This document shows positions 1 to 48,136 of a stretch of 48,136 nucleotides of DNA, in pieces; position 1 is the first letter of the stretch, and the number at the start of each line of letters is the position of its first letter. A model generated the notes under the pieces. That model had not been told where the DNA came from, did not search any database, and saw only the letters and a program-made list of their open reading frames with translations. The stretch spans positions 1 to 48,136 of the forward strand of contig JAUYOW010000010.1 in the NCBI GenBank assembly GCA_030697825.1, written 5' to 3'. The translations under genes were made by a program, and so were the position numbers. Origin of the DNA: Gemmatimonadales bacterium (GTDB lineage: Bacteria > Gemmatimonadota > Gemmatimonadetes > Gemmatimonadales > JACORV01).

Positions 1-585
<585 letters not shown>

Positions 586-725
586 TTTGAATCAGCTCGT
601 CCGAACAACTGTGTTCAGCTGTCCGAATCACTTTACAAAACTCAGAATTGGTCCCCTCCCGCAGCACCTCTGAGAGCACTACGGTAAGAGCGGGGCCACA
701 CGAGTTCCGCACTCTCCGATTCGAT

Positions 726-737
726 TATCAAAGAACA
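726..737 (-). promoter_or_regulatory. boxA-like antitermination element in the rrn leader
   Basis: On the minus strand the leader between promoter and 16S contains TGTTCTTTGATA. This is close to the boxA consensus TGCTCTTTAACA, which loads the Nus antitermination complex onto rRNA transcripts. It lies about 140 nt upstream of the mature 16S 5' end and downstream of the predicted promoter, the expected order. The assignment rests on motif and position only. Confidence 0.5.
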
Positions 738-768
738 GTCCGCGCGAAAAACTCGCGGTCAGACAATC

Positions 769-797
769 AAAATAGAGGGGGAGCTGGGGCAAGTCAA
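769..797 (-). promoter_or_regulatory. predicted rRNA operon promoter (sigma70-like)
   Basis: Minus-strand -35 TTGACT (797 to 792), a 17-nt spacer and -10 TATTTT (774 to 769). It sits between tRNA-Arg and 16S, upstream of the boxA-like element, pointing into the 16S gene. This is the best -35/-10 pair in the 285-nt leader (586-870). The rest of that leader shows only the boxA-like element. Confidence 0.6.
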
Positions 798-870
798 CTC
801 CCCAACCAAGGCGGATTTAGGGGCTCTTCGGCAGGCGGAATCACCCCGGCCAGGGGCCACGATGCGGAAC

Positions 871-943
871 GCGCCAGGAGGGACTCGAACCCCCGACCCG
901 CAGCTTAGAAGGCTGCCGCTCTATCCAGCTGAGCTACTGGCGC
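871..943 (-). tRNA. tRNA-Arg (anticodon TCT)
   Basis: A 73-nt cloverleaf. The acceptor stem GCGCCAG pairs with CTGGCGC, the D arm is GCTC/GAGC, the anticodon loop is CTTCTAA (anticodon TCT), and the T arm carries GGTTCGAGTCC. No CCA is encoded. It lies just upstream of the rRNA promoter on the same strand. Confidence 0.95.
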
Positions 944-1024
944 AGCAAAGACAGACGCGCAGACGCACCGACGCGCAGACGCGCAGGAAAGACGGCCTGA
1001 ATCTATAACACCGAGGCGTCCCGG

Positions 1025-1843
1025 TCAGCCCGTCAGCTTCTCGAGGGCCGCCTTCAGCTGGCTCGCCGACTGCCAGCGATCCTTGGGCGCCTTGGCGAGC
1101 GTCTTAGCGAGGACCCTGGCCAGAGGCTTCGACACCTCCCGCCGGAACTCCCGCACGTCGGGGATCGCGGCCTTCTGGTGCAACTCCAGCAACGCCGCCT
1201 CGCTCTGGTGCTGGTACGGCGGCCGCCCGGCCAGGCTCTCGAACAGTACGCATCCCAGCGAGTAAAGGTCGCTACGATGATCGATCTCGGCACTGCCGGC
1301 CGCCTGCTCGGGGCTCATGTAAGGCGAGGTCCCGACGGTGAACCCGGACCGGGTGACGCGCTCGCCCTCAGAAACCTGGACGGCGCGCGCGATGCCGAAG
1401 TCGAGCAGAATCGCCCCTCGCGGCGCGAGCACGATGTTCTCCGGCTTCACATCCCGGTGCATTATCCCGTTGGCGTGCGCGTGCGCCACCGCGTCGAGGA
1501 GCTCCCGCGAGCCGCGCAGCGTGGGCTCGATAGGCGCCTGCTTGTGCTGGTCGAGGTACTGCCGGAGCGTCGGCCCGTCCACGTACTCCATCACGTAGTA
1601 TAGGAACCACCCGGCCTCTCCGTAGTCCAGGAGCCGAGCGATGAGGGGATGGTCGAGCTTCTGGAGGACGCTGATCTCGCGGAGGAACCGTTGCGCGGTG
1701 ATGCTGGGGAGAAGCTCCGGACGCAACACCTTTAGCGCCACCGCCCGGCCGCCCTGGTCCCGAGCGAAGAACACCCGCGCCGCTCCACCGGCCGCTATCT
1801 CTCGATCCACCGCGTAGCGGTCGCCCAGGGCTTGGCGCACCAT
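1025..1843 (-). CDS. serine/threonine protein kinase (Hanks type), stand-alone kinase domain
   Basis: A 272-residue protein that is nearly all kinase domain. The Gly-rich loop is around residues 17-24, ATP-binding Lys is K38, the catalytic loop HRDVKPEN is at 129-136, DFG at 148-150, and the activation segment ends in SPEQ. There is no transmembrane segment, PASTA or TPR region, so it is probably cytoplasmic. The ATG at 1843 gives the usual short lead into ALGDRY. The frame is open further upstream; a GGAGG in the coding strand lies 6 nt before an ATT at 1864, so an unusual ATT start about 7 codons earlier is possible. It is divergent from the hydrolase gene at 2037. The substrate is unknown. 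Confidence 0.9.
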   Translation of the reverse strand: MVRQALGDRYAVDREIAAGGAARVFFARDQGGRAVALKVLRPELLPSITAQRFLREISVLQKLDHPLIARLLDYGEAGWFLYYVMEYVDGPTLRQYLDQHKQAPIEPTLRGSRELLDAVAHAHANGIMHRDVKPENIVLAPRGAILLDFGIARAVQVSEGERVTRSGFTVGTSPYMSPEQAAGSAEIDHRSDLYSLGCVLFESLAGRPPYQHQSEAALLELHQKAAIPDVREFRREVSKPLARVLAKTLAKAPKDRWQSASQLKAALEKLTG

Positions 1844-1935
1844 CGGGAGCAGCTCGCGCGGAATAGCGCACCTCCGGCGCTGCGGGGATGGGGCAATAGT
1901 CGGGGAAACCGCGTGAAGCCGCAAGCCGGAGGGAC

Positions 1936-2007
1936 GATCGAAGAGAGAATGGCGTTGAGGGTCGAAGAGGCAAGGGCGTTGAAGGTTCAAGAGAGAAAAG
2001 CGTTGAA
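1936..2007. repeat. 24-bp tandem repeat, three degenerate copies
   Basis: Copies at 1936-1959, 1960-1983 and 1984-2007 share the pattern RRTCGAAGAG..GGCGTTGAA. They fill most of the gap between the divergent kinase and hydrolase genes. Read through on the minus strand they give an 8-residue period, but this lies upstream of the likely kinase start, so it is treated as an intergenic minisatellite. Confidence 0.75.
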
Positions 2008-2036
2008 GAGTTGAGAAAAACGCGTAGGTTGGGCCC

Positions 2037-2933
2037 ATGACTCGCTCACTCGCTCTCGCGCTCGCGATCCTCACCGCTCCGGCGGCCCCGGCTCTAGCCC
2101 AGGGCACCCAGGTCGTGCTCCTGGGCACCGGCACGCCCAACCCCGATCCCGATCGCTCGGGACCCGCCGTCGCGGTGGTGGTGAACGGGAGCGCTTATCT
2201 GGTGGACGCAGGTCCCGGTCTGGTCCGGCGGGCGGCTGCCGCTCAGCGTCGCGGCATCGCCGCGCTCGCGGCGCCCAACCTCAAGATCGTCTTCCTCACC
2301 CACCTCCACTCGGACCATACCGTCGGCCTCACCGACCTCATCTTCACCCCATGGGTCCTGGAGCGCGCCGCCCCGCTCGAGGTGTACGGCCCACCAGGCA
2401 TTGGCGCGATGACGGCCCACCTCGTGGCCGCCTTCCGGGAGGACATCCGGATGCGCACCGAAGGCCTCGAGCACGCCAACCGCACCGGCTATCAGGTCAA
2501 CGCCCACGAGATCCGACCGGGACTCATCTACGCGGACAGCAACATCCGCGTCACGGCGTTCCTGGTGGAGCACGGCTCCTGGCTGGAGGCGTACGGATTC
2601 CGTTTCGACACCGCCGATCGCTCGATCGTCGTCTCCGGCGACACCCGCGCGACCGATGCCGTCGTGGAGGCTTGCAACGGGTGCGACGTTCTAGTGCACG
2701 AGGTCTACTCGCAGGTAGGCTGGGAACGCCGAGAGCCTCTATGGCGGCGCTACCACGCCAGTTTCCACACCTCCGCGCCCGACTTGGGCCGCATCGCGGC
2801 GCGCGCGCGGCCCGGGCTGTTGGTGCTCTACCATCAGCTATTGTGGAGCGGCACCGAGGGGGACGTGCTCGCGGACATCCGCGCCGGGTTCAGCGGCCGG
2901 GTGGTGTTCGGGAACGATTTGGATGGCTACTAG
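2037..2933 (+). CDS. secreted metallo-beta-lactamase-fold hydrolase
   Basis: A 298-residue protein. A Sec signal peptide (residues 1-22, ending in ALAQ) precedes a metallo-beta-lactamase fold with LLGTGTPNP near 28-36, the metal-binding THLHSDH at 88-94, a SGDT motif (third metal ligand) and a C-terminal LYHQL. The LGTGTP start and HLHSDH box resemble the RNase Z/arylsulfatase-like branch of the superfamily. Export argues against tRNA processing and for a periplasmic small-molecule hydrolase. The substrate cannot be read from the sequence. Confidence 0.88.
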   Translation: MTRSLALALAILTAPAAPALAQGTQVVLLGTGTPNPDPDRSGPAVAVVVNGSAYLVDAGPGLVRRAAAAQRRGIAALAAPNLKIVFLTHLHSDHTVGLTDLIFTPWVLERAAPLEVYGPPGIGAMTAHLVAAFREDIRMRTEGLEHANRTGYQVNAHEIRPGLIYADSNIRVTAFLVEHGSWLEAYGFRFDTADRSIVVSGDTRATDAVVEACNGCDVLVHEVYSQVGWERREPLWRRYHASFHTSAPDLGRIAARARPGLLVLYHQLLWSGTEGDVLADIRAGFSGRVVFGNDLDGY

Positions 2934-3173
2934 GCGTTGAGCAACGCTCTAGCCCTATCATGTCCATCTTCGTGGCAGACGCCCTCGGCCTGTGGCGGCA
3001 CGACCTGAATCCCTCGTAGCGCGTTGGCGGGCTGGGGCGTAGATTGGGGCCGCTCGGAACGGCACTCCGCTCTGCGCCCTATTCCGCGAGGACTATGAGC
3101 TTATCGCCGCTCGGCGCGCCGCTCGTCCGATAGGCGGCCGTGAGGGACCTCCCCACCTCGAGAGAGTAGCGTC

Positions 3174-4718
3174 ATGCGCGTAGGGATCCTCGACATTCTC
3201 GCGCTGCCAACCCGCCGACCGGCAGAGAACTTCTATCGCCTGCTGTTTACGAAGCAGTTCGCCAGCGTTACCCCACAGGCAATCTCAGTGTGGTGCCGCC
3301 GGCTGGGCCACGATACGTACTACGCAACTTACTACGGCGTGGGCCACGCGCACCGGTTGCTGCCGTCGGACCTGGACGTGGTTTTCATCTGCTGCTACTC
3401 GCAGGCGAGCCCGCTCGCCTACGCCCTGGGCGCCATCTACGCCAGGGCCGGCACACGGACCGTGATCGGTGGGCCACACGCCAAGGCGTTTCCGCTCGAC
3501 TGCCTCAGGTTCTTCGACCTGGTCGTGAAAGAGTGTGACGAGACGCTCATTGCCGACATTCTCGCCGGGCAGTTCGATCCCGGCTCCGTGATATCGAGCG
3601 CGCGACCGTTCGATGACCTGCCACCGGTGGAAGAACGGTTGCCGGAGATTCGGGCCTCAGCCTTCTTCTGGAACCGTCTGGGTTCTCCGCTGACGTCCGT
3701 TCCGATGCTGGCCAGCATGGGCTGCCCCTACTCGTGCAACTTCTGCATCGATCACAACAACCCGTATCGTGCGCTGCCGCGCGATCGCCTGGCCGCCGAC
3801 CTGCGGTTCGTTGCCCAGAAGCTCCCGGGCACACCCATCTCCTTTCACGATCCGAACTTCGCCGTGAAGTTCGACGAGGTCTTCGATGTTCTCGAGGCGG
3901 TCCCAGTGAACGAGCGCATTCCCTACATCATGGAGAGCTCGCTCTCGATCCTGCGCGGCGACCGGCTCAAGCGCCTGAAGGACACCAACTGCGTGTTCGT
4001 AGCTCCGGGCGTCGAATCGTGGACCGACTACTCCAACAAGGCGGGCGTGGGGCGCCAAGGCGGCGTCGAGAAGGTCAACCGCGTCGTTGACCACTTCCAG
4101 CAGCTGCACGAAAACGTGTTGTACCTCCAGGCCAATTTCATCTTCGGGCTGGATACCGACATCGGCCGCGCGCCCATCGAGCTGACCAAGCTCTTCATGG
4201 ACGGCACGCCGTTCGCCTGGCCCGCGATCAACATTCCGGTCCCCTTCGGCGGAACGCCGCTCTACGACGAGTTCATGCGCAACGGCCGCATCCTCATGGC
4301 CATGCCGTTCGGCTTCTACTACGCACCGTACCTGGTGACCACGCTGAAGCACTACGAGCCGGTGGACTACTACGAGAAACTGATCGAGCTGTTCGCGCAC
4401 GCCTCGACGCCGGCGATGCTCAAACGGCGCCTGGCGACCACAACGAACTGGCGCGTGAAACTCCTGCACTGGTCGCGCACGGTCGGCACGCGCTCGCGCA
4501 TTGCCGGGTTCGTTCGTATCCTCGAGATGCTTCGCACGGATCCCCATTTCCGCGCGTTCCACGAAGGACGGACGGAAGCGCTCCCCGAGTATTACCATCA
4601 GCAATACGAGCAGGGACTCGGCCAGTACGCGGAGCTAGTGAGTCGCACCGACCGTATTCCGAACCTGGAGCGCGCCGACTGGCGCACCGGTATCCATGCG
4701 AGGGTGGTAGGCGTGTAG
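3174..4718 (+). CDS. radical SAM protein with N-terminal cobalamin-binding-like domain
   Basis: A 514-residue protein. The N-terminal about 150 residues look like a Rossmann-type B12-binding domain (DVVFICCYSQ, then VIGGPHAKAF). The radical SAM core follows, with the cluster motif CxxxCxxC in GCPYSCNFC (about residues 182-190). The class is the B12-dependent radical SAM family, whose members do methylations and ring rearrangements. It is preceded by 240 nt of non-coding sequence in which I see no clear structure, and it has no operon partner that would reveal a substrate. The start was chosen at the ATG beginning the RVGILDILALP strand. Confidence 0.87.
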   Translation: MRVGILDILALPTRRPAENFYRLLFTKQFASVTPQAISVWCRRLGHDTYYATYYGVGHAHRLLPSDLDVVFICCYSQASPLAYALGAIYARAGTRTVIGGPHAKAFPLDCLRFFDLVVKECDETLIADILAGQFDPGSVISSARPFDDLPPVEERLPEIRASAFFWNRLGSPLTSVPMLASMGCPYSCNFCIDHNNPYRALPRDRLAADLRFVAQKLPGTPISFHDPNFAVKFDEVFDVLEAVPVNERIPYIMESSLSILRGDRLKRLKDTNCVFVAPGVESWTDYSNKAGVGRQGGVEKVNRVVDHFQQLHENVLYLQANFIFGLDTDIGRAPIELTKLFMDGTPFAWPAINIPVPFGGTPLYDEFMRNGRILMAMPFGFYYAPYLVTTLKHYEPVDYYEKLIELFAHASTPAMLKRRLATTTNWRVKLLHWSRTVGTRSRIAGFVRILEMLRTDPHFRAFHEGRTEALPEYYHQQYEQGLGQYAELVSRTDRIPNLERADWRTGIHARVVGV

Positions 4719-4886
4719 CCCGGTGGGGCGAACAGGAAAAGGGATGGCGGCACTCGGGGATGGCGCCCACCGATGCCGGCCCGTATCCTAGACCGATAGG
4801 TAGGATTGCCCCGCGCTTGGAAGCTCGCTCGGCTTCGCTCTGACGCTTCTTGTTGGTTGGGCGCACCTCTTCCCCGAAGGTCCGGC

Positions 4887-5618
4887 ATGGACCGTCCGCC
4901 TTCAACCGTGTCGTGGAAGCGGTTGCTTTCCAAGTTGTGGTGGAAACACAACTGGAAGTGGGCCGTTCCGGTCGCCGGCCTGGCCCTCCTTCTCTTCGGT
5001 CCGGTGTTGCTCGTGGTCATCCCCCTCGTCTACCTCGGCGTACGCCAGAGCAGGAAACACACAGCTAAGCTGCGGCACGTCTGTGAAGTCCTCGGATTCG
5101 CCTTCGAGGACACTGAGGTCCGGGAACTCGGCGCCCGGTTCGGCGATTTCCCCCACTTCGCGCTGTCCGGCGGCACGGGTCGGGGCCTGATGACGGGGTC
5201 GCTGGCCGAGCACCCAGTCACGGTGATGGAACACTTCTACGGCATCCGCTCGAAGTACAGCGAGACGCTGGCCGTATTCCCGGACGGCGCGAAAGGGCTG
5301 CCGGACTTCGAGCTGGCCCCGGGCTTGGGGGCTTTGGGTGAGAAGATCCAAGCGGTGTTCGGCTACCAGGACATCAACTTCTCGGAGAACGAGGAGTTCT
5401 CGAAGCACTACGAGCTGCGAGGCACGAATGAGGCGGGGATCCGGCGTACGTTCGACGCGACGATGCTGGCGTTCTTCGCCGCGAACCAGGGGTGGTCGGT
5501 CCAGACCCGCGGCGGGGCAGCGATGATCTTCCGCGGCCACAGGCTCTACGCGCCCGCAGAAGTGCCGGGCTTCCTCGCCGAAGCCCTCAACGTGCTCGGC
5601 GAGTTGACGCGGCGGTGA
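4887..5618 (+). CDS. membrane-anchored protein of unknown function
   Basis: A 243-residue protein from the ATG at 4887; the open frame extends 27 codons upstream but that part looks non-coding. A basic, Trp-rich N terminus precedes a hydrophobic segment at about residues 25-52. A soluble domain of about 190 residues follows, ending in NEEFSKHYELRG, FFAANQGWSVQ and a C-terminal EVPGFLAEAL. The topology resembles DUF3137-type membrane proteins, but I do not recognise a function. A truncated paralog of its C-terminal third lies at 7476-7715, so the gene was duplicated locally. Confidence 0.75.
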   Translation: MDRPPSTVSWKRLLSKLWWKHNWKWAVPVAGLALLLFGPVLLVVIPLVYLGVRQSRKHTAKLRHVCEVLGFAFEDTEVRELGARFGDFPHFALSGGTGRGLMTGSLAEHPVTVMEHFYGIRSKYSETLAVFPDGAKGLPDFELAPGLGALGEKIQAVFGYQDINFSENEEFSKHYELRGTNEAGIRRTFDATMLAFFAANQGWSVQTRGGAAMIFRGHRLYAPAEVPGFLAEALNVLGELTRR

Positions 5619-5777
5619 AGGACTCGGCGATGCCGGCCGGCTGTCCTCGGGACACCGCGCCCGGTGCTCGAGCGGCTGGAGTCCCTCTGGCGCGAACACG
5701 ATCGGGAGTTCGCGCGCTTCGCGGAGATGCCGCTCGTCGGCGTCGCCGTGCACATGTTTTCTAGGGAGCGGCTCAGC

Positions 5778-6434
5778 ATGGCTACAGCTCGTCTGACACT
5801 ATTGCTTGTTGGCGCGGTATTGCTCGGGTGCCGTGAACAATCCCAGACAAGCGGGCGCTCAGCGCCCGCAGCGACCCTGCCAGGCGACTCTACGGGAGCT
5901 TCGGCGCCACGCGCTGACACGACGCTCGCGCTCGGGCCCGATCAGTATGTGGCGCACGGCACCTGCCCATTTGAGTGTTGCCGGTACGGCCGCTGGGCTT
6001 TCGCTACGGCCGCTGAGGTCCACCGCACCCCTTCGCTGGGTAGCCCGGTGGTCGCACAGGTCTCTCCGCGCGAGGTCATCCTCGCAGACAGTGGCATCGT
6101 CGTCGTCACTCCGATCGGTCTCGCGGTGGTTGACTCCGCCGTCGATGATCCCGAGTCGGACTTCAGCTTCGCCGCGGGTGACACCTTGTTTCTGCTCGAC
6201 TATCTCGGTGAGGGCCTGCGCCGCATACGCGTCCGCGAAGAGACGCTTCGGGTATCCGAGTTCTGGGATTCCACTGGGCGCCATGGGGCGCGCCTCCTTC
6301 GGCCGCCGCTGCAGATCTGGTGGGTCCATGTTACGCTCGATCCACCGGGCGTGCGGGGCTGGATACTCATGACGACCGACGTAGTCGCGGGCCCTGAAAA
6401 CGTAGTTCTGCACGGTGAACACCCATGCTCGTGA
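5778..6434 (+). CDS. putative lipoprotein, unknown function
   Basis: A 218-residue protein starting at ATG 5778, with AGGGAGCGG about 7 nt upstream. The signal sequence ends in a lipobox, LLGC, with Cys18 as the lipidation site, followed by a Ser/Ala/Thr-rich linker. The rest holds a paired-Cys motif (CPFECC) and beta-rich sequence containing FEYL-like loops. The frame is open upstream to 5664 and could encode LERLESLWREHDREF, perhaps a remnant of another gene. No family recognised. Confidence 0.7.
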   Translation: MATARLTLLLVGAVLLGCREQSQTSGRSAPAATLPGDSTGASAPRADTTLALGPDQYVAHGTCPFECCRYGRWAFATAAEVHRTPSLGSPVVAQVSPREVILADSGIVVVTPIGLAVVDSAVDDPESDFSFAAGDTLFLLDYLGEGLRRIRVREETLRVSEFWDSTGRHGARLLRPPLQIWWVHVTLDPPGVRGWILMTTDVVAGPENVVLHGEHPCS

Positions 6435-6589
6435 CGCCGGTGCCGGTTGGAGTTGACGGCGCGCCGCCGGGTCCGGCGTCGTGCAGGTTGCCGTTCTGTG
6501 GCGGGGCGGGCTGGGGCAGCATAGGTTTGCCAACAAGGCATGGGCGTTCCGTGCCAACGCCAGTGGCGCACGGAGGCGCCGGTTCACGC

Positions 6590-7264
6590 ATGAAGCACTC
6601 GATTCGCAACCCATTGTGCCTCTCCGCCACCGTGATCGGTGTGGCCTTCTCTGCCTGTTCCGATCGCAGCGGCGAGTCTCAGAGGGCACCATCCTCGCGA
6701 GCCGACTCTCCACCTGCTCAGACCACACCCGCCGCGTCCACTATCGCGAGTGTCAACTACGACACTATCATTGGCCTCGCCCAGGCGCGCAGCAGCGGTG
6801 AGGTCTGCCTTGCCATCCCCGCCACTCTTTCACCAGGTACAGTTGTCACACTCGTTTCAGTCCCCTTCGCGGGAGGAGAACGGGCGGCGACGGCCTTCCC
6901 AGCTCAAATTGCCTCTGCGTCTGCCCGCTCCTGCGTCGACTCCACTGGCGTCGGAGTTCAAGAGGGCGGCGACTCGCTTTACACGCTGACGCTCATCAGG
7001 GACACGATCACACCCGGGCCAGTCTACTTCGCGGTCGCTGCCCCCATCGACCGCTTCACAGTGCGAGGTGACTCTGTCCATGCACAGCTCGGCCCACGCG
7101 ATGAAGTACTCTCCTTTCGCGTTTGCACGAGTGGGGAAGGGCTACACTTCGAGGCCTGGCTCGGCGCACCTATCACAGGCAGGCGTGTGTGGAATCGATA
7201 CTACTATCTCGGATATGATGTCGAGCCGTCCTGTTATTCCGCTGATGACGGGGGGACGCAGTGA
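6590..7264 (+). CDS. putative lipoprotein, unknown function
   Basis: A 224-residue protein from ATG 6590; the open frame begins at 6425 but the signal sequence fixes the start. The N terminus is basic then hydrophobic and ends in FSAC (lipobox, Cys23). A Ser/Pro/Thr-rich linker follows, then a beta-rich domain with Cys residues near the middle and end. A CGGAGG lies 13 nt upstream, which is far for a ribosome site. It is the second of two unrelated-looking lipoproteins in a row. No function recognised. Confidence 0.68.
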   Translation: MKHSIRNPLCLSATVIGVAFSACSDRSGESQRAPSSRADSPPAQTTPAASTIASVNYDTIIGLAQARSSGEVCLAIPATLSPGTVVTLVSVPFAGGERAATAFPAQIASASARSCVDSTGVGVQEGGDSLYTLTLIRDTITPGPVYFAVAAPIDRFTVRGDSVHAQLGPRDEVLSFRVCTSGEGLHFEAWLGAPITGRRVWNRYYYLGYDVEPSCYSADDGGTQ

Positions 7265-7308
7265 GGCGCGGCCCAACACCATTAAGAAGTGCCCTGTCAA
7301 GCGCTTGA

Positions 7309-7406
7309 AGCTGCCGGCAGACCTCGGCCACCGGCCAGCCGGGCCGGTCCACGTCCTGCACAAAGCGCAGTCGCTCGTCCACACGTGACGTCTCCCTCCA
7401 TGGCAT
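7309..7406 (-). pseudogene. IS481-family transposase remnant (N-terminal)
   Basis: On the minus strand, starting at ATG 7406, the translation MPWRETSRVDERLRFV followed by VAEVCRQ matches the well-known start of IS481 transposases (MPWKETxxMDERLRFV...ELCRRYG). Similarity fades after about 33 codons and no DDE catalytic part follows, so this is a decayed end fragment. Confidence 0.65.
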
Positions 7407-7428
7407 GGCGCCTCCTAGTCGAGGCGCC
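7407..7428. repeat. perfect 8-bp inverted repeat hairpin
   Basis: GGCGCCTC (7407-7414), 6-nt loop CTAGTC, then GAGGCGCC (7421-7428). It sits immediately upstream of the IS481 remnant start and before the truncated paralog. It may be part of an element end or a simple hairpin; there is no T-tract to call it a terminator. Confidence 0.6.
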
Positions 7429-7475
7429 TGGTTTATCGTGAGTAGACGAGGACTCCACGGCTCCTCGCCGCGTAG

Positions 7476-7715
7476 CAGTACATCGCCTTCTCGGACAACG
7501 AAGAGTTCTCGAATCACTACCTGCTGCGAGGCACGGACGAGGCGGCGGTCCGGCGTGTGTTCGACCCGACGATGCTGGCGTTCTTCGCCGCGAACCAGGG
7601 TTGGTCGGTGCAGGCCCATCGCGGCGGGGTGACGATCTGCCGCGGCTGGAAGCTCTCCGCGCCCGCCCAAGTGCCGGGCTTCCTAGCCGAGGCGCTGACA
7701 GTGTTCGGGGCGTTC
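7476..7715 (+). pseudogene. truncated paralog of the 4887-5618 gene (C-terminal third)
   Basis: The frame starting at 7476 reads NEEFSNHYLLRGTDEA, then MLAFFAANQGWSVQ, then VPGFLAEAL, nearly matching the C-terminal third of the 4887-5618 product. The match begins just after an in-frame TAG at 7473 and ends where the parent protein ends. There is no start codon, signal or membrane segment. An IS481 remnant and a hairpin lie directly upstream, consistent with duplication followed by truncation. Confidence 0.8.
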
Positions 7716-7729
7716 GACAGCCAGGTATC

Positions 7730-8203
7730 GCCGAGCGGGACGCCGCCGAGCCAATCGCCAGGACTCCCCAGTTCAACTGCACCTCGCCCATCAGCCCACC
7801 CGGGAATCCTTGCACTGACACCGAAAACTACTATCGGGGCCCTGCCTTCCCGGAGGGGCTTGTGCCCAGGGTCGGCGGCCAGATCCAGGGAATAGACCTG
7901 ACGTGGGAGCATGGCGACCTTCAGGGGGTTTCCCTCAGCTTCAAGTCTGGTGTCGATGAGGCGGCGATCCGGAATGCTTTTCGGCTTCCAGATGTGACGG
8001 AAGAGAACATGCCAAGAGATCTGACGAACGTGATGTACGTGAGCATACAGCGTTGTGGCAACGACTATTCCTGTCTTCTCCTGCAGGGCTTCGACCACAT
8101 GGGAGCCGGCGACGTCGACTGTGGCGCCGCGGACGACGGGGACACTACGAGAGACTCGACGCAGATGGCCGCCGCCTGCTGCCCCGACTGGCCGCACCGG
8201 TAG
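7730..8203 (+). pseudogene. fragment of a secreted-type protein, N terminus missing
   Basis: The frame shifts from the preceding paralog fragment into a protein-like stretch: PQFNCTSPISPPGNPC from about 7766, LTWEHGDLQGVSLSFKSG, EEMPRDL-like sequence and paired Cys (RCGNDYSCLL). It has neither its own start codon nor a signal peptide, and its 5' end is fused to the paralog remnant. Cys pairs and Asn/Ser richness suggest an exported protein. The end beyond about 8150 is uncertain. No family recognised. Confidence 0.45.
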
Positions 8204-8213
8204 ACGCGGCCGC

Positions 8214-8594
8214 CGCCTGCCGAGCCTCATCAGCCCGGTAGCTCCGGTCGTCAGCGTTGCCGTCGTCGGCTTGTTCTTCGCGGGCGGCTTCGTCCCGACG
8301 ATGTGCGGCTGCGGAGACGGGAAGGCGTATGTCGCCGAGATGAAGAGCGATTTGCGCAACCTGGTGACCGCCGAGGAGTTCTACTTCGCCGACCAGGTGT
8401 CGTACACATCCTCGACGACCGCGATCGACTTCGAGCCGTCGGCCGCCGTGAGCGTCTCCATCACGTCCGCTACCGGCACGGGCTGGGCCGCCACGGCGTC
8501 ACACAACGGCACGGACAAGACGTGCGGCATCTACGTGGGCAGCGCCAGCGCACCGATCGCGGGCCAGAACGAAAGCGAGCCGAAGTGCCAGTGA
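8214..8594 (+). pseudogene. type IV pilin-like protein lacking the class III signal, probable remnant
   Basis: A hydrophobic N-terminal segment (SVAVVGLFFAGGF) is followed by GKAYVAEMKSDLRNLVTAEEFYFADQVSYTSS, the layout of pilin-like proteins that usually begin with a prepilin peptidase site (GFTLIELL...). That site is absent here and no good start codon precedes the hydrophobic segment; the first ATG in frame is 8301. The C-terminal part has two Cys as in minor pilins. Either a broken pilin gene or a variant anchored differently. Confidence 0.5.
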
Positions 8595-8861
8595 TGTAGC
8601 CACCTCTCTCGGGGGTTCACGAGCATGCGGCCTCGTGGGGCAACATGATCGCCGCGGGACGGGACGCTTCGGTGACGGATTGAGCTGCGACTTGCGCATC
8701 ATTTGGGTACGGTGGACAGGCCGCGGGAACTGGGGCGCGCGCCCGGGCCGGCTTGCCCCGTTGGCGGCCTGAGCGCAGCTTGAACGGCGTCGGTGCGCCC
8801 GGACCCCGGGGTACGGTGGCGCCGGCACCGGCCGCTGCATATCATCGCGAGTCTGGCAGGC

Positions 8862-8885
8862 TAACTCGGCTACGGGGCCGAGTTA
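8862..8885. repeat. inverted repeat TAACTCGG/CCGAGTTA
   Basis: An 8-bp perfect stem, TAACTCGG (8862-8869) and CCGAGTTA (8878-8885), with an 8-nt loop. The same CCGAGTTA word recurs at 8917-8924 and 8957-8964. The 390-bp stretch 8595-8984 that holds it has no convincing gene. Confidence 0.7.
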
Positions 8886-8921
8886 TCACCCGAGCGTCGA
8901 CCCGGGCTGTTGCGCGCCGAG

Positions 8922-8944
8922 TTATGCGCCGATTTGTCGCATAA
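8922..8944. repeat. inverted repeat TTATGCG-N9-CGCATAA, possible recombination site
   Basis: A 7-bp perfect stem overlaps one CCGAGTTA copy and is followed at 8957 by another. Two arms around a short asymmetric core are typical of tyrosine-recombinase or integrase cores, but no recombinase gene is adjacent. The call is based on architecture only. Confidence 0.45.
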
Positions 8945-8984
8945 GCACGGTGTAGGCCGAGTTAGCTGGACAGGAGGACTTTTC

Positions 8985-9785
8985 GTGAACCGAGGTAGCA
9001 AAGCAATGACGGCCATCCTTGGTTCTGCGATCCTTTTTGCCGCATCCGTGGCCACTGCCATTGTCTTCCTATGGCTCCGTGATTGGTTCGGGGCGGGAGA
9101 CCTTACAGCCTTCATGTTCTGGACAGCCCCAGCGGCTGCTATTGTCATTCCCGCCTCGCTGCTTCTGCGTCGCGTTTCGTTACAATGGTCATCGTATACA
9201 GTCCTTGGTCTGGCCGCACTCGTAGCCCTTCTTCTGGGATGGACATGGACCGCGATCGTAGCGGCCGTCCTCGGTCCATGGATCGGGGCATTCAGCGTGC
9301 CGGTGCTCTACTGCTGGACCGTGGGTTTTCTCGTCGCGCTCGTTGGAGTTGTTGTTTTCTGGCGCAAAGGCACGTGGCCGACAGGAGCATTCATTACCAT
9401 AGCTGTCGCTTTCGCTCTCTTCTTCATGCTGCGGTCGCTGTCCACCCCACCACCCGACCTCATCGTGTATCTCAAGGCTGGTGCCACCCAGTCCGAAGTG
9501 GATGAAGTCTGGAACGGTGTACTTTCGCGCGCTGATTCGTCAGGTGTCGGCTACTGGCATCTCGATGGAATCCAGTCTCTTTCACGAGCTGACGGCGTGG
9601 AGGGTCCTGGCATTCGAATCGGGTTTCGGGCCCGGCTCTCCCGAGCCCGACGCTCTGAGATTCGTGGGGTCGCGCTTTCTGGTCCGAATGTTCGAAACGT
9701 CGTTGACGCACCCGCCCTCGGAGCCGGACAGATGCGAGCGAACTTTAGACTCCAACACGGTGCAGGGTCGGCGACACCACCATAG
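8985..9785 (+). CDS. polytopic membrane protein of unknown function, C terminus probably altered by IS remnant
   Basis: Start at GTG 8985, chosen because AGGAGG lies 7 nt upstream; the ATG at 9006 is an alternative. The 266-residue product has about six hydrophobic segments in its first 170 residues. A soluble domain follows that begins PPPDLIVYLKAGATQSEVDEV, resembling the extracytoplasmic domain of FtsX-like permeases. The last few codons run into the IS110 remnant starting near 9770, so the natural C terminus may have been lost. No clear family. Confidence 0.65.
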   Translation: MNRGSKAMTAILGSAILFAASVATAIVFLWLRDWFGAGDLTAFMFWTAPAAAIVIPASLLLRRVSLQWSSYTVLGLAALVALLLGWTWTAIVAAVLGPWIGAFSVPVLYCWTVGFLVALVGVVVFWRKGTWPTGAFITIAVAFALFFMLRSLSTPPPDLIVYLKAGATQSEVDEVWNGVLSRADSSGVGYWHLDGIQSLSRADGVEGPGIRIGFRARLSRARRSEIRGVALSGPNVRNVVDAPALGAGQMRANFRLQHGAGSATPP

Positions 9786-10140
9786 GACATCGCGTGCGTG
9801 ACCAGCAGGTAGCGCATCCGCACATTCCCGGTCTTGCTGATCCGCCCCCGGTGCTGCCGCTCGCCGGAGCTGTACTCCTGCGGCGTCAGGCCGAGGTACG
9901 CTTCGACCTGGTGCTCGCTCTTGAACCGCGTCACGACGTCCAGGGTGGCCACGAACGCCACCGCCGTCACCGGCCCGATGCCCGGCGCGGTGCACAGCTG
10001 GGTCACGACCGGATCGCCGGCGACCACGGAGGCCAAGCGCGCGTCGGCGGCAACGATCTCGCCGTTGAGCGGCCCCAGGAGGACGCGCAGCGGCGCCACC
10101 TCGGCGTCCAGGAGGGCCGGCAACGGCAGCGCCGGCCCTG
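9770..10140 (-). pseudogene. IS110-family transposase remnant (C-terminal domain)
   Basis: The minus-strand translation carries the IS116/IS110/IS902 C-terminal signature: CTAPGIGPVTAVAFVATL, EAYLGLTPQEYSSGERQHRG and RISKTGNVRMRYLLV. The N-terminal DEDD catalytic domain is absent, a stop interrupts the frame upstream near 10140, and the sequence ends at the neighbouring membrane protein gene. A dead fragment. It fills most of the gap 9786-10293. Confidence 0.85.
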
Positions 10141-10293
10141 TCCGTTATGCCGCCAGCGGCACAACATGGTCACTGGTCGGGTCTTCCGCTCCCTCGTTTC
10201 AGACCGTAACATTGTCGCGTCACGCACGCCGCCGCCGTGGGGTTCTCCCGGGGCGTGGTGTTTGGCACCCCACCTCGACGTGGCGGAGGCGCT

Positions 10294-10656
10294 ATGAGCA
10301 AGCTCTTCTTTCTGGTCTGGCTCGCGGTAATCGTCGTTGTCATCGCCGGCGTCTGGAAGACCTTCGAGAAAGCGGGCAAGCCTGGATGGGCGTGCCTGGT
10401 CCCCATCTATAACGCGTGGGTCGTACTCGCGATCGCCGGCAAGCCCGGCTGGTGGCTGCTCCTCCTGCTCATCCCGGTCGTGAACCTCATCGTGGGGATT
10501 CTGGTGTCGATCGCGGTGGCAGAGCGGTTCGGGAAGGGGACGGGCTTCGGCGTTGGCTTGGCGCTCCTTGGATTCATCTTCTTTCCGATCCTTGGCTTCG
10601 GCGACGCCCAATACCGTGCCTCAAGCTCAACCGGGCCGACCGCCACGCCTGGCTAG
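10294..10656 (+). CDS. DUF5684-like small membrane protein
   Basis: A 120-residue protein from ATG 10294, with CGGAGG 4 nt upstream. It has an N-terminal helix, a GKPGW...PIYNAWVVL segment, a second GKPGWWLLLLLIPVVNLIV helix pair, and a C-terminal helix with FGKGTGFGVGLALLGFIFFPILGFG. The repeated GKPGW/PIYN pattern is what I associate with DUF5684 proteins, sometimes seen beside signal peptidases. Function unknown. Confidence 0.75.
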   Translation: MSKLFFLVWLAVIVVVIAGVWKTFEKAGKPGWACLVPIYNAWVVLAIAGKPGWWLLLLLIPVVNLIVGILVSIAVAERFGKGTGFGVGLALLGFIFFPILGFGDAQYRASSSTGPTATPG

Positions 10657-10816
10657 AGGCGGACCGCGCTGGCCACTGGCGGTCAAGGGCATGAAGCTGC
10701 CGGCGCGGCCAACCGGCGGTGCTCCGACTTGATCATGGTTTGGCCGCGCCGCAGCTTGACCCCCGCAAAGGGGAGTCAGTCCGGCCTGGGCGCGGACGCC
10801 GCTCGCGCCGCGAGAA

Positions 10817-10838
10817 GTTCGCATAGTGTTCGCATAGT
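10817..10838. repeat. perfect 11-bp tandem duplication
   Basis: GTTCGCATAGT occurs twice in direct succession (10817-10827, 10828-10838), followed by a partial third copy. It lies between the DUF5684-like gene and the tRNA-Pro terminator, in a 242-nt gap with no gene. Confidence 0.8.
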
Positions 10839-10852
10839 TCGCCGAGGGATAG

Positions 10853-10888
10853 GAAAGCCCGCCGCACGCAAATGCGCGGCGGGCTTTC
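10853..10888 (-). terminator. intrinsic terminator downstream of tRNA-Pro
   Basis: A 13-bp perfect stem, GAAAGCCCGCCGC (10853-10865) and GCGGCGGGCTTTC (10876-10888), with a 10-nt loop. It begins 10 nt past the tRNA 3' end on the minus strand. The stem carries its own A-run/T-run, so it may work in both directions, also ending the plus-strand gene at 10656. Confidence 0.8.
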
Positions 10889-10898
10889 GCTTACAGAG

Positions 10899-10972
10899 TC
10901 GGGGCGACGGGATTCGAACCCGCGACCTCCTGGTCCCAAACCAGGCGCGCTACCGGACTGCGCCACGCCCCG
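10899..10972 (-). tRNA. tRNA-Pro (anticodon TGG)
   Basis: A 74-nt cloverleaf. The acceptor stem CGGGGCG pairs with CGCCCCG, discriminator A, the anticodon loop is TTTGGGA (anticodon TGG), and the T arm carries GGTTCGAATCC. No encoded CCA. Short GTTGCAG-type repeats at 10984-11006 separate it from rdgB upstream. Confidence 0.95.
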
Positions 10973-11025
10973 GACTCGCCAAGAGTTGCAGCGTTGCAGA
11001 GTTGCAGCGGTTACAAGTATACAGG

Positions 11026-11661
11026 TTACAGGGGCCTGGCGACCAGCGCCGCCGCTACCTGCCTGAAGGCCTCTCCCCGGTGACTGACGGCGTGCTTCTC
11101 CTCGGCGGCGGCCTCGCCGAACGACTTGCCGAGCCCCTCGTGAAAGAACAACGGGTCGTAGCCGAACCCGCCGGTGCCCTTCGGCTCGTCGAGGACGCGT
11201 CCCCAGCAGCGGCCGGCGAACGATTCCGGCACCGCGTTCGGGCGCCGGATTAACACCGCCACGCAGACGTACGAAGCGCGGCGGCGCGAGGCGTCCGCGC
11301 CCAGGAGACGCCGCAGGAGTTCTCCATTGTTCGCCTGGTCCAGCTCCTTCCCCGCCAACGATCCCGCATTCGGCGCGAAGCGCTTGGACTTCACTCCCGG
11401 CGCTCCGAGGAGCGAGAGCACCTCGAGACCCGAATCGTCGGCGACGGTGGGCAGCCCGGTGAGCTTGGCGAAGTACTCGGCCTTGGCGCGCGCGTTGGAG
11501 AGGAACGAGTCGAACTCCTCGATCGCCTCCTCCTTCGAGCTCCACGCGACGCGCGCCCCATCGAGCGACAGCAGTTCCACGCCGGCGCCGGCTGACTTGA
11601 GTACTTCGCCGATCTCGCGGGCCTTGTCAGCGCTGCGGGTAGCGAGGAGGAGCTGGTTCAC
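11026..11661 (-). CDS. rdgB: XTP/dITP diphosphatase (non-canonical purine NTP pyrophosphatase)
   Basis: A 211-residue cytoplasmic HAM1/RdgB-family enzyme that hydrolyses XTP and dITP to the monophosphate, keeping deaminated purines out of DNA and RNA. Motifs: [13 protein letters not shown] (substrate loop, residues 5-17), ADDSGLEV (catalytic/Mg), [10 protein letters not shown] and SHRGEAF near the C terminus. Length is normal. It starts with GTG overlapping the stop of rph (GTGA), so the two are translationally coupled, the common bacterial rph-rdgB arrangement. Last gene of the long minus-strand run. Confidence 0.95.
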
Positions 11662-12368
11662 CGGCCCAGAGCGGCGCGCTGCATGGCGAATAGGCGCGCA
11701 GCGCCGGCCATCGCGAGATCGAGCAGTTGATCGAGGTCGGTGCGGCTGAACGTCCCGTTCTCGCCGGTGCCCTGCACTTCCACGAACGCGTCGGGCTCAG
11801 CGACGACCACGTTGGCGTCCACTTCCGCGACGCGGTCCTCCGCATAAGGCAGGTCGAGTCGCGGCTCGCCCTCGACGATTCCGACGCTCACGGCGGCGAC
11901 CAGCCGCGCGAACGGGTCTGCCACGCCGGCGGTGCGGGAGAGCCAGGCGCACGCGTCCGCGAGCGCGACGGCGGCGCCGGTGACGGCCGCGGTGCGGGTG
12001 CCGCCGTCGGCCTGGAGGACGTCGCAATCCACGCGGATCGTGTGCTCTCCGAAGTCGAAGCCGGTGAGCGACGCGCGCAGGCTCCGGCCGATCAGGCGCT
12101 GGATCTCGTGAGTCCGGCCGCCCGCTCCCTGCCGTTCGCGTGAGGTCCGCTGAAGAGTGGCACGCGGAAGCATGGCGTATTCGGCGGTGACCCAGCCCTT
12201 GCCGCTGCCCCTGCGCCACCCCGGCACCCCGGCCTCCACCGACGCGGTGCACAACACCAGCGTCCCGCCCATGCGCACCAGGCAGGAGCCTTCCGCGTAG
12301 GGGTTGGCGCCGCGCTCCAACGTCACCGGCCGTAGCTCGGCCGCGCCGCGTCCATCAGGTCTCGCCAC
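11658..12368 (-). CDS. rph: ribonuclease PH
   Basis: A 236-residue phosphorolytic 3'-5' exoribonuclease that trims tRNA 3' ends. Typical features: RPDGR at the start, [33 protein letters not shown], the phosphate-site [11 protein letters not shown] and [13 protein letters not shown]. Starts with GTG inside the last codons of rfaE2 (14-bp overlap). Coupled downstream to rdgB. Length is near the family norm. Confidence 0.95.
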
Positions 12369-12858
12369 GTTTCGCCTTCGCGATGAAGTTGGTGGTGGAA
12401 TAACCTTCCTCGAGCGGGATGCGCACCACCCGCCCGCCCCTCGCCGTCACGAGGTCCGCGCCCACGATCGCCTCGGGCGCGTAGTCCGCACCCTTCACCA
12501 GCACATCCGGTTCCAGCGCCGCGATCAGCTCGTGCGGGGTGTCCGCGTCGAACAGCACTACCGCGTCCACGCTTTCCAGCCCGGCGAGCACGAACGCGCG
12601 ATCACGCTCGCGGTTGATGGGCCGGTCCGGCGCCTTGCCGAGCCGCCGCACCGAGGCATCGGTGTTGACGCCGACCACCAGCGCGTCGCCCTCGGCGCGG
12701 GCGGCCGCCAGCAGCGCGACGTGCCCCCGGTGCAGCACGTCGAACACGCCGTTGGTGAAGACGACCGATCCGGCAACGCCGCGACGCCAGCGTGCCAGTG
12801 CCTCGCGACCCATGATCTTGCGGTCGGGGGTGGAGCGCGCGCCGCCGCTCGAAGACAC
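12355..12858 (-). CDS. rfaE2: D-glycero-beta-D-manno-heptose 1-phosphate adenylyltransferase
   Basis: A 167-residue nucleotidyltransferase of the cytidylyltransferase fold, with the signature [14 protein letters not shown] (HxGH-type) around residues 34-47. It adenylates heptose-1-phosphate in the ADP-heptose pathway for the LPS inner core. It corresponds to the C-terminal half of the E. coli bifunctional HldE; the kinase half is not in the window. Starts with GTG sharing one base with the stop of the upstream gene (TAGTG). Confidence 0.92.
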
Positions 12859-13244
12859 TAGAAGAGCGGGGCGCGCGCGCCGGGCGTGAAGTGGAAGCGG
12901 AAGACCTTAACGTAACCGGGAAGCTGGATGACGACCGAGTCGTCGTACGAGGCGCTGATGACGATCTCAATCGGGAACACGGTCGAGCGGCGGATGTCCC
13001 ACTGCCTCCGCCCCAGCGGCAGGCCGAGGCTGTCCGACTTCGCTACGAGCCGGCGGCGGATCTCGTCGTTGCTGAGCGTGGTGGCGTACAAGGCCTCGGT
13101 CTTCACCTCGTCCAGGATCTGGTAGTAGCGGAACTGTACTTCGAAGTACTGGACGCCGTGATAGGCCGCGAACGCGAGAACGAGGAGCACGAGCAGGCAC
13201 CCCAGCCGCGCCTTCCCGGCCTCGCTACGCCAGCGCTTCACCAT
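12858..13244 (-). CDS. small single-pass membrane protein, DUF4845-like
   Basis: A 128-residue protein from ATG 13244. One N-terminal membrane helix (residues about 14-30, LGCLLVLLVLAFAAYHGVQY) is followed by a small soluble domain with EIRRRLVAKSDSLGLPL and a YDDSVVIQLPGY strand. The layout resembles DUF4845 proteins, with no known activity. It overlaps the end of the LptE-like gene by 7 bp and the start of rfaE2 by one base, so it is embedded in an envelope operon. Confidence 0.75.
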   Translation of the reverse strand: MVKRWRSEAGKARLGCLLVLLVLAFAAYHGVQYFEVQFRYYQILDEVKTEALYATTLSNDEIRRRLVAKSDSLGLPLGRRQWDIRRSTVFPIEIVISASYDDSVVIQLPGYVKVFRFHFTPGARAPLF

Positions 13245-13777
13245 TGCGACTGCGCTCCTTCCACGACGTCTGCCACCAGCTTGGCCAGCGCGGTGCGCCG
13301 GCCCTCGATTTCCCGCGGCGGCTGGTACTCGCCGTCCACCGACAGCCCATTGCGCTGCCAGAGCGCGCGCCCCAGACGCTGGTCGAATATCTCCACGTTG
13401 ACGGTGATCTGCACCCGGCGACTGGTCACTTCGACGCGACGCCCTGGCCGACCGACCGCCTGCTCTGACTGATAAGACAGGGGAATGTCGGGATCGTAGC
13501 GCACGATCTCGCCGCGGACGACGGCGTCTGCGCCGGCCTCCGGCGCCGCACGGAGCCCGAGCCGCCGCTCGACCGCGTCGCGGATCGCCTGGAATACCTC
13601 CTGGGTGAGTGCGGGCTCGCCGGTGCGGTTGTCGAACGGCAGCACCGCCACCGTCCGGATGTGCCCGGGGAGGCCGCCGCCCCGGAACCCGTACACGCAC
13701 CCCGCCGTGAGGCCGGCGAGGGCCACGGCCGCGAGGCTACGAGCGAAGACGCCAGACTTCACTTGGGAACGCCTCAC
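13238..13777 (-). CDS. lptE: LptE-like LPS-assembly lipoprotein
   Basis: A 179-residue protein with a lipoprotein signal ending in LTAGC (Cys27), then YGFRGGGLPGHIRTVAVLPFDNRTGEPAL, the start of the LptE-family fold found in many non-proteobacterial diderms, and a C-terminal helix. It would form the plug of the LptD translocon in the outer membrane. No lptD is in the window. Start GTG 13777 overlaps the upstream gene by 41 bp; GTG 13762, with a GAGG 9 nt before it, is an alternative. Confidence 0.8.
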   Translation of the reverse strand: MRRSQVKSGVFARSLAAVALAGLTAGCVYGFRGGGLPGHIRTVAVLPFDNRTGEPALTQEVFQAIRDAVERRLGLRAAPEAGADAVVRGEIVRYDPDIPLSYQSEQAVGRPGRRVEVTSRRVQITVNVEIFDQRLGRALWQRNGLSVDGEYQPPREIEGRRTALAKLVADVVEGAQSQW

Positions 13778-14444
13778 TCGGCTGCCGGCTAGCGATGTCC
13801 ACCTCGAACCGGGCCCGCCGTTCGTAGTCGGTGACCTGGGCGCGAAGTACGGCGCCGTCCGAGCCCCGGAAAAGGCGAAGCCGCCCCACCGGCCTACCTG
13901 ACCGCTCCCGCGTCACGCTGACCAGCGTGTCGCCGCGCATCTCGAACGTCGTGCTTCGGCCGGCGTCGTCGGCCACGCGCCAGAACCTCCGCGCGCCGTC
14001 CTCGAGCAACTCGAAACCATTGCCGCCCTCCGGCGTGCGAATCACGCCGAGCGCGGCCCAGAGCGCGAACCGGTCCGGCAGGAGCTGGCCGACCATTTCC
14101 TCGGGTTCGGCCCGCACCGAGTCGCCGGCCACGATGAGCGTTCCGCGCGCCACGCCCAACCGGATCGCGACATCCACGCGCACCGAGTCCGGAGGCGCCA
14201 CCCGCACCGCGCCGGAGCCCGACACCGAGATCCTCCCGTCATCCGAGCGCCAGCGGATTCGAAGCAACTCGCGCCGGCCGGGCGCCGTTCGCGCCGCGGC
14301 GGCCTCGAACGCCTCGCGCGAGGCCGGAGCAAAGGCGCCGGCGGGCGTGGCCATCCGCGGCGCGCGACAGCCGCACGCGAGCCCAGCCGTCACGGCGGCA
14401 AGATAGAAATGGCGCCAAGGCGAAGCAAGGAAAAAGGGGCTCAT
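13737..14444 (-). CDS. DUF4292/LolB-like outer-membrane lipoprotein
   Basis: A 235-residue protein from ATG 14444 (a GTG at 14459 is also possible). The signal peptide ends in GLACGC, a lipobox. The mature part is beta-rich: RELLRIRWRSDDGRISVSGSGAVRV, SVRVDVAIRLGVARGTLIVAGDSV, then FALWAALGV. This is the half-barrel pattern of DUF4292 and LolA/LolB-like lipid-carrying proteins. It lies between the beta-barrel gene and lptE, which supports an envelope role. Exact partner unknown. Confidence 0.75.
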   Translation of the reverse strand: MSPFFLASPWRHFYLAAVTAGLACGCRAPRMATPAGAFAPASREAFEAAAARTAPGRRELLRIRWRSDDGRISVSGSGAVRVAPPDSVRVDVAIRLGVARGTLIVAGDSVRAEPEEMVGQLLPDRFALWAALGVIRTPEGGNGFELLEDGARRFWRVADDAGRSTTFEMRGDTLVSVTRERSGRPVGRLRLFRGSDGAVLRAQVTDYERRARFEVDIASRQPSEAFPSEVWRLRS

Positions 14445-14460
14445 GATGCGCGAGCGCACG

Positions 14461-17370
14461 CTAGTAGTTGAACCCGAACCAGAAGTCCGCGAATCGCCGC
14501 CCTTGGTAGTTGGCTGGAAGGCTGTAAGGCACCCTGTCCCCGGCCCCGTATCGCCAACCGAGGTCGAGGCGCAGGACGAGCGGCGAGACGAAGCTCATCC
14601 GCAGCCCGAGGCCGTACGCGCCGAGGTACCCCCGGCTGGTGGAACGCGCGGACCACGCGCGACCTACGTCGCCGAAGAACGCGCCCTGGACGCCGGGGAA
14701 CCGGAACTCGCCGAATGGGAAACCGATCGAGAGGTAATCCGTGATCGGGAACCTCCACTCTAGGTTGGCCATGACGGCGCGCGTGCCGGACACGTACGCG
14801 TACCGCGGGTAGCCGCGCAGGGCGTAGGAGCCGCCGATGCTGATCCGCCGCGGCCGAGCGCCGCCGGCGTAGTACCCGAAGCCGCGGAACGCCAAGGCGC
14901 TCCGGAGCCCGGTCCGCAGGTAGCGCCGCACGTCGGCCGAGATGACGTAGCTGTCGAACCGGCCGTTCTCGAGATCGGTGACCACGCCGCCGGTGAGGTT
15001 GGTCCGTCCGCCGTCGATGGGTCCGGTGGAGAGCCAGAGCGAATTGTCCTGCACCAGGGTGAGGAAGTTCGACGTCAGCACGCCGCGGCGGCGCGGCGCC
15101 CCCACGCTGAGGTCGTCCTCCACGATCCCGAAGTCGGTCCGGTCCGAGTGCTCCACCCGCAGCTGGCCCTCCAGGCGGGTGAAGCGGGAGAACGGATACC
15201 GCAGCTCGACGAAGCCGCCCACGGCCGTCTCCCGGAAGATCTGGTCGAAGTCTCCCTCGTAGAAGACGCCTCTCACCCGGAAGGCGCCGAAGCCCCAGTT
15301 GAGGCGCCGCGTCTGATTGAGGTAGAGCACGGTGCCGTTGAAGTTGCTCACCAGGTCGCCCAGGCTGTTCCCCTGCTGGAACGACACCACGCTGAGGAAG
15401 ACGAGGTGATCGCCCAGCATGTCTGACAGCAGGAAGGTCGCGCCCTGCGCCGCCCCGACGCCCGGCACCAGCAACGCGTCCCCCGCGGCGAAGTCGAGGG
15501 AGTAGCGTTGGTCGTAGCGGGCCGCGTCGGCTCTCGCGTAGCGAGGGTCGTCCAGCTCGGCCCAGCGCCAGGCAGCCGGCTCCCTTTCCGCCGCGAGCCT
15601 CACGACGTCCCGGGGCAGCGAGTCCGCGACCGGCGTCCCCATCCCACCCACCGGGTCCGCAGGCGCCGAATCCGGCGGCGGACTGAAGCTGTAGATGTTG
15701 AACGAGAGGTTCTCGAACGCACCGAAGACGTAGCGCCCGACCGACGGCACCCACACCGCGTCGAACGTGCCGCCGGGGACCGAGGTCTCCCGCCGTCCGG
15801 TCCCGGCCGAGTCCACCACGTAGACATCGAACGTCCCACGCCGGTCCGAGGTGAACGTGATGCGCTCACCGGTGCTGTCGGCGCTCCACCGCGGGCCCTC
15901 GTCCCGCCAGGCCCCGTAGGTGAGATAGCGGACGCCGCGGGTACCGCGGTCCAGCACGAAGAGGTTGAGAGCGCCCTCCGGGCCGAAGGCCGTGCGGTCC
16001 GACGAGAAGACGACGCGCCGGCCGTCCGGCGCGAACGACGGGTCCAAGTCCTGGTACCGGTCGGAGGTGAGGCGCTCGAGCGTGCCGCCCGGCAGGCGGA
16101 GGACGTACAGGTCCGAGTAGCCGGAAATGGACAGGCCGGAGAAGACCACTTCGCTGCCGTCCGGCGACCACGACGGCGACAGGATCGAGACCAGCTCGGG
16201 GAACTGATAGCGGCCCACTACCCGGCTGGTCTGGATGTTCCAGAAGAACAGGGCGTCGCGCTCGAGGTACTTGCTCGCGAACACGACCACGCCTTCCGGG
16301 GAGACGTCCATTCGCGAGTCGAACGGATGGAACGACTCGAACTCCGCGCTTCGCTCACCCTTGACCACGGTGCGCGACCGCCCGCCGCGGAGCGGCGCGG
16401 AGTAGACGTTGGTGTACCCCGACTTCGGCGAGAGGTAGAGGACCTGTGGCTCGGAATCGCCCGGCGCGGTCCATACCACCGGCTTCACGGCCAGTGACGC
16501 GACGCGATGCGCGGCGATCTCCAGCGGCCGCTGCTCGGTGACCAGCGGGTAGTAGCGGCGCCGCATCTCGTACTGCCACTCGGCGGTCAGCTGGGCGAGG
16601 CTCCTCCCGAAGACCCCCCGGGCCAGCGCGTCGAAGTCGTCGTATTTCCAGATGTCGTCGTAGGCCTGCACCAGTCGCCACTCGCCATAGCGCTCCGCCA
16701 GGAACCGGATGAGCGTGCCGCCCAGCGGGTAGACGATCCCGCCGTATGCGAAGGTGAGCTGTTCGAGCGTGGGCAGCCGCCCGGAGACGGTGATGTCCCT
16801 TAGGATCATCTCGTCGCGCGTGTCCTCCCCGCCCGACCAGTACTCAGCGAGTCCTTCCTGCCACCAGAGCGGGAGCTGCTGGCGCCGCTGGCGCGGATAG
16901 AGGCTGAACTGCAGGGTCAGCTTCGACAGCTGGAAGACGTGGACCAGCTCGTGGCGAATGGTGTGCCGGAACTCGGCGTAGTTGCCGCGGAACGGGAGCG
17001 TCACCCGGCGCTTGAGGAAGTCGGTCACGCCCAGCAGGCCCTCGGGCGGGACGAACGGGAGGACGTTCGTCTGCTCGAAGTCCGAGTGGGAGGCGTAGAC
17101 GATGAGCGGGATCCGCGTCGTCACGCTGTGGCGGAAACGGACCTCGAGCTCCCGGTACGACTGCTCGGCGTACGCGAGCGCGACCCGGGCCAGCTCCTCC
17201 TCTTCCGGATAGAAGTGGAGGTCCACGTGCTCGCCGCGCAGCACGCGCCACTGGAACTGGCGGTACTGGATCTTGTTGGGACCGAAGACCCCGAACTGGG
17301 CGCGCGCCGGCGCCGGCAGGAACAGCAAGACTGCCGCGAGGGCGAGGAGGGTCAACGAGGTTCGTGGCAT
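14461..17370 (-). CDS. peptidase-MA metalloprotease / PD40 beta-propeller / outer-membrane beta-barrel fusion
   Basis: A 969-residue exported protein with three parts. (1) Signal peptide (1-24) and a gluzincin domain with HELVH at 140-144 and EGLAEY at 172-177, the full zinc-site set. (2) About residues 310-600: TolB-like PD40 repeats (SWSPDGSEVVFSG, SFAPDGRRVVFSSD, RWSADSTGERITFTSD). (3) About 660-969: an Omp85/BamA-type surface-antigen barrel ending in an aromatic residue (FWFGFNY), with GGSYALRGYPRY near the usual VRGF site. It starts 2 nt after the HEAT-cyclophilin gene. Predicted location: outer membrane with protease and propeller in the periplasm. Function inferred, not known. Confidence 0.88.
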   Translation of the reverse strand: MPRTSLTLLALAAVLLFLPAPARAQFGVFGPNKIQYRQFQWRVLRGEHVDLHFYPEEEELARVALAYAEQSYRELEVRFRHSVTTRIPLIVYASHSDFEQTNVLPFVPPEGLLGVTDFLKRRVTLPFRGNYAEFRHTIRHELVHVFQLSKLTLQFSLYPRQRRQQLPLWWQEGLAEYWSGGEDTRDEMILRDITVSGRLPTLEQLTFAYGGIVYPLGGTLIRFLAERYGEWRLVQAYDDIWKYDDFDALARGVFGRSLAQLTAEWQYEMRRRYYPLVTEQRPLEIAAHRVASLAVKPVVWTAPGDSEPQVLYLSPKSGYTNVYSAPLRGGRSRTVVKGERSAEFESFHPFDSRMDVSPEGVVVFASKYLERDALFFWNIQTSRVVGRYQFPELVSILSPSWSPDGSEVVFSGLSISGYSDLYVLRLPGGTLERLTSDRYQDLDPSFAPDGRRVVFSSDRTAFGPEGALNLFVLDRGTRGVRYLTYGAWRDEGPRWSADSTGERITFTSDRRGTFDVYVVDSAGTGRRETSVPGGTFDAVWVPSVGRYVFGAFENLSFNIYSFSPPPDSAPADPVGGMGTPVADSLPRDVVRLAAEREPAAWRWAELDDPRYARADAARYDQRYSLDFAAGDALLVPGVGAAQGATFLLSDMLGDHLVFLSVVSFQQGNSLGDLVSNFNGTVLYLNQTRRLNWGFGAFRVRGVFYEGDFDQIFRETAVGGFVELRYPFSRFTRLEGQLRVEHSDRTDFGIVEDDLSVGAPRRRGVLTSNFLTLVQDNSLWLSTGPIDGGRTNLTGGVVTDLENGRFDSYVISADVRRYLRTGLRSALAFRGFGYYAGGARPRRISIGGSYALRGYPRYAYVSGTRAVMANLEWRFPITDYLSIGFPFGEFRFPGVQGAFFGDVGRAWSARSTSRGYLGAYGLGLRMSFVSPLVLRLDLGWRYGAGDRVPYSLPANYQGRRFADFWFGFNY

Positions 17371-17371
17371 G

Positions 17372-19414
17372 CTACCGAAAGATGCGTCGGATCCGGTCGC
17401 CCTGCACAACCTGGTCGAGGACGCCGTAGCCGTCGGTCAGGTGACCGAAGACGGAGTACCCGCCATCGAGGTGCGGCTGTGGGGAGTGAGTGAGGAAGTA
17501 CTGGGAGCTGCCGGTGTCGGGGCCGGACAGGGCCATCCCCACCGCTCCGCGGTCGTAGCGCCTGCGATTGATCTCGTCCCTGATCACGATACCGGAGCCG
17601 CCGCTGCCGTCGCCTCGAGAGTCGCCATCCTGGATCACGAAGTTCGGGACGACCCTGTGCCAGCGCCCGTTGTCGAAGAACCGCCGGTCCACCAGCCGCA
17701 GGAAGTTGTCCACCGTCAGCGGCGCGTCGTAGCCGAAGAGGGCCACGACGATGCTGCCCCGGTCCATCTCGATCGTCACCCTCATCGCCCCGCCACCCGA
17801 GCGCAGGATGTAGCGCCGGGCTATCTCGCGGTAATCCTCGACGCTCCTGCCGGTCTCGATGGGCAGGACGTCGCCCCAGTAGCGCGCGTGCGTCTCCTCG
17901 CCGAACCGCTCGGCGACGGCGCGCCGGACCAGGTAGTCGGCGCTGCGGGGCACCGACGCGAGGAAGCTCCGCTCGACCGCGGCGCGGCTCTCCGCCCCGC
18001 CCTGCGCCAGCTGCCAGAGCGCATTCACGGCGGCCAGGCGCGCATCGTTCAGCTCATCATGTTCCGCCGCCCGGTACGCGGTGACGAGGGCGGGAAGCGA
18101 CGCGAGGCTTGCCTCGCGGCCCAGGATGTCGGTCGCCGCGGAGCGCACCCCCACGTCCGGGTCGGTCAGCTTCGCGCGCGCCGCCACGGCCACCGCCGGG
18201 TCTCGCTGCTCGCCCCCCTGCCCCAGCGCGCCCAGCGCCGTCGCTACCACGCGCGGATCGGCATCGTTGAGGAGCTCGGTGAGCAGCGCGCGTGCGGCCG
18301 GCGTACCGACCGCACCGAGCATCTCGGCGAATGCCGCGCGGTTGCGCCAGTCCTGGTCGGAGCGCCAGGCTCTGCCGACCGAGAGCGCCGTCTCCGGGGC
18401 CGCCTGCGCCAGGCCGAGGAGGATGGCGCGCTTCAGCGCGAAATTGGGCGCCGGCCCGAACCGCTCCCGCAACACCGTGATGGCGCGCGAGCCGCCGAGG
18501 GTTCCCAGGGTCGCGGCCGCCTGAACGGGAACGTTGGGGTCGCGATCCACGAGCCGGCCGCCGGCCACGCTCGCCAGGCCCGAGTCGCGGAAGGTGGCGA
18601 GCGAACGCAGGGCGTTGATGCGCACCTGGCTGTTCTCGTCACCGACCAGCGCCCTCACGCGCCCGACGAAAACGTCGCGCGCCAAGCCGGCGGAATCCGC
18701 GATGGCGGCCGTCAGGCCGCGCGCGGCGTAGCTGCGCGTCAGCGGCTGGGAGTCGGTCGCCGCTTCGAGGAACGCCGCGGCGGCGGCGGGCAGGCGAAGC
18801 CGGGAGGCACTGTACGCGGCGTTCTGGCGAAAGGCGCCCCGGCTGGTCCTCACGTATTCGGCGAGCCGCGGGGCGATCGGGGAGTCGCGGCCCAAACGCC
18901 AGGCTTCGAGGAGCACGACCGCGGTGGCGCGATCGCCCGCGGGCCGGTCGGGGGGGTGACGCTGCAACAGACGCTCGAGCGCGCGAGTGGCGTCTTCGCC
19001 GCCGATCTTCGCCAGCGCGGTCACGACCTCGGCTTCGAAGTCGCCGCCCTCCACCGGGGCGAAGGCTTCCACGAGACGGGAGAGCGCCGGGACAGCAGCC
19101 GGGTCCCCCAACTCTCCCAGCGCGAAGGCTGCCTCGGCGCGGACGCCGGTGTCACGGTCCGCGAGCAGCGGGATCAGGATGGGCGTGGCGCCACGGTCGC
19201 CGATGCGGCCCAAGGCCATCGCCGCGCGGACTCGCACTACCGAGTCCGGGCTCTGGGCCGCGCGGCGAAGGGTGGCGGCGTCGAACTCGCGCCGGTCCTC
19301 GAGCGCGAGGATCTGGGCCAGATCGCCGACCGTGGTCTGGTCCTGCGCGAGCGCCGGCGCGGCGCACGCCACCCCGAGGAGGGCCATCACCATCAGAGAG
19401 TCGGCCCTACGCAT
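17372..19414 (-). CDS. HEAT-repeat protein with C-terminal cyclophilin domain
   Basis: A 680-residue exported protein. The signal sequence is at 1-24 (LLGVACAAPALAQ; either signal peptidase I or a lipobox-like LGVAC). About 480 residues of HEAT repeats (VRVRAAMALGRIGD, VRAEAAFALGELGD and so on) are followed by a cyclophilin-type prolyl isomerase domain: RWHRVVPNFVIQDGD (R, F and Q of the active site kept), GSSQYFLTHSPQPHLDGGYSVFG. A periplasmic folding factor with a scaffold is the likely role. Start ATG 19414 preferred over the GTG one codon earlier. It overlaps the thioesterase gene end and leads into the barrel gene. Confidence 0.9.
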   Translation of the reverse strand: MRRADSLMVMALLGVACAAPALAQDQTTVGDLAQILALEDRREFDAATLRRAAQSPDSVVRVRAAMALGRIGDRGATPILIPLLADRDTGVRAEAAFALGELGDPAAVPALSRLVEAFAPVEGGDFEAEVVTALAKIGGEDATRALERLLQRHPPDRPAGDRATAVVLLEAWRLGRDSPIAPRLAEYVRTSRGAFRQNAAYSASRLRLPAAAAAFLEAATDSQPLTRSYAARGLTAAIADSAGLARDVFVGRVRALVGDENSQVRINALRSLATFRDSGLASVAGGRLVDRDPNVPVQAAATLGTLGGSRAITVLRERFGPAPNFALKRAILLGLAQAAPETALSVGRAWRSDQDWRNRAAFAEMLGAVGTPAARALLTELLNDADPRVVATALGALGQGGEQRDPAVAVAARAKLTDPDVGVRSAATDILGREASLASLPALVTAYRAAEHDELNDARLAAVNALWQLAQGGAESRAAVERSFLASVPRSADYLVRRAVAERFGEETHARYWGDVLPIETGRSVEDYREIARRYILRSGGGAMRVTIEMDRGSIVVALFGYDAPLTVDNFLRLVDRRFFDNGRWHRVVPNFVIQDGDSRGDGSGGSGIVIRDEINRRRYDRGAVGMALSGPDTGSSQYFLTHSPQPHLDGGYSVFGHLTDGYGVLDQVVQGDRIRRIFR

Positions 19415-19835
19415 CACGCCCCAGAACTCCGCGCATCAGGATGAGCAGGTCGTCGGGGAGCCGCGTCGGACGGCCGGTCGGACCGATGGAAACGAGCGCC
19501 GTCATCGCGGTAGCGAGCAGCGCGCCGTCGTCGGCGCGCTCCATACGATACTCGAAGTTGACGCGGCGGGAACCGACATCGGTGACCCAGCTCGTGACTC
19601 GCACCAGGTCGTCGTACCTGGCCGGCTTGAGGAAGCGGAGGCTCACTTCGGCCACCGCCAGAAGGAAGCCTCGGTCCTCGAGATCCCGATACCTGACCCC
19701 GTGACGACGCAGATGTTCCGTACGGCCGATGTCGCACCAGTCGAGGTAGTGCGCGTGGTAGGCGAAGCCCATCCGGTCGGCTTCGCCGTAGCGCACCCGA
19801 ACTTCGACCGACGTGGAGAGGGCTGGTCCCGTCAC
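19407..19835 (-). CDS. YbgC/FadM-type hotdog acyl-CoA thioesterase
   Basis: A 142-residue single hotdog domain. Family signature: VRVRYGEADRMGFAYHAHYLDWCDIGRTE near residues 9-37, including the Asp/His region of the active site, then LRRHGVRYRDLEDRGF and RFLKPARYDDLVRV. It hydrolyses an acyl-CoA to acid plus CoA; chain specificity is unreadable. It starts with GTG overlapping the pduL stop (GTGA), so it is coupled to the BMC enzymes. It may act on the same acyl-CoA that PduL uses, or simply be the first gene of the downstream envelope set. Confidence 0.85.
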   Translation of the reverse strand: MTGPALSTSVEVRVRYGEADRMGFAYHAHYLDWCDIGRTEHLRRHGVRYRDLEDRGFLLAVAEVSLRFLKPARYDDLVRVTSWVTDVGSRRVNFEYRMERADDGALLATAMTALVSIGPTGRPTRLPDDLLILMRGVLGRDA

Positions 19836-20896
19836 CTCTCGTCGCGCCAGATGCCGAGGGCCTTGGCGCGGTCGCGGGCCGCGGGCGTGACGAGATAGGG
19901 CCCGCCCGCCGACAGCGTGTCGCCGCGCGCCGAGATCCGCGCGACGTCGCGCTCGGTGAGGAGCGGCCGCTTCCTTCCGGCCGGCGCGCCGCGCGAGGTG
20001 GCCACGATCACCGCCGAGTCCCCCGTCTGCACCTGTGCCGCGTTGGCCTCGTCCAGGTCCAGGTGCAGCTCCGTGGCGTGGTCGGGACCCATGCGCACCA
20101 GGACGTCGTGCAGCGTGACGCGCCGGCCCGCAGGCCCACATTCCATGGCGACCCGGTCGCCGTCGGCCACTCCCAGAGTCTTGGCGTCGGCCGGCGCGGC
20201 GTGCAGATGCCGCTGCGCGACGATCACGCCGCTCGCCAGCATCACCTTGCCCGCCGGCCCCTCGAGCGTGACGCCGCCGCCCGAGTTCTCGAGCTTGCCG
20301 CTCTGCCGGACCGGCGCGGTGACACCGAGGACGTGCCCGTCCGCGGTGGAGATCTCCAGCTGCGTGGCGCCGCGCGCCGGCCCCACGATGCGCACACCCT
20401 CGATCTTCCCTTTCGGGCCCACCACGGCGACGACTTCGGCCGCGGCGTACTGCCCCGGCTGCGAGATGGGCCGCTGGACCATGGGCGCCCTGCCCTTGCC
20501 GAACAGCGCCTCGAAATCGCGGGGCGAGACGTGGAGGTGGCGGTTCGACACGCCGATCTTCACCTCGCGGCGGGTGCGCTGCGTGGAGGCGCGGTCTGCG
20601 CCGGCCTCCGAGCCAGAGGGCAGCGGTGAAGGACCGCGCGCGGCCGCCGCCTGACGGGCCGCCGTCACCATCGCGGGGTACTCGGGCCGGTGACGCGAGG
20701 TCCCCGCGGGCCGGCGCACCGGCGCCACGTCGGGCAGCGTCTGCGCCGCGCCCGACCAGGCGGGCAACATCCCGGGGGTGGGGTCGCCCGGCGGCTCGGG
20801 ACGGGTCGGCGTCGGCAGCCACGTGCCGCCCGCGCCCTTCTCGGCGAGCCTCGTCGCTACCAACTCGACCAGTTTGGCGACTTCGTCTTTCGTCAT
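19832..20896 (-). CDS. pduL: phosphate propanoyl/acyltransferase PduL with long N-terminal encapsulation extension
   Basis: A 354-residue protein, about 140 longer than a typical PduL. Residues 1-20 ([20 protein letters not shown]) form an amphipathic helix of the encapsulation-peptide type. A Pro/Ala-rich linker runs to about 110. The PduL domain follows with both metal-binding HLH motifs (NRHLHVSPRD at 119-127 and QRHLHAAPADA at 229-239). It converts acyl-CoA plus phosphate to acyl-phosphate plus CoA, recycling CoA inside the microcompartment. Start ATG 20896 overlaps the aldehyde dehydrogenase stop by 4 nt (ATGA). Confidence 0.92.
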   Translation of the reverse strand: MTKDEVAKLVELVATRLAEKGAGGTWLPTPTRPEPPGDPTPGMLPAWSGAAQTLPDVAPVRRPAGTSRHRPEYPAMVTAARQAAAARGPSPLPSGSEAGADRASTQRTRREVKIGVSNRHLHVSPRDFEALFGKGRAPMVQRPISQPGQYAAAEVVAVVGPKGKIEGVRIVGPARGATQLEISTADGHVLGVTAPVRQSGKLENSGGGVTLEGPAGKVMLASGVIVAQRHLHAAPADAKTLGVADGDRVAMECGPAGRRVTLHDVLVRMGPDHATELHLDLDEANAAQVQTGDSAVIVATSRGAPAGRKRPLLTERDVARISARGDTLSAGGPYLVTPAARDRAKALGIWRDER

Positions 20897-22419
20897 CCTC
20901 GACCTCTCGATGCGCGATGCTTGGCGAGGAAATCGTCCACCATGACATGGACCTCGGCCGGCGTAAAGGAAGAGGGAGCGGGGAGCGGGGAGCGGTTCCT
21001 TTCGGGCGCACCGACGTCTTGAATCACACCAACGGTACCGCTCCCCGCTCCCCACTCCCCCGGCGCCTTGTACTCCCGAATCTCATACGCCAACCGCTTG
21101 ATGTTGATCAGATGCAGCGGCCCGATGTTGTCCGAAGTGCTGCTGCCCGCCCACGTGCCGGGGCCCAGCGTCATCGCCGGGACGAGGCCGGTCGTGTAAC
21201 CCACTGCGCCCATCGCCGCCATCGTGTTCACCAGGATGCGGAACGCCGGCTTCTCCTCGAAGAACCGCTGGATCACCGGCTCGTCGCGCGAGTGGATGGC
21301 GAGCGAATGGCCGAGCCCGCCGAACTCGAGCAGCTGGATGCTGCGCTCGCAGCAGCGCTCCCAGCCGTCCTCGACGTAGTACCCCAACACCGGCGACAGC
21401 TTCTCGCGCGAGAAGAACTCCTTCGGCCCGACCTCCGTGCACTCGACCACGAGCACCCGCGTATCCGCCGGGACCGTGATGCCCGCCCGCCCCGCGATCA
21501 CCGTCGCTGCCAGCCCGACGATCTCGGCGCTCACGCCACCGGTGCGCGAGTCCTGCATGGCGCGCTGGAGCCTGGCGCGGTCGTCGCCGGTCACGAACAC
21601 GGCGCCGTTCTTCGGCAGCTCGGCCCGCACCTCTGCGTCCACCGGCGCGTCACACACGATGGAGTTCTCGGCCGAGCAGAGGAGGCCGTGGTCGAAGCAC
21701 TTGCCGTTGACGATGTCGCGCACCGCCTTCGGCACGTCGGCGGTGCGCTCGATGATCGCGGGCACGTTCCCGGGACCCACGCCATAGGCCGGCTTGCCCG
21801 AGCTGTAGGCCGCCCGCACCATCGGGTACCCACCGGTCGCGAGGATCATCGCGGTGCGCTTCTGGCGCATCAGCTCCTGCGTCCCCTCGAGCGTCGGGAT
21901 CGTCATCGAGAGGACGAGGTCTTTCGGGGCCCCCGCTCCCACCGCGGCGTCGTGCATGATGCGTGCCGCCTCGTTGATGCACTTCACCGCCCTCGGGTGC
22001 GGCGACATCACGATGGCGTTGCGGCCCTTCACGCTGATCAGCGCCTTGTAGATGGCGGTGGAGGTCGGGTTGGTGGTGGGGATGAGCGCCGCGACGACGC
22101 CCATCGGTACGGCCATCTCCTTCACCTTGAGCTCGGGGATCTCGCGGATCACGCCTACCGTCTTGAGCGGCCGGATGTACTTGAGGACGTCATCGGCGCC
22201 GAACTTGTTCTTGAGGACCTTGTCCTCGTAGCGCCCCATGCCCGTCTCGTCCACGGCCAGGCGCGCCAGCGGCTCGGCGGAGGCGGAGGCCGCGCGGGCC
22301 ATCGCTTCTACGACGCGGTCGGTCTCTTCCTGGGTGGCGTGCGCGAAGGCCTGCTGCGCGGCGTGGGCCCGCTCCACCAGGTCCCGGGCTTCCTGGACCG
22401 ACGCGAGGTCCTTGTCCAC
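20893..22419 (-). CDS. CoA-acylating aldehyde dehydrogenase of a bacterial microcompartment
   Basis: A 508-residue protein of the AdhE/EutE/PduP-type acylating branch: [36 protein letters not shown], and catalytic Cys248 in [11 protein letters not shown]. It oxidises an aldehyde to acyl-CoA with NAD and CoA. Residues 483-508 ([20 protein letters not shown]) form a C-terminal encapsulation peptide. Residues about 454-482, the linker before it, are encoded by a palindromic dispersed repeat (20974-21061). Start is GTG 22419, 19 nt after the preceding shell gene. The substrate aldehyde is not indicated, as no signature enzyme is present. Confidence 0.92.
20974..21061. repeat. palindromic dispersed repeat, copy 1 (inside the aldehyde dehydrogenase gene)
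   Basis: The left arm GGGAGCGGGGAGCGGG... (20974-20999) and an inverted right arm (21034-21061) flank a loop containing GCGCACCGACG. A related copy lies at 45425-45492 with the same arm unit GGGAGC and a loop containing GCGCACCG. Here it keeps the reading frame and adds about 29 residues to the enzyme. Confidence 0.85.
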
Positions 22420-22437
22420 GGTACCGGGCCGCGCTCG

Positions 22438-22899
22438 CTAGGTGGAGTGGCCGAGGGCGCGGAAGTGCGCGAGCAGCTCTTCGCGGTTGGCGATGGAGAG
22501 CTCGCGCCCCTTGAGCGGGAAGTCGGGCATCTGGCGGGCGCGATGGCGGAGATCCACGACCTTCATCTCAGCGAGCGGGACATCGCCTCTCGCGGGATTG
22601 CCGGCGCTGCCCTCCTCGGCGGCGTCGGACATGAGCTCGAGGCCCGGATACGGACGCGGGATGACGTGCACGGACACCAACTGGCCCACCTTGCTGGCAG
22701 CGGCCGCGCCGGCGTCCACCGCCGCTTTCACGGAGGCGACGTCGCCGGAGAAAAGGACGGTGATAAGGGCGGGATCGGTCCTCTCGGTACCCAGCAGCTT
22801 GACCGGCGCCGCCTTCACGCCCGCGTCAGCCGCTTCGATCGCCCCCACCAGCCCCCTGGTCTCGATCAGGCCGAGGGCCTGTTCGGTCCAGGACGACAT
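22438..22899 (-). CDS. BMC-H shell protein with C-terminal extension and unusual pore loop
   Basis: A 153-residue protein. The BMC domain (Pfam BMC, residues about 5-90) starts [24 protein letters not shown] and includes the [14 protein letters not shown] edge strand. The pore-loop position reads TERTDPALITV rather than the usual KxGSGxVTV, so the central pore should differ. A 60-residue extension follows, ending MPDFPLKGRELSIANREELLAHFRAL, a helical motif seen on some shell proteins. It lies 10 nt downstream of the first shell gene. Forms hexamers in the shell facet. Confidence 0.9.
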   Translation of the reverse strand: MSSWTEQALGLIETRGLVGAIEAADAGVKAAPVKLLGTERTDPALITVLFSGDVASVKAAVDAGAAAASKVGQLVSVHVIPRPYPGLELMSDAAEEGSAGNPARGDVPLAEMKVVDLRHRARQMPDFPLKGRELSIANREELLAHFRALGHST

Positions 22900-22909
22900 G
22901 CCCGGGCTC

Positions 22910-23188
22910 CTACACGCCCTTCGGGAGGATGAGCTCGATGTCCGCGTGAGGCCGCGGGATGACGTGGACCGACACCAGCTCGCCGACGCGCTCGGCGGCC
23001 GCGGCACCGGCGTCCGTGGCGGCCTTCACCGCGCCCACGTCGCCGCGCACCATGACGGTGACGTAACCGCCGCCCACCTTCTCCTTGCCGACGAGCTTCA
23101 CGTTCGCGGCCTTGACCATGGCGTCCGCGGCCTCGATCGCGCCGACGAGGCCCTTGGTTTCGATCATGCCGAGCGCTTCAAGTGGCAT
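22910..23188 (-). CDS. BMC-H hexameric shell protein (PduA/EutM/CcmK type)
   Basis: A 92-residue single BMC domain: [31 protein letters not shown], pore loop [29 protein letters not shown] and [14 protein letters not shown]. This is the canonical major shell hexamer. Start ATG 23188 has GGAGGA 4 nt upstream, the strongest ribosome site of the operon, matching a high-copy shell component. First gene of the operon, behind the promoter at 23229-23257. Confidence 0.97.
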
Positions 23189-23200
23189 GGCTCCTCCGAA

Positions 23201-23231
23201 TGTGGCACGCTGGGAAAAACTCCGTGCCACA
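23201..23231. promoter_or_regulatory. inverted repeat, candidate operator of the BMC operon
   Basis: TGTGGCACG (23201-23209) and CGTGCCACA (23223-23231) are perfect 9-bp arms with a 13-nt centre. The right arm overlaps the predicted -10 box and the repeat covers the transcription start. It could be a repressor operator or a 5'-UTR hairpin. No regulator gene is adjacent. Confidence 0.5.
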
Positions 23232-23257
23232 GTACGTGCTCCCGCCTCAAAAGTCAA
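23229..23257 (-). promoter_or_regulatory. predicted promoter of the BMC operon
   Basis: Minus-strand -35 TTGACT (23257 to 23252), a 17-nt spacer and -10 TACTGT (23234 to 23229), about 41 nt upstream of the first shell gene start. The spacing is ideal, while the -10 keeps the T, A and final T positions. The region is shared with the divergent hydrolase gene at 23307. Confidence 0.55.
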
Positions 23258-23306
23258 TAGAAACCAAGCGCTTGCGCCACTCCCCCCGGGGGAGCATTAT
23301 GGGCGC

Positions 23307-24047
23307 GTGAGCGGCGAACGCGTGGTTGTGGTGGGCGATGCGCACCTGGGGTCGGCCAACATCCGGGACGAGGAAGCGTTCCACGAGCTCCTCGACGCCG
23401 TGCCCTCGCTCGGCGACCGGCTGCTCGTCATGGGAGACCTCTTCGACTTCTGGTTCGAGTACCGGGCCGTTATCCCCCGCCGTCCCTTCAAGACCCTCAC
23501 CAAGCTGGCCGTCCTGGCCGAGAAGGGGGTGCGGGTGGAGATGTTCGGGGGGAACCATGACCGCTGGGGAGGGACGTTTTGGGGGGAGGACCTCAAGATC
23601 CCGTTCCACGCCGAAGGCACGGACCTGGTGATCGCCGGCCGGACGGCCCACGTGGCCCACGGCGACGGGCTGGCCGAGCAGACTCTGGGGGGGAAGCTGC
23701 TCCACTGGATCACCCGGAGCCGGTTCACGATCGGCGCCTTCAAAGCGCTGCACCCCGACTTCGGCTTCAAGCTCGCCGACCGGCTCTCCGGCGGCCTGGC
23801 GGAGGGCAACAAGTCGCCCGAGGCGATTGACGCGGCGGCGGCAGCTCAGGAGACCTGGGCCCGCGCGCTGATGGACAGCCGCCCCGACCTGGGATTGGTC
23901 GTTCTCGCCCACACGCACCGGCAGCGGCTGCTGGAGGTGGCGCCGGGTAGGTTCTATCTCAACGCCGGCCAGTGGATGGTGGATCGCGCGTACGCCGTGG
24001 TCGGGCCGGAGACCATTACCCCGCTGCGCTGGCCCGCGCGCCCGTAG
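23307..24047 (+). CDS. LpxH-like UDP-2,3-diacylglucosamine hydrolase / metallophosphoesterase
   Basis: A 246-residue calcineurin-type phosphoesterase with the full metal set: VGDAHLGSANI (D/H), GDLFDFWFEYRAV, GGNHDRWGG (GNHD), HGDGLAEQ and AHTHRQRL (GHxH). The DFWFEY segment is typical of LpxH and relatives, which remove UMP from UDP-diacylglucosamine in lipid A synthesis. Start GTG 23307; an ATG 8 nt earlier is out of frame. A 48-bp piece of this gene (23810-23857) is repeated at 28027-28074. Confidence 0.82.
   Translation: MSGERVVVVGDAHLGSANIRDEEAFHELLDAVPSLGDRLLVMGDLFDFWFEYRAVIPRRPFKTLTKLAVLAEKGVRVEMFGGNHDRWGGTFWGEDLKIPFHAEGTDLVIAGRTAHVAHGDGLAEQTLGGKLLHWITRSRFTIGAFKALHPDFGFKLADRLSGGLAEGNKSPEAIDAAAAAQETWARALMDSRPDLGLVVLAHTHRQRLLEVAPGRFYLNAGQWMVDRAYAVVGPETITPLRWPARP
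23810..23857 (+). repeat. 48-bp direct repeat, left copy (within the LpxH-like gene)
   Basis: It matches 28027-28074 with 2 mismatches in 48 positions. Here it encodes KSPEAIDAAAAAQET in frame, so this copy is the original. Together the copies bracket the TRAP transporter operon. Confidence 0.9.
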
Positions 24048-24132
24048 TGGAGTTGACCCGCCGGTCTCAAGTGATCCCTGCACTATTCGCGGCGTACGGG
24101 CATTGTTGAGGTCGTTCTGAGGAGGTTGCCAT

Positions 24133-25086
24133 ATGGGGCAGGGTTCGGGTCCTTCTCATCGGTTGACGCTGGCGCTGCTGGCCGTGATGAGTTCGTTGCT
24201 CACCGCGGGATGCTCGCTCAACCGAATCGCCATCAACAAGCTGGGGAACGCCCTGGCCGAGTCCGGCACCACCTTCGCCTCCGACGACGATCCCGAGTTG
24301 GTGGGCGAGGCGATCCCGTTCAGCCTCAAGCTCATCGAGAGCCTTCTGGCTTCGGCGCCCGATCATCGGGGTCTACTGTTCGCCGCTGCCAGTGGCTTCA
24401 CGAAGTACTCCTACGCGTACGTGCAGCAGGAGGCCGAGCAGCTGGAGGACCAGGACGTCGCGCGGGCCGCGGCCGCGCGCGCGCGCGCCCGACGGCTGTA
24501 CCTGCGGGCGAGGGACTACGGCCTGCGCGGGCTGGAAACGCGCCACGCCCGCTTCGGGGAGAGACTCCGGGCCGATCCGGGCGCCGCGGTTCGCGCGGCC
24601 ACCGCCCAGGACGTGCCCCTGCTCTACTGGACGGCGGCCGCGTGGGGGGCGGCGATCGCGATATCGAAGGACGACCCCGAGCTGGTCGCCGATCAGCCGC
24701 TGGTCGAGGCGTTGATCGACCGCGCCCTCGAGCTGGACGAGCGGTTTGACGACGGCGCGATCCATGGCTTCCTGATCAGCTACGAGCTGGCGCGCCAAGG
24801 CGCCCGCGGCGACCCCAACGAGCGCGCCCGGGCGCACTTCGACCGGGCGGTGAGTCTTACCGACGGGCGACTGGCCTCGCCGTTCGTCGCTCTGGCGGAA
24901 GGCGTGAGCGTGAGCCGGCAGGATCGCCGTGAGTTCGAGTCCCTGCTGCGGCGGGCGCTCGCCATCGATCCGGACGCCAGGCCTGAGTGGCGACTCGCCA
25001 ACCTGATCATGCAACGCCGCGCGCGCTGGTTGCTGTCGCGGGTGGACCAGCTGTTCCTCGACGAGGTTCCCGGAGGCACCCGATGA
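24133..25086 (+). CDS. TatT-family TRAP transporter accessory lipoprotein
   Basis: A 317-residue protein. GGAGG 7 nt upstream of ATG 24133. The lipoprotein signal ends in LLTAGC, then SLNRIAINKLGNALAESGTTFASDDDPELVGEAIPFSLKLIESLL, the family start, followed by helical TPR-like repeats. TatT proteins form periplasmic trimers that bind the DctP component and sit in TRAP operons for hydrophobic ligands. The stop overlaps the start of the DctP gene (ATGA). Confidence 0.88.
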   Translation: MGQGSGPSHRLTLALLAVMSSLLTAGCSLNRIAINKLGNALAESGTTFASDDDPELVGEAIPFSLKLIESLLASAPDHRGLLFAAASGFTKYSYAYVQQEAEQLEDQDVARAAAARARARRLYLRARDYGLRGLETRHARFGERLRADPGAAVRAATAQDVPLLYWTAAAWGAAIAISKDDPELVADQPLVEALIDRALELDERFDDGAIHGFLISYELARQGARGDPNERARAHFDRAVSLTDGRLASPFVALAEGVSVSRQDRREFESLLRRALAIDPDARPEWRLANLIMQRRARWLLSRVDQLFLDEVPGGTR

Positions 25087-26117
25087 GTCGGTTGCGCCAA
25101 GTCCTGATCCCGGCAGCCGTGGCCCTGGGCGCCCAGGGGTTGGCGCCGGGAGTCGCGACACCGCAGACCGCGCCGCTGCGCATCCGACTCGGGACCCTGG
25201 CGCCGCAGGGGACCTCGTATCACCGCATCCTCCAGGAGATGGGCGAACGCTGGCGCGTTGCCACCAACGGTCAGGTCCAGTTGACCGTCTATGCCGGAAC
25301 CATGGGGAGCGAGCTCGAGCTGGTTCGGCGGATGCGGCTCGGGCAGCTGCAGGCCGCGACCTTGACGGTGGTGGGCCTCAGGGAGATCGACCGCGCGGTG
25401 GGCGCGCTGCAACAGATGCCCATGATGTTTCGCACGCTTGACGAGGTCGAGTACGTGCGGTCGCGGCTCGAGCCCGTCCTGGCCAGGCGTCTGGCGGAGC
25501 GGGGCTTCGTGGTGCTCTTCTGGGCCGACGCGGGCTGGGTGCGCTACTTCACCCGCCGCCCCGCGGTGCACCCCGACGACTTCAAGAGACTCAAGATCTT
25601 CGTCACCGCCGGCGACAACGAACAATTCGACCTCATGAGGTCGTCCGGGTTCTCGCCCGTGTCTCTGGATTGGTCCGACGCGCTCACCGCGCTGCGGACG
25701 GGGATGATCGACGCGGTCCCCACCATCCCGTACTTCGCGCAGTCGATGCAGTTCCATACCGTGGCCAGCAACATGCTGGAGGTGAACTGGCTGCCGCTGG
25801 TGGGCGGCACGATCATCAGCAAGAGAACCTGGGATGGCCTCTCCGCGGAGAGCCAAGCGGCGATGCGGGCGGCGGCGACCGATGCCGGCCGGCAGTTCCA
25901 GGAGCGCGGCCGGGCCGAGAGCGACTCATCGGTGGCCGCCATGAGACGGCGCGGCCTCAACGTCGTCCCCATCCCGCCCACCATCGACGCGGAATGGCGA
26001 ACGATGAGCGTGAGCCTCTATCCGCAGATCCGCGGCACCATGGTACCCGCCGAAATGTTCGACGAGGTGGTGCGCGTATTGGCCGAGTACCGGGCGGCCC
26101 ATCCGGGCGGCCGTTAG
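25083..26117 (+). CDS. TRAP transporter substrate-binding protein (DctP family)
   Basis: A 344-residue periplasmic binding protein. Signal peptide at 1-28, then PLRIRLGTLAPQGTSYHRILQEMGERW, MGSELELVRRMRLGQLQAATLT, a hinge Arg region (YFTRRPAVHPDDFKRLKIFV) and PYFAQSMQFHTVASN, all DctP features. The presence of TatT points to a lipophilic or aromatic acid ligand rather than a C4-dicarboxylate; this is inference. Translationally coupled to TatT; the permease follows after 12 nt. Confidence 0.93.
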   Translation: MSRLRQVLIPAAVALGAQGLAPGVATPQTAPLRIRLGTLAPQGTSYHRILQEMGERWRVATNGQVQLTVYAGTMGSELELVRRMRLGQLQAATLTVVGLREIDRAVGALQQMPMMFRTLDEVEYVRSRLEPVLARRLAERGFVVLFWADAGWVRYFTRRPAVHPDDFKRLKIFVTAGDNEQFDLMRSSGFSPVSLDWSDALTALRTGMIDAVPTIPYFAQSMQFHTVASNMLEVNWLPLVGGTIISKRTWDGLSAESQAAMRAAATDAGRQFQERGRAESDSSVAAMRRRGLNVVPIPPTIDAEWRTMSVSLYPQIRGTMVPAEMFDEVVRVLAEYRAAHPGGR

Positions 26118-26129
26118 GCGATCGCCGGC

Positions 26130-27974
26130 GTGACCGCTCTTCCCTCTCCGGAGGCTGACAGCCCCCCTCTGGGCGGATGGCGCCGCCTGCCCGCCCGGGC
26201 CGAAGACCTGGCCCTCACCCTCGTGCTCGCCGGGATGATGGTCTTACCGCTGCTCGTGGTCCCGCTCCGAGGGCTCCAGGTGCAGATCAAAGATCAGGCG
26301 TCCATCGTGCAGCACCTCACGCTGCTTGCGGGAATGATCGGCGCGGCCATCGCGGCCCGCGAGGGGCGACTGCTGTCCCTCACCTCCGTGGATCTGTTGG
26401 TTCGGGGAAAGTGGCGCTCGGTGGCGCGGAGCTTCGCCGCCGCCGTCGCCGCCACGGTGACCGCGCTGCTGGGTGTGGCCAGCGTGCGGTTCGTCCAGAG
26501 CGAGCGGGCGGCCGGCGGCACGCTGGCCTACGACATCCCGCTCTGGATCGTGCAGCTGGTGCTGCCGATCGGCTTCGCGCTGATCACGCTGCGCATCCTC
26601 TGGAGAGCGTCGGAGACGTGGGGATGGCGCGGAGCGACCGTCGCGCTGGCGGGACTCCTGGCACTGTGCGCGGTGAGCCCGCCGGTGCCGCCTGAGCAAC
26701 TCGCCGTCCCGGCCTTCGCGCTGCTGCTCCTCGCCACCGTGCTTGGCGCGCCGATCTTCACGGCCCTGGGCGGCGCCGGACTCATCCTGTTCTGGCGCGA
26801 CGGTTCGCCGATCGCATCGCTCACCGTGGACCATTACGGCCTGGTGACCAATCCCACGCTCGCGACGGTCCCGCTGTTCACGCTGGCCGGCTACCTCCTC
26901 GCCGAAGGCGGCGCGTCGCGGCGCCTCATCCGGTTGTTCCGCGCCCTGGTCGGCCAGCTGCGCGGCGGCCCGGCGATCCTGGTGGTCCTGGTCTGCGCCT
27001 TCTTCACCTCGTTCACCGGCGCCTCGGGGGTCACGATTCTGGCGCTGGGCGCGCTGCTCATGCCCGTGCTCCTGGCCGCGGGCTACGCCGAGAGGACTGC
27101 GCTCGGGCTGCTCACCGGAACCGGCTCGATCGGCCTGCTCATCCCACCCTGCCTTCCCCTCATCTTCTACGGCGTCATCGCGGGCGTGGACATCAAGGAC
27201 ATGTTCCTCGGGGGGATCATCCCCGGAATCCTGTTGATCGTATTGACGGCCCTCTGGGGAATCAGCCAGGCGCCACCCACCGCGGCCCTGCGTCAGCCGG
27301 TCGACTGGCGGGAGACGCGACTCGCCGTCTGGGACGCCAAGTGGGAACTGCTCATTCCGGTGGTCGCCCTCGGGGCGCTCTTCAGCGGACTCGCGACCCC
27401 GGTGGAGGCCGCCGCACTCACGGCCTTTTACGCCTTCGTGGTTGAGACCTTCGTGTACCAGGACCTCAGGCTGTTCCGCGATTCCCCTCGAGTCATGGCG
27501 GAGTCCGGGGTCCTGGTCGGCAGCGTGCTCCTGATCCTGGGGGTGGCGCTTGGCTTCACCAACTACCTCGCCTTCGCCGAAATCCCGGCGCGCGCGGTGG
27601 AGTGGGTGACGGCGACCGTCCACTCGAAGTGGGCCTTTCTCCTCCTCCTCAACCTGTTCCTGATCGTGGTTGGGGCGCTCATGGACATCTATTCGGCGAT
27701 CGTGATCGTGGTGCCGCTGCTGGTCCCCCTCGGCCTGGCGTTCGGCATCGAACCGGTCCACCTGGGGATCGTGTTCCTGGCCAACATGGAGCTTGGATTC
27801 CTGACGCCCCCGGTCGGTGTGAACCTGTTCCTCGCCTCGATGCGATTCAACCAGCCCGTCTCCGCCGTGATCCGCTCCGTCGTTCCCATGCTCATCGTGT
27901 TGCTGATCGGCGTGCTCCTGATCACCTACATCCCGGCGCTGACCACGACGCTGCCTCGCTGGTTCGGCGGGTAG
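26130..27974 (+). CDS. TRAP transporter fused permease (DctQ-DctM)
   Basis: A 614-residue polytopic protein. The first about 170 residues are a DctQ-type four-helix subunit. The remainder is a DctM large subunit with PLFTLAGYLLAEGGASRRLIRLF, FTGASGVTILALGALLMPVL, GLLTGTGSIGLLIPPCLPLIFYGV and FLTPPVGVNLFLAS. It carries sodium-driven uptake of the ligand delivered by the DctP protein. GTG start at 26130. Fusion of Q and M is known in the family. Confidence 0.93.
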   Translation: MTALPSPEADSPPLGGWRRLPARAEDLALTLVLAGMMVLPLLVVPLRGLQVQIKDQASIVQHLTLLAGMIGAAIAAREGRLLSLTSVDLLVRGKWRSVARSFAAAVAATVTALLGVASVRFVQSERAAGGTLAYDIPLWIVQLVLPIGFALITLRILWRASETWGWRGATVALAGLLALCAVSPPVPPEQLAVPAFALLLLATVLGAPIFTALGGAGLILFWRDGSPIASLTVDHYGLVTNPTLATVPLFTLAGYLLAEGGASRRLIRLFRALVGQLRGGPAILVVLVCAFFTSFTGASGVTILALGALLMPVLLAAGYAERTALGLLTGTGSIGLLIPPCLPLIFYGVIAGVDIKDMFLGGIIPGILLIVLTALWGISQAPPTAALRQPVDWRETRLAVWDAKWELLIPVVALGALFSGLATPVEAAALTAFYAFVVETFVYQDLRLFRDSPRVMAESGVLVGSVLLILGVALGFTNYLAFAEIPARAVEWVTATVHSKWAFLLLLNLFLIVVGALMDIYSAIVIVVPLLVPLGLAFGIEPVHLGIVFLANMELGFLTPPVGVNLFLASMRFNQPVSAVIRSVVPMLIVLLIGVLLITYIPALTTTLPRWFGG

Positions 27975-28026
27975 GAGAGGCGGAACGGCACGATCGAGCC
28001 GCTGCTGCTGGCGCTTCGGTGCACCA

Positions 28027-28074
28027 CAAGTCGCCCGAGGCGATGGACGCGGCGGCGGCGGCTCAGGAGACCTG
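28027..28074 (+). repeat. 48-bp direct repeat, right copy (intergenic, after the TRAP operon)
   Basis: The near-identical partner of 23810-23857, lying between the TRAP permease stop (27974) and the murI stop (28080). It is not part of a gene here. Only this piece of the hydrolase gene is present. Confidence 0.9.
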
Positions 28075-28079
28075 CCCGC

Positions 28080-28889
28080 CTACCGTCCTTCTCCCAATAC
28101 GATGGTCTCGACGTCGCGCACCCGCTCGCCCAGGAACGCCGCGCCGACGCTTTCGAACTGCTCCGGCGCATCGCTCACCACGAAATGGACGTGCCCCTCG
28201 GCGTCATTGGGGGCGTGGAGCGCCGAACTCCCGAGCTCGCGGGATACGGCCGCGGCGGTCTCCTCCGCGCTGTCGATGAGGCGCACGTCCGGCCCCATTA
28301 CTTCAGAGAGCAGCGGCTTCAGGAGCGGGTAGTGGGTGCAGCCCAGGATGAGGGTGTCGATGCCGTCGTTCCTGAGCGCATCGAGATACTGGTGCGCGAC
28401 GAGCTTCGTCGCCGCATGGTCGAGCCACCCCTCCTCGACGAACGGCACGAACAGTGGGCAGGCGCGCTGGGTGACGTGCGCAGCCGGATCGACCGTCTTG
28501 ATCGCGCGTTCGTAGGCGCCGCTCCTCATCGTGCCGGCAGTCCCGATCACGCCGATGCGCCCGGTACGCGAGGCGCGCACGGCGGCACGCGCTCCCGGCC
28601 CGATAACCCCCTCGACCGGCACCGGCGAGACCCGGATCAACTCCTCCAACGCATGAGCGCTCACCGTGTTGCACGCCACGACAACGAGCTTCACCTCGCG
28701 GCTCACCATGAAGTCGAGGATCTCACGGCTGTAGCGCCGCACCGTGTCGGGCGACTTGTTCCCGTAGGGGACGCGGGCCGTGTCGCCGAAGTAGATGAGC
28801 GGCTCGTGCGGCAGCTGGCGCATCAACTCGTGGACGACGGTGAGTCCGCCGACGCCCGAGTCGAAGACGCCGATGGGATGCCGGTTCAC
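28080..28889 (-). CDS. murI: glutamate racemase
   Basis: A 269-residue cytoplasmic enzyme giving D-glutamate for peptidoglycan. Both catalytic Cys motifs are present: VVACNTVSAHALEEL and LILGCTHYPLLKPLL. The N terminus is IGVFDSGVGGLTV with YFGDTARVPYGNKSP. GTG start overlapping the upstream stop (GTGA). Confidence 0.96.
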   Translation of the reverse strand: MNRHPIGVFDSGVGGLTVVHELMRQLPHEPLIYFGDTARVPYGNKSPDTVRRYSREILDFMVSREVKLVVVACNTVSAHALEELIRVSPVPVEGVIGPGARAAVRASRTGRIGVIGTAGTMRSGAYERAIKTVDPAAHVTQRACPLFVPFVEEGWLDHAATKLVAHQYLDALRNDGIDTLILGCTHYPLLKPLLSEVMGPDVRLIDSAEETAAAVSRELGSSALHAPNDAEGHVHFVVSDAPEQFESVGAAFLGERVRDVETIVLGEGR

Positions 28890-29425
28890 CGCGCGGGCGG
28901 ACGGACGCGCAGCGGGACGGTGACCCCGAAACCGGTGACGCCGCCCGGCAGACGTTCGATCTTGAGCGCCACCGGGAAGTCGTAGAGGTGCGCCGAGACG
29001 TAGGCCTCCGCGCCGGAGAAGAGGTGGTTGAAGACCAGGAGCGTGATCCAGTCCTCGCGCTCCTGCCGGTGCTCCTCGACGAACTTGTCACGCGTTCGGG
29101 CGAAATCCAGCTGCCACTGCGACTTCCAGACCATCGCGGCGGCAAGCCCCTCGAACGCGACGAACAGCCCGCCGGTCACGTTTCGGTTGAGCCGCGCCTG
29201 CCCCCACCCCGGAAGGACCAGCGAACGGAGGAATGCACCGGTGGGCGAAACGGGCGGGCGCGGGCGGATAGAGTCACCCCGCGTGGGCGGCGGCGGCGCG
29301 GAGTCCGGCTCGGCGGCGCGGACGGCAGTGGGGTCCGCGCGCGGCCGGGCGGGCGGGTTCTGCGCCAGCCCGACGGGCGCGGCCCCGAGCAGGAGCGCGA
29401 AGCAGGATAGGAGCGCGAGCCTCAT
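28886..29425 (-). CDS. DUF5683-like exported protein
   Basis: A 179-residue protein. Signal peptide at 1-21 (GLAQ), then a Pro/Arg-rich stretch, LRSLVLPGWGQARLNRNVTGGLFVAFEGLAAAMVWKS, a membrane-inserting segment, and a C-terminal strand region. The PGWGQxRxxR motif is typical of DUF5683/small outer-membrane-associated proteins in diderms. Overlaps both neighbours by 4 nt. Function unknown. Confidence 0.75.
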   Translation of the reverse strand: MRLALLSCFALLLGAAPVGLAQNPPARPRADPTAVRAAEPDSAPPPPTRGDSIRPRPPVSPTGAFLRSLVLPGWGQARLNRNVTGGLFVAFEGLAAAMVWKSQWQLDFARTRDKFVEEHRQEREDWITLLVFNHLFSGAEAYVSAHLYDFPVALKIERLPGGVTGFGVTVPLRVRPPAR

Positions 29426-30330
29426 CGGCCGATGAGCACCCGGAGACGCTTCGGCTCGATCGTTACGGTGACCTCCGTTAGGCCCGGTTCTCGCAGCTCG
29501 CCGTCGAGGTGGAGGACCAGCGGCGCGCCCTTCGAGCGGATGGTAACCGACCCGGTCCGGAACATCGCGACCTCGTTGAGAGAGTCGTGCGTGCCCTTCA
29601 TCACCTTGGGCACCGACTTGAGGAAGGTCGCCGTGCTCACCTTGCGAATCAAGCAGACGTCGAGCAATCCGTCCCTGGGATCGGCTTGCGGGGTGATGTA
29701 GAACCCGCCGCCCGACGACACGCCGATCGCGGCCGCGAGCATCATCATCTCGCCGGTCTCGCGGTGCTCGGCGGCGTCGATCTCCAGGACCGGAGGCTTG
29801 AAGAAGACGAAGGTCTTGTAGATCGCGGCGAGATACACCGCGAAACCCTTCAGCCGCCTGATCTTGTTGGCCTGCTTCAGCGCCTCGGCGTCGAAGCCCA
29901 CGCCCAGCATGTTGACGAAGTACTCACCTAACGCCTTGCCCACGTCGAAGATGGCGGTCTCGGCGCGCACGATCCGGGCCGCGGCGGCCTCCGGCGGGAA
30001 GCGGAACACGCCGAGGAGCTTCGCGAAGTCGTTCCCGGTGCCTAACGGGATGACGCCGAGGGCCGGGCGGGTGGCGCCGTCATCGGCGAGCGGAGCCTGG
30101 AGCATCCCGTTCGCGACTTCGTGGGTCGAGCCGTCGCCGCCCGCGACGATGATCCGCTCGACCCCGCTCACCGCGGCGTCGCGAGCCAGACCCAGGGCGT
30201 GGCCCGGCCCCGTCGTCTCGACGAAGTCGTAGGCGATGCCGGCGTCCTTGAGGCCGCGCTGGACCTGGGCCCGGTACTTCTTGCCCCTGCCCCGGCCGGA
30301 CCAGGGGTTCAAGATGACGAGGGTGGTCAC
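29422..30330 (-). CDS. diacylglycerol/lipid kinase of the DagK/YegS family
   Basis: A 302-residue protein with a two-domain NAD-kinase-like fold: NPWSGRGRGKK, VAGGDGSTHEVANGM (nucleotide loop GGDGS), GVIPLGTGNDFAKLLG, and a C-terminal LDVCLIRKVS sandwich. It phosphorylates diacylglycerol or a related lipid. GTG start at 30330. It begins the murI-containing set of three overlapping genes. Confidence 0.92.
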   Translation of the reverse strand: MTTLVILNPWSGRGRGKKYRAQVQRGLKDAGIAYDFVETTGPGHALGLARDAAVSGVERIIVAGGDGSTHEVANGMLQAPLADDGATRPALGVIPLGTGNDFAKLLGVFRFPPEAAAARIVRAETAIFDVGKALGEYFVNMLGVGFDAEALKQANKIRRLKGFAVYLAAIYKTFVFFKPPVLEIDAAEHRETGEMMMLAAAIGVSSGGGFYITPQADPRDGLLDVCLIRKVSTATFLKSVPKVMKGTHDSLNEVAMFRTGSVTIRSKGAPLVLHLDGELREPGLTEVTVTIEPKRLRVLIGR

Positions 30331-30350
30331 GGGTCAGTAGTCAACGTGCC

Positions 30351-30377
30351 AGGCTCGGCATGTGCAAGCCCGAGCCT
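30351..30377. repeat. 8-bp inverted repeat hairpin, weak terminator candidate
   Basis: AGGCTCGG (30351-30358) and CCGAGCCT (30370-30377) with an 11-nt loop, in the 140-nt gap between the porin stop and the kinase start. No T-tract follows on the minus strand, so termination is uncertain. Confidence 0.45.
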
Positions 30378-30470
30378 CAAAGACGTCTCCTTGCGTCCGG
30401 GAATCGTCAGGCCGCGCGCCGCCGTCCCATGCTCGCCAGAACTGTCACCTGGGGCTCAGTCGCGTAGTTC

Positions 30471-31814
30471 TCAGTAGGTGAGTTGCAGCGAACCGTAGAC
30501 GAACCGGATGTTCTCCGCTGCGCCCGTCTCCTCTATGAAGGGCCCGGGAACGAACCGGCTGTAGCCCACGAGTCCCGCGACATGCTGCCCCAGCCGCCAG
30601 GTGAGGGTGACATCCAGCTCGCTGCCCACGGTCGCCGCCCGGGTGACGCCGGCCGCGCGCTCCACCCCGCCCCCGGCGTGGTAGAGCCCGTCGTTGGTGC
30701 TCGCGCGCCGGAAGTGGTGCGCGGTAACGTCGGCCTGAAGGCTCTCGACCGGCTTGATCCCGACGCCGGCATTCAGTGCCACCACGTTCTGTCGGCCCAC
30801 CACGTCTATGTAACCCAGGAAGGCGTGCCCCAGGGGGAACAGCTGGTTGAAGGTCTCTACATCGCCGCCCGCCGACCCGTCGCCGCTCGCGTAGTCGAGG
30901 CCGGCGTGAAATCTCGGGCGCCCCGGAACCGGTACGACCGTGTACGCCAACTCGCCGCCGAACATCGCCGCCGAGATAGTCCCTGCACCGAGACTTCCCC
31001 ACTGATACGCGGCCTCGACGTCGTACTCGGCGCGCCCGCCACCCGCCCTCCCTGCGAGGCGCGCGCCGAACGTATGGCGCCTCTCGGGGCCGGCCGTTTC
31101 ATTGAACGCGGCCGCTTCGCGACGCAACATAAGCCAGTAGCCCTGTAGCCCCGGCACCCGGCCGGGCTTCCTGGCGGCGTGGAGGCCAAAGAAATCCGTG
31201 CCGCGGTCCCAGCGGTTGAAGCCGGATTTCACTACCCGAACCGGACGTACGAAGAATCCGTCCAGCGTCCAGGCCCGGATGGTGGCCGTCCCACGGGCAC
31301 CGTCGAAGGTCCGGCGCGTGTTGGTCCAGTCGAGCGGGCTCACCAGCCGCTGCCTGCCGAAGAGCAGTTCCTGGCGGCCGGCGCGCGCGGTGATTCCGAC
31401 GTCGGCGGCGAGAGGGAGCGACACCTCGAGATACGCGTTCTGGACATCGATGTCGTCGGCGTCTACTGGGCGCCGGCCGCCGGGCAGGTTGCGGTCGGTG
31501 AGCACCGCGCTCTTGGCCTCCACGAACGCGCGCAGCCGTTTGCCGAGGTGCAGGTCCGCGTTGAGCAGGACCCGGTTCAGGACGAAATCGTCGTCGTGGT
31601 CGAGCGCAGCGTCGAAGCCGAAGTTCCGCCAGCTTTCGACCCGAGCGCGAAGCTGCGCGCCGAAGCCGACCCACACCTGGCCCTGCCGGCCGAGCGGAAT
31701 GCGCTTCAAGGGCTGCGCGGCCGCCTGAGCCGGACCGGTTTGCTGAGCCGTCGACGGTGCAGCCGCCACCAGCATCCCCGCCAACCCGGCCATGACTCGC
31801 GCGAGGCGCATCAT
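30471..31814 (-). CDS. alginate-export-family outer-membrane porin
   Basis: A 447-residue protein. Signal peptide at 1-24 (AAPSTAQ), then a long beta-barrel: FGAQLRARVESWRNFGFD, RAFVEAKSAVLTDR, RAGRQELLFGRQRLVSPLDWTNTRRTFDG and a C-terminal strand ending in aromatic Tyr (YGSLQLTY). The RQELxxGxxRLVxPxDWTNTRRxFDG motif is the signature of the alginate-export (PF13372-like) barrel group. It follows two NarK genes, so it probably lets nitrate/nitrite cross the outer membrane. Start ATG 31814 or 31811. Confidence 0.85.
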   Translation of the reverse strand: MMRLARVMAGLAGMLVAAAPSTAQQTGPAQAAAQPLKRIPLGRQGQVWVGFGAQLRARVESWRNFGFDAALDHDDDFVLNRVLLNADLHLGKRLRAFVEAKSAVLTDRNLPGGRRPVDADDIDVQNAYLEVSLPLAADVGITARAGRQELLFGRQRLVSPLDWTNTRRTFDGARGTATIRAWTLDGFFVRPVRVVKSGFNRWDRGTDFFGLHAARKPGRVPGLQGYWLMLRREAAAFNETAGPERRHTFGARLAGRAGGGRAEYDVEAAYQWGSLGAGTISAAMFGGELAYTVVPVPGRPRFHAGLDYASGDGSAGGDVETFNQLFPLGHAFLGYIDVVGRQNVVALNAGVGIKPVESLQADVTAHHFRRASTNDGLYHAGGGVERAAGVTRAATVGSELDVTLTWRLGQHVAGLVGYSRFVPGPFIEETGAAENIRFVYGSLQLTY

Positions 31815-31870
31815 CAAGGACTGCCTAGCGCGGCGGGCGCCCCTGGGCAGGCCAACCGGATGAGGGACCT

Positions 31871-33202
31871 TCAGCACGGACGCTCCGCGCCGCGCCGATA
31901 GTAGTACCACCAGTTGATCCAGAGATTCACCGCGTAGAACACCGCAGCGCCGTAGAAGAAGAACTTCGGGGAGCCCAGGCTGGTAATCGTCAGCCCCACG
32001 AGGCTCGCAAAAACGAAGGGCCCGTAGGCGGCCACCGCCGCCGTCCACCCGAGCACACCCCCTGCCTGGCGCGGCGAGTGGGCAAAGATGATCGGTATCT
32101 GTCGAAAGGTGGACGCGTTCCCCAGCCCCGCAAAGAAGAACAGCCCGAGCATCAGCGCGACGAACCGGGGGAACTCCTGCAACGACGACGGATCCAGGAA
32201 CGGCGCGATCGCCAGCGCGCAGGCCACCAGGCCGAACCCGCTGATCTGCGTCAGGATCCCGCCGCCAAACCGGTCGCTCAACGGTCCGCCGATCACCCGG
32301 ATGGCGGACCCGATCAGCGGACCGAGGTACGCGTACCTAAGCGGGTCGGGGGCGTTCGGGAAGTCGCCGTACAGCGACATGATGAGTAACGGGAAGACGG
32401 CCGAGAGCCCCGAGAACGAGCCGAAGGTCATGATGTAGAGGGACGTCATCAGCCAGGTGTGCTTGTCCCGGAAGATGTCCATCTGCTCCTTCACGGACGC
32501 CCTGATCGGCACGCTCCGGAGGAACACCCACGCCAGCAGCGCGACGAACAGGAGCACCGGTACATACCAGAAGGTCGCGTTCTGCACCCATATGGGCTTG
32601 CTCACTTCGCCGGCCGTGAAGGTCTGGGGGTCGCCGGCCAGCGCACCGAGGGCGGCGAAGCCGATGATCCAGGGCGTGACGAATTGCGTTAGGCTCACTC
32701 CGAAATTGCCGATGCCGGCCTGGATTCCGAGGGCTGTGCCCTGCAGCCGCTTGGGGAAGAACAGGCTGGTGCTGGGCATGAACGAGGAAAAGTCCCCCCC
32801 GCCGAACCCCGCGCTGAACGCGAGCAACAGGAACACCCAGAACGGCGTCTCGGGATTCATCACGGCCAAACCGATGCCGACGCAGGGGATGAGCTTGAGC
32901 AGAGTCGCGATCGTGACGACCCGCCTGGTTCCGAAGAGCGGCACCAGGAAGGTGTGAACGATGCGCAAAGTTCCGCCGGCCAGGCCCGGAATCGCCGCCA
33001 GCCAGAAGAGCTGCATGGTGTCGTACTTGAAGCCGATGCGCGGAAGACGCACCACGACGGCGCTCATCACGAACCAGGTGGCGAAGGAGAGCACCAGCGC
33101 GATCGTCGTGATGGTCAGCGTCTGCCACGCGATCGTTCTTCCCTTGCCAAGCCAGAACTCCGGGCTCTCGGGCTCCCACCGCTCCAGCCAGGTGGATTTC
33201 AC
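31871..33202 (-). CDS. narK: NarK-type nitrate/nitrite MFS transporter
   Basis: A 443-residue protein with 12 predicted helices. MFS nitrate/nitrite porter features: GGTLRIVHTFLVPLFGTRRVVTIATL, the helix-5 glycine motif (GIQAGIGNFGVSLTQFVTPWIIG), and PIIFAHSPRQAGGVLGWTAAVAAYGPF in the second half. It starts with GTG overlapping the end of the upstream NarK gene (GTGA), forming a two-transporter pair as in the NarK1-NarK2 systems of denitrifiers. Direction of transport is not readable. Confidence 0.9.
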   Translation of the reverse strand: MKSTWLERWEPESPEFWLGKGRTIAWQTLTITTIALVLSFATWFVMSAVVVRLPRIGFKYDTMQLFWLAAIPGLAGGTLRIVHTFLVPLFGTRRVVTIATLLKLIPCVGIGLAVMNPETPFWVFLLLAFSAGFGGGDFSSFMPSTSLFFPKRLQGTALGIQAGIGNFGVSLTQFVTPWIIGFAALGALAGDPQTFTAGEVSKPIWVQNATFWYVPVLLFVALLAWVFLRSVPIRASVKEQMDIFRDKHTWLMTSLYIMTFGSFSGLSAVFPLLIMSLYGDFPNAPDPLRYAYLGPLIGSAIRVIGGPLSDRFGGGILTQISGFGLVACALAIAPFLDPSSLQEFPRFVALMLGLFFFAGLGNASTFRQIPIIFAHSPRQAGGVLGWTAAVAAYGPFVFASLVGLTITSLGSPKFFFYGAAVFYAVNLWINWWYYYRRGAERPC

Positions 33203-34869
33203 GCCGCATCTCCGCCGCGCACCACGCAACGTCCCTCGCACCGCGCCGCGCCCTCCTGGCCGGGGAAGAGCGAGCATTCGCGTACGACGACCTCCAGGTC
33301 GCTCCCCCGGACGGCCACCACTCTCACGCGCGCTTCCACCGAGTGTACCGGGCAGCGGACGCGCAAGGACAGAGGGACGGGTGCCCCTCCCCACTCGACG
33401 TGCGTCGCCACCTCGGGCGCGCGTTCAGCCATCATCCGCCGGATCACGAGGTGCATCCACCCGAGCGAGGTCAACGAGATGCCGAACAGGAACATCCAGC
33501 TCGTGGTCCAGATGCCTGTCGCGTCGAGCATGTAACCGAACAGAATAGGACCAACGAATCCGCCCAGTCCGCCGATCACGCCAACCATCCCGCCGACGGT
33601 GCCGACGTCCCTGGGGAAGTACTCGGGGATGTGTTTGTAGACCGCCGCCTTGCCGATGCCCATCAGGATGCCGATCACGAACACCAGCCCCGTGAATACG
33701 CCGATGTTGGCCTGGAAGTAGATGTGCGTGACGCCCCGAGCCAGGAGTTGTCGCTTGGCGACCGCGTCGCCCGGCCGCACTACCGGCTCCTGCCACGAGA
33801 CGCTGGTGGGCCAGATCAACGCGCCTTCCCGCTCCGGCGTACCCGGTCCGCGCCGCCGCAGCGGGTAGCGTGCACCATCCACCTCGATGGCGTCTTCCTT
33901 CACTTCGGTGATGGTACCGGCACGGGCGGCCATCACGCCCTCGCCGGGTGACTGGATGTCCATGCGGGGCACCACCAGCAGCAACGAGGCGGCGGTGCAT
34001 CCGCCGAGGACCCAGTACATGACGGTTCGTGCGCCGAGGCGGTCGGACAGCCAACCCCCGAGCGCCCGGATGACGCCGGACGGGAAGCTGAAGATGGAAG
34101 ACAAGAGGCCCGCCGTCACGACGGTCAGGGCATACACGTTGACGTAGTAGGGGATCAGCCACTGCGAGAGGGCGACGAACCCGCCGAACACCAGGAAGTA
34201 GTAGAACCCGAACCGCCAGACCCGTACCGACCCGAGCGGCTCCAGGCGCTGGCCGAGGGTGCGCACCACCTGCTCTTCCGGCTTGCGCGGAAACGTGGCG
34301 AGCCAGAACAGCACGGTTGTCACCACCAGGGCCCACGCGTACATCCGCGGAAGCAGTCGCCACCGCTCCAACTCCACTCCGCCCCGCGTCAAGAGCCCGA
34401 GCACCGATGGTGCGATCATCGCGGTGATCGCGGCCCCGGCGTTCCCCATGCCGAAGATCCCCAGCACCGTTCCCTGCTGGTGCCGCGGGAACCACACCGA
34501 GGTGTACGCGATCCCCACCGCGAAGGAGGTTCCCGCCAGACCGAAGAAAAGCCCGCCCAGCAGGAACGCCCAGAAACTGTCGGCGAAGCTCACCAGGTAC
34601 ACCGAGACGGCGGCGATCAACATCACCCCGGCGAAGATGGGACGCCCGCCGTAACGATCGCTGAGCATCCCGGCGGGGAGGCGGAAGATCGATCCCGAGA
34701 GCACCGGGATCCCGATCAACCACCCCATTTCCGTCTTGCTGAACGCGTACAGCTGGCGGTCCATTAGGTAGGTGACCAGCACGCCGTACATCATCCACAC
34801 GGCGAAGCACACCGTGAACGCCACGGTGTTGGCGGTAAGGACGCTGATCGCTTTTGCACGGTCGGTCAT
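33199..34869 (-). CDS. narK: NarK-type transporter with inserted soluble domain and Cys-rich C-terminal tail
   Basis: A 556-residue protein, about 100 longer than typical NarK. Helices 1-8 run to residue 303 with the nitrate-porter motif GMGNAGAAITAMIAPSVLG at 141-159. Residues 304-388 form a soluble insert (GTITEVKEDAIEVDG, VRPGDAVAKRQLLARGV) resembling a barrel-sandwich fold. Four helices follow to 480. The cytoplasmic tail has C506, H509, C532, C544 and C548, a possible metal site. Start ATG 34869. First of the two porters after narI. Confidence 0.88.
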   Translation of the reverse strand: MTDRAKAISVLTANTVAFTVCFAVWMMYGVLVTYLMDRQLYAFSKTEMGWLIGIPVLSGSIFRLPAGMLSDRYGGRPIFAGVMLIAAVSVYLVSFADSFWAFLLGGLFFGLAGTSFAVGIAYTSVWFPRHQQGTVLGIFGMGNAGAAITAMIAPSVLGLLTRGGVELERWRLLPRMYAWALVVTTVLFWLATFPRKPEEQVVRTLGQRLEPLGSVRVWRFGFYYFLVFGGFVALSQWLIPYYVNVYALTVVTAGLLSSIFSFPSGVIRALGGWLSDRLGARTVMYWVLGGCTAASLLLVVPRMDIQSPGEGVMAARAGTITEVKEDAIEVDGARYPLRRRGPGTPEREGALIWPTSVSWQEPVVRPGDAVAKRQLLARGVTHIYFQANIGVFTGLVFVIGILMGIGKAAVYKHIPEYFPRDVGTVGGMVGVIGGLGGFVGPILFGYMLDATGIWTTSWMFLFGISLTSLGWMHLVIRRMMAERAPEVATHVEWGGAPVPLSLRVRCPVHSVEARVRVVAVRGSDLEVVVRECSLFPGQEGAARCEGRCVVRGGDAA

Positions 34870-34918
34870 GACAGGCCCGCCCAAGAGACTTATCGTTTCC
34901 GGAGGAATGCGGTCAAGC

Positions 34919-35647
34919 TCAGTCGTTGGTTGGCCGCGTCCTGGTCCAGGCCGCGTTCGGGTCTCGAATGGTCTTCCGGTCCCAATTCCAGATGACCTGC
35001 TGATAGGGTCGAGCGATGTAGTGCAACGGCGCTACCACGAAGTGGACGAGTCGCGTGAAGGGAACCATGAAGATGATCGCGAATGCGCCGACGATGTGGA
35101 GTTTGATGACCCAGGGCAATGCGAAGACGGCATCAGTCTCGGGACCCAGCGTGACCAGCGACCACAGATAAGGTGAGAGATCGGCCGCAAACCACGATGA
35201 GCCCCAGCGAAAGCCCAGCGCGATCCAGCATCCCAGCACCACCTGGGCCAGCAGGAGCAGCTCGATGGCGATGTCCGTCTTGCTGGTAACCGCGCGGATG
35301 CGTGGATTGGTGAGCCGCCGGTACATGAGTGACACCAGGCCGGCGAGCACCGTGAGCCCGAACGCGAAGGCGGTTACCTCGAGGACGATCAGGCGCGCCG
35401 GGATGCTGTTCCAGGCGAGTGTCGCCTCCGGCAAGAGGAACGCGGTGAGGTGCCCGACGAACACGACCAGAATCCCCAGATGGAAGGGGACGGAACCCCA
35501 GAAGAGCCTCTTCCCCTCGAGGAACTGCGACGAGAGCGACGAGACGGTGAAGCCCTCGCGCCGGTACCGGTAGGCGACACCGACCACGAATACGATTACC
35601 GCCGCGTACGGAAACACCACGAAGAGAAGAACGTTGAGCGCGTTCAT
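34919..35647 (-). CDS. narI: respiratory nitrate reductase gamma subunit (cytochrome b)
   Basis: A 242-residue membrane subunit with five helices. It carries two haem b and passes quinol electrons to NarH. Haem ligands are visible: H56 and H66 (FHLGILVVFVGHL) and H184 and H202 (KLHIVGAFAII...LVHFVVAPLHY). H56 and H66 fall at the same numbers as in E. coli NarI. Start ATG 35647 overlaps the narJ stop by 4 nt. Confidence 0.95.
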   Translation of the reverse strand: MNALNVLLFVVFPYAAVIVFVVGVAYRYRREGFTVSSLSSQFLEGKRLFWGSVPFHLGILVVFVGHLTAFLLPEATLAWNSIPARLIVLEVTAFAFGLTVLAGLVSLMYRRLTNPRIRAVTSKTDIAIELLLLAQVVLGCWIALGFRWGSSWFAADLSPYLWSLVTLGPETDAVFALPWVIKLHIVGAFAIIFMVPFTRLVHFVVAPLHYIARPYQQVIWNWDRKTIRDPNAAWTRTRPTND

Positions 35648-36366
35648 GGCGTCCCCCCCGACTGGGCCGGGCGGCCCTGGTTGGCTTCGATTTCGAGCTC
35701 GCGCCCGATGTAGTGCAGGAAATCGTTGTCCCGCTCCGGTGGCTTCCAATCAGAGAGGCCGAAGTCCTGCTTGAGCACCTCCCGAACAGCCGACAGGGGT
35801 TGTCGGAAGATGGTGCCTCGCTCACCGGAGGAGGCGATCAGGGTCTTGAAGTGTTTCTCGTACAGTGCGTTTCGGTGTTCCATGTGCCTGGGACCGAACT
35901 CTCCGATCATCCTCTCAAGCGCCGGATGGAGGATCTGTTCGGCAAACTCCGCCGCCAGCTCGCGGTCCGCCCACCGGGCCATCAATCGCAGGACGTTCGG
36001 CAGGTGGTCCGGAAGCTCGCTGCCGCAATCAATTCCGGCCTCCCGCTGCTCGCGGCCCAGGTTCACGAGCAACTCACCCCTCTTGTAGTCGTCCCCGAAC
36101 ATGACGTAGCCGACGCCCAGGGTCGTAATCGACTGGACATCGAAGGTCCGCGTAAAGATCTCCTGAACCTCGTCCAGTGCTTCCGGCGTGAAGACCCCAC
36201 CCTCTGTCGGGAGAGCCCGGGCAAAGGCGTCGATTTCGGCCGCCGCGAGCACATGCCGGCCCGCCAAAACGTCGTAGACGCTCTGGACCCGGGACGGGTA
36301 GTCCCACCCGGGGTAATCGAAAAGCGCAGCCACGGGCTCGTAATGGCTGAGGGAATGCACGCTCAC
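35644..36366 (-). CDS. narJ: nitrate reductase assembly chaperone
   Basis: A 240-residue cytoplasmic chaperone of the NarJ/TorD fold that guides Mo-cofactor insertion into NarG before membrane attachment. Family features: VAALFDYPG near the N terminus, a YVMFGDDYKRGELLVNL segment, ELPDHLPNVLRLM and a helical C terminus. Starts with GTG coupled to the narH stop (GTGA) and overlaps narI, the standard narHJI layout. Confidence 0.93.
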   Translation of the reverse strand: MSVHSLSHYEPVAALFDYPGWDYPSRVQSVYDVLAGRHVLAAAEIDAFARALPTEGGVFTPEALDEVQEIFTRTFDVQSITTLGVGYVMFGDDYKRGELLVNLGREQREAGIDCGSELPDHLPNVLRLMARWADRELAAEFAEQILHPALERMIGEFGPRHMEHRNALYEKHFKTLIASSGERGTIFRQPLSAVREVLKQDFGLSDWKPPERDNDFLHYIGRELEIEANQGRPAQSGGTP

Positions 36367-37916
36367 GATCCCCTCTCCGCCGATCCACCCTTGAACCCGA
36401 AGCCCGTACTGCCCCTCACGTCGCCGGTGAACTCCAGCATCTCGATGGCCTGCTCCCGGTGAGCGGCCGGAATCACGAAGCGATCGTCGAACTTCGCCAG
36501 GGAGGTGAGATAGTAGATGTCGTCTGCCATTTGCGAGGTCAGTTCGGTGTCGGCGAGCGCCGCCGTCACCGTTCCGGCCTCGACGTCGCCCACGGTGACC
36601 TGGCGGCGATGCAGCCGCACTGCCATGAGTTTCTTCAGTCGATCCGCGACCGCCTTGGTGTCACCCGCGCTGAAGAGGTTCGCCATGTACTGGAGCGGGA
36701 ATCTCGCGTCGTCGATCGTGCCGAAGAGCGCCTCGGTGGTCGTGTCGTAGAGCCAGCTATCAGGCCAATACTTCGCCTTGACGTTCAGCTTCTCGGCCTG
36801 CCCGCCGTTGTCCACGTCGGTGACGGATGCCATCACCGGCAGCAGCGGTGGAACGTAGAACAACATGGGAAGCGTGCGGAATTCCGGGTGAAGCGGCAGC
36901 GCCAGGTGCCACACCTTCACGAACTTGTACACCGGTGACTTCTGCGCCGCGTCGATGGTGGAATCGGCGACTCCGTTGGCTTTCGCGGCGGCTATGACCT
37001 CGGGGTCGAACGGATCGAGGATCAGCTCCAGCTGGCGGCCGATCACATCGGCATCATCGGCCGCGGCGGCGCTCTCGATCCGGTCGGCATCGTAGAGCAG
37101 GACCCCCAGGTAGCGGATGCGTCCCACGCAGGAGTGCATGCACGCCGGCGCGTGGCCCGCCTCGATCCGCGGATAGCACAGGATGCATTTCTCGGACTTG
37201 CCGGTGCTCCAGTTGTAGTAGGTCTTCTTGTAGGGGCAGGCCGTGACACACATGCGCCAGCCGCGACAGACCTCCTGGTTGATGAGGACCACCCCGTCCT
37301 CGCCCCGCTTGTAGATCGCGCCCGAGGGACACGACGCGACGCAGGCGGGATTGAGGCAGTGGTTACAGATCCGGGGAAGGTAGAAGAACGCCATGCGCTC
37401 CAACTGGAACATGGCCTCCCGCTCGGCGGGAGTGAGTTTCTCGAGGTTGGGGTCGTTGCGCGCGTAGTCCGGCGACCCGCTCAAGTCGTCGTCCCAGTTC
37501 GGCCCCATCTTGATGTCCATGGGTTCGCCCGTGATCATCGAGATCGGGCGGGCCGTGGGCTGGTCGTCGCCCGCGGGCGACTCGATCAGGTCCAGGTACT
37601 TATAGGTGAACGGCTCGTAGTAGTCGTCGATCACCGGCAGGTGCGGATTGTGGAAGATGTTGGTGAGGCTCTTCGGCTTGCCTGCGCCCTTCAGCTGGAC
37701 GAGGCCGCCGTTCTTCTCCCAGCCACCTTGGTAGATGTCCTGGTTTTCCCACTTTCCCGGATAGCCGGTACCCGGCTTCGTTTCCACGTTGTTCCACCAC
37801 ATGTACTCGGCGCCCTTCCGATCGGTCCAGATATTCTTGCAGGCGATCGAGCAGGTGTGGCAGCCGATGCACTTGTCGAGGTGAAACACCATCGAGATCT
37901 GCGAGCGCACATCCAT
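36363..37916 (-). CDS. narH: respiratory nitrate reductase beta subunit (Fe-S)
   Basis: A 517-residue electron-transfer subunit with four Cys clusters: CIGCHTCSIAC (residues 16-26), CNHCLNPACVASCP, CRGWRMCVTACP (the Trp-substituted 3Fe-4S site) and CILCYPRIEAGHAPACMHSC. It links NarI haems to NarG. The arrangement and length match the NarH family. Starts 36 nt after narG. Confidence 0.97.
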   Translation of the reverse strand: MDVRSQISMVFHLDKCIGCHTCSIACKNIWTDRKGAEYMWWNNVETKPGTGYPGKWENQDIYQGGWEKNGGLVQLKGAGKPKSLTNIFHNPHLPVIDDYYEPFTYKYLDLIESPAGDDQPTARPISMITGEPMDIKMGPNWDDDLSGSPDYARNDPNLEKLTPAEREAMFQLERMAFFYLPRICNHCLNPACVASCPSGAIYKRGEDGVVLINQEVCRGWRMCVTACPYKKTYYNWSTGKSEKCILCYPRIEAGHAPACMHSCVGRIRYLGVLLYDADRIESAAAADDADVIGRQLELILDPFDPEVIAAAKANGVADSTIDAAQKSPVYKFVKVWHLALPLHPEFRTLPMLFYVPPLLPVMASVTDVDNGGQAEKLNVKAKYWPDSWLYDTTTEALFGTIDDARFPLQYMANLFSAGDTKAVADRLKKLMAVRLHRRQVTVGDVEAGTVTAALADTELTSQMADDIYYLTSLAKFDDRFVIPAAHREQAIEMLEFTGDVRGSTGFGFKGGSAERGS

Positions 37917-37952
37917 CTCAGGTCTCCCGTTCGTGGCGCGATTCTCCGGTCA

Positions 37953-40900
37953 TCAGAACACCACCTTGTCCATGCGCTTGACCACGACATGGGTGTCGCG
38001 ATTCGGGGCGATGGGGCCCCAGTAGTTGAACCCGTAGGTGAACTGCCCGTAGCCTCCGGCGAGGAAGTTGGGCTTGAGGTGGATGCGGGTGAGACTGTTA
38101 TGCCCGCCCGCCCGCTTTCCACCGCGCACCTGTGACTTCGGGATTCCGACGGTACGTTCGGGGACGTGATACACGATGCACACGCCCCTGGGGATTCGAG
38201 CGCTGACACACGCCCGAGCGGCGTACACCCCGTGGTCGTTGTAGACCTCGACCCAGTCGTTGTCCTGGATGCCCAGACCCTCCGCGTCCACCTCGCTCAT
38301 CCAGACCGGCTCGCAGCCTCTGGAGAGCGTCAACATCCGGTGGTTGTCCATGTAGGTGGAGTGGATGTGCCACTTCCCGTGCGGCGTGAGGCAGTTCAGG
38401 ATTCGGGCCTCACCGTTCTTGAGCGTCGTCTTGAGATCGCCGTACGCAGCCGGCTTCGGAGACGGCTTGTAGGTCGGAAGATTCTCGCCGTACGCCAGAT
38501 ACATCTCGTGGTCGAGATAGAAGTGCTGGCGACCCGTCAGCGTCCGCCACGGGACCAGCTTCTCGACATTGTACGTGTAGGCGGAGTAGGCCCGCCCGCC
38601 GGTCATGACTCCCGACCACAGCGGTGAGGTATTGTACCGCCGCGGCTGCGCCTGAAGGTCCGCGTAGCTGATGCGGACGTCCTTGCTGCCAGCCCCCAGA
38701 TCCACGAGATCGAGACCGGTCCGTCTCTCCGCATCCTCGTACGCGCGCACGTTGAGCACGCCGTTGGTCAGCGTCGAGAGGTGCAGAATCGCGTTGGCCG
38801 CCCACTCGTCTTCCTTCAACGAGGGGAACGCGCTGCCGTTCCTGCGCTCCACGGGGAAATGGTTGGATGCGACCATCTCATCGTACGCATCGGCACACTG
38901 GTATGAATTGCCGTGCGCACCGAGACCGGTCGTTCGAATGCGATCGCCCAAGGTGATGAATCGTTCATAGAGCTTCGTGTAGTCGCGCTCCACGACGGTC
39001 AGGTTGTGGGTGGTCTTGCCCAGCACGGGCTCGCATTCACCCTGATACCAGTCCTTGATGACCGGCTGGGCGATCTCTCCCCGGGAGTCGTGCGCGATGG
39101 GAGACGCGACCACGTCCTTCTGCGGCTCGGGGAGGTACTTCGCCGCCGCCTCACTGGTGGCCTTCGCCAAGTCGCGGAAGATGTTCCAGTCCGTCTTCGA
39201 CTCCCACACCGGCGCAATGGCCGCCGAGAGTGGGTGGATGAACGAGTGGAGGTCCGTGCTGTTGAGGTCGGCTTTCTCGTACCACGACGCCGCCGGAAGC
39301 ACGATGTCGGAGTACAGGGCGGAGGAGTCCATCCGGAAGTTGAGGTCGACGACGAGGTCCATCTTCCCCACCGGCGCGAACTCGTGCCACTTCACTGCTG
39401 CGGTGTGATCCTCGGAATCCTCCGCGATCGCGTTGGAGTGCGTGCCCAGGTAGTGCTTCAGGGCGTACTCATGCCCCTTCATGCTCCCCATGATGGCGTT
39501 GCCGCGCCAGATATACCACACGCGTGGAAAGTTGCGCTCGGCTTCCGGATCGCTCACCGAATACCGCAGCTCCTTGCTCTTCAGCTTGTTCATGACGTAC
39601 TGCTTGATCCCCTCGTCGTCGGCAGCCCCGTGGTCGATGGCTTCCCTGCAGAGCGCCAAGGTGTTCTGGTCGAACTGCGGGTAGAAGGGCATCCACCCCA
39701 TGCGCACCGACTTGTAAATCAGATCGGCGGTGTGCTGCCGGGTCAGCTCGTTGTCCGGAACGGTGTTGTACCTGGAGAACTGACCGTCGTAGCGGTACTG
39801 GCACGTGTTGATGTAGTGCCAGATGGGTGCCTGCTGGAGTCGAACTGCAGCGACATGGTCCCTGGCGAACGCGATCGCTCCCCAGGAGTCCACCGGGGCC
39901 AGCTTCTCCTGGCCCACGTAGTGGTTGAGGCCCCCGCCGTTCTTGCCCACGCAGCCGGTGAGCATCAGGGCCATCGCCCCTGCGCGGTACATGAGGTTGC
40001 CGTGGTACCAGTGGTTAATACCTGCCCCGGTGATGATCATGCACTTGCCGCCCGTGGTCTCGGCGGTGCTCGCCCATTCACGAGCGAACTGCAGCACGGT
40101 GTCTGAGGAGACGCCCGTGAAGATCTCCTGCCATGCCGGCGTGTAGGCCGCGTCCTTGTCAGTGTAGTCCGCCGGATAGGCGCCGGGCAGACCCCGGGAC
40201 ACCCCGTACTGGGCCATGGTGAGGTCATAGACCGTGGTGACCATGACCGGGCCGCCGGTCGTCTCGACCTGCATCACGGGAACACCGCGGTACACAGTTT
40301 GATCGAGCCCGAACTCGGTGAAGGCCGTCCGGGCAACCTGTTCCGACCGCCCCAGGAGCGTGAGCACCGGGTCGTACGGCTGGTCATCGGCGGCGTTTTC
40401 CGGCTTCATGTTCCAGTTGCCCTGCTTCTCGTCCCACCGGGATCCGGAGCTTCCCTTGGGAACCACGAACTCGCCACTCGCGGCGTCAATGTTGACGAAC
40501 TTCCAGTCCCCGTTCGAAATGCCTTGGTACTTCGGAATCTCGGACGCCCGCAGGAGCCGGCCCGGCTTATAACCCGCTCCGTCCCTCTCGAGCTTCACGA
40601 GATACGGACTGTCCGTGTACTTCTTGACGTAATCGAGGAAGAACGGGGTCTGCTTCTCGTGGTGGAACTCCTTCAGGATCACATGGGTCGTGGCCATCCA
40701 GAAGGCGCCGTCGCTTCCGGCGTGGAGCGGAACCCACTGATCGGCGTACTTGCAGACCTGGCTGAAATCCGGCGAGAACACCACGGCTTTGGTACCGTTA
40801 TGGCGCGATTCGGCGAAGAAGTGGCAGTCGGGCGTGCGCGTCATGTTGAGACACGCACCCATGTCCGCGACCATCTTGGCGTTGTACCAGTCGGCGCTCT

Positions 40901-41567
40901 CGCACACGTCGGTCTGCTCGCCCCAGATCTCGGGGAAAGCCGTGGGGAGATCGCAGTACCAGTCGTAGAAGCTGAGGTTGACACCTCCGAAGAGCTGAAG
41001 GAAGCGCGCACCTGCCGCGTAGCTCAGCATGGACATGGCCGGGATGGGGCTGAACCCGATCACCCGGTCCGGGCCGTACTCCTCGGCGGTGCTGAGGTTG
41101 GCCACGGCCATGATCTCCATGACCTCGTCCCAGGTCGACCGGCGGAAGCCACCCTTGCCACGCGCCTGCTGGTATTTCTTACGGGCTTCCTGGTCCGCTT
41201 GAAGGGCTCTCCACGCCTTCATGGGGTCGCCCGTTTCGCGTTTCTTCGCCCGGAAAGCGTCGAGCAGGGCGCCTCGAATCAGCGGGTACTTGATCCGCAG
41301 GGGGCTGTACAGGTACCACGAGTACGAGATCCCCCGCTGGCATCCACGCGGCTCGTAGGGAGGCAGTGAGTCTTCCAGCAACGGGTAGTCGATCTGCTGC
41401 GTCTCCCAGGTCACGATCCCGTCTTTGACGTGGATCTGCCATGAGCAACCTCCCGTGCAGTTCACGCCGTGCGTGCTTCGCACGGTGCGATCGTGCTGGA
41501 AGCGGTTGCGGTAGAACTCTTCCCACTTCCTGGTTTCCGGCGAGATGATGTCTTTGATCCAACCCAT
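37953..41567 (-). CDS. narG: respiratory nitrate reductase alpha subunit (Mo-bisMGD catalytic)
   Basis: A 1204-residue catalytic subunit reducing nitrate to nitrite. The N-terminal 4Fe-4S site with one His ligand, [12 protein letters not shown] (H33, C37, C41) and C76 in EPRGCQRG; the Mo-ligand Asp226 in [16 protein letters not shown]; and the long C-terminal MGD-binding domain. There is no twin-Arg signal, so it is the cytoplasm-facing type. ATG start with no strong ribosome site. First catalytic gene of the operon, 86 nt after the cytochrome gene. Confidence 0.97.
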
Positions 41568-41653
41568 GGTCGTTTCCCGGCTGGTCGTGGGCGTTCTGTC
41601 TATCGGGCCACAAGCTCGGGGGGCTCCTCCGCCGGCCCGTTTCCGTCATCGAC

Positions 41654-42496
41654 TCAGGTGGATTTCACCTGTCGGTCGTAGATCGCCTGATTCACGGAAC
41701 CTCTCATGCGTCCGCGCCAGGCCAGAGAGCAGAGACCCAAGAGGATCGCCGCGCCCACCAGCCCGGATAAGAACAGTCTTAGGCCGTAGTCCCTTGGATG
41801 GTGGAACGCCTGCTCGGCGTCGGCCTGCTGCAGGAAGCCGACCAGTGCCGCGACCTCTTCATCGGCGAGCGGCTTGCCCCGGTAGGCACGTTCCATCACG
41901 GGAAACGGAGGGCTTCCGATGATCGCACGAACCCCGGGTCCGCCCAGCCGAGAGAACACCGTCGTGAGTTCCCGGGCGAGCACCCCGCCACCAATGATCG
42001 CGTCATGCGTCACGTCATGGCAGGAGTTGCACGACGGCCCGCCGCGGGCGAACCGGATCTTTCCCTGGAACAGCGCCTGTCCCAGCAGGACCTGCGCCTC
42101 GGTGGCCGGCTGAACGGAGTCCGGCTGCGCCGACGCGGTGGTGGCGGTCGCGGCACCACGTACGTACCGGATGATCTCCCGGATCTCCTGGTCCGAGAGC
42201 GGCTGATCCGGCATCGGAATCCGGTTAAACTCCTCGAAGAGAGCGATGGCGACGGAATCACCGCCCCGCACCATGTCCTGGGAGTGCTGCACGAACCGGA
42301 TGATCCATTCCTCGCTGCGCCGCGAGTCGACCCCTTGGAGGTCAGGTCCTACGAGGCGGCCGCCACCGATCGTGTGGCATACCGCGCACCGCGTCCGGAA
42401 AACCTCCCCGCCCTGGTCCGCCTGGGAGACTGCCTCCGACGTTATCGCGCCGAGCCACAGTGCGAGTCCGCCGACCCACCGTACGACCGCTGTCAT
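41654..42496 (-). CDS. membrane-anchored diheme cytochrome c, NarC-like
   Basis: A 280-residue protein. Signal peptide at 1-26, haem site 1 CAVCH at 37-41, Met-rich RIPMPDQPLS region, haem site 2 CNSCH at 156-160, and one C-terminal helix (LFLSGLVGAAILLGLCSLAW). Two monohaem domains in tandem ahead of narG match the narC-narGHJI layout known in Thermus, where it shuttles electrons at the outer face. ATG 42496 has GGAG 7 nt upstream and is preferred over GTG 42499. Role as NarC is inference. Confidence 0.85.
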   Translation of the reverse strand: MTAVVRWVGGLALWLGAITSEAVSQADQGGEVFRTRCAVCHTIGGGRLVGPDLQGVDSRRSEEWIIRFVQHSQDMVRGGDSVAIALFEEFNRIPMPDQPLSDQEIREIIRYVRGAATATTASAQPDSVQPATEAQVLLGQALFQGKIRFARGGPSCNSCHDVTHDAIIGGGVLARELTTVFSRLGGPGVRAIIGSPPFPVMERAYRGKPLADEEVAALVGFLQQADAEQAFHHPRDYGLRLFLSGLVGAAILLGLCSLAWRGRMRGSVNQAIYDRQVKST

Positions 42497-42500
42497 CACG

Positions 42501-42935
42501 TCACTCCTGCATCGCGAGGTGAAGTGACTCCGGTGATTCCCGTATCAGGTCCGCCAGCGTGAATGTGCTCAATGCCGCATCCAATCCCGAGCGGAGATGC
42601 TCCAGCCGATGATGGAGGGGACAGCGCGACGTCTCGCAGCAATGGCCGCCCCAGAGCAGGCACCGCTTCAGCGCTTGCGGACCCTCGACCGCCTCAAGCA
42701 CTTCGCGCACGAGCGTCTCCGCAGGCGGGGCCCGGAGCGCATATCCGCTGCCACGACCCCGCTCAGCCTCCAGGACGCCATGGCGGGCCAGCTTGCGGAA
42801 GATCTTCGCCAGAAACGCGGCGGGCAGATCCGCTGTCTCGGCGATCTCGGAGTGCGGGACCATGTAACCCGCCGGATAGGTCGCGAGGCGAGCCAATCCG
42901 CGCAGCGCGTATTCGCTTTCCCGGGTCAGATTCAC
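42501..42935 (-). CDS. Rrf2-family Fe-S transcriptional regulator (NsrR/IscR-like)
   Basis: A 144-residue protein. Winged helix at the N terminus (MNLTRESEYALRGLARLATYP, DLPAAFLAKIFRKLARHGVL, RGRGSGYAL) and a cysteine loop with C92, C99 or C100, C105 and H108, spaced much as in IscR and NsrR. Such proteins sense iron-sulfur status or nitric oxide. Being first in the nitrate-reduction set, control of the operon by NO or anaerobiosis is likely. GTG start. The stop lies 4 nt before the cytochrome start. Confidence 0.88.
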   Translation of the reverse strand: MNLTRESEYALRGLARLATYPAGYMVPHSEIAETADLPAAFLAKIFRKLARHGVLEAERGRGSGYALRAPPAETLVREVLEAVEGPQALKRCLLWGGHCCETSRCPLHHRLEHLRSGLDAALSTFTLADLIRESPESLHLAMQE

Positions 42936-42994
42936 TGAGTCAGGCTCATGGCTTCTTGCTTCCGGGAGAATTCGGGTCCGACTAGTCTTGGCGG

Positions 42995-43027
42995 GTTATC
43001 GTGAAAACTCGGTGAAGGTTCTGTGAA
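42995..43027 (-). promoter_or_regulatory. three 11-bp direct repeats, PhoB/PhoP-box-like operator candidate
   Basis: On the minus strand three consecutive 11-nt units start TTCAC: TTCACAGAACC, TTCACCGAGTT, TTCACGATAAC. An 11-bp period with a TTCAC core is the pattern bound by OmpR/PhoB-type response regulators (Pho boxes in actinobacteria have GTTCACC units). They lie 60 nt upstream of the Rrf2 gene. Motif-based only. Confidence 0.45.
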
Positions 43028-43035
43028 GATCTCTT

Positions 43036-43135
43036 ATGACACTGCGGTCGCCGGACGTCTGCCGGCGGTTGGGGATCGCCGAAGCGACGTTCTACGCTGT
43101 GGAAGAAGAGGTTCGCCCGCCTTGGCGTGGCCCTA
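43036..43135 (+). pseudogene. IS3-family transposase OrfA remnant, frameshifted
   Basis: SPDVCRRLGIAEATFY in one frame, then, after a one-base shift near 43102, WKKRFARLGVA in the next. Together they give the helix-turn-helix of IS3 OrfA (CRRLGISEATFYRWKKKFAGLGV). The ends are missing and OrfB is absent. A scar of an old insertion beside the tRNA-Sec gene. Confidence 0.7.
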
Positions 43136-43145
43136 CGACGAGCAA

Positions 43146-43166
43146 CCGCCCCCGTGCTGGGGGCGG
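43146..43166 (-). terminator. hairpin downstream of tRNA-Sec, probable terminator
   Basis: A perfect 8-bp GC stem, CCGCCCCC (43146-43153) and GGGGGCGG (43159-43166), with a 5-nt loop, 28 nt past the tRNA 3' end on the minus strand. Only a short T-containing tail follows, so efficiency is uncertain. Confidence 0.55.
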
Positions 43167-43194
43167 CTCTCACATAGCCATGAATAGACCGTTG

Positions 43195-43291
43195 TGGCGG
43201 GAGCGTGTGGGAATCGAACCCACCAAGGCTCGCGTAGCGAGCCCCAGGCAGTTTTGAAGACTGCTCAGACCACCAGGCCCGATCCGCCCCC
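43195..43291 (-). tRNA. selC: tRNA-Sec (selenocysteine, anticodon TCA)
   Basis: 97 nt including an encoded CCA. Anticodon loop CTTCAAA gives TCA, which reads UGA. The variable arm is long, with a perfect stem GGCTCGC/GCGAGCC, and the D arm is long with a TGGT loop, both typical of bacterial tRNA-Sec. The acceptor pairs 7 bp (one G-U) and has a G-A opposition at the eighth position. A suppressor tRNA is less likely given the long variable arm. selA, selB and selD are not in the window. Confidence 0.9.
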
Positions 43292-43345
43292 GTAGTCAGA
43301 TGGCACAGGCGCGCAGGCGCACCGGCGGCCCGTTGCGTTGCCGCG

Positions 43346-43729
43346 CTACACCAGCGCTACGACGTCGATCTCGACCAGCACGTTCTTCGGCAGCGTCTTC
43401 ACCGCCACCGTCGAGCGCGCCGGACGGTGGTCGCCGAACCAGCGCTCATAGACCTCGTTCATTCTGGCGAAGTCGTCTATCGTCGCGAGGAAGCACGTCG
43501 TCTTCACGACCCGTGAAAGCGACGAGCCCGCAGCCTTCAGGATCGCGTCCAGGTTCTTCATCACGCGCTCGGTCTGTGCCGTCACGCCGCCCGGCACGAC
43601 CTCCATGGTCGCCGGGTCGAGCGCGATCTGGCCCGCCGTGTATAGAAAGCCGTTCGCGATCACGCCCTGGCTGTACGGGCCGATGGCCTTGGGGGCCGAG
43701 TCAGTCGCAATGAAGCGCAGGTCGCTCAC
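43346..43729 (-). CDS. ridA: RidA-family enamine/imine deaminase
   Basis: A 127-residue protein of the YjgF/YER057c/UK114 family. Signature: APKAIGPYSQGV at the N terminus, GQIALDP, the conserved Arg of RPARSTVAVKTLPKNVLVEIDVVALV. It hydrolyses reactive 2-aminoacrylate-type intermediates. GTG start sharing a base with the fhs stop (TAGTG), so coupled to it. Confidence 0.94.
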   Translation of the reverse strand: MSDLRFIATDSAPKAIGPYSQGVIANGFLYTAGQIALDPATMEVVPGGVTAQTERVMKNLDAILKAAGSSLSRVVKTTCFLATIDDFARMNEVYERWFGDHRPARSTVAVKTLPKNVLVEIDVVALV

Positions 43730-45399
43730 TAGAACAGTCCCTCGATCGTGCCGTCGGGCAGCATGCGGATCCGCTCGGCCGCCGGCGACTTGGAGAGCCC
43801 CGGCATGGTCATTATGTCTCCCGCGAGCGCGACCACGAACCCAGCGCCGGCGGACGCGTAAACGTCGCGCACCGTGATCCTGAAACCGGTCGGCCGGTTG
43901 AGCTTCGACGCGTCATCGCTGAACGAATACTGCGTCTTGGCCATGCACACCGGCGTGCGGCCCAGCCCCATCGCCTCGAGTTGCTCGATGTTCCGGCTCG
44001 CGGTGGCGGAGAAGTGGACGCCGTCGGCGCCGTAGATCTCGCGGGCCACGATGTCGATCTTCTCCTTGATGGGCTTGTTGGCGTCGTACAGCGGCTTGAA
44101 CGCGGCCTGCTTCTCGTCCAGCACGTTCAGCACGGCCTCGGCCAGCGCGAGCCCGCCCTCACCGCCCTTCGCCCACACGTCCGACAAGGCCAGCGTAACG
44201 CCGAGGGCCTTGGCCATCTCGGTCACGCGGGCAAGCTCCTCGTCCGAGTCGGTGATGAAGCGATTGAGCGCGACTATGGGCGGCACCCCGAACTTGCGCA
44301 CGTTCTCGACGTGCTTGGCCAGGTTGGCGAAACCCGCTTCGACCTTAGCGACGTCCGGAGTGCCGAGGCTCTTCTTGTCGGCGCCTCCGTGCATCTTGAG
44401 CGCGCGCACAGTGGCGACGATGACCGCGGCTTCGGGTTCGAGTCCCGCCACCCGGCACTTGATGTCGAAGAACTTCTCGGCGCCCAGGTCCGCGCCGAAG
44501 CCGGCTTCGGTGATCACCAGATCGCCCAGCCGGAGCGCGAGCTTGGTCGAGACCACCGTGTTGCACCCGTGCGCGATGTTCGCGAACGGGCCGCCGTGCA
44601 CGAACGCGGGCCCGCCCTCGAGGGTCTGCACCAGGTTCGGCAGCAGTGCGTCCTTGAGGAGCAGCGCCATCGACCCCGAAGCCTTGAGGTCCGCGGCGCG
44701 GATGGGCGTCCGCTCGTGGGTGGTCCCCACGATGATGCGCGCCAGCCGGTCCTCGAGGTCCTCGCGGCTGGTAGCCAGGCAGAGGATGGCCATGATCTCG
44801 CTGGCCGGCGTGATGACGAAGCGGTCCTCGCGCGCCGGCCCGCTCGACGACGCGCCCACGCCCACGATGACCGTGCGCAGCGCGCGGTCGTTCATGTCCA
44901 TGGTGCGCGGCCACGTGACGCGGCGCAGCGCCAAATGCGCGGTGTTCCCCTGGTAGATGTGGTTGTCCAGCATCGCCGAGAGGAGGTTGTGCGCCGAGGA
45001 GATGGCGTGGAAGTCACCGGTGAAGTGGAGGTTGATGTCCTCCATCGGCACCACCTGCGCGTACCCTCCGCCGGCGGCGCCGCCCTTCACGCCGAACACC
45101 GGCCCGAGGCTCGGCTCGCGCAGGCACACCACGGCGTTCTTGCCCAGCCGGCGCAGCGCCTGCGCCAGCCCGACCGAGACGGTGGACTTCCCTTCCCCCG
45201 CGGCGGTCGGCGTGATGCCCGTGACGAGGACGAGCCGGCCCTTGGGCTTCCGGGACTCGAGCGCGCTGAGGGCGATCTTCGCCTTGTGCTTGCCGTAGAG
45301 GATGAGCTCATCGTCGCCGAGACCGAGGTCCCCGGCGACGTCGGCGATGGGCCGCAGCTTGGCGGCTTGGGCGATGGCGATATCGGAAGGAACGGTCAT
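43729..45399 (-). CDS. fhs: formate-tetrahydrofolate ligase
   Basis: A 556-residue enzyme making 10-formyl-THF from formate, THF and ATP. P-loop [14 protein letters not shown] near residue 65, [39 protein letters not shown], and [21 protein letters not shown]-like region. Length is normal. One-carbon gene next to RidA and a TatD nuclease. ATG 45399. Confidence 0.97.
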   Translation of the reverse strand: [556 protein letters not shown]

Positions 45400-45420
45400 G
45401 GGGTCTGGTGACGGTTTGAG

Positions 45421-46248
45421 TTAAGGGAGCGGGGAGCGGGGAGCGGTACCATCCGTGCGCACCGCAGGTACGGCTCCCGGCTCCCGGCTCGGCAATTTGA
45501 ACAACCTTCTCGCGTTCTCACCCGTCAGCTCGGCGATCCGCTCCGGAGTCGTGCCGCGGATCTCGGCCAACCGCTTCGCCGTGGCCGGCAGGAACCCCGG
45601 CTCGTTGCGCTTCCCGCGGTACGGCACGGGCGCGAGATAGGGCGCGTCGGTCTCGATGAGCAGCCGGTCGTCCGGCACCCGCTCGACCGCCCACGCCGCG
45701 TCCCACTTCCGGAAGGTGATCATGCCGCTCCAGGACACCAACAGGCCGCGCGCGAGCGCCGCGTCCAGAACGGCCGGGCCGGAGCTGAAGCAGTGCAGCA
45801 CGCCGGTCAGGCCGGCCGGCGCTTCGGAGAGGAGGCGCGCCGTGTCCTCGTCCGCCTCGCGCGAATGGATGATCGCCGGCTTCCCGCGCTCGGCCGCCTG
45901 CCCGAGGTGCCACGCGAACGCCTCACGTTGCCGATCCCGCGGTGAGTGGTCGTAATGGTAGTCCAGCCCCGTCTCACCTACGGCGACCACTGCCGGATCG
46001 CTGAACAACCGTTCCAGCTCGAGCGCTGACGCGGGCTCGAATTCCGAGGCTTGGTGAGGGTGAATGCCCGCCGTCGCGGCGAGCCCTTCCCCGCTCCGGC
46101 TGATCGCGACGGCCGCATCCGAAGCTGCGACGGTATCCGCCACCACGATGATGACGCCCACACCCGCCGCCCGCGCCCGCTCCACCACCTCCACGCGATC
46201 CGCGTCGAATGCGGCGTCGCCGAGGTGGCAGTGCGAGTCGACGAGCAA
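45421..46248 (-). CDS. tatD: TatD-family metal-dependent DNase, tail encoded by a repeat
   Basis: A 275-residue amidohydrolase-fold nuclease: LVDSHCHLGDAAF, ETGLDYHYDHSPRDRQREAF, IIHSREADEDTARLL, GVLHCFSSG, IETDAPYLAPVPYRGKRNEP. Starts with TTG 46248, the only good in-frame codon before VDSHCHL. A normal TatD would end near NARRLFKLP; here about 22 extra residues come from the palindromic repeat at 45425-45492. The stop lies just beyond the repeat. Confidence 0.9.
   Translation of the reverse strand: MLVDSHCHLGDAAFDADRVEVVERARAAGVGVIIVVADTVAASDAAVAISRSGEGLAATAGIHPHQASEFEPASALELERLFSDPAVVAVGETGLDYHYDHSPRDRQREAFAWHLGQAAERGKPAIIHSREADEDTARLLSEAPAGLTGVLHCFSSGPAVLDAALARGLLVSWSGMITFRKWDAAWAVERVPDDRLLIETDAPYLAPVPYRGKRNEPGFLPATAKRLAEIRGTTPERIAELTGENARRLFKLPSREPGAVPAVRTDGTAPRSPLP
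45425..45492. repeat. palindromic dispersed repeat, copy 2 (3' end of tatD)
   Basis: Left arm GGGAGCGGGGAGCGGG... (45425-45450) and a right arm with GGTACGGCTCCCGGCTCCCGG (45467-45492) that is its imperfect inverse. Loop contains GCGCACCGC. Same family as 20974-21061. Confidence 0.85.
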
Positions 46249-46254
46249 CGGCGG

Positions 46255-47235
46255 CTAGACGACCGGCACGCTGCTAGGCGTCCCGGCTGGCGCGACCGTC
46301 GCCTTCACTCCGCGGGCCCCCTCACCCGGCCACCGCTTCTCGATCGCCAGCAGGATGGGCGAGGCGATGTAGATCGAGGAGAAAGTGCCGGTGAAGATGC
46401 CGAACGCCATCACCCACGCGAACGGCCGGAGTACCTCGCCCGCGAAGATGAGAAGCGCGAGCGTGGTCGCGATGGTCATCCCATGCGTGAGCACGCTTCT
46501 CGGCAGGGTCTCGTTGATGCTGCGGTTCAGGATCCCCTGGAGGTCGTCCCGCTTGTACTTGTGCAGGTTCTCGCGCACCCGGTCAAAGATGATGATGGTG
46601 TCATTCAGGGAGTAGCCGACCACCGCCAGGAGGGCCGCGACCACGACGAGCGAGACCTCGAGGTGCATGTACGAGATGAACGCCATCGTGGTGATGATAT
46701 CGTGCGCGGTGGCTACCACAGCGGCGACGCCGAACCGGAACTCGAACCGGAACGCCAGATAGACCAGGGTCGCGAGGAACGACAGGAGGATCGCGACCAG
46801 CGCCTTCTGCCGCAGTTCGCCGCCCACCTTGGGGCCCACCGCCTCGACCCGCTGCACGGTGTACGCGTCGGCGCCGAATGCCCGGGTGAGCGCGCCGGTG
46901 ACCTGAGCGGCCGTGCGCTGGGCCTCGTCCTGCGTCGTGGTGTCGGCCATCGAGGCGAGCCGGGCGCGGATCACGAACTCCTGCCCCGTCCCGAAGCTCT
47001 GGATCTCGGCGCCGCGCACTCCGCCTCGGACGAGCGCCGAGCGGAGGTCTCCGACGCTCTGCTGTTGCTTCACCAAGACCTGCACCAGCGTGCCGCCCGT
47101 GAACTCGATGCTGTAGTTGAGCCCGCGGACGGTGAGCAGGAGCATGCCCGGTATTACGATGGCCGCGGTGATCCCGTAGGCCCACTTGCGCAGGCCGATG
47201 AAATCGTAGTTGGCGTTGGCGAAGATGCGGATCAT
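46255..47235 (-). CDS. secF: protein-export membrane protein SecF
   Basis: A 326-residue membrane protein with six helices. N-terminal FANANYDFIGLRKWAY, the periplasmic domain with YSIEFTGGTLVQV, then SLNDTIIIFDRVRENL and a C-terminal ASPILLAIEKRWPG. It partners SecD to use proton motive force in Sec export. Start ATG 47235 overlaps the secD stop (ATGA). Confidence 0.97.
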   Translation of the reverse strand: MIRIFANANYDFIGLRKWAYGITAAIVIPGMLLLTVRGLNYSIEFTGGTLVQVLVKQQQSVGDLRSALVRGGVRGAEIQSFGTGQEFVIRARLASMADTTTQDEAQRTAAQVTGALTRAFGADAYTVQRVEAVGPKVGGELRQKALVAILLSFLATLVYLAFRFEFRFGVAAVVATAHDIITTMAFISYMHLEVSLVVVAALLAVVGYSLNDTIIIFDRVRENLHKYKRDDLQGILNRSINETLPRSVLTHGMTIATTLALLIFAGEVLRPFAWVMAFGIFTGTFSSIYIASPILLAIEKRWPGEGARGVKATVAPAGTPSSVPVV

Positions 47236-48136
47236 CAGATGCTCACGGTCTGGAGACCGGGCCGGCGCTCCAGCCAGATCATGAAGAAGGTGCGGGTCAC
47301 GAAGATGGCGGTGACCATCGATGCGATGATGCCCAGGATCAGCGTCACCGCGAAGCCCTTCACCGGACCGGTGCCGAACTGGAACAGGAACGCCGCGGTG
47401 AGGATCGTCGTGACGTTCGAGTCCACGATGGCGTTCATCGCCATGCGGAACCCCGCGTCGATGGCGAGGCGCAACGACTTGCCGAGCGCCAGCTCCTCGC
47501 GGATGCGCTCGAATATCAGCACGTTGTCGTCCACCGCGATGCCGATGGAGAGCACGAAGCCCGCCACACCCGGCAGCGTCAGAGTAGCGTCGAGCGCCGC
47601 GAGCGCGCCCAGGGTGAAGAGCACGTACAGGCCCAGGGCGAGGACCGCCAGGGCGCCGGAGATGCGGTAGTAGCCGATCATGATCACGATCACGAGGGCG
47701 ACTCCGATGATGCCGGCCAAGACGCCCTTGTTGACGGAGTCCTCGCCGAGGGTGGCGCCCACGGTGCGCTCCTCCACGATCTGGAGCGGCGCCGGGAGCG
47801 AGCCCGCCTTGAGCACGAGGGCCAGGTCCTGGGCGTCCTGGAGGTTCGAGCTGCCAAGCTCGATCTGCCCGCGACTCGCGATCTGGCCGCGGATGACCGG
47901 CGGCTGGCTCTGCACCTTCTGGTCGAGCACGATCGCCATGTAGTCGCCGATGTGGCGGCCGGTCTCACGCTCGAAGATGCGCCCGCCGCGGCGTGACAGC
48001 TGGAAATCCACCACGGCGCCGCTGGTGAGCTGGTCGATCCTGGCCTGTGCGTTGGTGAGATACCCGCCGGTCATGATAGGCCGCTCCACCAGCGCGTAGA
48101 CGGGCCGGAAGGCGCGCGCGCCGCGGGAGAGCGGCT
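47235..48136 (-). CDS. secD: protein-export membrane protein SecD (C-terminal part, 5' end outside window)
   Basis: About 300 residues of SecD, open at the window's right edge. Visible are the end of the periplasmic P1 domain (VVDFQLSRRGGRIFE, DQKVQSQPPVIRG) and the membrane bundle with GIAVDDNVLIFERIREEL. The usual motif is AVDANVLIFERI; here the Ala is Asp. Transcribed with secF. Confidence 0.95.
   Translation of the reverse strand, partial: PLSRGARAFRPVYALVERPIMTGGYLTNAQARIDQLTSGAVVDFQLSRRGGRIFERETGRHIGDYMAIVLDQKVQSQPPVIRGQIASRGQIELGSSNLQDAQDLALVLKAGSLPAPLQIVEERTVGATLGEDSVNKGVLAGIIGVALVIVIMIGYYRISGALAVLALGLYVLFTLGALAALDATLTLPGVAGFVLSIGIAVDDNVLIFERIREELALGKSLRLAIDAGFRMAMNAIVDSNVTTILTAAFLFQFGTGPVKGFAVTLILGIIASMVTAIFVTRTFFMIWLERRPGLQTVSI

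What the first reader, a model, noticed from the sequence alone, without database searches (positions are those of the whole stretch)
19407..23188. Minimal microcompartment operon with an acyl-CoA thioesterase, in line with outer-membrane biogenesis genes
The sequence shows two BMC-H shell genes, an acylating aldehyde dehydrogenase, PduL and a hotdog thioesterase in tight order, coupled by overlapping ends. No BMC-P vertex protein, BMC-T, alcohol dehydrogenase, cofactor-recycling gene or aldehyde-producing signature enzyme is in the 48-kb window. Known metabolosomes need a pentamer and a signature enzyme, so this is either a satellite locus served by genes elsewhere or a reduced system. A thioesterase beside PduL would compete for acyl-CoA, giving free acid instead of acyl-phosphate. 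The run continues without a gap into HEAT-cyclophilin, barrel and LptE genes. Function is inference.
Basis: partly seen in the sequence, partly recalled or inferred. Interest (0 to 1): 0.8.

Follow-up and report, generated by a model that had tools for sequence, protein, structure and literature searches.

The report
Scattered microcompartment for deoxyribose breakdown
The genes at this spot are one piece of a bacterial protein organelle whose other pieces lie elsewhere in the same genome, and the whole set most likely breaks down the sugar of DNA while keeping its toxic by-product acetaldehyde shut inside.

Summary
The observed genes are real: BMC-H1, BMC-H2, an acetaldehyde dehydrogenase, PduL and a YbgC/FadM thioesterase in one run. 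It is a satellite. The same genome (probably Gemmatimonadota) holds three BMC-P genes, a deoxyribose-phosphate aldolase (DeoC) with an encapsulation-type peptide beside two of them, and a modified RpiB, all on other contigs. Seven relatives show the same four-locus split, two more in part. The thioesterase is a bystander: in most microcompartment-free relatives examined it sits directly beside lpxH, an empty site. Such relatives often carry a different, untargeted DeoC next to a tandem aldehyde dehydrogenase, in some cases in the very slots that hold the microcompartment genes here. This points to deoxyribose-5-phosphate → glyceraldehyde-3-phosphate + acetaldehyde → acetyl-CoA → acetyl-phosphate. 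DeoC plus RpiB are published hallmarks of SPU microcompartments; the scattered layout matches 'FRAG' ones, published (also from Gemmatimonadetes) as lacking an obvious aldehyde-producing enzyme. PduL and RpiB share a module related to the shell-binding part of EutQ. Unsolved: fate of acetyl-phosphate (no acetate kinase found) and NAD+ recycling. Verdict: new variant of a known kind.

The parts
22910..23188 (-). BMC-H1, canonical hexameric shell protein (92 aa), pore motif GGG (motif by comparison with PduA, recalled)
   Evidence: PF00936 105 bits; 9 homologues incl. this one read side by side
22438..22899 (-). BMC-H2, second hexameric shell protein (153 aa), DPA (here) or mostly DAG (relatives) at the pore position
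   Evidence: PF00936 93 bits; alignment A1 of 9 sequences, 56-60% identity to the window's; AF2 mean pLDDT 84, pTM 0.54; best PDB match EutM
22438..22578 (-). C-terminal extension of BMC-H2, predicted small three-helix domain, present in all 9 aligned homologues; function unknown
   Evidence: no Pfam or NCBIfam match; no match to E. coli EutK
20893..22419 (-). Acetylating acetaldehyde dehydrogenase (EutE-like) with a C-terminal helix that looks like an encapsulation peptide (...[16 protein letters not shown]...)
   Evidence: TIGR02518 578 bits, best model but below its 620 cut-off; Cys248 (catalytic by recall) invariant in 9; similar tail by eye in 9 of 9, not matched by the PduL-peptide profile
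19832..20896 (-). PduL phosphotransacylase (354 aa)
   Evidence: PF06130 210 bits, NF011652 217 bits over cut-off 209; only PF06130 match in the genome
20837..20896 (-). N-terminal encapsulation-type peptide of PduL ([20 protein letters not shown])
   Evidence: same kind of start in 9 of 9 homologues (this one included) whose start is on the contig
19832..19972 (-). C-terminal EutQ-N-like module of PduL (LLTERDV...VTPAARDRAKALGI), shared with the N-terminus of the BMC-type RpiB
   Evidence: profile of RpiB N-termini finds 10 of 10 PduL C-termini and E. coli EutQ residues 3-44 (i-E 1.9e-5); the PduL-only profile finds EutQ at 0.011
19407..19835 (-). YbgC/FadM-family acyl-CoA thioesterase; resident neighbour, not part of the microcompartment
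   Evidence: TIGR00051 80 bits over cut-off 69; beside lpxH in relatives without shell genes
17372..19417 (-). HEAT-repeat/cyclophilin protein; resident neighbour
   Evidence: PF13646, PF00160; follows the thioesterase in 10 of 20 loci without shell genes
23307..24047 (+). LpxH-like phosphoesterase, divergent; other edge of the slot that holds the BMC cassette
   Evidence: NF003743 48 bits, below cut-off 134; start read; beside the thioesterase in relatives without shell genes

Best explanation
The window holds the main piece (facet shell proteins, AldDH, PduL) of a metabolosome whose genes are scattered over four loci. Locus B (C290) has BMC-P1, BMC-P2 and DeoC; locus C (C56) has BMC-P3 behind deoB and cdd; locus D (C319/C320) has a BMC-type RpiB. 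Inferred working: deoxyribose-5-phosphate from DNA or nucleoside breakdown enters the shell; [quoted passage not shown] AldDH turns acetaldehyde into acetyl-CoA; PduL frees the CoA inside as acetyl-phosphate. In this genome the shell would be built of two BMC-H and three BMC-P, no BMC-T having been found. DeoC, PduL and AldDH would be loaded by terminal helices. Shown: gene content, conservation, peptide-like ends of DeoC and PduL, slot exchange. Inferred: enzyme activities, assembly, direction of flux.
For: (1) The missing shell parts are elsewhere: 3 BMC-P. (2) Seven relatives have all four loci, G038 and G084 in part; A and C lie about 105-110 kb apart on one contig in G029, G090, G102, and B and D about 73-127 kb apart on one contig in G015, G029, G081, G102 (positions), so it is no binning artefact. 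(3) DeoC orthologue (130 bits or more, a cut chosen after seeing the list) in 16 of 17 genomes with a shell gene and 8 of 133 without (Fisher 9e-15, not corrected for shared ancestry). (4) A profile of PduL start peptides, the tested genome left out, finds the DeoC start in 10 of 10 genomes with locus B (score 3.8-15.9; 0-7 of 1000 shuffles as good); the 14 DeoCs of genomes without shells score 0.9 or less or are too short to score; the best of them, G106, is equalled by 41 of 1000 shuffles. (5) Of 20 further DeoC loci picked from genomes without shells, 15 hold another DeoC, each with a tandem ALDH next to it; the pair sits in slot B in G043 and G012 and in slot A in G002 and G036, G014 and G048 and by match alone G022. 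The 17 genomes with shell genes show one DeoC match each. (6) AldDH's best family model is acetylating acetaldehyde dehydrogenase. (7) 15 of 15 BMC-type RpiBs have DGAG[I/V]GS where 4 ordinary ones have CGTG or CGSG, in the split layout as in the phylum's contiguous SPU-like loci.
Against: No acetate kinase in the own genome and in only 1 of 10 split-type genomes, so the fate of acetyl-phosphate is open. NAD+ recycling is unexplained: the own genome has one Fe-ADH match just over the cut-off, partial (positions 4-129 of 168) and on another contig. The deoB-cdd run exists without BMC-P3 in genomes without shells, so it is no BMC-specific link. By hydrophobic moment the own DeoC and PduL peptides do not beat shuffles at 5% (0.58, 0.13); 6 of 13 DeoC and 3 of 9 PduL peptides do. 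The AldDH tail does not match the PduL profile and AldDH scores under its family's cut-off. RpiB's role is unknown. The 98%-complete, 333-contig genome could hide a BMC-T; G104 and G097 have one. Nucleoside phosphorylases were not searched for.
Confidence: 0.86

Rival explanations
1. Satellite of a microcompartment for another substrate (ethanolamine, propanediol or a glycyl-radical substrate), with DeoC only a bystander.
For: AldDH and PduL are most like Eut/Pdu proteins; E. coli has its eut genes beside maeB and the RpiB here is followed by a malic enzyme-PTA protein.
Against: DeoC has a start peptide like that of PduL in 10 of 10 genomes with locus B, and relatives without shells do not; DeoC sits next to two BMC-P genes. 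Eut, Pdu and glycyl-radical signature enzymes were not searched for, so their absence is not shown.
Confidence: 0.06
2. The thioesterase belongs to the microcompartment and hydrolyses acyl-CoA to free acid beside PduL.
For: 4-base overlap with PduL and conserved order in the 8 split-type relatives that reach it; no acetate kinase in the genome, so another way to free acid would be welcome.
Against: It lies within 400 bp of lpxH without any BMC gene in 15 of 20 loci from genomes without shells, a homologue occurs in 134 of 150 genomes, it has no encapsulation-peptide-like stretch, and is of YbgC/FadM type. In G050 a quite different BMC locus lies at the same place.
Confidence: 0.05
3. The system runs backwards: acetyl-CoA is reduced to acetaldehyde and DeoC joins it to glyceraldehyde-3-phosphate to make deoxyribose-5-phosphate.
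For: DeoC's equilibrium favours synthesis (recalled, no call); no acetate kinase.
Against: PduL, and the replacement pair in relatives whose ALDH is best matched by families that I recall as CoA-independent oxidisers, fit breakdown.
Confidence: 0.03

Closest known systems
SPU (sugar-phosphate utilisation) microcompartments (Axen 2014, PMC4207490; Sutter 2021, PMC8217296)
   Same: DeoC-type aldolase plus RpiB plus AldDH; proposed use on DNA breakdown products; Gemmatimonadetes single cells were among the first in which the type was reported. BMC-type RpiBs of both layouts share the DGAG[I/V]GS motif.
   Different: Here the genes are in four loci instead of one; no BMC-T found; AldDH only about 29-40% identical to that of the phylum's contiguous loci; PduL present in the split type and not found in G020, G050, G120, G125, G131.
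FRAG microcompartments (Sutter 2021, PMC8217296)
   Same: Shell genes scattered over several places, BMC-P triplet, reported from Gemmatimonadetes, a few with nearby AldDH.
   Different: FRAG were described as without an obvious aldehyde-producing enzyme; here one is found. Sub-type cannot be assigned, since the supplementary data were not read.
HO (Haliangium ochraceum) microcompartments
   Same: [quoted passage not shown] some genomes have a distant DeoC with an EP-like extension (PMC8217296 passages).
   Different: H. ochraceum has three BMC-T and one BMC-H (PMC4207490 passages); here two BMC-H and no BMC-T found.
Atribacteria RT761 DeoC in a BMC gene cluster (PMC7736352)
   Same: Deoxyribose-phosphate aldolase with an N-terminal extension, linked by its authors to a BMC cluster (passages).
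   Different: There the gene lies in the BMC cluster; layout and other parts were not compared.
Eut microcompartment and its linker EutQ (PMC12487888)
   Same: EutE-like AldDH; the module on PduL and RpiB matches EutQ residues 3-44, which cover the H1/H2 part reported to bind the shell.
   Different: Here the module is fused to two enzymes. EutQ H1/H2 is reported to bind the EutM-EutL interface; EutL is a BMC-T (recalled), and none was found here. No search for EutQ or ethanolamine enzymes was made in this genome.

Membership tests
SPU microcompartment | DeoC-type aldolase (pfam01791) as cargo | tested here: met
   TIGR00126 254 bits, PF01791 54 bits; start-peptide profile. Encapsulation itself is not shown.
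SPU microcompartment | RpiB-type isomerase (pfam02502) | tested here: met
   own genome: one gene broken over the ends of C319 and C320, exact 141-base overlap; N-terminal module and DGAG motif
SPU microcompartment | Aldehyde dehydrogenase | tested here: met
SPU microcompartment | Signature enzymes with BMC-H and BMC-P in one main locus | tested here: not met
   BMC-H on C10, BMC-P on C56 and C290; same split in relatives
FRAG microcompartment | Shell genes in several genomic places | tested here: met
FRAG microcompartment | BMC-P triplet (one each of two fixed clades plus a third) | tested here: inconclusive
   three BMC-P, two paired and one alone; clades of the published tree not tested
FRAG microcompartment | Shell-protein composition of FRAG1-7 | not testable with these tools
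HO microcompartment | BMC-T shell proteins | tested here: not met
   only two single BMC domains found in the genome
EUT microcompartment | Ethanolamine ammonia-lyase EutB/C | not tested
   no search was made

The most novel reading that the evidence does not exclude
In this lineage PduL has taken over the linker role of EutQ: its N-terminal peptide gathers the cargo and its C-terminal EutQ-like module grips the shell, with RpiB carrying a second copy of that grip. In addition, the scattered organelle and a free DeoC plus tandem-ALDH pair are alternatives for one another in the same chromosomal slots, a natural exchange between an encapsulated and an unencapsulated form of one pathway. (Lowered from 0.4 on checking: EutQ's reported partner interface includes EutL, a kind of shell protein not found here, and the PduL-only profile matches EutQ weakly.)
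Probability: 0.35. Interest if true: 0.78.

Novelty: new variant of a known kind. Interest (0 to 1): 0.64.

Why it matters
Scattered (FRAG) microcompartments were left in print as organelles with no obvious aldehyde source. This gives a concrete substrate for the Gemmatimonadota case, a short parts list (2 BMC-H, 3 BMC-P, DeoC, RpiB, AldDH, PduL) and a natural control: relatives that appear to do the same chemistry without a shell, in some cases from the same chromosomal slots. It also shows that gene neighbourhood alone misleads here: the tightly coupled thioesterase is a bystander and the key enzyme is on another contig.

Tried and rejected
Thioesterase as a microcompartment part: rejected. 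Assembly or binning artefact: rejected, since relatives have pairs of the loci on single contigs and the own RpiB ends overlap exactly. Hydrophobic moment as a test of the peptides: weak (own DeoC 0.58, own PduL 0.13; 6 of 13 DeoC and 3 of 9 PduL under 0.05), so the profile test is used. BMC-H2 extension as a EutK C-terminal domain: no match; no Pfam or NCBIfam match. deoB-cdd as BMC-specific partners of BMC-P3: dropped, since the run exists without BMC-P3 in G043, G066 and G039, and as AlaR-Cdd in G006. Acetate kinase as the last step: not found in the own genome. Tree of DeoC (27 rows): EP-less forms fall among EP-bearing ones, which fits loss, but several forks are weak and some branches long, so the order of events is left open.

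Papers: PMC8217296, PMC4207490, PMC12487888 and PMC7736352 were seen as passages only; all others as search listings. Nothing seen in searches or in those passages ties the scattered Gemmatimonadetes type to DeoC; Axen 2014 does propose sugar-phosphate use for the contiguous SPU type, Gemmatimonadetes included. The library is open-access papers only.

Rows left out or special: G038 (start cut by its contig) from the PduL peptide profile; the module profile used 11 RpiB rows, leaving out G038 (cut), G097 (ordinary), G020, G050, G131. G084's DeoC start is off its contig and its BMC-P pair was not found. G097 has loci B and C but a BMC-T, no PduL and a different AldDH, so it is counted only for DeoC and loci B and C. 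G104 has an extra BMC-T-like gene on C14. In one search the five loci not within 400 bp are G048, G014, G022 (inserts), G032 (no lpxH seen) and G001 (about 1.1 kb). The 20 loci and the 20 were picked by me from the lists, not at random. Names recalled without a family search: dnaK, MazG, the tetra of slot edges other than those cited; that RpiB's Cys and AldDH's Cys are catalytic is recalled too.


Full report
What is there. The window is a whole contig (C10) of a 3.37-Mb, 333-contig genome, 98% complete, 2.2% contaminated. That it is Gemmatimonadota is inferred from a named relative, a Gemmatimonadetes MAG (L172) with the same run lpxH | BMC-H1, BMC-H2, AldDH, PduL, thioesterase.

It is a satellite. 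The genome shows two BMC domains, both here, and three BMC-P genes elsewhere. Two lie on C290 between a rhomboid gene and a deoxyribose-phosphate aldolase gene (deoC), with dnaK (named by recall) beyond. One lies on C56 behind alanine racemase, phosphopentomutase (deoB) and cytidine deaminase (cdd) genes. A fourth place, C319/C320, has an RpiB gene broken by the assembly; the ends overlap exactly over 141 bases, and a malic enzyme-PTA gene and a PEP carboxykinase gene follow on C320.

Conservation. Of 150 phylum genomes, own included, 15 have a BMC domain and 17 a BMC-P. Locus A (window type) was found complete in G015, G029, G040, G081, G090, G102, G104 and in part in G084 and G038 (contig ends); locus B in those seven, G038 and G097; BMC-P3 beside cdd (locus C) in all of these and G084; a BMC-type RpiB (locus D) in the seven, G038 and G084. 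Pairs of loci lie on one contig in several genomes: A and C in G029, G090, G102; B and D in G015, G029, G081, G102 (positions). Five genomes (G020, G050, G120, G125, G131) instead have SPU-like loci with RpiB, DeoC, BMC-H, BMC-P, another AldDH, BMC-T and a BMC-P pair, in two places in G125 and on two contigs in G131. In G050 that locus lies between lpxH and the thioesterase, and in G131 beside rhomboid-dnaK: the same slots as loci A and B.

Targeting. PduL begins with an encapsulation-type peptide in 9 of 9 homologues with a visible start, the window's included. A profile of those peptides, leaving out the genome under test, finds the DeoC start in 10 of 10 genomes with locus B (0-7 of 1000 shuffles as good). 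The 14 DeoCs from genomes without shells (8 orthologues, 6 of other types) score 0.9 or less or are too short to score; the best, G106, is equalled by 41 of 1000 shuffles. The own thioesterase, Cdd and DeoB give nothing comparable. The contiguous-SPU DeoCs have a different-looking start; the profile reaches the 5% level only in G050, at another place. The hydrophobic-moment test is weak: not passed by the own sequences, passed at 5% by 6 of 13 DeoC and 3 of 9 PduL peptides. AldDH ends in a similar-looking helix in 9 of 9 by eye, which is not of the PduL-profile kind.

A second module. PduL's last 45 or so residues and the N-terminus of the BMC-type RpiB are one module: a profile of 11 RpiB N-termini finds 10 of 10 PduL C-termini (E 1e-11 to 3e-15 for 1000 sequences) and, among 24 E. 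coli proteins of the eut region and 40 shuffles of each, EutQ residues 3-44 (i-E 1.9e-5) and EutT's start (5e-4); the best shuffle was 0.25. The profile of PduL C-termini alone finds EutQ only at 0.011. NCBIfam's EutQ model matches one RpiB N-terminus weakly (0.0056) and the own PduL end not at all. In Salmonella, EutQ helices H1/H2 (residues 9-41) bind the shell and H3/H4 the cargo peptides (PMC12487888, passages); [quoted passage not shown] A linker role for PduL, peptide at one end and shell grip at the other, is a reasonable but untested idea.

The thioesterase is a bystander. A match exists in 134 of 150 genomes. In 20 loci fetched from genomes without shell genes, it lies within 400 bp of divergent lpxH in 15; in three (G014, G022, G048) something is inserted; G032 shows no lpxH and G001 has a 1.1-kb gap (distances between edges of matches). 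In the shell-free member of the own family, G043, the gap is 83 bp. HEAT-cyclophilin follows in 10 of the 20.

The slot exchange. The insert in G014 and G048 is a different DeoC (TIGR00126 151 bits, cut-off 117) directly followed by an 800-residue tandem aldehyde dehydrogenase whose best models, all under their cut-offs, are families that I recall as CoA-independent. Of 20 further DeoC loci that I picked from genomes without shells, 15 hold this second DeoC and all 15 have the tandem ALDH next to it; four hold an orthologue of the BMC DeoC in slot B (G006, G105, G119, G018), without the peptide, and one (G001) another DeoC. The pair sits between the exopolyphosphatase gene and rhomboid-dnaK (slot B) in G043, next to rhomboid in G012, and in slot A in G002 and G036. 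In the other loci it lies in other places. Two different DeoC-plus-aldehyde-dehydrogenase solutions in the same slots are the strongest hint to function.

Mechanism (inferred). Deoxyribose-5-phosphate is split by DeoC inside the shell; AldDH, best matched by acetylating acetaldehyde dehydrogenase, makes acetyl-CoA; PduL makes acetyl-phosphate and frees CoA. No acetate kinase was found in the own genome and one in 10 split-type genomes, so acetyl-phosphate may be turned back to acetyl-CoA outside by a phosphotransacetylase; a PTA domain is present in the malic enzyme fusion, but its activity is unknown. NAD+ recycling is not explained. RpiB of BMC type has Asp where ordinary RpiB has the Cys of CGTG or CGSG, in 15 of 15 BMC-type genes (G000's two fragments counted once; 14 DGAGIGS, 1 DGAGVGS) against Cys in the 4 others read; that this Cys is catalytic is recalled, not tested. 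The BMC-type RpiB is a second copy in seven relatives and the only RpiB found in G000, G038 and G084.

Relation to the known. DeoC plus RpiB with AldDH define SPU; scattered shell genes with three BMC-P describe FRAG; a BMC-P pair with an aldolase is the published HO satellite (PMC8217296, PMC4207490, passages). A DeoC with N-terminal extension in a BMC cluster was noted in Atribacteria (PMC7736352, passages). The present set has SPU contents in a FRAG layout. It fails the one-locus feature of SPU and the BMC-T feature of HO. I therefore call it a new variant, and say that it works like an SPU metabolosome without filing it as one.

Noticed in passing
G000 C319/C320 (L160, L159); L151-L157, L161, L162, L095, L096, L099, L100, L144: All 15 BMC-type RpiBs read carry DGAG[I/V]GS where ordinary RpiB has CGTG or CGSG; the change from Cys to Asp may mark a different substrate or mechanism.
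   Followed up: partly
22438-22578: BMC-H2 has a conserved C-terminal three-helix domain (VVELR.LAR...FP.KGR...R.ELL.AFR); similar tails by eye in Rhodothermales, Chlorobiales and unclassified MAGs (L171, L239, L173, L174, L175, L207); no family match.
   Followed up: partly
L272-L275 (G006, G105, G119, G018): Relatives without shell genes keep an orthologue of the BMC DeoC at slot B without its encapsulation peptide, possibly a remnant after loss of the organelle.
   Followed up: partly
L084 (G104 C14): One split-type genome has an additional BMC-T-like tandem shell gene in a further place.
   Followed up: no
L159 311-4256: The RpiB locus continues into malic enzyme-PTA fusion and PEP carboxykinase genes; in E. 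coli the eut operon also borders maeB (L257).
   Followed up: no
L166 (G009 C29): In the most distant family (f9) a 5.2-kb contig has three BMC-P and an AldDH with an EP-like start by eye, but no BMC-H was found in that 84%-complete genome.
   Followed up: partly

Follow-up and report, generated by a model that had tools for sequence, protein, structure and literature searches.

A G-rich heptad palindrome of a dispersed family in the linker of a BMC aldehyde dehydrogenase gene from a Gemmatimonadales bacterium

Results

The element and its host gene

The linker ahead of the C-terminal segment of an aldehyde dehydrogenase in a Gemmatimonadales genome is encoded by a palindromic element, and in the account that we consider rather likely this element belongs to a genome-wide G-rich heptad family that persists in tolerant loops and whose arms are rewritten over time by template switching. 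The window, that is the whole stretch of DNA that was analysed (48,136 nucleotides), contains at positions 20974–21061 a near-perfect inverted repeat with arms of the (GGGAGCG)3-GGT(A/T)CC type and a loop of 34 nt between them. Its RNA fold reaches −72 kcal/mol (z −8.8), which was matched by 0 of 200 shuffles, and its DNA fold −32.7 (z −5.9); the sequence and both folds compared with shuffles thus confirm the inverted repeat that the original prediction had placed here. The host protein comprises 508 residues and finds its best NCBIfam match in TIGR02518. The features concerned are the following:

20893–22419, minus strand: acylating aldehyde dehydrogenase gene hosting the element (TIGR02518, 577.9 bits, slightly below the cut-off of 620.1; PF00171)
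20896–20967, minus strand: C-terminal segment (24 aa), putative encapsulation helix (VDDFL-type segment conserved behind a variable linker, 12 orthologs)
20974–21061, no strand assigned: two-arm heptad palindrome (sequence, fold z −8.8 as RNA, dispersed family)
20974–20999, plus strand: left arm GGGAGCGGGGAGCGGGGAGCGGTTCC, i.e. (GGGAGCG)3 followed by GTTCC (sequence)
21034–21059, minus strand: right arm, mirror image, reading GGTACCGCTCCCCGCTCCCCACTCCC on the plus strand (sequence)

Solved homologues of the enzyme cover it up to residue ~450, and the element encodes residues ~454–482, beyond that part and ahead of the conserved C-terminal segment. Coding position and conserved segment bear out the proposal that the repeat supplies in-frame linker codons before a putative encapsulation peptide. 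The accompanying statement that the unit keeps the frame is wrong: its length of 88 bp is not divisible by three, so that the unit itself is not frame-keeping. The gene adjoins those of a PduL-type phosphotransacylase and two BMC shell proteins, which together form a small BMC locus (window positions 19832–23257); the neighbouring genes that were inspected included no recognisable signature enzyme.

The linker before the encapsulation segment

Orthologs of the aldehyde dehydrogenase are present in 12 of the 151 genomes of the order, the studied genome (G000) included, and in all 12 a variable linker joins the core to the conserved C-terminal segment. In published descriptions, encapsulation peptides are short helices attached to disordered, poorly conserved linkers (PMC12339742). 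With the element, the tail after the core measures 59 aa in G000 and 62 aa in G387, a species of the same genus; without it, 62 aa in G305, 55 in G015 and 53 in G238. Since every ortholog has a linker and repeat-free tails are similar in length, the element lies in an ancestral linker, and the change in spacing between core and targeting peptide that had been predicted is not seen in the ortholog alignment (53–62 aa in repeat-free near relatives vs. 59 aa); altered spacing was rejected as an explanation, and a role of the repeat as maker of a new linker is unsupported for the same reason. On the aligned sequences, the linker preceding the putative encapsulation helix is ancestral and the element sits in one that was apparently already flexible. 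Compared with codon shuffles, the structure of the linker is clear only in G000 (z −6.0), the values for G387 and for one long repeat-free linker being −2.3 and −2.2, respectively. We infer that the repeat is a neutral linker in the aldehyde dehydrogenase and not a new spacing device. For the BMC enzyme this suggests that the cargo linker readily accommodates repeat DNA, rather than that targeting was re-engineered.

A dispersed family of heptad palindromes

A BLAST search of the element against its own genome returned 106 matches, and the 15-mer GGGAGCGGGGAGCGG, with one mismatch allowed, matched 149 times compared with 3 for the reversed control. The loci that were read hold at least 57 separate places, 34 with two arms and 23 with a single arm, and copies lie between as well as inside genes; the dispersal claimed for the repeat is therefore confirmed. 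In most full copies, GGGAGCG units are followed by GGTACC, then by a centre that varies, and finally by the same parts in mirror image; 28–72 nt, often palindromic-looking in themselves, separate the outer heptads. The arms, as read from the sequences rather than formally counted, usually contain three units and in some cases two or four. Elements of mixed units exist within one genome, and the second copy in the window is a hybrid:

45425–45492, no strand assigned: arms of different unit, GGGAGCG in one and GGGAGCC in the other (located at the C-terminal end of a TatD-family gene)

The window also contains two pairs of direct repeats unrelated to the heptads, at 5364–5605 and 7473–7714 (242 nt, 82% identity) and at 23800–23857 and 28017–28074 (58 nt, 90% identity).

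Copies inside genes

In-frame copies inside coding sequence make up 15 of the 57 places read (~26%); 13 were established by the flank test, and the aldehyde dehydrogenase and queA, where one flank is short in each, by hand. Hosts supported by Pfam include tgt, ligD, alaS, bipA/typA, aroC and queA, as well as genes for a ribonucleotide reductase, a molybdopterin oxidoreductase, an ABC ATPase, a CoxM-like flavoprotein, a DUF72 protein and an MFS transporter. Single arms predominate among the intragenic copies: 11 of the 23 single-arm places but 4 of the 34 two-arm places lie inside genes (Fisher p 0.005). The 7-nt period yields an identical heptapeptide in all three frames, and none of the six frames of GGGAGCG contains a stop (GSGERGA / RSPLPAP); such a stop-free heptad should be unusually harmless in coding DNA.

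Orthologs of the host genes were found with the joined protein flanks as query and then aligned. The product of tgt carries ~38 additional residues in G000 and G387, which none of six sequences from five further genomes of the family possesses, and that of queA is ~12 residues longer in G000 than in three relatives. The arm in aroC coincides with a stretch that already encodes PLPxPL in all relatives, and the length is essentially unchanged. No target-site duplication was recognised by eye in the tgt, queA and aroC alignments, where native bases appear to have been replaced. The aligned sites, including that of the molybdopterin enzyme, indicate that tolerant loops take up arms, which in some cases replace the sequence there.

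At the loop of the molybdopterin oxidoreductase that bears a heptad arm in G000, G387 has an 8-nt tandem repeat, (ACGGGCGT)4 (locus L059, around position 1710). Inspection by eye also points to alaS as an apparently recurrent host of heptad arms across families (L037, L156, L161), in the loop after SEIYVDL, and places an arm at the PLPAPSVDTG loop of alaS in G146.

Heptad units in a sister species and in other genomes

Of 395 Gemmatimonadota genomes surveyed specifically for GGGAGCG, 39 contain arrays, patchily distributed. The same-genus G387 scored 0 in this survey yet contains 47 matches of GGGAGCC type; absence of the repeat from G387 was accordingly rejected, and a survey by exact unit undercounts the family. 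Fifteen G387 elements were examined, and for eight of them the surrounding stretch aligns to an element locus of G000, in most cases with arms in base-for-base alignment; at L111/L034 the aligned stretch showed no corresponding element, and L115/L032 has GGGAGCC in both genomes. In six arms from five sites, the seventh bases of the units differ between G387 and G000 at 15 of 17 positions and the other bases at 8 of 136, a contrast whose significance is overstated because these arms were picked as in-register alignments with differing units; the in-register pattern is still plain. The loops at orthologous sites rank 10, 13, 1 and 6 among 22 in similarity and are not consistently closer to each other than random loops; with only one of four ranking first, inheritance via loop homology is unproven. 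The number of copies differs greatly among near relatives. Two readings fit: inherited sites with concerted rewriting of the unit, or repeated insertion at hotspots by each genome's own variant.

A search for GGGGNNA revealed further, genome-specific units elsewhere in the order, GGGGAGA in G225, GGGGGAA in G146 and GGGGYTA in G345, each in many places (loci L196–L204). The GGGGYTA heptads of G345 show the inverted-pair layout, and in G146 a GGGGGAA array lies within a long coding frame.

Discussion

Origin and persistence of the repeats

According to the account that we favour, the site in the aldehyde dehydrogenase would have been occupied before the studied species and G387 separated, or reached separately in each. 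The element would have persisted because the linker was already variable and because the stop-free unit of 7 nt gives the same hydrophilic peptide whatever the frame. Arms would presumably be of low fitness cost wherever a loop tolerates change, the loop position itself being seen for several genes. They may be added, replaced and homogenised, so that orthologous sites would retain an element with a differing unit; the difference itself, GGGAGCC vs. GGGAGCG, is observed. As the likely cause we infer template switching, linked to repair or replication, from one dispersed copy to another where G-rich DNA is structured, by elimination of RAYT, reverse transcriptase and phage as detailed below; slippage inside the arms would accompany it. 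Against this account, the orthologous loops are not clearly alike, which allows independent insertion at shared hotspots, and the strong differences in copy number among near relatives also suit transposition.

The element could instead be a non-autonomous transposable palindrome of the MITE, REPIN or RPE kind, moved in trans and inserted recurrently at tolerant sites by each species' own variant. Terminal inverted repeats, dispersion, the patchy occurrence among related genomes, the clean net gain in tgt and the loops without clear orthology all agree with such a movement, which we regard as possible but less probable. A RAYT/Y1 transposase (PF01797, the one family covered by the transposase profile search) was not detected in the studied genome, reported to be 98% complete in 333 contigs, nor in six other genomes of its family; no target-site duplication was recognised by eye in the aligned sites, and many copies have a single arm. 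In the family designated f2, several genomes do contain PF01797, and a heptad array is situated no more than ~1.5 kb from each of five RAYT genes; two of these arrays apparently lie, as judged by eye, in a neighbouring alaS gene. The RAYT genes read in these genomes are edged by different palindromes, and an origin of the heptads as RAYT/REPIN elements was rejected on both counts. The RAYT-type genes at L153 and L156 are bordered by GC-rich palindromes of their own, e.g. CCCCGGGGCACGGCCCCGGGG, which are unlike the heptad family. Writing by a retron- or DGR-type reverse transcriptase was likewise rejected, PF00078 being missing from 11 of the 12 genomes tested, the studied genome among the 11, and so was carriage by phage, the 26-mer having 0 matches in viral contigs. 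The term mobile, which the original prediction applied to the repeat, stands in part: it is plausible for the family, whereas no mobilising enzyme was detected in the genome and the sister species G387 has an element at the same site.

A bolder proposal, which we put forward tentatively and hold to be doubtful, is that in Gemmatimonadales an active, genome-specific process writes heptads rich in G, many of them in inverted pairs, into conserved chromosomal sites, codons of essential genes among them, and rewrites existing sites when the heptad of the genome changes, so that entire genomes would switch 'dialect' in concert, without a known transposase or reverse transcriptase.

The tandem structure of the heptads might also have arisen by purely local growth, through slippage and quasipalindrome template switching in place and without movement between sites. 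Other short repeats do occur at the loops of relatives, namely the 8-nt repeat in the G387 molybdopterin enzyme and heptads of GGGGTCA type in the ligD linker of G038. Dozens of sites, however, share the unit and the GGTACC inner end, and many have related centres, which unrelated sequence would not yield, so that we consider this origin improbable. Even less credit is due to a selected function, in which an mRNA hairpin or quadruplex, placed after the core of the aldehyde dehydrogenase and before pduL downstream, would regulate translation or mRNA stability: the RNA hairpin is very stable and stands within an apparent operon, but orthologs in similar loci have no repeat, and family members lie in unrelated genes with no common role. 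An artefact of metagenome assembly, to which the 333 contigs and the location of at least two copies (L048, L044) at a contig end or close to one might point, is very improbable and largely refuted by repeats on a single contig of 5.5 Mb (G198), elsewhere in the order and in records of several Gemmatimonadetes isolates, and by flanks that align through to orthologs.

Comparison with known repeats

G-rich heptads were known before from Xanthomonas and cyanobacteria; in the literature searched, mostly outside subscription journals, no report of heptad repeats in Gemmatimonadota was found. The heptads of Xanthomonas and Nostoc, GGGAATC and GGGGA(C/T)T (the GGGNATC kind), form quadruplexes (Rehm et al. 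2015, PMC4692102). Their arrays comprise 2 to 26 units with a preference for four, two inverted arrays are common (70–75 cases per Xanthomonas), and sites are often common to species with varying sequence and length (PMC4692102). By our analysis the GGGAGCG family appears closest to these heptads and would represent the same kind of repeat: both have a 7-nt unit starting with GGG, arranged in tandem and dispersed over the genome, with inverted pairing and sharing of sites with variation. The family described here differs in the sequence of the unit, in an arm of typically three units followed by GGTACC with no preference for four (a tendency and not a strict criterion), and in a unit that changes from genome to genome within the order. 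The share in coding frame also differs, ~26% of the places read in the studied genome compared with 7–11% in Xanthomonas. Two species of one genus that share sites, including sites in core genes, with one base swapped in nearly every unit offer a natural experiment on the copying and homogenisation of repeats.

The short dispersed palindromes, frequently in inverted pairs, also resemble REP/REPIN sequences, from which they are set apart by the lack of a detected RAYT in the genome and six others of its family, by arms that are heptad arrays and by their frequent position inside genes. REP palindromes bear a GTAG or CGTC tag at one end (PMC3733652); on reading of its sequence, the element has no GTAG, and CGTC occurs only within the loop.

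The palindromic elements of Rickettsia and Wolbachia (RPE, WPE) occupy tolerant places of conserved protein genes, where they are read in frame (PMC2229807, PMC3767692), and in-frame copies in conserved genes are likewise seen in the studied genome. Compared by description and not by sequence alignment, RPE measure 105–150 bp, have terminal repeats of 12 bp and belong to Rickettsiales, whereas the present element measures 88 bp, has heptad arrays as arms, is accompanied by many single arms and belongs to Gemmatimonadales. The range of tolerated protein-coding palindromes is thereby extended beyond Rickettsiales to another phylum, in a soil lineage.
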